From contig RPRK01000018.1 in NCBI GenBank assembly GCA_003818495.1, positions 1-43,775 of the forward strand: DNA of 43,775 nt, written 5' to 3'. The DNA comes from Burkholderiales bacterium. Its GTDB lineage: Bacteria > Pseudomonadota > Gammaproteobacteria > Burkholderiales > Burkholderiaceae_E. Each line of letters begins with the position of its first letter. Position 1 is the first letter of the stretch. Below, one piece after another: positions 1-43,775 of the stretch. Made by a program: the position numbers and the translations under genes. The notes under the pieces are model-generated. The model saw only the letters and a program-made list of their open reading frames with translations. It did not search any database and was not told where the DNA came from.

Positions 1-66
1 GGGTGATCGCAGAAGGGGCAGCGCATCGCGCGGATTGTGCCACGCGCGCGCCGCCCCTCCGGGCCC

Positions 67-1311
67 CTATCTGTAGACCGGGAAGCGTGCGGTCAGCGCG
101 CCGACCTTGGCGCGGACGCGTTCGAGGTTCGCGGCGTCGCGCGGCGCGTCGAACACGTCGGCGATCAGGTTGCCCACCTGCTGGGCCTCCGCCTCGCCGA
201 AGCCCCGCGTGGTCATCGCGGGCGTGCCGAGCCGGATCCCGCTGGTGACGAACGGCTTCTCCGGGTCGTTCGGGATCGAGTTCTTGTTGACCGTGATGTG
301 AGCCTGCCCGAGCACCGCCTCGGCTTCCTTGCCGGTGATCGACTTGGCGCGCAGGTCGACCAGCATCACGTGCGACTCGGTACGCCCCGAGACGATCCTG
401 AGTCCGCGTCCGATCAGCGTCTCGGCGAGCACGCGCGCGTTCGAGATCACCTGCTTCTGGTAGTCCTTGAACGACGGCTGCAGTGCCTCGCGGAACGCCA
501 CCGCCTTGGCAGCGATCACGTGCATCAGCGGTCCGCCCTGCAGGCCGGGGAACACCGCCGAGTTGATGGCCTTCTCGTGCTCGGCCTTCATCAGGATGAT
601 GCCGCCGCGCGGGCCGCGCAGGCTCTTGTGCGTGGTCGAGGTGACGACGTCGGCGTGCGGCACCGGGTTCGGGTAGACGCCCGCTGCGACGAGGCCCGCA
701 TAGTGGGCCATGTCGACCATGAAGATCGCGCCGATCTCCTTCGCGACGCGCGCGAAGCGCTCGAAATCGATCCGCAGCGCATAGGCCGAGGCGCCGGCGA
801 TGATCAGCTTCGGCTTGGTCTCGCGGGCCCGGCGTTCCATCGCCTCGTAGTCGATCGCTTCGTTCGCGTCGAGGCCGTAGGACACCACGTCGAACCACTT
901 GCCCGACAGGTTGAGGGGCATGCCGTGGGTCAGGTGCCCGCCCTCGGCGAGGCTCATGCCCATGATGCGGTCGCCGGGCTTGAGGAACGCCAGGAACACG
1001 GCCTGGTTGGCCTGCGCACCGGAATGCGGCTGGACGTTGACCGCGTCCGCACCGAACAGCGCCTTGGCGCGCTCGATCGCCAGCGCCTCGGCCACGTCGA
1101 CGTGCTCGCAACCGCCGTAGTAGCGCTTGCCGGGATAACCCTCCGCGTACTTGTTCGTGAGCTGGGAGCCCTGTGCCGCCATCACCGCCGGGCTCGCGTA
1201 GTTCTCGGATGCGATCAGCTCGATGTGGGCTTCCTGGCGACGGTCCTCGGCCTGGATGGCCTGCCAGAGTTCGGGATCGACCTGAGCGATCCCTTGAGTG
1301 CGGTCGTACAT
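67..1311 (-). CDS. glyA: Serine hydroxymethyltransferase
   Basis: Protein from [72 protein letters not shown], classic [20 protein letters not shown]-lysine motif. Start taken at the internal Met (1311), downstream of the riboswitch leader. Confidence 0.97.
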
Positions 1312-1395
1312 GCTGAGTCCTAAATGCAGTCGGGGGGTCCGGCGTGCGGCCGACTGCCAGCCGCGCGCGACGCTTGCGCCGCGAAACCCGCGGCC

Positions 1396-1485
1396 GGCCC
1401 CAGGCGAACGGCGGATGGCCCGGAAGGCCACCTGTTCCGCGTTTCACGGTGTCGATTCACCCTTACTCGCCAGTCACGCGGACGA
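1396..1485 (-). promoter_or_regulatory. ZTP (pfl-type) riboswitch aptamer in the glyA 5' leader
   Basis: Minus-strand RNA: UCCGCGUGACUGGCGAGUAAGGGUGAAUCGACACCGUGAAACGCGGAACAGGUGGCCUUCCGGGCCAUCCGCCGUUCGCCUGGGGCC. Has the GUGACUGGCG block, UCCGCG/CGCGGA helix, GGUG/CACC hairpin and terminal CCGCC...CGCCUGGG block of the pfl/ZTP class; adjacent gene glyA is a known member gene of this regulon. Confidence 0.85.
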
Positions 1486-1491
1486 GCCGGG

Positions 1492-1497
1492 ATTGTA
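1492..1497 (-). promoter_or_regulatory. Putative -10 element (TACAAT) of the glyA leader transcript
   Basis: TACAAT on the minus strand, placing the start site right at the 5' edge of the ZTP aptamer; no good -35 seen. Confidence 0.5.
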
Positions 1498-1522
1498 AGG
1501 GATCGGCGCCGGATGCGGCGCT

Positions 1523-2188
1523 TCAGAGCTCGTCGAGCGACCCCTGCCAGTGTCCGACATCCCCCCAGACCCTCAGCTCGAACCGTGAGCCGTCGAAGCG
1601 CAGCCAGTTCAGGCCTGCGTTCGGGATGTCGAAGTCGCGCTGCGCCTCGAGCGCGAGCCCCCGGCACAGCCGGTTGGCCACGTCCAGCACGCCGCCGTGG
1701 GTGACCACGACCACGGTGCGACCGCGGTGCGCAGTCCCCAGCTCGGTGAGCACGGACTCGATGCGCCGGGCGAAGGTGCGCAGGGACTCGCCGCCGTCGA
1801 TGTCGTAGTCCGGGTCGCGGTGGAGCCAGCGCTCGAAGCGCTCCGGATCTTCGCGCTTCAGATCGGGGTAGGTCCGGCCCTGGAACACGCCGAAGTCACG
1901 CTCGCGAAGACGCGCATCGGTCACGCAGTCCAGCCCCAGGGCGGTGGCGATCGGCTCGGCGGTCTGGCGGCAGCGCAGCAGGTCGCTGCTGACCATCGCC
2001 GGTGCCGGGGCATCGGCCGCGGACGCGAGACCCCAGCGTGCGCGCTCGGCCGCGAGGCGCCGCCCGGCCGCCCGGGCCTGGCGCACGCCCTCGTCGTTGA
2101 GCGGCGTGTCGAGCTGGCCCTGGATGCGGCGGTCGCGGTTCCAGGCGGTTTCGCCGTGTCGCAGCAGGATCAGGTCGGTCGGGGGCAT
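1523..2188 (-). CDS. Histidine phosphatase family (phosphoglycerate mutase-like) protein
   Basis: MPPTDLILLRHGETAWNRDRRIQGQLDTPLNDEGVRQA (RHGE motif) and VVVVTHGGVLD. Confidence 0.92.
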   Translation of the reverse strand: MPPTDLILLRHGETAWNRDRRIQGQLDTPLNDEGVRQARAAGRRLAAERARWGLASAADAPAPAMVSSDLLRCRQTAEPIATALGLDCVTDARLRERDFGVFQGRTYPDLKREDPERFERWLHRDPDYDIDGGESLRTFARRIESVLTELGTAHRGRTVVVVTHGGVLDVANRLCRGLALEAQRDFDIPNAGLNWLRFDGSRFELRVWGDVGHWQGSLDEL

Positions 2189-2291
2189 CGTCGGTGGTCC
2201 GCAGGCGGAGGGGCCCGCGGACGGCGACGGCGTCGGCACGCCGGGCAGGCGTGGCGCGAGTGTACGGGAAGCGGCCGGTCGGGCGCCGGCC

Positions 2292-2939
2292 TCAGGCCGC
2301 ACCCACGGACGACTCCGCGAGCCTCGGATTGAGGCTGTAGCGCCCGGAGATCGCGACCCTCGCGAGCACGTGGTCCTGCATCGCGGCGATCACCTGAGGC
2401 GCACCGAACCGCCCCTCGACCGGCAGACGCTCGAGGTCGAGCGCATGGAGCGTGAACTGGTAGCGGTGGATGAGCGCGTCGTTCCAGGGCGGGCACGGGC
2501 CGTCGTAGCCGTAGTACTCGCCCGCCATGTCGTGGTCCTGCGCGAACCACGCGGTGTAGTCGTTCAGGCCGTGTCGTGCGCCGTGCTTCGTCTCGGGCCC
2601 GGGCTTGCCCTTCGGGACGACCTCGTTCGAGAACTCCCCGGCTGCGATCGAGCCGAGCCCGGGCGGGAGGTCGACGAGCACCCAGTGGTGGAAGTCGACG
2701 CGCGCCAGCGATGTCGACACCTCGCGATCCGGGTGGTTGACGTCGTCGGGGACGCTGGGCGCATCGGAATCGTGACAGATCAGCACCAGCGAACGCGTGC
2801 CCTCCGGGAGGTCCCACCACGCCAGGTGCGGATTGCGGTTGGGCGCCAGCGCGACCCGGTGCTTCGGGTCGATCCGCGCGAACGCGAACTCGGCGGGGAT
2901 GGCCTCGCCGTCGGGGAAGGAGTCGCTCCACAGCTTCAT
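2292..2939 (-). CDS. YbhB/YbcL family Raf kinase inhibitor-like (PEBP) protein
   Basis: [22 protein letters not shown]...[12 protein letters not shown]...[22 protein letters not shown]...[31 protein letters not shown] signature. Confidence 0.93.
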
Positions 2940-3409
2940 GTCGTGACCTCGTCCGATGCGACCGCGTCGGGATCCGCACGCAGCCAGAAGGTGACCGGTC
3001 CGTCGTTCACCAGGTGCACCTGCATGTCCGCTCCGAAGATACCGGTTTCGACCACCGGATGCGCGAGTTTCGCCCGCGACACGATGTCGTCGTACAGCAC
3101 GCGTGCGACCGCAGGTGGCGCCGCCGGCGTGAAGCTCGGACGCAGACCGCTCCGGGTGTCCGCCGCCAGCGTGAACTGCGGGACGAGCAGCAGGCCCCCG
3201 GCCGCGTCGGAGAGCGACCGGTTCATGCGCCCGCGATCGTCCGGGAAGACCCGGTAGGCCAGCATCCTGGCCAGCAGCGCGACGGCCTGTCGGGCGGTGT
3301 CGCCACGCTCCGCGCAGACCAGCGCGAGCAGCCCCGGCCCGATCGAGCCGACCACGGCGCCGTCGACCTCGACGTGCGCGCGCGAGACGCGCTGGATCAG
3401 CGCGATCAT
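2936..3409 (-). CDS. dtd: D-aminoacyl-tRNA deacylase
   Basis: [37 protein letters not shown]...[27 protein letters not shown]...[22 protein letters not shown], canonical DTD. Confidence 0.97.
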
Positions 3410-3428
3410 CGGCGCGCCGCCCGCCTCA

Positions 3429-4676
3429 TCAGGCCACGGTCACGCGCGCGGCGCGCCGCTTGCCGACCTGCACGACGTAGGAGCCCGCACCGATCCGCAG
3501 TCCCTTGTCGGACACCTTGTCGCCGTCGATCCGCACCCCGCCCTGCTCGACGTTGCGGATCGCCTCGCTCGTCGAACTCACCAGTCCGGCCTGCTTGAGC
3601 AGCTGCGCGATCGCGATCGGCGCGCCCGCCACGGACACTTCGGGCAGGTCGTCGGGCAGCGTGCCGCGCGAGAAGCGCGCATCGAACCCCTCCCGGGCCG
3701 ACTCGGCCGCGGCCGCGCCGTGGAAGCGGGCGACCATCTCGGCGGCCAGCATGACCTTCGCGTCGCGCGGGTTCCGCCCGGAGCCGCATTCGTTGCGCAG
3801 CGACGCGATCGCCTCGATCGTCATCGACGACAGCAGCTCGAAGTAGGTCCACATCAGGTCGTCGGAGATCGACATCAGCTTGCCGAACATGTCGTCGGGC
3901 GCGTCGGTGATCCCGATGTAGTTGCCCTTGGACTTCGACATCTTGTCGACCCCGTCGAGTCCGACGAGCAGCGGCATCGTGAGGATGCACTGCGGCTCCT
4001 GGCCGTACTCCTTCTGCAGCTCGCGGCCGACCAGCAGGTTGAACTTCTGGTCGGTCCCGCCGAGCTCGAGGTCGGACTTCAGCGCGACCGAGTCGTACCC
4101 CTGCATCAGCGGGTAGAGCAGTTCATGCACCGAGATCGGAATGCCACCCTTGTAGCGCTTCGTGAAATCGTCCCGTTCCAGCATCCTCGCCAGCGTGTAC
4201 CGTGCAGCGAGCTGGATCATGCCTCGGGCTCCGAGGGGGTCGCTCCATTCGGAGTTGTAGCGGATCTCGGTTCGGGCGGCGTCCAGGACCAGGCTGGCCT
4301 GCTCGAAATAGGTGCGTGCGTTCGTCTCGATCTGCTCGCGGGTGAGCGGCGGACGGGTCTGATTGCGCCCGGACGGGTCACCGATCATCGCGGTGAAGTC
4401 CCCGATCAGGAAGATCACCGTATGGCCCAGATCTTGCAGTTGCCGCATCTTGTTCAGCACCACGGTGTGGCCGAGGTGCAGATCGGGTGCGGTCGGGTCG
4501 AGGCCGAGCTTGATGCGCAGCGGCGCGCCGGTGGATTCCGAGCGGATCAGCTTGCGCACGAAGTCCTGCTCGACCAGCAGTTCGTCGCAGCCGCGCTTGG
4601 CGACCGCTAGTGCCCGACGGGCGGATTCCGGGACCGGCGGCTCGGCGGTTGCGGGCGTGACGGACATAGAGCTCAT
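3429..4676 (-). CDS. tyrS: Tyrosyl-tRNA synthetase
   Basis: [50 protein letters not shown] (KMSKS); C-terminal S4-like domain. Confidence 0.97.
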
Positions 4677-4704
4677 CGGCGATACTGGAGGCTTATGCCT
4701 AGCT

Positions 4705-4734
4705 TTGGGTTCGGTAACGGGTTTCGGCTACAAT
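4705..4734 (+). promoter_or_regulatory. Putative sigma70 promoter for the M23 peptidase gene
   Basis: TTGGGT - 18 nt - TACAAT in the tyrS/M23 divergent intergenic region. Confidence 0.55.
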
Positions 4735-4892
4735 CGCGCGCTCGGGCCGCGAGGCCGCTCGTCGCTCGTCGTCGGTCGGTGCTCGAGGCGGCAGTCGCCG
4801 CCGGACTGCCCGTCCGAGGGGCCACGGATCATAGCCCAGCGGGCCGGTCGGCCCAACCCGGCACCACCCAGAGTCAAGGCAGCGTGTTCACA

Positions 4893-6188
4893 ATGCGGTT
4901 CCCCCAGGTCAAGACCCTCGCGATCGCCATCGGTGCGATCACGTCGTTCGCGGCGGTCACGGCCTTCGGTGTCGCTCCGCTCGCCACCCCTGCGCTGCCG
5001 CCCACCGAAACGACGCTGGAATCGATCGCGCTCGCGCCCGAGCTGATGGAGTCCGAGGCGGGCTTCATCCAGCAGGAGAAGATCCGTCGGGGCGAGACGC
5101 TCGGCTCGCTGCTCGCCCGCATCGGCGCGGACGATCCGGCCTTCGCCGCGTTCGTGCGCCGTGATCCGGTCGCCCGCCGCCTGCTCGAGCTGCGCGCCGG
5201 CCGCACGGTCTCGGCCGTGGTCGCCGAGGACCGCAGTGTCGAGCGCCTGAGCTACCGGCTCGCCGGCGACGACCCCGACTCCCTCGGCCGCCGCCTGGTG
5301 ATCGTCCGCGAGGGCGACGGGTTCGGCGCGTTCGAGGAAGCGGTGCCGATCGAGCGCTCCGTCGAGACCCGCAGCGCCGAGATCCGTCGCTCCCTCGTCG
5401 AGGCACTCGATGTCGCCGACATCCCGGACAACGTGGTCACGGTGATGGCCGACGTGTTCGGCACCGACGTCGACCTGCAGAAGGACGTCCGGCGAGGCGA
5501 CCGGCTCCGTGTCGTGTACGAGACCCTCCGCGAGGCCGGCAGTCTCGAGCCGCCCATCGTCGGCAAGATCCTCGCCGTGCAGTTCCGCGGTGGCCAGCGC
5601 AAGCTGGAGGCGGTGTGGTTCGAACGCCCCGACGGCAGCGGCTCCTATTACACCTTCGACGGGCGCAACCTGTCGCGCCCGTTCCTCGCGTCGCCGCTCG
5701 AGTTCACACGCGTGAGCTCGGGCTTCACCGAGAACCGGCTGCACCCCGTGCTGCGCGACTGGCGCGCCCACAAGGGCGTCGACATGCCGGCCCCGATCGG
5801 CACCAACGTGCGCGCGGTCGCCAACGGCACCATCGACTTCGTCGGCCAGCAGCGCGGCTACGGCAACGTGGTGGTCGTCAAGCACGACGGTCGGCACATG
5901 ACGCTCTATGCGCACCTTCACCGGTTCGCCGACGGCCTTCAGCCGGGCGGCGCGGTCCGGCAGGGCGAGGTGATCGGCTCGGTCGGCCAGACCGGATGGG
6001 CGACCGGCCCTCACCTGCATTTCGAGTTCCACATCGACGGCCAGCATGTCGACCCCATGGCGGTGGTCGCACAGGAGCCGGTCCGCGCCCTCCAGGGCGA
6101 GGAGCGAGCGCGCTTCGGCGCACTCGCCGGCCAGTATCGCGCGCGCTTCGGGCTGCTAGACACCCAGCTGGCCGCGCGTTTCGAATAG
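4893..6188 (+). CDS. M23 family peptidoglycan DD-metallopeptidase (OapA/LysM-like N-terminus)
   Basis: MRFPQVKTLAIAIGAITSFAAV...; HPVLRDWRAHKGVDMPAPIGTNVRAVANGTIDFVGQQRGYGNVVVVKHDGRHMTLYAHLHRF...GQTGWATGPHLHFEFHIDG. Internal Met start chosen. Confidence 0.93.
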   Translation: MRFPQVKTLAIAIGAITSFAAVTAFGVAPLATPALPPTETTLESIALAPELMESEAGFIQQEKIRRGETLGSLLARIGADDPAFAAFVRRDPVARRLLELRAGRTVSAVVAEDRSVERLSYRLAGDDPDSLGRRLVIVREGDGFGAFEEAVPIERSVETRSAEIRRSLVEALDVADIPDNVVTVMADVFGTDVDLQKDVRRGDRLRVVYETLREAGSLEPPIVGKILAVQFRGGQRKLEAVWFERPDGSGSYYTFDGRNLSRPFLASPLEFTRVSSGFTENRLHPVLRDWRAHKGVDMPAPIGTNVRAVANGTIDFVGQQRGYGNVVVVKHDGRHMTLYAHLHRFADGLQPGGAVRQGEVIGSVGQTGWATGPHLHFEFHIDGQHVDPMAVVAQEPVRALQGEERARFGALAGQYRARFGLLDTQLAARFE

Positions 6189-6201
6189 CAGGCCCCGCCC
6201 G

Positions 6202-7311
6202 ATGTACATCGGGTTGATGTCCGGTACCAGCGTCGACGCGGTCGATGGCGTGCTCGCGGCATTCGAAGGTGACGGACCGGACGCCACCCTGCGTACCGTC
6301 GCGTTCGCCACGCGCCCCATGCCCGCACCCCTGCGGGCCGAACTCCTCGCGCTGCAGCAGCCCGGCACCGACGAACTCGCCCGGGCCGCGCTGGCCACGG
6401 TCGCACTGACGGATCTCTATGCCGAAGTGGCTGCCGAGCTGCTCGAATGGGCCGGCGGCGGCACCGTGGCCGCGATCGGGGCGCATGGGCAGACGATCCG
6501 GCACCGGCCTGAACTGGGCTACACGCTCCAGCTGATCGATGGCGCACGGCTCGCGGAACGGACCGGCTGCGTGACGGTCGTCGACCTGCGCTCCGCGGAC
6601 GTCGCCGCCGGCGGACAGGGCGCACCGCTCGTGCCGGCATTCCACGCGCTCGCCTTCGCGTCGGCGTCACGCCGACGGGCGATCGTCAACATCGGCGGCA
6701 TCGCGAACGTCAGCCTGCTGCCGCCCGGTGGCGGCACCGTCACCGGCTTCGACACCGGCCCCGGCAATCTGCTCATGGATGGCTGGTGCGAGCGCCACCG
6801 CGGCGCGCCCTTCGACCGCGACGGCGCTTGGGCGGCCAGCGGCCGGGTCGATGAGGCGCTGTTCGCGCGCCTGCTCGACGAGCCCTACTTCCGGCTGCCC
6901 GCCCCCAAGAGCACCGGCCGGGATCTGTTCACCCTCGCCTGGCTCGACGCGCGCCTGTCGGCGATGGGCGCGGCCGTGCCCTCGCCGCCCGATGTCCAGG
7001 CGACGCTCGCCGAACTCACCGCGGAGACGATCGCACAGGCCTGCCGATCCTTCGAGGCCTGCGAAGCGAGAATCTGCGGAGGCGGCGCACACAACCGCCA
7101 TCTGATGTCGAGGCTGTCTGCCCGACTGCCGTCGGCCGAGGTCACGTCGACGACAGCACTCGGCGTCGATCCTGCCGCGGTCGAGGCGCTGGCGTTCGCT
7201 TGGCTCGCGCGGGAGCGGCTGGCCGGTCGGCCCGGCAACCTGCCGGCGGTGACCGGCGCCCGGGCACCCAGGGTGCTCGGGGCGATCTACGCGCCCCACC
7301 CCGGCGGCTGA
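6202..7311 (+). CDS. anmK: Anhydro-N-acetylmuramic acid kinase
   Basis: MYIGLMSGTSVDAVDGVLAAFEGD...GAHGQTIRHRPE...ANIGGIANVSLLPPG...GFDTGPGNLLMDGW...CGGGAHNRHLMSRL. Confidence 0.96.
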   Translation: MYIGLMSGTSVDAVDGVLAAFEGDGPDATLRTVAFATRPMPAPLRAELLALQQPGTDELARAALATVALTDLYAEVAAELLEWAGGGTVAAIGAHGQTIRHRPELGYTLQLIDGARLAERTGCVTVVDLRSADVAAGGQGAPLVPAFHALAFASASRRRAIVNIGGIANVSLLPPGGGTVTGFDTGPGNLLMDGWCERHRGAPFDRDGAWAASGRVDEALFARLLDEPYFRLPAPKSTGRDLFTLAWLDARLSAMGAAVPSPPDVQATLAELTAETIAQACRSFEACEARICGGGAHNRHLMSRLSARLPSAEVTSTTALGVDPAAVEALAFAWLARERLAGRPGNLPAVTGARAPRVLGAIYAPHPGG

Positions 7312-7395
7312 GGCCGGGGATGTTCGGTCAGCGCGGCAGCCGCCGCGCCTGATGAAGATGCCGCCGCGCCAGGGCGGCCGGCATCCGTGAACCGA

Positions 7396-7746
7396 TCAGA
7401 CCGAGAACGACGAACCGCAGCCGCAGGTCGTGGTCGCGTTCGGATTCTTGATCACGAACTGAGCCCCTTCGAGCCCGTCCTTGTAGTCGATCTCGGCGCC
7501 GACCAGGTACTGGTAGCTCATCGCGTCGATCAGGAGCGAGACCCCGTTCTTCTCCATCACGGTGTCGTCCTCGTTCGTCTCTTCATCGAACGTGAACCCG
7601 TACTGGAAGCCGGAGCAGCCCCCGCCCTGCACGAAGACTCGCAGCTTCAGCTCGGAATTGCCTTCCTCGTCGATCAGCTGCCGAACCTTGTCGGCGGCAC
7701 TGTCGGTGAAGACGAGGGGGGCGGGCATTTCGGTGACGGCATTCAT
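7396..7746 (-). CDS. erpA: Iron-sulfur cluster insertion protein ErpA
   Basis: [116 protein letters not shown], with CxnCGC cysteines. Confidence 0.96.
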
Positions 7747-7824
7747 AGTTGATCTCCAGACTCGGGAATTGTATCGAGCAGGGGATGACCCTGCATCGCA
7801 CAGGGTCGGGAGCCTCGGAAAGCG

Positions 7825-7852
7825 CGAAGCCCGCCGGGAGGGGCGGGCTTCG
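7825..7852 (-). terminator. Candidate terminator downstream of rpsI (strong GC stem, weak U tract)
   Basis: CGAAGCCCGCC - 6 nt - GGCGGGCTTCG, perfect 11-bp inverted repeat, followed on the minus strand by CGCTTTCC. Confidence 0.5.
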
Positions 7853-7865
7853 TTCGGCGGGTCCT

Positions 7866-8015
7866 CCGGGAAAAATCCAGTCGCCTCTCGGCGAATTTCC
7901 CGGCTCCACCCACCAGTGCGCCGCAAGCATGCGGCGCCCGTAAGGATGGTGGCCCGAGCAGTGCCGGGCCATCGAGGTACGGGCGCCTCGGCGCCCGAAC
8001 CTCGAACCATCCTTA
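7866..8015 (-). other. Highly structured rpsI-erpA intergenic RNA region (three-way junction plus further hairpins)
   Basis: taaggatggt (7941-7950) / accatcctta (8006-8015) perfect 10-bp stem enclosing hairpins ggcccg/cgggcc (7951-7970) and cgaggt-a-cgggcgc/gcgcccg-a-acctcg (7973-8004); then gcgccgc/gcggcgc (7918-7937) and ccgggaaa/tttcccgg (7866-7903) enclosing tcgcc/ggcga. Confidence 0.6.
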
Positions 8016-8405
8016 CCGCTTCGAGAACTGCTTCCGACGGCGGGCCTTGTGCAGACCGACCTTCTTGCGCTCGACCTCGCGGGCGTCACGCGTGACCAGC
8101 CCGGCACCCGACAGCGCCGGCTTGAGGGTCGCGTCGAAGTCGATCAGCGCACGGGTGATGCCGTGGCGGACCGCACCGGCCTGCCCGGTCTCGCCGCCGC
8201 CGGCGACGTTCACCTTGATGTCGAACACGCCGACCATGTTGGCGACTTCGAGCGGCTGGCGAGCGACCATGCGGCCGGTCTCGCGAGCGAAGTAGGCGTC
8301 GAGCGGCTTGCCGTTGACGACGATATCGCCCTTGCCCTTCTTGATGAAGACGCGTGCCACCGACGTTTTGCGGCGGCCGGTGCCGTAATTGTATTCACCG
8401 ATCAT
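8013..8405 (-). CDS. rpsI: 30S ribosomal protein S9
   Basis: [39 protein letters not shown]...[14 protein letters not shown]. Confidence 0.98.
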
Positions 8406-8436
8406 GGGTGAGTCCTGGTGCGCGGAGCGCTGGGGG

Positions 8437-8865
8437 TCAGACTTCCAGCGCCTTCGGCTGCTGGGCGGTGTGCGGGTGGGTCGACTCTGCGTAGACCTTG
8501 AGCTTCTTGATCATCGCGTAGCCGAGCGGGCCCTTGGGCAACATGCCCTTGACCGCTTTCTCGAGTGCACGGCCGGGGAACCGGGCCTGCATCTTTTCGA
8601 AGTTGGTCTCGCTGATGCCGCCCGGGTAGCCCGAGTGGCGGTAGTACTTCTTGTCCTGAGGCTTCGACCCGGTCACACGGATCCGCGCAGCGTTCACGAC
8701 GACGATGAAATCGCCGGTGTCCACGTGCGGGGTGTATTCGGGCTTGTGCTTGCCGCGCAGGCGCAACGCGATTTCCGCGGCCAGTCGCCCGAGGACTTTG
8801 TCGGAGCCGTCGACGACGAACCAGTCGCGGCGCACTTCATGGGGTTTGGCGGAGAAAGTCTTCAT
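8437..8865 (-). CDS. rplM: 50S ribosomal protein L13
   Basis: [59 protein letters not shown]...[18 protein letters not shown]; 142 aa from the internal Met. Confidence 0.98.
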
Positions 8866-8892
8866 GGCCTGGCGAATTCTGTGAAGCCGACT

Positions 8893-8922
8893 ATCATAAC
8901 CGGAACCTGGCGCTCGCGTCAA
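8893..8922 (-). promoter_or_regulatory. Putative strong sigma70 promoter for rplM-rpsI
   Basis: Minus strand TTGACG - 18 nt - TATGAT, about 28 nt upstream of the rplM ATG. Confidence 0.75.
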
Positions 8923-8990
8923 AGCCGTGCGACGGCGAGTCCCTGGATTGCCGGCGCGACGCATGCGAACAAGGCTTGGAGGGGCTCGGG

Positions 8991-9022
8991 TGGGGCCGAA
9001 GATGGGCCCGAAGATGGGCCCC
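8991..9022. repeat. 12-bp tandem repeat upstream of rplM (about 2.6 units)
   Basis: tggggccgaaga / tgggcccgaaga / tgggcccc. Confidence 0.75.
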
Positions 9023-9103
9023 AGGTGCACGTCAGCCGGCCCCCGGGCTGGCCCCCGGGGCCTGCATCCGAGCAGCGGCAGCACGGAGCGGCACTTCGGG
9101 CAG

Positions 9104-9132
9104 AAAAAAACCCGGGCGGTGAGGCCCGGGTT
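9104..9132 (-). terminator. Intrinsic terminator of the candidate sRNA
   Basis: AACCCGGGC-CUCACC-GCCCGGGUU followed by a U run; 9-bp perfect stem. Confidence 0.85.
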
Positions 9133-9218
9133 GAATCCACCATTGGAGGAGGGTGGAGGAGACAGCGGAGATCGGGAAAGGCCGTGTGGGACGCCACATC
9201 CGCGCGAACCCGATCGAT
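9104..9218 (-). ncRNA. Candidate small regulatory RNA with CUCCUCC (anti-SD) motifs and intrinsic terminator
   Basis: Minus strand: promoter TTGCAC-N18-TACAGT; RNA AUCGAUCGGG...CCCGAUCUCCGCUGUCUCCUCCACCCUCCUCCAAUGGUGGAUUCAACCCGGGCCUCACCGCCCGGGUUUUUUU. Stem GAUCGGG/CCCGAUC, hairpin CCACC-(CUCCUCCAAU)-GGUGG, terminator AACCCGGGC/GCCCGGGUU plus U7. A separate rplM promoter lies downstream. Confidence 0.65.
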
Positions 9219-9224
9219 GGACTG

Positions 9225-9254
9225 ACTGTAGCACCGGTTTATTGTGCTGTGCAA
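9225..9254 (-). promoter_or_regulatory. Putative promoter of the candidate sRNA
   Basis: TTGCAC (9249-9254) - 18 nt - TACAGT (9225-9230) on the minus strand. Confidence 0.55.
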
Positions 9255-9392
9255 GATAACCTCTCGACGACTCTAGAGCCTGCCCTCTAACCCGGGATTC
9301 CCAGGGGTTTTCGAACCCCCCAGCTGAGCAGGACCAGCCCCTCGAGTCGCCGACTTCCCGCAACGCAACATATCCAGACGAACGACACAGAC

Positions 9393-9815
9393 ATGGAATC
9401 CCTCGTGAGATGGACCGGCCCCGGCACGATGAGCTTCGTCGCCGAGACCGGCAGCGGCCACGCCGTGGTCATGGACGGAGCGCCCGAAGGCGGCGGCCGG
9501 GATCTCGGACCCAGGCCGATGGAGATGGTGCTGCTGGGCACGGGCGGCTGCACCGCCTACGACGTGGTCCTGATCCTTCGGAAAAGCGGGCAGGACGTCA
9601 GGGGCTGCGAGGTTGCGCTCAAGGCCGAGCGGGCCGACACCGACCCGAAGGTCTTCACCGCGATCGGGTTCCACTTCACGGTCCGCGGCCGCGGCCTGAA
9701 ACCGAACGTCGTCGAGCGTGCGATCAAGCTGTCGCACGACAAGTACTGCTCCGCGTCGGCGATGCTGGCCAAGACCGCCGAGCTGACGATGACGTGGGAG
9801 ATCGTCGAGGACTAG
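9393..9815 (+). CDS. OsmC family protein
   Basis: [74 protein letters not shown]...[26 protein letters not shown], with both OsmC cysteines. Confidence 0.95.
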
Positions 9816-9837
9816 GGCCGGGGGCCGGGGGCCGGGG
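9815..9837 (+). repeat. G-quadruplex-type G-run repeat between convergent osmC-like and coq7 genes
   Basis: GGG-CC-GGGGG-CC-GGGGG-CC-GGGG: four G-runs of at least 3 separated by 2-nt loops, starting at the last base of the OsmC stop codon. Confidence 0.7.
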
Positions 9838-9843
9838 CCCGGC

Positions 9844-10503
9844 TCAGATCCGGTGGGCCGTGCCGGTCATCACCTTGGCGGCCAGCCGCATGGCGGCCCT
9901 GACGGGCTCGGGCAGCGGCGCCGCACCCAGCGCCTCGGCCTGGTCGGCGTGTCCGCCCTCGTCGCGCTTCATCTGCTCGACGATCGCCCGCGAGGCGACG
10001 TCGCCCGCCGGCAGATGCTCGAGGTGCTCCGCCAGGTGCCGCTCGACCTGCCGCTCGGTCTCGACCATGAACCCGAGCGAGAACCGGTCCCCGACCCGAC
10101 CGGCGATCGCCCCGAAGGCGAACGCCCCGGCGTACCAGAGCGGATTGAGCAGCGAAGGCCGGGCGCCGAGTTCGTCGAGGCGGCCGCGCGTCCAGGCGAG
10201 GTGATCCCCCTCCTCGGCCGCGGCGTCCCGGAAGAACGTCTCGAGTCGCGGGTCGGATGTGGTGGCCGCCTGCCCCTCGTAGAGCGCTTGCGCACAGACC
10301 TCGCCGACGTGGTTCACCCGCATCAGCGCACCGGCCAGACGCCGATCCGACTCCGAGAGCGGATCGCCGAGAATCTCGGATTCGGGGCGGGGCGTCGGGC
10401 GGCTGGCGCCGGGCGAGGCGGCGATCGCGCCCATCGCTCGGCCCGCGCCGGCGAGCAGCCGGTCGAGCGCCGAAAGGCGTCGCAGGGAGGGGGCGTTCGT
10501 CAT
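9844..10503 (-). CDS. coq7: Coq7/demethoxyubiquinone hydroxylase family protein
   Basis: [25 protein letters not shown]...[29 protein letters not shown]...[39 protein letters not shown], di-iron EXXH motifs. Confidence 0.94.
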
Positions 10504-10768
10504 GGCCTCCTTATTGTAGAGGGGCCGCCGTCGTGCATCCGGTACCCGACGGACGGACGACGGACGGTGCACCGGCCGCCTTGACCGCTGTTGCTACAAA
10601 GCGACAAAGTACGACCAGCGCTCAGCAGCCGGAGCCGCTTTTCCTTTGCCCTCAAGGACTTTTTGGCGAGAATGTTCAGCAACTTCCGGCCGAAGAGTTT
10701 TCTCGGGGAGTTGGGGTGTCGGGTTCGTCCAGGCGCCTGTGGAATCCAGAAACCTAGGAGATTGATCA

Positions 10769-11836
10769 ATGAAGAAATCGCTTCTCGCAGTGGCTGTCGC
10801 GGCCGCCCTGCCGACGTTCGCTCAGGCGCAATCGTCGGTCACGCTGTTCGGTATCCTGGACGCATCGGTCGAGTACTCGAACGAAGACGCGAACCGTGCG
10901 ATCAACGCCACCACCGGTGCCGTCGGCGCTGCTGACTCCGGCCTGCGCCTGAACAGCGGCACCCAGAGCGGCTCGCGCTTCGGCGTGCGCGGTGTCGAGG
11001 ACCTCGGTGGCGGCCTGAAGGCCATCTTCACCATCGAGCACCGCCTCTCGGTCGACACCGGCGACACCGCCGGCGGCGGCTTCAACAACGCCAACGGCAA
11101 TTTCTGGAACGGCCAGGCGTGGGTGGGTCTCGAGACCCGCTTCGGTAACATCACGGCAGGTCGTCAGTACAGCCCGATCTTCTGGGCCCTGATCCCGGCC
11201 GACTTCACCGCGTACGGCTTCTACAACAACTGGGCCGGCTTCACCGGCGCCGGCTTCAGCCCGATCACCCCCCAGGGCCCGATCCGTCTGAACAACTCGG
11301 TGTCGTACAAGTCGCCGACGATGGGCGGCCTGACGGTCTACGGCACGTACGCCATGGGTGAGAACCTCACCGGCACGGGCTCGAGCAACGACATCATGGG
11401 CATCGCTGCCGGCTGGCAGCTCGGCGGCCTGTACCTGGGCGCCGGCTACCACTCGATCGACGCCGCTGCCGGCCTCGAGACGGTGCTGGCCGCGACCGCG
11501 TCGTACAAGTTCACCAGCCTCGGCCTCTCGCTGGGCTACACCCAGCAGGAGTTCGTCGGTGGTGGCGAAGTCGCCACGATCCTGGCGAGCGCGTTCGCCA
11601 ACTTCGGCCCGGGCACCCTGTTCCTCAACGTCGCGATGGTCAGCCCGGACGTGGCCGGCCTGAAGAACGACGACAGCATGCAGCTGGGCGTGGCGTACTC
11701 GATGCCCCTGTCGAAGCGTACCAACTGGTACGTCGCCGTCGGCACGAACGATCTGACGGGCCTGCAGCCCGCGGCGTCGACCGTCTCGGTCGACGGTGCG
11801 ATGCGCGCCTCGATCGGTCTGCGTCACCTGTTCTGA
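10769..11836 (+). CDS. Gram-negative porin (betaproteobacterial Omp32-like trimeric porin family)
   Basis: MKKSLLAVAVAAALPTFAQAQSSVTLFGILDASVEYSN...GSRFGVRGVEDLGGGLKAIFTIEHRL...GRQYSPIF...; C-terminal ASIGLRHLF. AGGAG RBS upstream. Confidence 0.95.
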   Translation: MKKSLLAVAVAAALPTFAQAQSSVTLFGILDASVEYSNEDANRAINATTGAVGAADSGLRLNSGTQSGSRFGVRGVEDLGGGLKAIFTIEHRLSVDTGDTAGGGFNNANGNFWNGQAWVGLETRFGNITAGRQYSPIFWALIPADFTAYGFYNNWAGFTGAGFSPITPQGPIRLNNSVSYKSPTMGGLTVYGTYAMGENLTGTGSSNDIMGIAAGWQLGGLYLGAGYHSIDAAAGLETVLAATASYKFTSLGLSLGYTQQEFVGGGEVATILASAFANFGPGTLFLNVAMVSPDVAGLKNDDSMQLGVAYSMPLSKRTNWYVAVGTNDLTGLQPAASTVSVDGAMRASIGLRHLF

Positions 11837-11875
11837 TCGGATGCCGGCCTCGCGCCGGCTACGATCCGAGCATGG

Positions 11876-11906
11876 AAAGCGCCGGGGAAACCCGGCGCTT
11901 TTTTTT
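11876..11906 (+). terminator. Intrinsic terminator downstream of the porin gene
   Basis: aaagcgccgggg-aaa-cccggcgctttttttt. Confidence 0.93.
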
Positions 11907-11972
11907 GGGTCGCGCCGTTCCGGCGAGACCTCGCCCCCCGCCCTGCCCCCGCAGACCGCGCCGATATGATTG

Positions 11973-11993
11973 AAGCTTGATATATTCAAGCTT
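11973..11993. promoter_or_regulatory. Perfect palindrome, candidate MarR operator
   Basis: AAGCTTGA-TATAT-TCAAGCTT, 8-bp perfect arms, 24 bp upstream of the MarR ATG. Confidence 0.65.
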
Positions 11994-12017
11994 GAAGCAT
12001 CTGCACGGGGGGCGACG

Positions 12018-12658
12018 ATGGATGCGCACGCGGCCGACCACGAGACGCGACTCGAAGCCGACGATCACTTCGCGCTGAAGCTCTGGCTCCGGATCCTCAC
12101 CTGCTCGAACCTGATCGAGGCACGGATCCGGCACAACCTGCGACGCGACTTCGAGTGCACGCTGCCGCGATTCGACCTGCTCGCGCAGCTCGACCGCAGC
12201 GAGGCGCTCAAGATGAGCGAGCTGTCGCAGCGGCTGATGGTCACCGGCGGCAACGTCACCGGGCTCGCCGATCAGCTGCAGGACGAAGGCTGGCTCGTTC
12301 GCGAACCGGTCGAACACGATCGCCGCGCCACGCGGCTTCGGCTCACCGAGGCGGGTCGCGAGCGGTTCGGCGGCATGGCGCGGACCCACGAGGACTGGGT
12401 CGTCGAGATGCTGGCGGCGCTGTCGCGCGACGAACAGCGCCTGCTGCACGGACTGCTGGGCAAGCTCAAGCTCGGGCTGCGCCCCCCTGCCCCGTCCGGC
12501 GACGGGAGCGCGACGGACCCCGCCCCCGATGCACGCAAGCCCTCGCGGCCGCGACCCGGCCCACAGACCCGCCCTCGCCGCGCTGCAGCCGCCGTCTCCC
12601 GCGGCGCGAGCCGCGGTACCGTCACTCCCATCGTCCGCCCGCGCGGCAAGGTGCGCCC

Positions 12659-12662
<4 letters not shown>
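12018..12662 (+). CDS. MarR family transcriptional regulator with basic Pro/Arg-rich C-terminal tail
   Basis: [69 protein letters not shown] (wHTH + DRR). ATG start chosen over the upstream TTG used in the ORF track. Confidence 0.93.
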
Positions 12663-13492
<830 letters not shown>

Positions 13493-13509
13493 CGCACGGA
13501 GGACCGACG

Positions 13510-14703
13510 ATGAGCGACATGCGTTATCTCGAGCTGCCCTTCTTCGAGCCCCGGCACGCGACCTTCGCCGCCGAGCTCGACGCCTGGGCGGCGAAGACCG
13601 CCCCGGGGATCGACCACTCGGACACCGACGCCGCCTGCCGCGCGTGGGTCCGCGCGCTCGGCGACGCCGGATGGCTGCGCTACGCGGTGCCCGCCTCTCA
13701 CGGCGGCGCGCTGCCGGTGCTCGAGTCGCGCACACTCTGCATCGTGCGCGAGACGCTGGCGCGCCACGACGGACTCGCCGACTTCGCGTTCGCGATGCAG
13801 GGACTGGGCAGCGGGCCGATCGTGCTCGCGGGTTCTGACGCGCTGCGCGAGCGCTGGCTGCCCCGGGTGGCGCGCGGCGAGGCGATCGCGGCGTTCGCGC
13901 TGTCGGAGCCCGACGCCGGCTCCGACGTCGCGGCCATGGCCAGCCGGGCGCGCCGCGAGGTGGCGCCCGACGGCAGCGCATCCTGGGTGATCGACGGCTG
14001 CAAGACGTGGATCTCGAATGGCGGCATCGCCGACTTCTACGTGACCTTCGTGCGCACCGACGACCAGCCGGGCGCGCGCGGCATCGGCGCCTTCGTCGTC
14101 GATGCCGACACGCCCGGACTCTCGATCGCCGAACGCATCGACGTGGTCGCGCCGCACCCGCTCGCGACGCTGGCGTTCGAGGGCTGCCGGGTCCCCGAGT
14201 CGGCACTGCTCGGCGAACCGGGGGGCGGCTTCAAGCTCGCGATGTCGAACCTCGACATCTTCCGGTCGTCGGTCGCGGCCGCCGCGCTCGGCTTCGCTCG
14301 GCGCGCGCTCGACGAAGGTCTGGCGCACGCCCGGTCACGCAAGATGTTCGGCGGCACGCTCGGCGACTTCCAGCTGACCCAAGCGGCCCTCGCCGACATG
14401 GCGACCGCGATCGACGCCTCGATGCTGCTCACCTACCGGGCCGCGTGGCTCCGGGACATGGCGGTCGCGCGCGGCACCGGCGAGCGGCAGACGCGCGAGG
14501 CCGCGATGGCCAAGATGGTCGCGACCGAATCCGCGCAGCAGGTCATCGATCGCGCCGTGCAGCTCTTCGGCGGACTGGGCGTGAAGAAGGGGTCCGCGGT
14601 CGAGGGCCTGTATCGAGAGATCCGAGCGCTGCGCATCTACGAAGGCGCGACCGAAGTGCAGAAACTGATCATCGGCCGCGACCTGCTCAAGGCCGGAGCC
14701 TGA
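13510..14703 (+). CDS. Acyl-CoA dehydrogenase
   Basis: [20 protein letters not shown]...[21 protein letters not shown]...[23 protein letters not shown]...[42 protein letters not shown]. Confidence 0.95.
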
Positions 14704-14738
14704 CGAACCGGTCCGCCCACCGCCACGGAGGCCACGCG

Positions 14739-16373
14739 ATGTTCCGCAGCGCACACGTCGACACCTTCGCCCGCGATCATCTGCCGCCGCCCGGGCAGTG
14801 GCCCGAGTTCCTGCTGGATCGACCCGAGATCCGCTACCCCGATCGCCTGAACTGCGCGGTCGAGCTGCTCGACGCGACGGTAAGGGCGGGTCATGGCGAG
14901 CGGATCGCGCTCCGGACCGATGCGGCGACCTGTACCTACCGGCAGCTGCAGGCGCAGGTCGACCGGATCTGCCGCGTGCTCGTCGAGGACCTGGCGCTGG
15001 TGCCGGGCAACCGTGTGCTGCTGCGCGGGCCGAACTCGCCGATGATGGCCGCCTGCTGGCTGGCGACCATCAAGTGCGGGCTGGTCGCGGTGGCGACGAT
15101 GCCGCTGCTGCGCGCCCGCGAGCTGGTGCCGGTGATCGAGAAGGCGCGGGTGTCCGCGGCCCTGTGCGATGCACGTCTCGCCGACGAGATGCGGGCCGCG
15201 CAGGCGCTCTGCCCGGGGCTCGGACGCGTGCTCTGGTTCGACGACGGCGACGGCACGGTGGGCGGTGCGCGCGCCGGCTCGCTCGAGGCCCGCGCCGCGA
15301 CGAAGCCCGCGGACTTCGAGGGCTGCGACACCGCGCAGGACGACGTCGCGCTGATCGCGTTCACGTCGGGCACGACCGGCCAGCCCAAGGGCACGATGCA
15401 CTTCCATCGCGATGTGCTCGCGATGTGCGACCTGTTCCCGCGGTCGGTGCTGCGCACGCACGCCGACGACGTCTACTGCGGCACCCCGCCCCTGGCGTTC
15501 ACCTTCGGCCTCGGCGGCATGCTGTGCTTCCCGATGCGGGTCGGCGCCTCCACGCTGCTGCTCGAACGGGCATCGCCCGACTCGCTGCTGGCCGCGATCG
15601 CCCGGCACCGCGCGACCGTGGTCTTCACCGCGCCGACCTTCTACCGGCAGATGGCCTCTCGCGCCGGCGAGTTCGACCTGTCGTCGCTGCGCGCGAGCGT
15701 CTCGGCCGGCGAAGCCCTGCCCGATGCGACACGCCAGCTCTGGAAGCAGGCGACCGGCCTCGAGATGATCGACGGGATCGGCTCGACCGAACTGATCCAC
15801 ATCTTCATCTCGTCGCCGCCGGAGGCGGTCCGACGCGGTTCGATCGGCACGGTGGTGCCGGGGTACGAGGCGCGGATCGTCGACGACGCGATGCGTCCGG
15901 TGCCTCACGGACAGCCCGGACGGCTCGCCGTGAGAGGACCGACCGGCTGCCGGTACCTGGCCGACGACCGCCAGAGCCAGTACGTCCGCGAGGGCTGGAA
16001 CCTCACCGGCGACACGTTCTCGATGGACGCCGACGGCTACTTCTCGTACCACGCGCGCTCCGACGACATGATCGTCTCGGCCGGCTACAACATCGCGGGG
16101 CCCGAGGTCGAGGCGGCGCTGCTCACGCACGAGGCGGTCGCCGAGGCGGGGGTCATCGGCCTGCCCGACGAGGAGCGCGGCACGATCGTCAAGGCGTACG
16201 TCGTGCTGGTGCCCGGGCGGGTGGGCGACGAGACGATGGTGCGGACGCTGCAGGACCACGTGAAGGCGACCATCGCGCCGTACAAGTACCCGCGCGCGAT
16301 CGAGTTCCGAGCGTCGCTGCCGCGCACCGAGACCGGCAAGCTGCAGCGCTTCCGGCTGCGCGACCCGGTCTGA
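14739..16373 (+). CDS. AMP-dependent aryl/acyl-CoA ligase (2-aminobenzoate-/benzoate-CoA ligase-like)
   Basis: LIAFTSGTTGQPKGTMHFHRDVLAMCDLF...MIDGIGSTELIHIFISS...DDMIVSAGYNIAGPEVEAALLTHEAVAEAGVIGLPDEERGTIVKAYVVL...PRTETGKLQRFRLR. Confidence 0.9.
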   Translation: MFRSAHVDTFARDHLPPPGQWPEFLLDRPEIRYPDRLNCAVELLDATVRAGHGERIALRTDAATCTYRQLQAQVDRICRVLVEDLALVPGNRVLLRGPNSPMMAACWLATIKCGLVAVATMPLLRARELVPVIEKARVSAALCDARLADEMRAAQALCPGLGRVLWFDDGDGTVGGARAGSLEARAATKPADFEGCDTAQDDVALIAFTSGTTGQPKGTMHFHRDVLAMCDLFPRSVLRTHADDVYCGTPPLAFTFGLGGMLCFPMRVGASTLLLERASPDSLLAAIARHRATVVFTAPTFYRQMASRAGEFDLSSLRASVSAGEALPDATRQLWKQATGLEMIDGIGSTELIHIFISSPPEAVRRGSIGTVVPGYEARIVDDAMRPVPHGQPGRLAVRGPTGCRYLADDRQSQYVREGWNLTGDTFSMDADGYFSYHARSDDMIVSAGYNIAGPEVEAALLTHEAVAEAGVIGLPDEERGTIVKAYVVLVPGRVGDETMVRTLQDHVKATIAPYKYPRAIEFRASLPRTETGKLQRFRLRDPV

Positions 16374-16392
16374 CCGGGGGCGGGCCCGCGCC

Positions 16393-17271
16393 CTACTCCG
16401 GCGTCACCGTCACGCGGGCCTCGAGCTCCTGAGCGCCACCGCCGAGGATCACGCCCCTGAGCGGCGTGACGTCGGAGAAGTCGCGGCCCCAGCCGAGCGT
16501 CACGAAGTCCTGATCGACGCGCCGGTCGTTGGTCGGATCGACGTCGATCCAGCCCTGCCCCGGGCACCAGGCCGACACCCAGGCGTGCGACGCGTCGGCG
16601 CCGATCAGGCGCGGCTTGCCCGGGGGCGGCCGGGTGAGGATGTAGCCCGACACGTAGCGGGCGGGCACGCCCACGCCGCGCAGGCAGGCGATCATCAGCT
16701 GCGCGAAGTCCTGGCAGACGCCGCGCCGTTCGGCGAACACCTGCTCGAGCGGCGTCGTCACCGTGGTCGCCTCGGCATCGAACTCGAAGTCGCGATGGAT
16801 GCGGTGCGCGAGATCGTCGAGCGCGACGATGAAGGGCACGCCCGGCCGGAAGCTGCGCGAGGCGTAATGCACCGCACGCCGCGAGCGCGGCACCAGCGGG
16901 CTGGGACCGAAGAACGATGCGAGCTCCAGGGCCTCGCGCCCGCCGGTACGGATCGCCGCCGAGGGATCGAAGGGACGCAGCGCGGCCTCGCTGTCGGACA
17001 CCGGCGGCGCGATCTCGATCCGCGACTCGGCGACGACGTCGAGACGCTCGTGCGCGGCATGGATCGCGAAGGCGGCGACCGCGTTGCCGAACGCGTCGGT
17101 GCGTGCGTCGATCCAGTCGGGAGCGGGCGACACCGCGAGCCGGTGCTCGAGCACGCGCTGGCGCGCGCAGGCCCGCGGCGCGAGATGGGCGAGCTGCCAG
17201 GACTGCGAGACGGGCGCCTCGTAGCGGTACTCGGTCTCGTGCACGACGTGCACGACGCGCGGCGCGCCCAT
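16393..17271 (-). CDS. Transglutaminase family protein
   Basis: MGAPRVVHVVHETEYRYEAPVSQSWQLAHLAPRACARQRV...VFAERRGVCQDFAQLMIACLRGVGVPARYVSGYILTRPPPGKPRLIGADASHAWVSAWCPGQGWIDVDPTN, Cys/His/Asp triad. Confidence 0.94.
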   Translation of the reverse strand: MGAPRVVHVVHETEYRYEAPVSQSWQLAHLAPRACARQRVLEHRLAVSPAPDWIDARTDAFGNAVAAFAIHAAHERLDVVAESRIEIAPPVSDSEAALRPFDPSAAIRTGGREALELASFFGPSPLVPRSRRAVHYASRSFRPGVPFIVALDDLAHRIHRDFEFDAEATTVTTPLEQVFAERRGVCQDFAQLMIACLRGVGVPARYVSGYILTRPPPGKPRLIGADASHAWVSAWCPGQGWIDVDPTNDRRVDQDFVTLGWGRDFSDVTPLRGVILGGGAQELEARVTVTPE

Positions 17272-17275
17272 CGCG

Positions 17276-19729
17276 TCAGGAGGCCAGCGTCGCACGGCCG
17301 CGCTCGTCGGCATGCGCGAAGAAGCGCAGCGACAGGCGGTCGGAGAGGGCGGCGGCGCCGTCGGCGATCGCATCGAGCCGCTCCGCGAGCACCTCGTCCG
17401 GCACCAGCGCGGTCGCGTCCTCGAGGGGCCCGAGATCGGCGAGCACCGCCGGCGCCAGGTCCGCGCCCGCGCCGTCGAGCGCGTGATCGATCCGCGCGAG
17501 CACGTCGGCCAGCCCGCGCAGCTGGAACGCGACCGAGCGCGGGTTGGTCTCGTCGCGGATGACGAGGTCGAGCGCGGGCATCCACTCGGGCTGGCCGACG
17601 TAGCGCGACCGGTAGGTGATCGACGAATCGCAGAACTCGAGCAGCCAGTCGAGACCGGCGGAGCGGCCTTCGCGTGCGGCGCACGCCGCGGCCGCGCACA
17701 CCGCGCGCAGCCGCTCGATGCGCCGACCGATCGACATGAAGCGCCAGCCGGTGTCGCGCGTCATGCCGTCGAGCGCGAACCCCGACTGGGTGACCAGACC
17801 GTTGACGATGCGATCGAGCAGGCCCATCGCCAGCGGCAGCTCGCGGAACGCGTCGAAGGCCGGGTCCTGCAGCAGACGGTTGATCGTGCGCCAGTGGTCG
17901 GCCGAGAGCCGGTCACGCAGACCGAAGGCGACCCGCTGGACCTGGTGCAGGGTCGTGCGCAGCCCGCCCATGCGCTCGGCCTCGTAGAGCGCGTCGAGCA
18001 GCGCGGTCTCGGACGGGTCTTCCTCGGTGATCACGCCGAGCGCGCGACCCAGCGCGAGCAGCGGCGCCTGGGCCGCGCGATCGACGTCGTCGTCGACCGA
18101 GAAGCACGGCAACGCGACGCGCAGCAGCCGGGCACCGTCCTCGGCGCGCTCGGAGTAGCGCCCGAGCCAGAAGAGGTTCTCGGCGGCACGCGACGAGAGC
18201 GTCCCCGAGCCGCTGCGCACCAGCTCGTCGGCGCGCACCGTCGAGCGCAGCAGCGTCAGCGCGCCCTCGGGGGGGGCGCTGGCCAGCACCCAGGTGTCCT
18301 TCGAGGCGCCGCCGCGCTGCATCGAGATCACGCGCGCATCGTGCGAGCCGGCCACCCGTGCGAGCCCGCCGGGCATCACGGTCCAGCCGCCGCGCGAGGC
18401 GACCGCGAACACCCGCAGGCCGACCGCGCGTGCGCCGAGGTGCCCGGGTCGCGTGCGGTCGTAGACCGGCGCCTGCGACAGCCGCACGAGTTCCTGCGCG
18501 ATCCATGCCTCGGGGTGGCGCCGGATCCGCGCGGCGAGCGAGCGCGCGCCGGCCGCATCGAGATCCTGGCCGAACACCGGCTCCTCGCGCAGCACCGGAT
18601 CGGCGGGCTTGAACACCAGCTGCGACATCCGCGGCAGCGCGTCGGCGAGCGCGGCCGGCTCGCCCAGCCACCAGGTCGCGATCGACGGCATCTTCAGCGG
18701 TTCGCCGAGCAGTCGTTCGGACAGCCCCGGCAGGAACCCCATCATGGCGCCGGACTCCAGCACGCCCGAGCCGATCGCGTTGGCCACCAGCACCGAGCCG
18801 CGCCGTGCGCAGTCGGTCAGGCCGGGGACGCCGAGCGCCGAGTCGGAGCGCAGTTCGAGCGGATCGCAGAAGTCGTCGTCCTGGCGACGCAGGATCGCAT
18901 GCACGCGGCGCAGACCCTCGACGGTCTTGAGCCACACCTTGCCGCCGCGCACCGCGAGGTCGCTGCCCTCGACCAGCGTGAGGCCCAGATAGCGCGCGAG
19001 GAGCGAATGCTCGGAGTAGGTCTCGTTGTACGGGCCGGGCGTCAGCAGCACGGTGAGCTGCGGGCCGTCGCCGGTGGGCGCGAAGTCGCGCAGGGAGTCG
19101 CGCAGTGCCGCGAAGAAGCCGGCCAGCCGCTGCGCATGCAGGTCGCGGAAGAGGCTCGGGAAGATCCGCGAGACGATCAGCCGGTTTTCGATCGCGTAGC
19201 CCGCGCCCGAGGGGGCCTGGGTCCGGTCGGCGACCACCCACCAGCGTCCGTCGGGCGATCGGGCGAGATCGGCCGCGTAGACCACGAGCGACGGCCGCCC
19301 GGCCGGCATCGCCCCGCAGGCGGCGCGGCGGAACGCGCTGTGCCCGAGGACGAGCCGGGGCGGCAGCAGGCCGTCGGCGAGCAGCTGCTGCGGCCCGTAG
19401 AGATCGCCGAGCACCGCATCGAGCAGCCGCGCGCGCTGCGCCACCGCGGCCTCGATCGCCGGCCATTCGTCGGCGGGGATGATCATCGGCAGCGCGTCGA
19501 GCGCCCAGGGCCGTTCCGCACCCTTGGGGTCGGCGTACATGTTGTACGTCAGGCCGCTGTCGCGGATCTCGCGCTCGATGGTCGCGATCCGATCGCGCAT
19601 GCGCGCCGGCTCGGCCCGCGCGAGCATGTCCACCAGCGGCGCCCAGTGGGGCCGAGGGCGGCCGCCCTCTCCGAGCATCTCGTCGAAGCGGGGCTCGGCG
19701 CGCGGGTACGCGGCGAGCAGGTCACGCAC
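17276..19729 (-). CDS. Circularly permuted type 2 ATP-grasp + alpha-E domain fusion protein
   Basis: GLTYNMYADPKGAERPWALDALPMIIPADEW...LVLLTPGPYNETYSEHSLLARYLGLTLVEGSDLAV...VWLKTVEGLRRVHAILRRQDDDFCDPLELR; C-terminal SRAAENLFWLGRYSERAEDGARLLRV alpha-E domain. Confidence 0.93.
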   Translation of the reverse strand: MRDLLAAYPRAEPRFDEMLGEGGRPRPHWAPLVDMLARAEPARMRDRIATIEREIRDSGLTYNMYADPKGAERPWALDALPMIIPADEWPAIEAAVAQRARLLDAVLGDLYGPQQLLADGLLPPRLVLGHSAFRRAACGAMPAGRPSLVVYAADLARSPDGRWWVVADRTQAPSGAGYAIENRLIVSRIFPSLFRDLHAQRLAGFFAALRDSLRDFAPTGDGPQLTVLLTPGPYNETYSEHSLLARYLGLTLVEGSDLAVRGGKVWLKTVEGLRRVHAILRRQDDDFCDPLELRSDSALGVPGLTDCARRGSVLVANAIGSGVLESGAMMGFLPGLSERLLGEPLKMPSIATWWLGEPAALADALPRMSQLVFKPADPVLREEPVFGQDLDAAGARSLAARIRRHPEAWIAQELVRLSQAPVYDRTRPGHLGARAVGLRVFAVASRGGWTVMPGGLARVAGSHDARVISMQRGGASKDTWVLASAPPEGALTLLRSTVRADELVRSGSGTLSSRAAENLFWLGRYSERAEDGARLLRVALPCFSVDDDVDRAAQAPLLALGRALGVITEEDPSETALLDALYEAERMGGLRTTLHQVQRVAFGLRDRLSADHWRTINRLLQDPAFDAFRELPLAMGLLDRIVNGLVTQSGFALDGMTRDTGWRFMSIGRRIERLRAVCAAAACAAREGRSAGLDWLLEFCDSSITYRSRYVGQPEWMPALDLVIRDETNPRSVAFQLRGLADVLARIDHALDGAGADLAPAVLADLGPLEDATALVPDEVLAERLDAIADGAAALSDRLSLRFFAHADERGRATLAS

Positions 19730-22700
19730 GCCGCAGGTCCAGCGTGCAGGGGGTCTCGGGGTCGATCCGTGCCGGGCTCGGGTTCATCTCGCCAGGGGTG
19801 TGTCCCATCCTGAAGAAGCGCGCGAGCCGCCGCGCCTCCGCCTCATAGGCGTTGACCGGGAAGGTCTCGTGGTTGCGCCCCCCGGGGTGGGCGACATGAT
19901 ACTGGCAACCCCCCATCGAACGGCGGTTCCAGGTGTCCACAAGATCGACCGTCAGCGGCGCGTGCACGTCGATCGTCGGATGCAGACAGGAGGTCGGCTT
20001 CCAGGCGCGGTAGCGCACGCCGCCGACCTGTGCGCCCTCGGGGCCGACACGCTGCAGCGGTACCGTACGGCCGTTGACGGTCAGCGCGTGGCGCCCTTCG
20101 ATGAGCCCGTGGGCCACGAGTTCAATGCGCTCGAGCGAGGCATCGACGAAACGCACCGTGCCGCCCGCCGCGCCCTCCTCCCCCATCACCGGCCAGGGCT
20201 CGAGGGCCATCCGCAGTTCGACTCGGACGCCCCCCGCCTCGAAGTCGCCGAGCTTCGGAAATCGGAACTCCCAGTGCGGCGCGAACCACTCGAGCTCGAA
20301 CGGATAGCCGTGCGCGCGCAGGTCGTCGATGACCTCGCGAAGGTCCTCGCGCACATGGGTCGGCAGCATGAAGCGGTCGTGCAGCGCGGTGCCCCAGCGC
20401 GGCAGGCGCTCGGGCCGCAGCGGCGAGCGCCAGAAGCGCGCCACCAGCGCGCGCAGCAGCAGCATCTGCACGAGGCTCATGCGGGCGTGCGGCGGCATCT
20501 CGAAGCCGCGCAGTTCGAGCAGTCCGAGACGCCCGCTCGCGGAGTCCGGGGAGTACAGCTTGTCGATGCAGAACTCGGCGCGGTGCGTGTTGCCGGTCAC
20601 GTCGACCAGCAGGTTGCGCAGCACGCGGTCGAGCAGCCAGGGCGGGCAGGCCTGCTCGCCGAGCGCCTGCAGCCGCGCGATCTCCGAGAACGCGATCTCG
20701 AGCTCGCGGACCGAGTCGTGGCGGGCCTCGTCGATCCGGGGAGCCTGGCTGGTGGGGCCGATGAACAGGCCCGAGAACAGGTACGACAGCGACGGGTGCG
20801 CGAGCCACCACGCGATGAGGCTGGCGAGCAGGTCGGGGCGCCGCAGGAAGGGCGAGTCGGCCGGCGTGTCGCCGCCGAGCACGACGTGGTTGCCGCCACC
20901 GGTGCCGACGTGACGCCCGTCGAGCATGAACTTCTCGGTCGAGAGCCGCGTCTGGTGGGCGGCGTCGTAGAGCGCCGTGGTGCGCGAGGCGAGTTCGTCC
21001 CAGCTCGAGGCCGGTGCGACGTTGACCTCGATCACGCCCGGGTCGGGAGTGATCCGCAGGACCGCGAGGCGCGGATCGCGCGGCGGCTCGTAGCCTTCGA
21101 ACACGACCCGCAGGCCGGTGTCCCGGGCGGTCGCCTCGACCGCTGCGACGAGCTGCAGGTATTCGTCGAGATTGGCCGCGGGCGGCATGAAGACGTAGAG
21201 CCGACCGTCGCGCGGCTCGATGCAGAGCGCGGTGCGTGCGACGCCGGCATAGGAGCCGCCCGCCGCGCTGCCCTGCCCGTCCGCGGCGTCACGCTCGATC
21301 GGCTGCGACGCGGTCCGTGCACCGGCCGTGGCGCGCGCGGCGAGCGCCGGCTGCGGACGGGCCCCGGCCCCCGCGGGCATCGTCGGATCGAGCGCCTGCG
21401 TGCGGCCGTCGCGCGCGGGGATCGTCCAGGCGCCCGCCGTCGGCAGCAGCGCAGCGTGGCCCGGCAGCGGCGCCTCGGGCTGCATCGGGTCGGCCGCGTG
21501 GATCCACGGATACTCGTTCGGCGCCACCCAGGGCAGCGACCCGAGGGGCAGCCGGTAGCCGATCGCCGAGTCTCCCGGCGCGAGGTAGCAGCGCCGCGTG
21601 CGCAGCGGCCAGCCGGTGGCCTGCCACAGCTGCTGCGGCTGGGTGACCGACGGACCGCGGCGCGCAGCGGGATTCGGCGTCATCGGCAGGATCCAGCCCA
21701 CCGGTGCGTCGAGGCCGCGCTCGAAGACCCGCGCGAGCCGCTCGCGCTCCATCGGGTCATCGAGCTTGGAGTCCGCGGGGTCCACGTTGACCGGCAGCTG
21801 GAGCTCGCGCTTCGAGAAGTGCCACGGATCCTCGTACGCCTCGAACGCGAGGCCGGCATCGAGTCCGAGGCGGGTCGCCACGCCGGTGACCAGCGCGCGC
21901 GCCTCGTCGATCCCGGCGGCGTCGACGACATCGGGCGACGCGCCGAAGGCCCCTCCGCCGGCCTCGGAGGCGAGGACCGACGGATCGGACACGATCGGCT
22001 GCCCGTCCTTGCGCCAGAACCAGTTGAGGGACCAGCGCGGCAGCTGCTCGCCCGGGTACCACTTGCCCTGGCCGAAATGGGGCAGCCCGTGGCGGCCGTG
22101 CTGCGCGGCCATCCGTTCGAGCAGCTCGCCCGACAGGCGCCGCTTGTCCGGCCCCATCGCCTCGGTGTTCCACTCCGCGCCGTCGCGGTCGTCGATCGAG
22201 ACGAAGGTCGGCTCGCCACCTTGGGTCAGCCGCACGTCGCCCGCGACCAGATCGGCGTCGACCCGGCGGCCGAGCGCGTCGATCGCCTCCCATTGCATGT
22301 CGTCGTACGGCTTCGTGACGCGCGGCGCCTCGAACGCACGGCGCACGGACATGGTGTGCGTGAAGACGCACTCGGCGGGCTCGACGAGACCGCTGACCGG
22401 CGCCGCCGACGACGGCTCGGGCGTGCAGGCGACCGGCACGTGACCCTCGCCGGCGAGCAGGCCGGACGTCGGGTCCAGGCCGATCCACCCGGCGCCCGGC
22501 AGGTAGACCTCGCACCATGCGTGCAGGTCGGTGAAGTCGCGCTCGGCGCCGGACGGACCGTCGAGCGACTTGACGTCGGGGACGAGCTGGATGAGGTACC
22601 CGGAGACGAAGCGTGCCGCCAGGCCGAGATGGCGCAGCAGCTGCACCAGCAGCCAGGCCGAGTCGCGGCAGGAGCCCGAGCCGTTGACCAGCGTCTGCTC

Positions 22701-23207
22701 GGGCGTCTGCACGCCCGGCTCCATGCGGATCAGGTAGGCGACCTCCTCCTGGAGGCGCTGGTTCAGCGCGACGAGGAAGTCGATCGTCTGCATCGGCTCG
22801 CGCGGCACGGCGGCGAGCCGCCGGGCGAACGCGGGCGTCGCTTCGGTGCGCACGAGGTAGGGCTCGAGCTCGTGGCGCTGCGCGGCGTCGTACTCGAACG
22901 GAAAGCGCTCGGCGTAGGGCTCGAGGAAGAAGTCGAACGGGTTGAAGACCGCCATCTCGGCGACGAGGTCGATCTCGATGCGGAGTTCGCGCGTGCGCTC
23001 GGGAAACACCAGCCGCGCGAGCCAGTTCGACTGAGGGTCCTGCTGCCAGTTCAGGAAGTGCTGAGCGGGCTCGACCCGCATCGAGTACGACAGGATGCGG
23101 GTGCGCGAGTGCGGGGCGGGCCGCAGCCGCACGACCTGGGGGCCGAGCGCGACCGGACGGTCGTAGGCGTAGTGGCTGACGTGATTCAGCGCGACGTGGA
23201 TCGACAA
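19722..23207 (-). CDS. DUF2126-type protein with N-terminal transglutaminase domain (about 1161 aa)
   Basis: SIHVALNHVSHYAYDRPVALGPQVVRLRPAPHSRTRILSYSMRVEP...GSCRDSAWLLVQLLRHLGLAARFVSGYL...DLHAWCEVYLPGAGWIGLDPTSGL...LTQGGEPTFVSIDDRDGAEWNTEAMGPDKR. TTG start proposed at 23205-23207. Confidence 0.9.
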   Translation of the reverse strand: MSIHVALNHVSHYAYDRPVALGPQVVRLRPAPHSRTRILSYSMRVEPAQHFLNWQQDPQSNWLARLVFPERTRELRIEIDLVAEMAVFNPFDFFLEPYAERFPFEYDAAQRHELEPYLVRTEATPAFARRLAAVPREPMQTIDFLVALNQRLQEEVAYLIRMEPGVQTPEQTLVNGSGSCRDSAWLLVQLLRHLGLAARFVSGYLIQLVPDVKSLDGPSGAERDFTDLHAWCEVYLPGAGWIGLDPTSGLLAGEGHVPVACTPEPSSAAPVSGLVEPAECVFTHTMSVRRAFEAPRVTKPYDDMQWEAIDALGRRVDADLVAGDVRLTQGGEPTFVSIDDRDGAEWNTEAMGPDKRRLSGELLERMAAQHGRHGLPHFGQGKWYPGEQLPRWSLNWFWRKDGQPIVSDPSVLASEAGGGAFGASPDVVDAAGIDEARALVTGVATRLGLDAGLAFEAYEDPWHFSKRELQLPVNVDPADSKLDDPMERERLARVFERGLDAPVGWILPMTPNPAARRGPSVTQPQQLWQATGWPLRTRRCYLAPGDSAIGYRLPLGSLPWVAPNEYPWIHAADPMQPEAPLPGHAALLPTAGAWTIPARDGRTQALDPTMPAGAGARPQPALAARATAGARTASQPIERDAADGQGSAAGGSYAGVARTALCIEPRDGRLYVFMPPAANLDEYLQLVAAVEATARDTGLRVVFEGYEPPRDPRLAVLRITPDPGVIEVNVAPASSWDELASRTTALYDAAHQTRLSTEKFMLDGRHVGTGGGNHVVLGGDTPADSPFLRRPDLLASLIAWWLAHPSLSYLFSGLFIGPTSQAPRIDEARHDSVRELEIAFSEIARLQALGEQACPPWLLDRVLRNLLVDVTGNTHRAEFCIDKLYSPDSASGRLGLLELRGFEMPPHARMSLVQMLLLRALVARFWRSPLRPERLPRWGTALHDRFMLPTHVREDLREVIDDLRAHGYPFELEWFAPHWEFRFPKLGDFEAGGVRVELRMALEPWPVMGEEGAAGGTVRFVDASLERIELVAHGLIEGRHALTVNGRTVPLQRVGPEGAQVGGVRYRAWKPTSCLHPTIDVHAPLTVDLVDTWNRRSMGGCQYHVAHPGGRNHETFPVNAYEAEARRLARFFRMGHTPGEMNPSPARIDPETPCTLDLRRA

Positions 23208-23380
23208 GGGGCGATGCTCCGGGACGGCCGCGTTCAGCCGGCCCGATGCCGACCTGCGCAGCCGGTCACCCTCGACGCAAGCGGCGTGCCACCTCGGCGG
23301 TGCGCGGGCGGGCACCGCTGCGGGGCGGTTCCCGATGGTAGCGCACCGCGACGGCGCGCACGCACCGCGGGGTCGCGCGC

Positions 23381-25699
23381 TCAGCGGGCCGCGATCGTCG
23401 CCTCGAGTGCGCGGGCCACCTGAGGCACGTCGATCGCCGCCATGCACGGACATTCGGGCGAGCCGCGGGGACAGCGCACGCAGGCCTCGCTCGGGGCGAC
23501 GAGGGTGCGCACCCGAGGCCCGAGCGGGCCCCAGCGGGCGGTGTCCATGCCCGGGAGGTCGACGAAGAGCCCGAGGGTCGGCGCGCCCGACAGCGCAGCG
23601 AGGTGCATCGGTCCGGTGCTGTTGGACAGCACCGCGTCCAGGCGCGGCAGCGTTCGCAGCAGATCGGGAATGGAGAACCCGCGGGTCGCGTCGGTCACCT
23701 GGGGCAGCGCGAACAGCGCCGGTGCCGCCTCGCGCAGTGCTGCGCCCTCGGCGGGGGTGCCGTTGATCACGAAGTTGAAGCGGCCGGCGGGCATCGCCTC
23801 GATCAGCGCGAGATAGTGACGCAGCGGCCACTCCTTGCCGTTGCCGTTCGAGCGGACCTGCAGCAGCACGTTGGCGACCCCCTCGCGCAGCGGCCAGGCG
23901 CGCGCGACCGGCGCGGCGGCGGGCGGCGCGTCGTCTGCGGCGCCGGTCGCCGCAGCGGACGCGGTGGCCTCGTCCGGCGGCGCGAGCCCGGCCAGCGGCC
24001 ACAGCGCGTCGCGACTCAGGTCGGTGTCCGCGACGAACGGAGCGAGCAGCCTCAGGTTGAGCTGCGCCTCGTGCGCCGACGACCCGCGACGCCGCACGAA
24101 CGGGCGCAGCGTGCACCAGCGCCAGTGGAACCAGCGGCGCGCGGTGCCGACCCGGACGGGCACGCCCGCCCGCGCCGCGGCACGGGCCAGCGGCTCGGAC
24201 GGGAACGCGAACACGATCGCATCGGGTCGCAGCGCGAGCAGGTCCCGCTCGAACGCGGCCGCATCGGTGACCACCACGACGCCATCGACGTGCCGCGACG
24301 CCGAGGCGACGTCGCGCGCGTAGCCGCGCACCGCGAAGTGCACCGTGCAGCCGGGCCGCTCGCGCTTGAGCAGACCCGCCATCGGCAGCGCGAGTGCCAC
24401 GTCGCCGAGATTGTCGTGCCGCACGATCACGAACGAGCGCGCCTGCGCGGGACCGTGCTCGCGGCGCGCCTGCGCATGGCGACCCGCCACGAGCGCCAGC
24501 AGCAGGCCGAACAGGTAGCCGGTCCAGCCCAGGTTGAGCAGACAGTTGGCCATCCCCGCGCTCACGTAGAGCACGACGAAGCCGCGCGTGACCCAGCGCC
24601 AGTGGTCGTCGAAGGCCCCGGCGACGCGCCACAGCGCGATCAGCCCGCCCACCAGCAGCAGCAGGCCCGTCAGGCCGAGTTCCGCACCGACGTAGAGGAA
24701 TTCCTGGTGCGGGTCGTGGAAGAGTTCCGCCGGTTCGCGGCCCTTGGCCGCGTAGGCCTGGGCCGACAGCACCGGATACGCGTCGATGCCGGCGCCGAGC
24801 AGCGGCGCGTCCGCCAGCATCCGCGCGGCGTTGCCCCACATCTCCAGGCGTTCGCCGGTGGCGTTCTGCGCGCCCGCCTGCCGGTAGGCGTCGATGTCGG
24901 ACAGCGTGGCGCCCAGCCGCGCGTTCATCCACGCGCCGGAGGCGACGACGGCGGCCACCGCGACCAACCCCAGGGCGAGGCCGCGCATCCGGAATCGCGC
25001 ATGCAGCAGGTAGAGCAGCAGCCCGCAGACGACCAGCGTTCCCGTGCGACCCTTGAGCAGCCACATCACGTCGATCGCGGTCACGACCGCGATCACCACG
25101 AGACCGATCCGGGCCCGCCGCGGCAGCGGGCGCTGGAACAGCGCGGTGCCGGCGGCCCACAGGAGCAGCGGGCCGAGCTGGATCGCCTGCCGGATCCGGT
25201 CGCTGAACACGTAGGCGTCGCCGTACAGGATGCCGAAGGGGTCACGGCTGGCCCGCGCGAAGGGCAAGGGATGGGCGGCCTGGATCAGGCTCAGCACGAG
25301 CACGACCCCGAGCACGACCAGCAGCGTGCGCCACGTCCGCTCGCGCCACACCGGATCGGCCAGCACCGGCATGAAGAGCAAGGGCATCGCCAGCACGCGA
25401 TAGCTGCCGAGCTGCTGGGCGCCCTCGCGCAGCGGCGCCGCGGTCCATGCGAGGCTCGCCGCATACAGCGCGAAGAGCGCGAGGGCACCGATCACCACCG
25501 GCTCGCGCAGGCTGCGCGCCAGGGTCCCGCGGTCGAGCAGCGCGACGACGCAGAAGGCCAGCACGCCGCACCAGAAGAACAGGTTGAACGGCGCCTTGCC
25601 CAGCGGCGCGAAGGCGGCGCAGCCGACCGCGCAGGCACCGAGCACCGCGTGCGCGCGGCCGAGGGCCGCGCTCGAGACCCCGCTCGCCGGCGCGTTCAC
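23381..25699 (-). CDS. O-antigen ligase (WaaL/Wzy-like) N-terminal domain fused to glycosyltransferase family 9 (heptosyltransferase-like) domain
   Basis: N-terminal multi-TM region with LLGAGIDAYPVLSAQAYAAKGREPAELFHDPHQEFLYVGAELGLTGLLLLVGGL; C-terminal RSFVIVRHDNLGDVALALPMAGLLKRERPGCTVHFAVRGYARD...LSNSTGPMHLAALSGAPTLGLFVDLPGMDTARWGPLGP...CVRCPRGSPECPCM. Confidence 0.9.
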   Translation of the reverse strand: MNAPASGVSSAALGRAHAVLGACAVGCAAFAPLGKAPFNLFFWCGVLAFCVVALLDRGTLARSLREPVVIGALALFALYAASLAWTAAPLREGAQQLGSYRVLAMPLLFMPVLADPVWRERTWRTLLVVLGVVLVLSLIQAAHPLPFARASRDPFGILYGDAYVFSDRIRQAIQLGPLLLWAAGTALFQRPLPRRARIGLVVIAVVTAIDVMWLLKGRTGTLVVCGLLLYLLHARFRMRGLALGLVAVAAVVASGAWMNARLGATLSDIDAYRQAGAQNATGERLEMWGNAARMLADAPLLGAGIDAYPVLSAQAYAAKGREPAELFHDPHQEFLYVGAELGLTGLLLLVGGLIALWRVAGAFDDHWRWVTRGFVVLYVSAGMANCLLNLGWTGYLFGLLLALVAGRHAQARREHGPAQARSFVIVRHDNLGDVALALPMAGLLKRERPGCTVHFAVRGYARDVASASRHVDGVVVVTDAAAFERDLLALRPDAIVFAFPSEPLARAAARAGVPVRVGTARRWFHWRWCTLRPFVRRRGSSAHEAQLNLRLLAPFVADTDLSRDALWPLAGLAPPDEATASAAATGAADDAPPAAAPVARAWPLREGVANVLLQVRSNGNGKEWPLRHYLALIEAMPAGRFNFVINGTPAEGAALREAAPALFALPQVTDATRGFSIPDLLRTLPRLDAVLSNSTGPMHLAALSGAPTLGLFVDLPGMDTARWGPLGPRVRTLVAPSEACVRCPRGSPECPCMAAIDVPQVARALEATIAAR

Positions 25700-26826
25700 G
25701 ACGCCCGCCCCGCGGGGGCCGCCCCGGGCGCCGTCGTGGCGTCGTCGGACGCCGGGCGACCGCCGAGCGCGCGCAGGCGGGCGTCGCGGGCGGCCTTCGG
25801 CAGCGCGGCCAGATCGCGCACCGCGGCGTAGAAGGCGGGCAGGTCACCGCCGCCCTGCGCGAGCAGGGCCCGGAAGGCGGGCAGCAGGTCGTTGTAGGCG
25901 CCGACGGCCGCGAGCTGCGGGTTGGTCGGCCCCTGCGCGAAGAACCGGTCGTAGCCCGCATAGCCGCCCCAGCTCGCCTTGAGCTGGGCGTACTCGGACC
26001 GGAGCGCATCGAAGGTGCTGCGCTTCGCGAGGCGCTTCGCGTCGTCGTCGGCCTCGCGGGCATAGACCGCGTTCAAGGCCTCCTTGTAGCGGCGCAGCAG
26101 TGCGACGAAGGCGAGGCGACGCGCAGCGTGTTCGCGGTAGACCCGTTCGACGGCGGCATCCGCGCGATGCGCGAGCCAGCGCTCGACGCCGGCCTCCTCG
26201 ACGGCGGTCGCGAACGACTCGTTGAAGGTGGTGTCGCCCGACACGTACAGCACCTGATGGGCGAGCTCGTGGAAGACGAGCCGCGCCAGCTCGGCCTCGG
26301 GGTACTGGATGAAGGTGGACAGCAGCGGATCGTCGAACCAGCCGAGCGTCGAGTAGGCCGGGACGCCGCCGACATGGGCCTCGAGACCGCGATCGCGCAG
26401 CGAGGCCGCGAAGCGCTCGGCCGTCTCGCGATCGTAGTAGCCGCGGTAGGCGACGCAGCCGGCCACCGGGAAGCACCAGCGCTCGAGCGTCAGCGACAGC
26501 TCGGGGGTGGCGAAGACGTTCCACAGCACGAAGGGGCGCTGCACGTCGGTGTAGCCGGTGTAGCTGCCGTTGGCGGGCAGGCCCAGCTCGCGGCTGGCGA
26601 AGGCCCGGATCTCCAGGGCGCGCGCGAGCCGCACGCGCAGCGCCGGTTCGGTCGCCGGATCGGCGAGCAGCTCATCGACCGGCCTGCGCCGGTTGATGAG
26701 CTCGAGATGCCCGACCATCGATTGCCAGTAGTAGCCGGGCCCGTCGGTGGTGGCCGCACAGCCGCCGAGCGCCGCGATCAGGACGAGCGCCGCGGCCGCC
26801 GCGGCTACCGGTCCGCGCTCACGCAT
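25696..26826 (-). CDS. Putative lipoprotein aminopeptidase (COG4324-like)
   Basis: MRERGPVAAAAAALVLIAALGGCAATTDGPGYYWQSMVGHLELINRRRPV (lipobox); ARLVFHELAHQVLYVSGDTTFNESFATAVEEAGVERWLA (HELAH...E). Confidence 0.88.
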   Translation of the reverse strand: MRERGPVAAAAAALVLIAALGGCAATTDGPGYYWQSMVGHLELINRRRPVDELLADPATEPALRVRLARALEIRAFASRELGLPANGSYTGYTDVQRPFVLWNVFATPELSLTLERWCFPVAGCVAYRGYYDRETAERFAASLRDRGLEAHVGGVPAYSTLGWFDDPLLSTFIQYPEAELARLVFHELAHQVLYVSGDTTFNESFATAVEEAGVERWLAHRADAAVERVYREHAARRLAFVALLRRYKEALNAVYAREADDDAKRLAKRSTFDALRSEYAQLKASWGGYAGYDRFFAQGPTNPQLAAVGAYNDLLPAFRALLAQGGGDLPAFYAAVRDLAALPKAARDARLRALGGRPASDDATTAPGAAPAGRAS

Positions 26827-29008
26827 CCGCACGCGAGTCCGCACGCGAATCCGCACGCAATTCGGCACCGGCGGGCGCGGCGGCGACCTCGACCAGGCAG
26901 TCGTAGAAGGTGGGTCCGCGGCCCAGGTCGGTGAGCGCCTGTCCGGTGACCGCATTGACGTTGTGCCCGCCGGGCGCGAGCTTCGGCCACCACACTCCCC
27001 AGCCGACGACCACACCAGGGCGGGTGCGACCGGACACGCGCAGCCGGGCCAGGAACGCGCCCCGGTCGTTGAAGACGCGCACCATCGCCCCCTCGGCGAG
27101 GCCGCGCGCACGCGCGTCCTCGGGATGGACGTCGACCGCCGGCTCGCGCTCGGTCGCCCTCAGGCTCGCCACGTTGACGAAGGTCGAGTTCATGAAGTGG
27201 CGCGCCGGCGGCGAGATCATCGACAGCGGAAAGCGCGCGGCGAGCGCGGGGTCGGAGGCGGGCGACTCGTACGGCGGCACGTAGTCGGCGAGCGGGTCCA
27301 GGCCCTGGGCGGCGAGCCGTGCCGAGGTGAACTCGACCTTGCCCGAGGGCGACGGGAAGCCGCCGGCGGCGAACGGCGCCTCGGGGACCGCGAGCTTCGC
27401 ATAGCCGAGCTCGGCCAGGGTCTCGAGCACCGCGCGGCGCGCCGCCGGCCCCGGCCCGCCGTGGGCCGCGACGACCGCCGCCAGCGGCGTGGGCAGGCGC
27501 GGATCGTCCAGGCGCAGCGCGTCGGCCGCCACCTCCTCGTCGCTGGCGCGCAGCGCGGGGTGATCGAGGCCCATCCGCGCCGCGAGCCGGCGGAAGATCT
27601 CCGAGTTCGGCAGTGCCTGCCCGATCGGTGCGATCGCCGGCCGATTCACCACCCACCACCGGTGACCGTAGGTCTTGTGCAGGTCGAAGTGCTCGAGCTG
27701 GGTGGTCGCCGGGAGCACCCAGTCCGCATGGTCGGCGGTGTCGGTCATGAACTGCTCGATGACCACGGTGAACAGGTCCTCGCGGGCGAAGCCGCGCCGC
27801 ACCTTCGAGCTGTCGGGCGCCACCGCCACCGGATTGGAGTTCCAGACGACCAGCGCCTCGACCGGCGGATCGGCCTCGAGCAGCGCATCGCCGATCGTCG
27901 ACATGTTGAGCGTGCGCGGGCGCCGCTCGCCGAGCAGGTCGGGCCGCTGCCAGGCGGCGACGTCGAGGTTGAAGTGCCCGCTCGCCGACAGCAGGACACC
28001 GCCGGCGGCGTGCTTCCACGCACCGACCAGCGCCGGCAGCCCGGCCACCAGTCGCACCGCGTTCGCACCGCCGCGCACGCGCTGCATGCCGTAGTTGAGG
28101 CGGATCGCCGCGGGTGCGATCGTGCCGTAGTCGCGGGCGAGCGCGACCACCTGCGCGGCCGGGATGCCGCAGGTCTCGGCGACCCGCTCGGGCGGCCATG
28201 CGGCCGCACGGGCGGCGAGCGCCTCGAAGCCCACCGTGTGCGCATCGACCCAGGCCCGGTCCACCAGCCGCTGCTCGACGAGCTGCTGGACGATGCCGAG
28301 CGCCAGCGCGCCGTCGGTGCCCGGACGCAGCGCGACGTGCTCGTCGCACCGTTCGGCGGTGGCCGTGCGGTACGGGTCGATCGCGACGAGCTTTGCCCCG
28401 CGACGCCGCGCATCCTGCGCGAGGCTCCAGAAGTGGACCGACGAGGTGATCGGGTTCGAGCCCCAGATCAGGATCAGGCGCGCGTCGGCGAAACGTTCGA
28501 CGTCCATCCCGACGGGGCCGCCGAGCGTGTAGGTCAGACCGTGGACGCCGGGCGACGAGCAGATCGTGCGGTCGATCAGCGACGCGCCCAGCGCGTGGAA
28601 GAAGCGCTGGCCGATGCCGTCGCCCTGGACGATGCCCATCGTGCCGGCGTAGCTGTACGGCAGGATGCGCTCCGGATCGCGCGCGGCGATCGCGCCGAGC
28701 CGCGATGCGATGTCGGCGAGCGCCTCGTCCCAGCTGGCCGGCTCGAAGCGCCCCGAGCCCTTCGGACCGACGCGGCGCAGCGGCACGGACAAGCGGTCGG
28801 TCGCGTAGACCCTTTCGAGATAGCGCGAGACCTTGGTGCACAGCACCCCGCGCGTGGGCGGATGATCGGGGTCACCCGCGACCCGGATCGCGACGCCGTC
28901 GCGCACGGTGGTGCGCAGCGCACAGGTATCGGGACAGTCGTGCGGGCACGCGCCGCGGACGACGGTTTCTCCGGGAGTGCCCGGGTTCTCGACGGGGTTG
29001 GCAGCCAT
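26819..29008 (-). CDS. Molybdopterin-dependent oxidoreductase (COG0243 family) with N-terminal [4Fe-4S] motif
   Basis: VRGACPHDCPDTCALRTTVRDG...TRGVLCTKVSRYLERVYATDRL...LPYSYAGTMGIVQGDGIGQRFFHALGAS...ARLILIWGSNPITSSVHFWSLAQDARRRGAKLVAIDPYRTATA. Confidence 0.93.
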   Translation of the reverse strand: MAANPVENPGTPGETVVRGACPHDCPDTCALRTTVRDGVAIRVAGDPDHPPTRGVLCTKVSRYLERVYATDRLSVPLRRVGPKGSGRFEPASWDEALADIASRLGAIAARDPERILPYSYAGTMGIVQGDGIGQRFFHALGASLIDRTICSSPGVHGLTYTLGGPVGMDVERFADARLILIWGSNPITSSVHFWSLAQDARRRGAKLVAIDPYRTATAERCDEHVALRPGTDGALALGIVQQLVEQRLVDRAWVDAHTVGFEALAARAAAWPPERVAETCGIPAAQVVALARDYGTIAPAAIRLNYGMQRVRGGANAVRLVAGLPALVGAWKHAAGGVLLSASGHFNLDVAAWQRPDLLGERRPRTLNMSTIGDALLEADPPVEALVVWNSNPVAVAPDSSKVRRGFAREDLFTVVIEQFMTDTADHADWVLPATTQLEHFDLHKTYGHRWWVVNRPAIAPIGQALPNSEIFRRLAARMGLDHPALRASDEEVAADALRLDDPRLPTPLAAVVAAHGGPGPAARRAVLETLAELGYAKLAVPEAPFAAGGFPSPSGKVEFTSARLAAQGLDPLADYVPPYESPASDPALAARFPLSMISPPARHFMNSTFVNVASLRATEREPAVDVHPEDARARGLAEGAMVRVFNDRGAFLARLRVSGRTRPGVVVGWGVWWPKLAPGGHNVNAVTGQALTDLGRGPTFYDCLVEVAAAPAGAELRADSRADSRADA
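26821..26856. repeat. 12-bp tandem repeat (3 units) spanning a gene junction
   Basis: Minus strand GTGCGGATTCGC/GTGCGGACTCGC/GTGCGGATGCGT; encodes RADSRADSRADA. Confidence 0.8.
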
Positions 29009-29052
29009 GACCGCGATGTTAAGCTAACCCTTTTGGCGAGAGGCACACCATC

Positions 29053-30249
29053 ATGATGCTGGCCGAAGGAATTCTCGAGCTGCAGTCCGAGATCCAGGCG
29101 ATCCGGCGCGACCTGCACGCCCACCCCGAGCTGCGCTTCGAGGAGCACCGGACCGCAGCGGTCGTCGCGTCCAAGCTGCGCGCCTGGGGTCTGGAGGTCA
29201 CCGAGGGGATCGGCGGCACCGGTCTGGTCGGCACGCTGCGACGAGGCACGTCGAGCCGCGCGGTCGGCCTGCGCGCCGACATGGACGCCCTGCCCCTGCA
29301 GGAGCACAACACCTTCGGCCACGCTTCGAAGCACGAAGGAAAGATGCACGCCTGCGGCCACGACGGCCACACGGCGATGCTGCTGGCCGGCGCGCGCTGG
29401 CTGTCGCTGCACGGCGGCTTCGACGGCGTCGCGCACTTCATCTTCCAGCCCGCGGAGGAAGGCGGTGCCGGCGCGCAGAAGATGATCGACGAGGGCCTGT
29501 TCGATCGCTTCCCGTGCGAGGCGGTGTTTGGCATGCACAACTGGCCGGGCATGAAGGTCGGTCAGTTCGCGGTCACGCCCGGCCCGATGATGGCCTCGTC
29601 CAACGAGTTCGAGATCACCCTGCGCGGCAAGGGCGCGCACGCCGCGATGCCGCAGAACGGCGTCGATCCGGTGCTGGTGGCCACCCATCTCGTGCAGGCG
29701 CTGCAGTCGATCATCACCCGCAACAAGAAGCCGATCGACGCCGCCGTGCTGTCGGTCACCGAGATCCACGCGGGCAGCACGACCAACATCATCCCGGACA
29801 GCGCGATCGTGCGGGGCACGGTGCGCACCTTCACGATCGAGACGCTCGACCTCATCGAGTCGAGGATGAAGGCGCTGACGGAGCAGCTGCCGCCGGCCTT
29901 CGGTGCCACCGGCTCGCTGCACTTCCACCGCAACTACCCGCCCACCATCAACGACCCGAAGCAGACCGCGTTCGCGGCGTCGGTCATGCGCGAGCTGGTC
30001 GGCGAGGACGCCGTCGATGCAGCCTGCGAGCCGACCATGGGCTCGGAGGACTTCGCATTCATGCTGCAGGCGAAACCGGGCTGCTACGCCTTCATCGGCA
30101 ACGGCGACGGCTCCCACCGCAGCCACGGCCACGGCCTCGGCCCGTGCATGCTCCACAACCCGAGCTACGACTTCAACGACGAGCTGCTGCCGCTCGGCGG
30201 CAGCTTCTGGGTCAAGCTGGTGCAGCGCTTCCTGCCGGCCTCGGCGTGA
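29053..30249 (+). CDS. M20 family amidohydrolase (hippurate hydrolase/aminoacylase-like)
   Basis: RRDLHAHPELRFEEHRTA...GLRADMDALPLQEHN...MHACGHDGHTAMLLAGA...MHNWPGMKVGQ...EPTMGSEDFAFMLQ. Confidence 0.95.
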   Translation: MMLAEGILELQSEIQAIRRDLHAHPELRFEEHRTAAVVASKLRAWGLEVTEGIGGTGLVGTLRRGTSSRAVGLRADMDALPLQEHNTFGHASKHEGKMHACGHDGHTAMLLAGARWLSLHGGFDGVAHFIFQPAEEGGAGAQKMIDEGLFDRFPCEAVFGMHNWPGMKVGQFAVTPGPMMASSNEFEITLRGKGAHAAMPQNGVDPVLVATHLVQALQSIITRNKKPIDAAVLSVTEIHAGSTTNIIPDSAIVRGTVRTFTIETLDLIESRMKALTEQLPPAFGATGSLHFHRNYPPTINDPKQTAFAASVMRELVGEDAVDAACEPTMGSEDFAFMLQAKPGCYAFIGNGDGSHRSHGHGLGPCMLHNPSYDFNDELLPLGGSFWVKLVQRFLPASA

Positions 30250-30289
30250 GCGGCTCGCAGCGCGGGCCGGCGACGGCGGGTCGCCGGCC

Positions 30290-31276
30290 ATGATGATCGC
30301 GTTCATCGTCCGCCGCCTGCTGCAGGCGGTCGTCGTGATGGCGGTCGTCGCCTTCGTGTCGTTCTCGCTGTTCCAGTTCGTCGGAGATCCGGTCGTCGCG
30401 ATGCTGGGCCAGGATGCGACGCCCGAGCAGCGTGCGGACCTGCGCCGCGACCTCGGGCTCGACGACCCGGTCCCGCTGCAGTTCTGGACCTTCGTCAAGA
30501 ACGCGGTCCAGGGCGATTTCGGGCTCTCGTACCGGCAGGGCCGCAAGGTCAGCACGCTGATCCAGGAACGGCTGCCGGCCACGCTGGAGCTGTCGATGGC
30601 CGCTGCGGGCCTGGCGCTCATCGTCGGCATACCGATGGGCGTCTACACGGCGCTGCGGCGCAAGGGCGTGCTCGCGAACATCTTCCTCGCGGTCTCGCTG
30701 ATCGGCGTCTCGCTGCCGACCTTCCTGATCGGCATCCTGCTGATCCTGATCTTCGCGGTGCTGCTCGGCTGGCTGCCGTCGTTCGGCCGGGGCGATACGG
30801 TGGACATCGGGGGCTGGTCGACGGGCCTGCTCACACGCGACGGCTGGGCGCACCTGGTGCTGCCCTCGATCACGCTGGCCCTGTTCCAGATGACGCTGAT
30901 CATGCGTCTGGTGCGCTCCGAGATGCTGGAGGTGCTGCGCACCGACTACATCAAGTTCGCCCGCGCCCGCGGCCTGCCCGACCGGGCGGTCTACTTCGGG
31001 CACGCGCTCAAGAACACGCTGGTGCCCGTGATCACCATCACGGGGCTTCAGCTCGGCGCGCTGATCGCGTTCGCGATCATCACGGAGACGGTGTTCCAGT
31101 GGCCCGGCATGGGGCTGCTGTTCATCCAGTCCGTGCAGGTCGCCGACATCCCGATCATGGCCGCGTACCTGTGCCTGATCGCGCTCATCTTCGTGACGAT
31201 CAACCTGGTCGTCGACCTGCTCTACTTCGTCGTCGACCCGCGGCTCCGCGTCGAGCGCTCGACCGCCGGCCACTGA
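30290..31276 (+). CDS. Peptide/nickel-type ABC transporter permease (DppB-like)
   Basis: MMIAFIVRRLLQAVVVMAVVAFVSFSLFQFVGDPV...RLVRSEMLEVLRTDYIKFARARGLPDRAVYFGHALKNTLVPVITITGLQ. Confidence 0.95.
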   Translation: MMIAFIVRRLLQAVVVMAVVAFVSFSLFQFVGDPVVAMLGQDATPEQRADLRRDLGLDDPVPLQFWTFVKNAVQGDFGLSYRQGRKVSTLIQERLPATLELSMAAAGLALIVGIPMGVYTALRRKGVLANIFLAVSLIGVSLPTFLIGILLILIFAVLLGWLPSFGRGDTVDIGGWSTGLLTRDGWAHLVLPSITLALFQMTLIMRLVRSEMLEVLRTDYIKFARARGLPDRAVYFGHALKNTLVPVITITGLQLGALIAFAIITETVFQWPGMGLLFIQSVQVADIPIMAAYLCLIALIFVTINLVVDLLYFVVDPRLRVERSTAGH

Positions 31277-31296
31277 ACCCCCGGCCACCGAACCCC

Positions 31297-32493
31297 ATGT
31301 ACCTCGCCGCCCACCCCGCCATCGCCGGCCTGCGTGCCTGGCAGGCCGATCTCACCGCGATCCGGCATGCGCTGCACGCGACGCCCGAACTCGGCTTCGA
31401 GGAGCACGTCACCGCCGAGCTGGTGGTACGCCAGCTCGAGCGCTACGGCGTCGACGAGATCCATCGCGGGCTCGGCAAGACGGGCGTGGTCGGCGTGATC
31501 CGGGGCCGCGCGAACGGCAGCGGCCGCACGGTCGGGCTGCGCGCCGACATGGATGCGCTGCCGCTGGCCGAGGAGAACGGGTTCGCGCACCGCTCCACCG
31601 TCCCGGGCCGCATGCATGCGTGCGGGCACGACGGGCACACCGCGATGCTGCTCGGCGCCGCGCGCTGGCTGGCCTCGACGCGCGAGTTCGACGGCACGGT
31701 GCACCTCATCTTCCAGCCCGGCGAGGAAGGCTACGCGGGCGCGCGGGCGATGATCCAGGACGGCCTCTTCGAGCGGTTTCCCTGCGACACGGTCTACGCG
31801 ATGCACAACTGGCCGGGCCTCGAGCCGGGCACCATCGCGGTCAAGCCGGGCCCGATCATGGCCGCCGCCGACCGCGTGACCATCACCATCGAAGGCAAGG
31901 GCGGGCATGGCGCGCACGCCTACCTCGCGATCGACCCGGTCGTGGTCGCCGCCCACGTGATCACGGCCGCCCAGACCATCGTCAGCCGCAACGTCGGCCC
32001 GCTCGACGCCGCGGTGGTCAGCCTGTGCTCGATCCAGGCGGGCCACCCCGCCGCGATGAGCGTGATCCCGCGCGAGGCCGTCATCACCGGCACCGTCCGC
32101 TCGTTCCGCCGGCAGACCCAGGACATGATCGAGCAGCGGCTGACCCAGCTCGCCGAGTCGGTCGCCATCGGGTTCGGCGCGACGGCCCGCGTGCAGTACG
32201 AGCGGATGTATCCGGCCACGGTGAACACCCGTGACGAAGCCATGTTCGGGGCCGAGGTCGCCGAGGAACTCGTGGGCGCCGGGCACGTGATCCGCGACCT
32301 CGACCCGAGCATGGGCGCCGAGGACTTCTCCTTCATGCTGGAGCAGCGCCCGGGCGCCTATTTCCGCATCGGCCAGGGCGGCGCAGAATCGGGCTGCTTC
32401 CTGCACAACCCGCGCTACGACTTCAACGACGCGATCCTGCCGCTCGGAGCCGCCCTGTTCGTGCGGCTCGCCGAGCGCTCGCTGCCGCTCTGA
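31297..32493 (+). CDS. M20 family amidohydrolase, second paralogue
   Basis: RHALHATPELGFEEHVTAELV...GLRADMDALPLAEENGFAHRS...MHACGHDGHTAMLLGAARWL...MHNWPGLEPG...DPSMGAEDFSFMLEQRPG. Confidence 0.95.
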   Translation: MYLAAHPAIAGLRAWQADLTAIRHALHATPELGFEEHVTAELVVRQLERYGVDEIHRGLGKTGVVGVIRGRANGSGRTVGLRADMDALPLAEENGFAHRSTVPGRMHACGHDGHTAMLLGAARWLASTREFDGTVHLIFQPGEEGYAGARAMIQDGLFERFPCDTVYAMHNWPGLEPGTIAVKPGPIMAAADRVTITIEGKGGHGAHAYLAIDPVVVAAHVITAAQTIVSRNVGPLDAAVVSLCSIQAGHPAAMSVIPREAVITGTVRSFRRQTQDMIEQRLTQLAESVAIGFGATARVQYERMYPATVNTRDEAMFGAEVAEELVGAGHVIRDLDPSMGAEDFSFMLEQRPGAYFRIGQGGAESGCFLHNPRYDFNDAILPLGAALFVRLAERSLPL

Positions 32494-32549
32494 GCACGCC
32501 GACACCCCTTCCAGGACGAGCCGGTCCACCGCTACCGAGCCCCACCGAC

Positions 32550-34121
32550 ATGACCCACCGCCACACCCGATCGGCCATCCTGCTCGCCGCCGCGCTCCTC
32601 GTCACAGGCGTGCAGGCGAAGACACTGCGCACCGCCGACCAGGGCGACGCGCTGTCGATGGATCCGCATTCGCTGAACGAGACGACCCAGCTCGGCTTCA
32701 CCCACAACGTCTACGAGCCGCTGGTGGCGCGCGATGCGCAGCTCAAGCCCACCCCGGCGCTCGCCACGGCGTGGAAGCAGACCTCTCCGACCGTCTGGCG
32801 CTTCGAGCTCCGCCGGGGCGTGAGCTTCCACGACGGCGCGCCCTTCAGCGCCGACGACGTGGTGTTCTCGTTCCAGCGCGCCGCCGACCCCGGCTCGGAC
32901 CTGCGCGGCACGGTCGGGCAGATCAAGGAGGTGCGCAAGCTCGACGACTACACCGTCGAGATGGTCACCACGGTGCCGGTGCCGATCCTGCCCGAGCAGA
33001 TCACCTCGCTGTACATGATGAGCAAGGTCTGGTGCGACGCGAACAACGCGGCCAAGCCCGTCGACAAGCGCAAGGGCGTCGAGAACGCCGCATCGGTGCG
33101 CGCCAACGGCACCGGCCCGTTCCGGCTGCGCTCGCGCGAGCCGGGCGTGCGCACGGTGCTGGTCCGCAACCCTCAGTACTGGGGCCGGATCGAAGGCAAC
33201 GTCACCGAGGTCGTCTGGACGCCGATCGGCAACGACGCCACCCGCGTCGCGGCGCTCAAGTCGGGCGAGATCGACCTGATGCAGCCGGTGCCGGTGCAGG
33301 ACGCCGAGCGGCTCAAGCAGGATCCGAACCTCAAGGTGCTGCAGGGCGCCGAGCTGCGGACGATCTTCCTCGGTATGGACAGCAAGCGCGACGAACTGCT
33401 GTTCTCGAGCGTCAAGGGCAAGAACCCGTTCAAGGACCGCCGGGTCCGACAGGCCGTCTACCAGGCCATCGACGTCGAGGCGATCCGCGCCCGGATCATG
33501 CGTGGCGCGGGCACGCCGACCAACCTGATGATCGCGCCCGGGGTCAACGGCTTCGTCGCGGACCTGAACAAGCGGCCCGCGTACGACCCCGAGGCCTCGA
33601 AGAAGCTGCTGGCCGATGCCGGCTACCCGAACGGCTTCGAGGTGAAGCTGAACTGCCCGAACGACCGTTACGTGAACGACGGCGAGATCTGCCAGGCGGT
33701 GGCGGGCATGCTCGCGCGCGTGGGCGTCAAGATCAGTCTCGAGGCGGAATCGAAGGCGACGTACTTCCCCAAGATCCTGTCGCGCAACACCTCGTTCTAC
33801 CTGCTCGGCTGGACCCCCACCACCTACGACGCGCACAACACGCTGTACAACATCATGGCGACGCCGCAAGGCGGCCAGGGCGTGTTCAACCTGGGCAGCT
33901 GGTCGAACGCGCGCTTCGACGAGCTGACGACGCAGATCGGCGTCGAGACCGACCAGGGCAAGCGCAACGCGATGATCGCCGAGGCGATGAAGATCCACGC
34001 CGAGGACTTCGGCCACGTGCCGCTGCACCAGCAGGCGCTCGCGTGGGGGCTGCGCAAGAACACCAGCATCCTGCAGCGCGCCGACAACATCATCCTGTAC
34101 CGAACCGCGGTGGTTCAGTGA
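32550..34121 (+). CDS. ABC transporter substrate-binding protein, family 5 (DppA/OppA-like)
   Basis: Signal peptide MTHRHTRSAILLAAALLVTGVQA; LVARDAQLKPTPALATAWKQTSPTVWRFELRRGVSFHDGAPFSADDVVFSFQRA. Confidence 0.95.
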   Translation: MTHRHTRSAILLAAALLVTGVQAKTLRTADQGDALSMDPHSLNETTQLGFTHNVYEPLVARDAQLKPTPALATAWKQTSPTVWRFELRRGVSFHDGAPFSADDVVFSFQRAADPGSDLRGTVGQIKEVRKLDDYTVEMVTTVPVPILPEQITSLYMMSKVWCDANNAAKPVDKRKGVENAASVRANGTGPFRLRSREPGVRTVLVRNPQYWGRIEGNVTEVVWTPIGNDATRVAALKSGEIDLMQPVPVQDAERLKQDPNLKVLQGAELRTIFLGMDSKRDELLFSSVKGKNPFKDRRVRQAVYQAIDVEAIRARIMRGAGTPTNLMIAPGVNGFVADLNKRPAYDPEASKKLLADAGYPNGFEVKLNCPNDRYVNDGEICQAVAGMLARVGVKISLEAESKATYFPKILSRNTSFYLLGWTPTTYDAHNTLYNIMATPQGGQGVFNLGSWSNARFDELTTQIGVETDQGKRNAMIAEAMKIHAEDFGHVPLHQQALAWGLRKNTSILQRADNIILYRTAVVQ

Positions 34122-34152
34122 CCGCCCCGACGTCGTCCGAAGAGTCCGCCGA

Positions 34153-35073
34153 ATGAGCACCTCCGCGATCGCCCGCTTCCTCGACGGCGACGTCTATCAC
34201 AGCTTCAAGAACAGCCCGGTCGCGGTCGCGGCCGCGGTGGTCGCGGCCATCATGGTCCTCGGCGCGGTCTTCGCGCCCTGGGTCGCCCCGTTCGACCCGT
34301 TCGACCTGAAGACGCTCGACCTCAACAACTCGCTGCTGCCGCCGTCCTGGACCGAGTCGGGGCAGGCGGCCTATCCGCTGGGCACCGACGACCAGGGACG
34401 CGACGTGCTGTCCACGATCCTCTACGGCTCGCGGATCTCGCTGCTGGTGGGTGTCGCGTCGGTCGCGCTGGCGATGGTCATGGGGATCGGGCTCGGCCTG
34501 CTCTCGGGGTACCTCGGCGGGCGGCTCGACGCATTCATCATGCGCGTGGCCGACGTGCAGCTGTCGTTCCCGTCGATCCTGATCGCGCTGCTGATCAACG
34601 GCGTGGCCCGTGCGGTGCTGCCGTCGGACGCCAACATCGACGCGATGGCGCTGGCGGTGCTGGTCGGCTCGATCGGGCTGGCGAACTGGGTGCAGTACGC
34701 GCGCACCGTGCGCGGCTCGACGATGGTCGAGAAGAGCAAGGACTACGTGCAGGCGGCCCGTGTCATCGGCGTCGGGCCGATCGCCATCATGCTGCGGCAC
34801 GTGCTGCCGAACGTGCTCGGACCGGTGCTCGTCATCGGCACGATCAACGTCGCGACCGCGATCATCACCGAGGCCACGCTGTCCTTCCTCGGCGTCGGCG
34901 TGCCGCCGACCTCGCCGTCGCTCGGCACCATGATCAACAACGGCAACAACTTCCTGTACTCCGGCGAGTGGTGGCTGGTGATCTTCCCGGGCTCGACGCT
35001 GATCCTGCTGTGCATGTCGGTGAACCTGCTCGGCGACTGGCTGCGCGACGCGCTCAATCCGAAGCTGCAATGA
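34153..35073 (+). CDS. Peptide/nickel-type ABC transporter permease (DppC-like)
   Basis: YPLGTDDQGRDVLSTILYGSRISLLVGVASVALAMVMGIGLGLLSGYLGGRLD...VQAARVIGVGPIAIMLRHVLPNVLGPVLV. Confidence 0.95.
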   Translation: MSTSAIARFLDGDVYHSFKNSPVAVAAAVVAAIMVLGAVFAPWVAPFDPFDLKTLDLNNSLLPPSWTESGQAAYPLGTDDQGRDVLSTILYGSRISLLVGVASVALAMVMGIGLGLLSGYLGGRLDAFIMRVADVQLSFPSILIALLINGVARAVLPSDANIDAMALAVLVGSIGLANWVQYARTVRGSTMVEKSKDYVQAARVIGVGPIAIMLRHVLPNVLGPVLVIGTINVATAIITEATLSFLGVGVPPTSPSLGTMINNGNNFLYSGEWWLVIFPGSTLILLCMSVNLLGDWLRDALNPKLQ

Positions 35074-35083
35074 GACGCGCGCG

Positions 35084-36076
35084 ATGAACGCCCCCGCTCC
35101 CCTGCTCGAAGTCCGCCACCTGCGGGTCGAGTTCCCCACCCGACGCGGCACGCTGGTCGCGATCGACGACGTCTCCTTCGACATCGCTCCCGGCGAGGTG
35201 CTGGGCGTGGTCGGCGAATCCGGCGCGGGCAAGTCGATCACCGGCGCTGCGATCATCGGCCTGCTCGAGCCGCCGGGACGCATCGCCGGCGGCGAGATCC
35301 TGCTGTCCGGTCGCCGCATCGACAACCTCGAACCCGCGCAGATGCGCCGGGTGCGGGGCAAGGAAGTGGGTGCCATCTTCCAGGACCCGCTGACCTCGCT
35401 CAATCCGCTCTACACCGTCGGCCGGCAGCTCGTCGAGACGATCCAGACCCACCTCGACCTGACCGCCTCGCAGGCCCGCACCCGCGCGGTGGACCTGCTC
35501 AAGAGCACCGGCATCCCGGCCGCCGAGGAACGGATCGACCACTATCCGCACCAGTTCTCCGGCGGCATGCGCCAGCGCGTGGTCATCGCCCTCGCGCTCG
35601 CGGCCGAGCCGCGGCTGATCGTCGCCGACGAGCCGACCACCGCGCTCGACGTGTCCATCCAGGCGCAGATCATCGCGCTCATCAAGCGGCTGTGCCGCGA
35701 GCACGGCACATCGGTGATGCTGGTCACCCACGACATGGGCGTGATCGCCGAGACCGCCGACCGGGTCGCGGTGATGTACGCCGGGCGCATCGCCGAGATC
35801 GGCCCGGTGGCCGACGTGATCCACAAGCCCAAGCATCCGTACACCATCGGCCTGATGGGCTCGATCCCGACGGTGGGGCAGGACCGCGAGCGGCTCGCCC
35901 AGATCGACGGCTCGATGCCGCGGCTCAACGCGATCCCGAAGGGCTGCGCGTTCAACCCGCGCTGCCCCAAGGTGTTCGCGACCTGCCGCGAGCGGCGCCC
36001 CGACCTGCTGGCCGCGGGCACGTCGCTGGCCGCCTGCTGGCTGCATGACGCGTCGGTGGCGAAGGAGGCGGCATGA
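35084..36076 (+). CDS. ABC transporter ATP-binding protein (DppD-like)
   Basis: Walker [43 protein letters not shown]-terminal [14 protein letters not shown]. Confidence 0.95.
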
Positions 36077-37116
36077 GCGCGGTGGAACGTCCGGTGCAGG
36101 TCGTCCCGAAGCCCCCCGGCAAGGGCGCGCCGCTCGTCGTGGTCGAGGACATCGCCAAGGTGTTCGACGTGTCGCCGCCCTGGCTCAACCGCGTGATCGA
36201 GCGCAAGCCGCGCACGCTGCTGCGTGCCGTCGACGGCGTGAGCTTCGAGATCGCGCGCGGCGAGACCCTCGCCCTGGTCGGCGAATCGGGCTGCGGCAAG
36301 TCGACCGTCGCCCGGATGATGGTGGGGCTGTACGCGCCCTCGCGCGGCCGGGTCGTCTTCGACGGCACCGATCTCTCGGCGCTGGGCACCGCGGCGGGCA
36401 AGCCGCTGCGCTCGAAGCTGCAGATGATCTTCCAGGATCCGTACGCGAGCCTGAACCCGCGCTGGAAGGTCGCCGACATCATCGCCGAACCGATCCGGGT
36501 GCATCGGCTGATCGACGGCGATGCCGCGATCCTCGCCCGCGTCGCCGAGCTGCTGCGGCACGTCGGTCTCGCGCCGGCCGATGCGGAGAAGTATCCGCAC
36601 CAGTTCTCGGGCGGCCAGCGCCAGCGGCTGTCGATCGCACGCGCGCTCGCCTCGCAGCCGACCTTCCTGGTCTGCGACGAGCCGACCTCGGCCCTCGACG
36701 TGTCGGTGCAGGCGCAGGTGCTGAACCTGATGCGCGACATCCAGCGCGAGGACGGCCTGACGTACCTGTTCATCTCGCACAACCTGGCCGTGGTGCACCA
36801 CGTCAGCGACCGGGTCGGCGTGATGTACCTCGGCCGGATCGTCGAGCTGGCCGACAAGACCACGCTGTTCGCGACGCCACGCCATCCGTACACGCGGATG
36901 CTGCTCGACGCGATCCCCGACATGCAGATGACCGGCAAGGCGCGCACGCCGGTGGCGGGCGAGGTGCCGAACCCGCTCAATCCGCCGACCGGCTGCACCT
37001 TCCACCCGCGCTGCCCCCTCGCCAACGAGCGGTGCAAGGCCGAGCGTCCGCTGCTGCGCCGTCTCGACGACGGCGCACAGGTCGCCTGCCACGCGGTGGA
37101 GGAAGGCCGCGGCTGA
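36073..37116 (+). CDS. ABC transporter ATP-binding protein (DppF-like)
   Basis: Walker [70 protein letters not shown] overlap with the preceding gene. Confidence 0.95.
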
Positions 37117-37120
37117 CACC

Positions 37121-38110
37121 ATGCGACGCCGCCTGCTGCTCCTCCTCGCCCCGCTGCTGATGCTCGCGGGCTGCCAGACCGACCTCGCTCTGGTGGACCT
37201 GAAGGCGCGCTGGGCGGGACCGAGCTCGCGCTTCCTGCCGATGGACGGCATCGAGGTGCACTGGCGCGACGAAGGGCCCGCCAACCCGGCACCGGGTGTC
37301 GTGGTGGCGCCGCGCGCGAACCCGGACACCGAGCCGCCCGCGATCCTGCTGCTGCACGGCACTGGCTCGTCGCTGCACACCTGGGACGGCTGGGCGCGGC
37401 GGATGAGCCCGTCGATGCGGGTCGTGCGCCTGGACCTGCCCGGCTTCGGCCTGACGGGCCCGCATCCGTCGGGCGACTACTCCGGCACCGCCACCGTCGA
37501 CTTCCTCGAACGCTTCGCCAATGCCGCCGGCCTCAAGCGCTTCGCGATCGCCGGGAACAGCCTGGGCGGCTACTACGCGTGGCGCTTCGCGCTGCGCCAC
37601 CCCGACCGGGTCAGCGGCCTGATCCTGATCGATGCGGTCGGCTACCCGATCGAGCCCGGTGCGAGCGGCGCGGTCGCCCTGGAGCTGGCCCGGATGCCCG
37701 TGATCAGCGAGCTGATGCGCTTCGCCCCGATCCGCGGCATCGTCGAGCGAAGTCTCAAGGACACCTACGGCGACGACACGAAGGTCACGCCCGAACTGGT
37801 GGACCGCTACGAGCAGCTGATGCTGCGCCCGGGCAACCGCACGGCGATGGGTGACCGGGCACGGGCCGAGCGACGTCCGCTCGGCTGGCAGCGACTCCCC
37901 GAGATGCGCGTGCCGACGCTGATCCAATGGGGCGGCGAGGACCGCTGGGTGCCGATCGGGCATGCCGAGCGGTTCCGCGCGGACATCCCCGGGAGTCGCC
38001 TGGTCGTCTACCCCTCGCTCGGCCACCTGCCGATGGAAGAGGATCCGAGGACGACCGCCGACGACGCGATGACCTTCCTGCGCGGCGGCGCCGTGCCCGG
38101 TCAGAAGTAG
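37121..38110 (+). CDS. Alpha/beta hydrolase, predicted lipoprotein
   Basis: [21 protein letters not shown] (lipobox); [16 protein letters not shown]...[24 protein letters not shown] (GNSLGG elbow)...[11 protein letters not shown]. Confidence 0.92.
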
Positions 38111-38134
38111 GTCGGGATCAGAAGTAGGTGCGGA
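38101..38134. repeat. 17-bp tandem duplication at convergent gene ends
   Basis: tcagaagtaggtcggga / tcagaagtaggtgcgga (15/17 identical). Confidence 0.8.
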
Positions 38135-39407
38135 TGGCGCGGGTCACGCGCCCGTCGTCGTCGATGCCCCAGACCAGGCGCCACTTGTCGAAGGTCGTGC
38201 AGGGGTGCGACACCCCGAAGCCGATCCAGTCGCCGACCTCGAGCGTGTCCTCGGCATCGACCCTCAGGTAGCCGTGCTGGTCGTTGTGGCCGAAGACCGC
38301 CCAGTGCGCCGGCGCGGGCGCCGGACGTGCATCGCGCCCCGGCCGGAACCACCACTTCGGCACCGGCAGGTCGGCATCGGTGCCGACGTCGCGACGCCCG
38401 AGGGTGACGATCGCGCGGTCGGGCTCGGGGCGCGACTGGACCGCTGCCCAGACTTCGAGCGCACCGCGCGGCGGCTCGCCGTGCACCGCACCGCGTGCGG
38501 CGATGGCGGCGACGTGCCGCCGGTACATGCCGTCGTCGTGACTCAGGTAGCAGCCGCTGCGCAGCACGATGCGCACCGGGCGCGACAGGGCGGCACCGCC
38601 GAGACCGCCCACCACCAGGTCGTAGGCCGCCGACCCGCCGGCCGACAGCAGGACCTCGTCGAGCCCGGCGAACAGCCCCTCACGGTCGCAGGCCGCGGCG
38701 AGCTCGAGCAGCGCACGCATCCACGCGCCGACGAACGCGGCATCGCGCGCCGCGTCGTTGCTGACGTTCAGGCCCTCGAAGGCCTCGACCCCGGCCAGCC
38801 GCAGCGACGGCGTCGCAGCGACTTCGCGGGCCAGCGCGATCGCGCTCGCCGCGTCGCGGCAGCCGGTGCGCCCCCCGGGCGTACCGAGCTCGACCAGGAC
38901 GTCCGTACGCGGCGCGCCGGCACGAACCAGACCCTCGACGAGCAGCGCGAGCTGCGCCGGCGAGTCGGTCAGGGTCAGGAAGCGCACATCGGCGTGCGCC
39001 CGCGCGAGCGCACCCCAGCGGGCGGCATCGCCGACGCTGGCCAGCTGGTTGGCCATCAGCACGCGACGCGCACCCGCCTCGACCGCGAGCCGCGCCTGGT
39101 GCACGTTGGCCACGGTCAGCCCCCAGGCGCCGTCGCGCAGCTGCTCGGCGAAGAGCTGCGGTGCGTTGGTGGTCTTGCCGTGCGGCGAGAGGCTCGCGCC
39201 CGAGGCCGCGACGAAGCGCATCAGCCAGTCGGCGTTGTGCCGGAGCGCGGATTCGCGCAGCACGGCCACCGGCATCGGCAGGTCGCCGCGCAGCAGCCGC
39301 AGGTCCTGGGCGCCGGCCTCGGCGACGGTGAACGCCGCGCGCTCGGGCGGGAACCCCTTGAAGCTCGGATCGAGGCGTTCGGCGAGGATCAGGTCGACGG
39401 TCGGCAT
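38118..39407 (-). CDS. D-serine/D-threonine dehydratase-like amino acid deaminase (alanine racemase N-terminal fold, DSD1-like)
   Basis: LPMPVAVLRESALRHNADWLMRFVAASGASLSPHGKTTNAPQLFAEQLRDGAWGLTVANVHQARLAVEAGARRVLMANQL; C-terminal NDQHGYLRVDAEDTLEVGDWIGFGVSHPCTTFDKWR with metal-binding His/Cys. Confidence 0.87.
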   Translation of the reverse strand: MPTVDLILAERLDPSFKGFPPERAAFTVAEAGAQDLRLLRGDLPMPVAVLRESALRHNADWLMRFVAASGASLSPHGKTTNAPQLFAEQLRDGAWGLTVANVHQARLAVEAGARRVLMANQLASVGDAARWGALARAHADVRFLTLTDSPAQLALLVEGLVRAGAPRTDVLVELGTPGGRTGCRDAASAIALAREVAATPSLRLAGVEAFEGLNVSNDAARDAAFVGAWMRALLELAAACDREGLFAGLDEVLLSAGGSAAYDLVVGGLGGAALSRPVRIVLRSGCYLSHDDGMYRRHVAAIAARGAVHGEPPRGALEVWAAVQSRPEPDRAIVTLGRRDVGTDADLPVPKWWFRPGRDARPAPAPAHWAVFGHNDQHGYLRVDAEDTLEVGDWIGFGVSHPCTTFDKWRLVWGIDDDGRVTRAIRTYF

Positions 39408-39459
39408 GGGGCGATTATCGCCCGTCGCCCACCGCCCGTGCACCCGCCGCGCCGTTGCC

Positions 39460-39897
39460 TCAGGCGAGCGGGCGCGCGGCCGAACGCTCGGCGAGCGCCG
39501 CCCCGAACGCCACGAGCAGCGCTTCGGCGGACTCGCCGTCCAGGGCACCCGGATCGAAGTGAGGCGTCGGCGCGTGCCGCGCCACCATCGTCCGGTGGGC
39601 GAGGTCGGCGGGCATGAACCCCATCGACCAGTCCGGAAACAGTCGCGCATCGATGCGCGCGAACTTCAGCAGCTGCACGTCGTGATGACGCGGATCGCGC
39701 AGGAGCGCGGCGTGCAGATCGCTCAACGCCCTCCTCGAGCCCTCGATCACCTGCAGGAAGTGGCGGCTGTCGAAGGCGAGCATGCCGGTGATGCCGCGCA
39801 TGCCGTTGCGATGGCGGGCGTGCTCCAGCATGCGGTTCAGTTCGTCGGCCTGTAGGGCGTCGTCGACGGCGCTGGCGTAGATCAATCGGGAAAGCAT
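39460..39897 (-). CDS. BLUF-domain blue-light photoreceptor (no fused effector domain)
   Basis: MLSRLIYASAVDDALQADELNRMLEHARHRNGMRGITGMLAFDSRHFLQVIEGSRRALSDLHAALLRDPRHHDVQLLKFARIDARLFPDWSMGF, with BLUF Tyr, Asn, Gln and WSM residues. Confidence 0.94.
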   Translation of the reverse strand: MLSRLIYASAVDDALQADELNRMLEHARHRNGMRGITGMLAFDSRHFLQVIEGSRRALSDLHAALLRDPRHHDVQLLKFARIDARLFPDWSMGFMPADLAHRTMVARHAPTPHFDPGALDGESAEALLVAFGAALAERSAARPLA

Positions 39898-40054
39898 CGT
39901 TGAACCCCTGCTGCGGCGAGGACGGATCCGGTGACTTGGATCGTGCGCCGCTGCCACGCCGACGGTACGACGATCACCGGGCGTGCCGCGGTGCACTTCT
40001 TTGGCATACGGGTCTCTACAATTGCGGACGACACGTAGAGAGAGAGGAGACCCC

Positions 40055-41053
40055 ATGTCCCGTGCCACCCCCGACCGCAGCCGCCTGCTCGCGCCCTTCG
40101 CGCCCGTCGCCCTCGCGTCGGCCGCCCTCCAGTCCCGCCCCGCACGCGCCCAGGAGGCGTGGCCGACGAAGGCGGTCACGATCATCGTCCCGCAGGCCGC
40201 CGGCGGGGCGAACGACACCGTCGCCCGGGCCTTCGGCACCCGTCTGTCGCAGGCGATCGGCCAGCCGGTGGTGATCGAGAACCGCGCGGGCGCCGGCGGC
40301 AACGTCGGCACCGCGCTGGCCGCACGCGCGCCCAAGGACGGCCACACGCTGATGCTGACCGCGCAGAGCGCGCAGACGATCAACCCGTGGCTCTACAAGA
40401 ACACCGGCTTCGATCCGGTGAAGGACTTCGAGCCCGTCATGTCGGTGGCGACCGCGCCGTACCTGCTGGTGGCGAACCCGTCGTTCCCGGCGTCGAACCT
40501 GAAGGAGCTGATCGCCTACGCGAAGCAGCGCCCCGGCCGCGTCGACTATGCCTCCGCGGGCAACGGCACGCTCAACCACCTGCTCGGGGTGATGCTGAAC
40601 CGCCAGGCCGGCCTGCACCTCGTGCACATCCCGTACCGCGGTGCCGCGGCCGCGGCGACCGACGTGGTCGGCGGCCAGGTGCCGATCACATTCGGCAGCT
40701 TCCCCGGCGTCATCCCCTTCGTCCGCTCGAACCAGCTGAAGGTGATCGGCGTGGCGACCGAGAAGCGCACGAAGCTCGCCCCCGACCTGCCGACGCTGAA
40801 CGAATCCCTGCCGGGCTTCCATGCGAACTCGTGGTACGGCCTCTTCGCGCCGGCCGGCACGCCGAAGGCCATCGTCGACCGCATCGCGGCCGAAGGCGCG
40901 AAGGTGCTCGCCGATCCGGCCCTCGCCGAGCGGATGGGCGGCCAGGGCGCCGAACCGGCCCCGTCGACGCCCGGTCAGCTCGCCGCGCTGCTGCGCGAGG
41001 ATCTGAAGCTGTGGCAGGGGATCGTCAAGGCGTCGGGCGCGACGGTGGACTGA
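40055..41053 (+). CDS. Tripartite tricarboxylate transporter (Bug family) substrate-binding protein
   Basis: ARAQEAWPTKAVTIIVPQAAGGANDTVARAFGTRLSQAIGQPVVIENRAGAGGNVGTALAARAPKDGHTLML...VHIPYRGAAAAATDVVGGQVPITF. Confidence 0.95.
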   Translation: MSRATPDRSRLLAPFAPVALASAALQSRPARAQEAWPTKAVTIIVPQAAGGANDTVARAFGTRLSQAIGQPVVIENRAGAGGNVGTALAARAPKDGHTLMLTAQSAQTINPWLYKNTGFDPVKDFEPVMSVATAPYLLVANPSFPASNLKELIAYAKQRPGRVDYASAGNGTLNHLLGVMLNRQAGLHLVHIPYRGAAAAATDVVGGQVPITFGSFPGVIPFVRSNQLKVIGVATEKRTKLAPDLPTLNESLPGFHANSWYGLFAPAGTPKAIVDRIAAEGAKVLADPALAERMGGQGAEPAPSTPGQLAALLREDLKLWQGIVKASGATVD

Positions 41054-41066
41054 GGTCGGTCGGCGG

Positions 41067-41088
41067 TCGGGCGGCGCGGGCCGCCCGA
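41067..41088 (+). terminator. Candidate stem-loop terminator after the Bug gene (no U tract)
   Basis: TCGGGCGGC-GCGG-GCCGCCCGA perfect 9-bp stem 14 nt after the stop codon. Confidence 0.4.
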
Positions 41089-41265
41089 TCGTCACGTTCA
41101 TCGCGGTCGCGCGACGTCACCGACCCCGGTCGGTCCGCGCGACCGCTCAGCGCTCGGCACCGATCACGTCAGCCGGAAGACGCACGCCAGGCGTGAATTC
41201 GTGCACGGACGCGTGCGCGGCATGGCACTTAGGCTCGCGGGTCAGGAACGACACCTACCCGCGCG

Positions 41266-43775
41266 ATGCCCTTCTTTCATGCTCCGTCCCGGTGCGCGAG
41301 CCCGCTGATCGCGGCGCTCGCCGTCGCCGCGGCGCTCGCGGGTTGCTCGTCGGGCAGCGATGTCGCGACGAGCGGCCCGAACGCCACGCCCACGCCGTCC
41401 GCCAACACCACCGCGGGCAGCACGGACGTCACTGCACTCGAGGTCCAGCGCGGCGTACCCACCATCGACCGCGGACTCGATGGCGACGCGGGGCGGACCG
41501 CCAAGAATTCCGGCACGGCGCCGGCGCGGGACGGCCAGTGGTCCGACGTGATCCCCTGGCCGCTCATCGCGATCCATGCGGCCCTGAACCCGGACGGCAC
41601 CGTCCTCACGTATGGCGCGGACGAGAACGGCCAGGAGAGCGGGCAACTCGAGTACGCGGTGTTCGATCCCTCGACGGGGCGGAACACCCTGCTTCCGAAC
41701 CTCACGAAGACCAACCTCTTCTGCAGCGCGCAGACGCTGCTGCCGTCGAGCGGACGCATGCTGCTCGCGGGAGGCGACATCCGCGGTACGGGGCAGGTGC
41801 TTCCGGACGGACAGCTCCTCACGAACCGCGGCGTGCGCGACGTGAACGTCTTCGACTTCCGGGACCGTAGCCTCGTCGGCACCGGTACCCCGATGGCGCG
41901 GCCGCGCTGGTACAACTCGCTGCTCACGCTGCCCGACGGGCGTCTGCTGACCCTGGGAGGCATCGACGACAAGGAGCAGTTCAAGGCGGTCGGCGAGGTG
42001 GAGGTGTTCACCGAGGGCCAGGGTTGGCGAACGCTGCAGAACGCGAACCTGTCGCTGCCCGGCAATGCCTGGTGGTATCCGCGGGCCTGGCTCACGCCGA
42101 ACGGGCGCGTCACGTTCATGACAGAGCACATCCTGCACTCGCTGGACCCCAACGGCGCCGGCCGGGTGTTCGATGCGGTGGGCACCCTGCCGTTTCCGTC
42201 GTGGATCAACCTCCCGGCCACGATGTTCGACCGTGGCCGCGTACTGATGCTGGGCCAGGGCGGGCAGGCCGCGGTCGTCGACCTGCGCGGTGACACGCCG
42301 ACCGCGACGCCGACCGGACGGACCGGCGACAACCGCTATTGGTCGACGCTGACGACGCTCGCCGACGGAAAGGTGCTGCTGACCGGAGGCGGCGCGCTCG
42401 ACGACCGGGGATACGACAACAGCGGCACGCGCGTCGCGCTCGCCGCATCGATCTGGGACCCGGCCACCGGAGCGTGGACCGACGGCGCGTCCGCGCAGAA
42501 GTCGCGCGAGTACCACTCGACGGCGATGCTGCTGCCCGATGCGACGGTGCTGGTGGGCGGCGGCGGTGCACCGGGTCCCGTTTCCCAGCTCAATGCCGAG
42601 ATCTATCGGCCACCCTACCTGTTCACCGCCTCCGGCGCCCCCGCGCCGCGGCCGCGGATCACCTCGGTCCCCTCGACGATCGCCCACGGGGAGTCCTTCG
42701 TGGTCGCGATGAACACCACCGCCCCGATCAAGCGGGTCACGATGGTCCGCGCCGGCTCGGTCACGCATTCGCTCGACGTGGAGCAGCGCTTCCTCGAACT
42801 CCCCTTCCGGCAGAACGGCAATCATCTCGACGCGCGACTCGACGCCGATGCGAACACCGCGCCCCCCGGCTTCTACATGGTGTTCGCGATCGACGCGGCC
42901 GGCGTGCCCTCGGTGGCGAAGATCGTGCGCGTGCCGGTGCCGCGCGCGACGGTGCCGCCCTCGGCGATGTTGGGCACCTCGATCACGAGCTTTGCCGGGA
43001 ACACCGCGATCGCGATGAACGGCGACGCGGACGTGTCGAACGACGGCGCGCTGCGCCTGACCTCCGCGAAGACGAGCCAGGCCGGCTCGGCCTGGTACCG
43101 CTCGCCGGTCACGCTGCTGCCGACGAGCTCGTTCGTCACGCGCTTCCAGTTCCGCATGGGCGGCGGCACGAACGGCGACGGCTTCGCGTTCGTCGTGCAG
43201 GGCAACGACACGATGGCGCTGGGCGGCGCCGGCGGCGCCCTCGGCTACGGCGGCATCGAACGCAGCATCGCGGTCAAGTTCGACGCGTATCAGAACGCCG
43301 GCGAGCCGAACGACAACCACATCGCCGTGCTGGTGAACGGCTCGATGGTCGCGATCGCGCCGACCCCGGCCCCGTTCCGGCTCGCCGACAACGCGGTCCA
43401 CACCGCGTGGGTGGTGTACGACGGCATCGGCAAGCGCCTCCTGGTGAATCTCGAGCAGGGCGCGACGAACGTCACCTCGACCTGGCCGGTCCTGACCGTG
43501 CCGCTCGACCTGCCCGCGATCGTCGGCGACGCGATGCTGATGGGCTTCACCGCCGGCACGGGCGGTGCGGTTCAGGAGCATCGGATCGAGCACTGGTCCT
43601 TCACCGCCGGCGTGGCCCCGGTGCCCGGTGCCGACAGCCTTCGGACCGACCGGATGCTGTTCCCGTGGCAGTCGCTGGTGTCCATCGGCGGGCAGTACTT
43701 CGCGCAGATGCAGCTCGACGGCAACTTCGTCGTCTACCGGAACGAGGGCGGCGGTGCCCGCCCGCTGTGGGCGAC
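41266..43775 (+). CDS. Galactose/glyoxal oxidase-like copper radical oxidase lipoprotein with legume-type lectin and bulb-type lectin domains (3' end truncated by window)
   Basis: Open frame from ATG 41266 to the window end (absent from the ORF track because no stop is reached). Lipobox ALAGC; kelch-like repeats (LPDGRLLTLGG, LADGKVLLTGGG); NLFCSAQT, RWYNSLLTLPDGR, REYHSTAMLLPD, SVTHSLDVEQRFLELPF; DUF1929-like region; FAGNTAIAMNGDADVSNDGALRLTS...FQFRMGGGTNGDGFAFVVQGN...LGYGGIERSIAVKFDAYQN...NHIAVLVNG (L-type lectin); MQLDGNFVVYRN (QxDxNxVxY). Confidence 0.88.
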   Translation, partial: MPFFHAPSRCASPLIAALAVAAALAGCSSGSDVATSGPNATPTPSANTTAGSTDVTALEVQRGVPTIDRGLDGDAGRTAKNSGTAPARDGQWSDVIPWPLIAIHAALNPDGTVLTYGADENGQESGQLEYAVFDPSTGRNTLLPNLTKTNLFCSAQTLLPSSGRMLLAGGDIRGTGQVLPDGQLLTNRGVRDVNVFDFRDRSLVGTGTPMARPRWYNSLLTLPDGRLLTLGGIDDKEQFKAVGEVEVFTEGQGWRTLQNANLSLPGNAWWYPRAWLTPNGRVTFMTEHILHSLDPNGAGRVFDAVGTLPFPSWINLPATMFDRGRVLMLGQGGQAAVVDLRGDTPTATPTGRTGDNRYWSTLTTLADGKVLLTGGGALDDRGYDNSGTRVALAASIWDPATGAWTDGASAQKSREYHSTAMLLPDATVLVGGGGAPGPVSQLNAEIYRPPYLFTASGAPAPRPRITSVPSTIAHGESFVVAMNTTAPIKRVTMVRAGSVTHSLDVEQRFLELPFRQNGNHLDARLDADANTAPPGFYMVFAIDAAGVPSVAKIVRVPVPRATVPPSAMLGTSITSFAGNTAIAMNGDADVSNDGALRLTSAKTSQAGSAWYRSPVTLLPTSSFVTRFQFRMGGGTNGDGFAFVVQGNDTMALGGAGGALGYGGIERSIAVKFDAYQNAGEPNDNHIAVLVNGSMVAIAPTPAPFRLADNAVHTAWVVYDGIGKRLLVNLEQGATNVTSTWPVLTVPLDLPAIVGDAMLMGFTAGTGGAVQEHRIEHWSFTAGVAPVPGADSLRTDRMLFPWQSLVSIGGQYFAQMQLDGNFVVYRNEGGGARPLWA

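What the first reader, a model, noticed from the sequence alone, without database searches (positions are those of the whole stretch)
41266..43775. Copper-radical-oxidase-like lipoprotein carrying two different lectin modules
Seen: the frame encodes a lipoprotein with kelch-like repeats and a DUF1929-like region. The five residues that build the galactose-oxidase active site have recognisable counterparts: Cys153 (NLFC, codon 41722) and Tyr216 (RWYNS, 41911) for the Cys-Tyr cofactor; Tyr416-His417 (EYHS, 42511) and His501 (VTHSLD, 42766) as copper ligands. They match C228/Y272/Y495/H496/H581 of fungal galactose oxidase by motif. After DUF1929 comes a legume (L-type) lectin-like domain, then a bulb-type lectin repeat with an intact QxDxNxVxY mannose-binding motif, cut by the window edge. 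Oxidase plus two unrelated lectin folds on one bacterial lipoprotein is an architecture I do not recognise; it suggests a surface-tethered, glycan-targeted oxidase producing H2O2 or aldehydes.
Basis: partly seen in the sequence, partly recalled or inferred. Interest (0 to 1): 0.87.

Follow-up and report, generated by a model that had tools for sequence, protein, structure and literature searches.

The report
Copper-radical oxidase lipoprotein with two lectins
A lake bacterium encodes a lipid-anchored copper enzyme, probably an aldehyde oxidase that makes hydrogen peroxide, whose tail carries two unrelated sugar-binding domains; this is a new combination of parts within a known kind of sugar-targeted oxidase.

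Summary
The frame at 41266 encodes a lipoprotein with a copper-radical-oxidase (CRO) domain. Its five catalytic residues align with galactose oxidase and GlxA and are invariant in 19 homologues. A strong L-type lectin domain and the start of a bulb-type lectin follow. The window is a whole contig, and its last 37 bases are the first 37 of contig C59. Joining them gives a complete 904-residue protein with three B-lectin repeats. A sister genome lacking the gene has the two flanks side by side, which supports the join.

Two corrections. The Trp directly before the cofactor Tyr (RWY), with no counterpart of galactose-oxidase Trp290, puts the active site in the GlxA/glyoxal (aldehyde) oxidase class, not the galactose oxidase class. 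Lectin-bearing bacterial CROs are also not unprecedented: relatives carry ricin-B, ConA-like, H-type lectin or discoidin domains, and same-genus paralogues combine a CRO with an L-type lectin. The L-type plus B-type pair was seen only in this gene: complete here, cut inside the B-lectin in one sister MAG; a third sister fragment ends before the lectins. Verdict: a real, probably functional new variant of a known kind. Substrate, sugar specificity and surface exposure are untested.

The parts
41266..43775 (+). CDS of the CRO-lectin lipoprotein, residues 1-836 of 904; the last 68 codons lie on contig C59 (stop ends at C59:242)
   Evidence: Open frame, 93% identical orthologue over 833 residues
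41266..41346 (+). Signal peptide with lipobox L24-A-G-C27; Ser at +2
   Evidence: Read directly from the sequence; no signal-peptide predictor was available
41521..42933 (+). Copper-radical-oxidase domain (kelch propeller plus E-set), residues 86-556
   Evidence: phmmer to 9g8h, 4unm, 1gof; model matches AA5 structures, TM 0.83 to 5c92 normalised by target
41722..41724 (+). Cys153, partner in the Cys-Tyr cofactor
   Evidence: Invariant in 19 homologues, aligned with Cys of galactose oxidase and GlxA
41908..41913 (+). Trp215-Tyr216: second-shell Trp in the GlxA/AA5_1 position, and the cofactor Tyr
   Evidence: Tyr216 invariant; Trp215 in 18 of 19; GlxA W288 and FgrAldOx W509
42511..42516 (+). 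Tyr416-His417, copper ligands
   Evidence: Invariant in 19 homologues
42649..42933 (+). GO-like E-set (DUF1929-like) domain, residues 462-556
   Evidence: Pfam PF09118, 1.6e-23
42766..42768 (+). His501, copper ligand from the E-set domain
   Evidence: Invariant in 19 homologues
42982..43611 (+). L-type (legume) lectin domain, residues 573-782; sugar-site Asp638 and Asn677 kept, metal-site Glu replaced by Lys671
   Evidence: Pfam PF00139 1.7e-33; alignments to 7elv and peanut lectin
43657..43775 (+). First part of the bulb-type (GNA-like) lectin domain, residues 798-836; two further repeats lie on C59
   Evidence: Completed tail matches 1npl at 7.9e-18; motifs at residues 816, 850, 881
43739..43775 (+). 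37-base overlap with the start of contig C59
   Evidence: Found only at these two contig ends in the genome
41085..41096 (+). Left copy of a 12-base direct repeat CCGATCGTCACG flanking the gene; right copy at C59:303-314
   Evidence: a near-identical single copy (TGATCGTCACG) at the empty site of G007

Best explanation
The gene encodes a secreted, lipid-anchored copper radical oxidase of the GlxA/glyoxal-oxidase class. Cys153 and Tyr216 would form the thioether-linked radical cofactor. Tyr416, His417 and His501, with the cofactor Tyr, would bind copper. The enzyme would oxidise aldehydes (or primary alcohols) with O2 and release H2O2. The C-terminal L-type lectin and the three-repeat B-type lectin would dock it on glycans, either on the cell's own envelope polysaccharide or on algal or plant-derived polymers, so that H2O2 or aldehyde chemistry happens at that surface. 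Shown: domain content, residue conservation, completeness of the protein and purifying selection. Inferred: cofactor formation, substrate class, sugar binding, membrane location and biological role.
For: Five catalytic residues aligned and invariant. GlxA-type Trp215-Tyr216, and no Trp at the galactose-oxidase 290 position. Oxidase model with pLDDT mostly 70-95 for residues 91-560 and a fold match to AA5 enzymes including GlxA, galactose oxidase and glyoxal oxidase 9n3u. Lectin matches. dN/dS 0.14 and 0.18. Recurrent attachment of unrelated lectin or carbohydrate-binding domains to related CROs. SCO1/SenC proteins, candidate copper-delivery factors, are encoded elsewhere in the genome.
Against: No catalytic or binding data. 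The L-lectin has Lys671 where legume lectins have the Mn-binding Glu, and Glu680 in place of an Asp, so its metal site is altered. The second B-lectin motif has His in place of Asn. No copper chaperone or glycan-synthesis gene is adjacent; the flanking genes are a Bug-type solute receptor and MarR/SDR/acyl-CoA genes. The specificity class rests on a single second-shell feature plus overall similarity, and galactose oxidase 9g8h is the best single match by E-value.
Confidence: 0.6

Rival explanations
1. It works like GlxA of Streptomyces: it acts on the producer's own surface glycan, and the lectins hold it to that polymer, so its role is envelope or extracellular-matrix maturation rather than attack on foreign polymers.
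For: GlxA-type active site. GlxA acts in cell-wall morphogenesis with a cellulose-synthase-like protein, and fbfB of Stigmatella is needed for fruiting bodies (PMC13094651 and PMC3543389). The lipid anchor keeps the enzyme on its own cell.
Against: No glycan synthase or export gene next to it. The gene is absent from sister species such as G007, G001 and G005, which fits an accessory trait better than core morphogenesis.
Confidence: 0.3
2. It is a galactose (primary-alcohol) oxidase proper, oxidising the C6 hydroxyl of glycans that the lectins bind.
For: The best single solved match is a bacterial galactose oxidase from Pseudoarthrobacter (9g8h/9g43). All first-shell residues are shared.
Against: It has RWY rather than RGY at the cofactor Tyr, and the Trp290 position is not Trp. 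In the same genome the C22 paralogue does carry the galactose-oxidase pattern (RGY and GGSW), so the two types are separate.
Confidence: 0.2
3. The oxidase fold is retained only as a scaffold, and the protein is a multivalent adhesin without catalysis.
For: Two lectin modules; kelch folds without catalysis are common.
Against: All five catalytic residues and the second-shell Trp are intact and conserved, with oxidase dN/dS 0.14, lower than in the lectin part.
Confidence: 0.05
4. The architecture is an assembly artefact: the B-lectin end on C59 belongs to another gene.
For: The contig ends inside the gene, and the sister MAG breaks at nearly the same codon (residue 833).
Against: The 37-base overlap is found only at these two ends. 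The frame continues and completes a three-repeat lectin. In G007, which lacks the gene, the two outer flanks are adjacent at consecutive bases. The L-type lectin and the first B-repeat lie inside the window contig anyway.
Confidence: 0.04

Closest known systems
GlxA of Streptomyces (4UNM), bacterial glyoxal/galactose-oxidase-like CRO
   Same: All five catalytic residues, and the Trp-Tyr (RWY) second-shell arrangement; cell-associated bacterial CRO
   Different: GlxA belongs to a Gram-positive genus, sits next to cslA and was described with kelch and E-set domains only; no lectin domains
Fungal AA5_1 aldehyde (glyoxal) oxidases, e.g. FgrAldOx (9N3U)
   Same: Second-shell Trp immediately before the cofactor Tyr; same copper ligands
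   Different: N-terminal WSC domains instead of C-terminal lectins; distant sequence
Galactose oxidase (AA5_2; 1GOF, and bacterial 9G8H/9G43)
   Same: Fold, first-shell residues and E-set; the Fusarium enzyme also carries a sugar-binding module (CBM32)
   Different: Trp290-type second shell absent here; binding module is an N-terminal discoidin-like CBM32
CRO with ricin-B domain in Paraburkholderia sprentiae, Caballeronia zhejiangensis and genome G957
   Same: Bacterial CRO joined to an unrelated lectin fold
   Different: Ricin-B trefoil instead of L-type plus B-type; the two plasmid genes sit beside an SCO-family gene
1870-1877-residue paralogues in the same genus (L033, L034, L035; probably C39 with C69 in this genome)
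   Same: CRO and L-type lectin domain on one chain
   Different: Also PKD, beta-propeller and di-haem cytochrome segments; no B-type lectin; L-lectin only about 37% identical

Membership tests
Copper radical oxidase (CAZy AA5) | Kelch propeller plus E-set fold | tested here: met
   Pfam PF09118; model matches AA5 structures at E about 1e-40
Copper radical oxidase (CAZy AA5) | Cys and Tyr of the thioether cofactor | tested here: met
   Cys153 and Tyr216 aligned with solved enzymes and invariant
Copper radical oxidase (CAZy AA5) | Tyr-His and His copper ligands | tested here: met
   Tyr416, His417, His501 aligned and invariant
Copper radical oxidase (CAZy AA5) | Residues converge at one site in space | tested here: inconclusive
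Copper radical oxidase (CAZy AA5) | Copper-dependent oxidation with H2O2 release | not testable with these tools
   Needs the purified protein
GlxA / AA5_1-type aldehyde oxidase | Second-shell Trp directly before the cofactor Tyr | tested here: met
   Trp215-Tyr216; GlxA W288 and FgrAldOx W509
Galactose oxidase (AA5_2) | Stacking aromatic residue at the Trp290 position | tested here: not met
   GGID here against GGSW in galactose oxidase and in paralogue C22
L-type (legume) lectin | Match over the family's curated cut-off | tested here: met
   PF00139 116.7 bits against 26.3; PF18483 98.1 against 78.3
L-type (legume) lectin | Sugar-site Asp, Gly and Asn | tested here: met
   Asp638, the Gly-rich loop 656-663 and Asn677 align with peanut lectin; binding itself not tested
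L-type (legume) lectin | Ca/Mn ligands Glu, Asp, Asn, Asp, His | tested here: not met
   Lys671 replaces Glu and Glu680 replaces Asp; Asp673, Asn677 and His685 kept. Some relatives also depart
Bulb-type (GNA-like) lectin | Three sequence repeats with QxDxNxVxY | tested here: met
   Repeats at 816, 850 and 881; two motifs intact, one with Asn to His; 1npl 7.9e-18
Bulb-type (GNA-like) lectin | Match to Pfam B_lectin PF01453 | tested here: not met
   No match at E<=1 for the full protein, although the sequence match to solved members is strong
Bacterial lipoprotein | Signal peptide with lipobox Cys | tested here: met
   LAGC ending at Cys27 by inspection; no predictor run; export to the cell surface not testable

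The most novel reading that the evidence does not exclude
The protein is a glycan-homing aldehyde/alcohol oxidase whose two lectins select a particular foreign surface (for example an algal or cyanobacterial coat) and deliver H2O2 or aldehyde cross-linking there. It would be one of a set of bacterial CROs whose lectin tails have been swapped to aim the same chemistry at different glycans.
Probability: 0.2. Interest if true: 0.6.

Novelty: new variant of a known kind. Interest (0 to 1): 0.4.

Why it matters
Copper radical oxidases are used to tag and modify glycans, and bacterial ones are poorly explored. This gene gives a natural CRO with two unrelated C-terminal lectin folds and a GlxA-type active site. 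Together with its relatives it shows that bacteria attach many different lectin and carbohydrate-binding folds to this oxidase. If the lectins set the target, the family is a ready collection of aimed oxidases, and it makes testable whether bacterial CROs act on defined surface glycans or on small aldehydes.

Tried and rejected
Pfam B_lectin: no match, so the tail was tested against solved structures. Lectin searches in viral contigs found no relatives. The first genome-contig scan found only the 93% orthologue, a Leucothrix CRO and a Dyella B-lectin. Structure prediction of the lectin part failed for lack of related sequences (pLDDT below 50 from residue 561), so the lectin folds rest on sequence matches. 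A second structure job was not used for the same reason. Promoter and terminator scans near the start found nothing; the sigma-70 consensus is a poor guide in a 71% G+C genome. Searches of papers for galactose oxidase with legume lectin, with MauG, or for a two-lectin architecture found nothing relevant. A 37-base overlap was sought between C39 and C69 but none exists, so that join rests only on the intact sister protein. A tree of the oxidase domains was considered and left out, because full reference sequences were not at hand. The idea that the gene is part of the neighbouring acyl-CoA operon was rejected: that operon runs beyond a MarR gene on the opposite strand and is present without the oxidase in G007.

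Full report
What was checked. The frame 41266-43775 is open to the end of the window and reads 836 residues. The window is a complete contig (C14) of a draft Burkholderiales genome of 572 contigs. Its last 37 bases are identical to the first 37 of contig C59 and occur nowhere else in the assembly. Reading on in frame gives a 904-residue protein with its stop at C59:242.

Independent support for the join. Sister genome G007 lacks the gene. There the bases corresponding to window 41053 and C59:305 are consecutive (L092:3419 and 3420), so the two contigs flank one site. The gene is thus present or absent as a unit of about 3 kb between a Bug-type solute-receptor gene and a MarR gene. A 12-base direct repeat, CCGATCGTCACG, lies at both ends (41085-41096 and C59:303-314). 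The G007 junction has one near-identical copy, TGATCGTCACG. This fits gain or loss by recombination at short repeats; the direction is not established.

Oxidase domain. Residues 82-556 match galactose oxidase 9g8h (1.4e-39), and the oxidase region also matches GlxA. Cys153, Tyr216, Tyr416, His417 and His501 align with the cofactor and copper ligands of the solved enzymes. They are invariant in 19 homologous domains from this family of bacteria, Leucothrix and the paralogues. An AlphaFold2 model from nine sequences has pLDDT mostly 70-95 for residues 91-560. Its best structural matches are AA5 enzymes, with TM 0.83, normalised by the target, to the catalytic-domain-only alcohol oxidase 5c92. 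Distances between the five residues were not measured.

Which kind of oxidase. In galactose oxidase the radical is stabilised by Trp290. In the fungal aldehyde oxidase FgrAldOx and in GlxA the Trp comes from another position (W509, W288) and is flipped (PMC13094651). In FgrAldOx that Trp immediately precedes the cofactor Tyr (W509, Y510). The window protein has Trp215-Tyr216 (RWY), as GlxA does in the alignment, and GGID where galactose oxidase has GGSW. It is therefore assigned to the aldehyde/glyoxal oxidase type. That assignment is an inference from sequence.

Lectin domains. Residues 573-782 match Lectin_legB at 1.7e-33, the solved lectin 7elv at 2.6e-22 and peanut lectin at 2.4e-15. The sugar-site Asp638 and Asn677 are kept, but the usual Mn-binding Glu is Lys671, also in the orthologue. 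The tail (798-904) is a bulb-type lectin: 1npl at 7.9e-18, with motifs at 816, 850 (altered) and 881. The Pfam B_lectin model does not match.

Anchoring. The N-terminus ends in LAGC with Ser next, as in outer-membrane lipoproteins; this is read by eye. Whether it faces outwards is unknown.

Selection and distribution. Against the 93%-identical orthologue (G011, the same record as L030, Loclat bin-06114), dN/dS is 0.14 for the oxidase and 0.18 for the L-lectin. A third species (G009) has a 91%-identical fragment that ends at residue 415, before the lectins. Thus the L-type plus B-type pair is seen complete in one genome, partly in G011 (cut at residue 833, inside the first B-repeat), and is unproven in G009. 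No other genome in the family sample (74), the order sample (399, searched with the lectin part), or the class and phylum samples (369 and 399) showed an oxidase-plus-L-lectin match on this pattern. The class and phylum runs scored only two candidates per genome, so they could miss some.

The wider family. Related bacterial CROs carry ricin-B domains (Paraburkholderia, Caballeronia, G957), ConA-like Laminin_G_3 (G632), an H-type lectin (G019), and discoidin and PA14 domains (C22). In the same genus, 1870-1877-residue paralogues combine CRO, PKD, a beta-propeller, a di-haem cytochrome segment and an L-type lectin. The lectin tail appears to be an exchangeable part.

Conclusion. It is a new variant of a known kind: a lectin-bearing bacterial copper radical oxidase. 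Activity, substrate, sugar specificity, cell location and role are all untested.

Noticed in passing
L009:660-6572 (- strand, own contig C22); L033:1242-6869; L031:5758-13215 (Leucothrix pacifica); L036 with L008: Copper radical oxidase fused in one chain to a beta-propeller and a CCP/MauG-like di-haem cytochrome segment (two CxxCH each), an H2O2 maker beside a peroxidase-like domain. Fungi pair a CRO and a peroxidase as neighbouring genes (PMC9770985); no paper on this fusion was found. Possibly more unusual than the finding itself.
   Followed up: partly
L009:4893-6302 (own contig C22): The C22 paralogue has the galactose-oxidase pattern (RGY and GGSW), unlike the window gene, and an SCO1/SenC match lies just downstream (C22:25797-25997).
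   Followed up: partly
window 41085-41096 and C59:303-314; L092:3390-3430: The gene is a presence/absence unit flanked by a 12-base direct repeat, with an empty site in G007.
   Followed up: partly
L037, L038, L039 (G011:C67, G009:C160, G007:C77): Tandem arrays of two or three copper radical oxidase genes in sister species, some apparently broken.
   Followed up: no
L057-L063: Copper radical oxidase genes on contigs filed as viral in IMG/VR, some over 100 kb; whether these are viral or misfiled was not examined.
   Followed up: no
L083, L084: Ricin-B-bearing CRO genes on Paraburkholderia and Caballeronia plasmids lie directly downstream of an SCO-family gene, a likely copper-delivery partner.
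   Followed up: no
window 36.1-32.5 kb and 28.5-31.3 kb region: Peptide-transporter-like genes (substrate-binding protein, permeases, two ATPases) with two neighbouring amidohydrolase-like genes; seen in the ORF list only.
   Followed up: no
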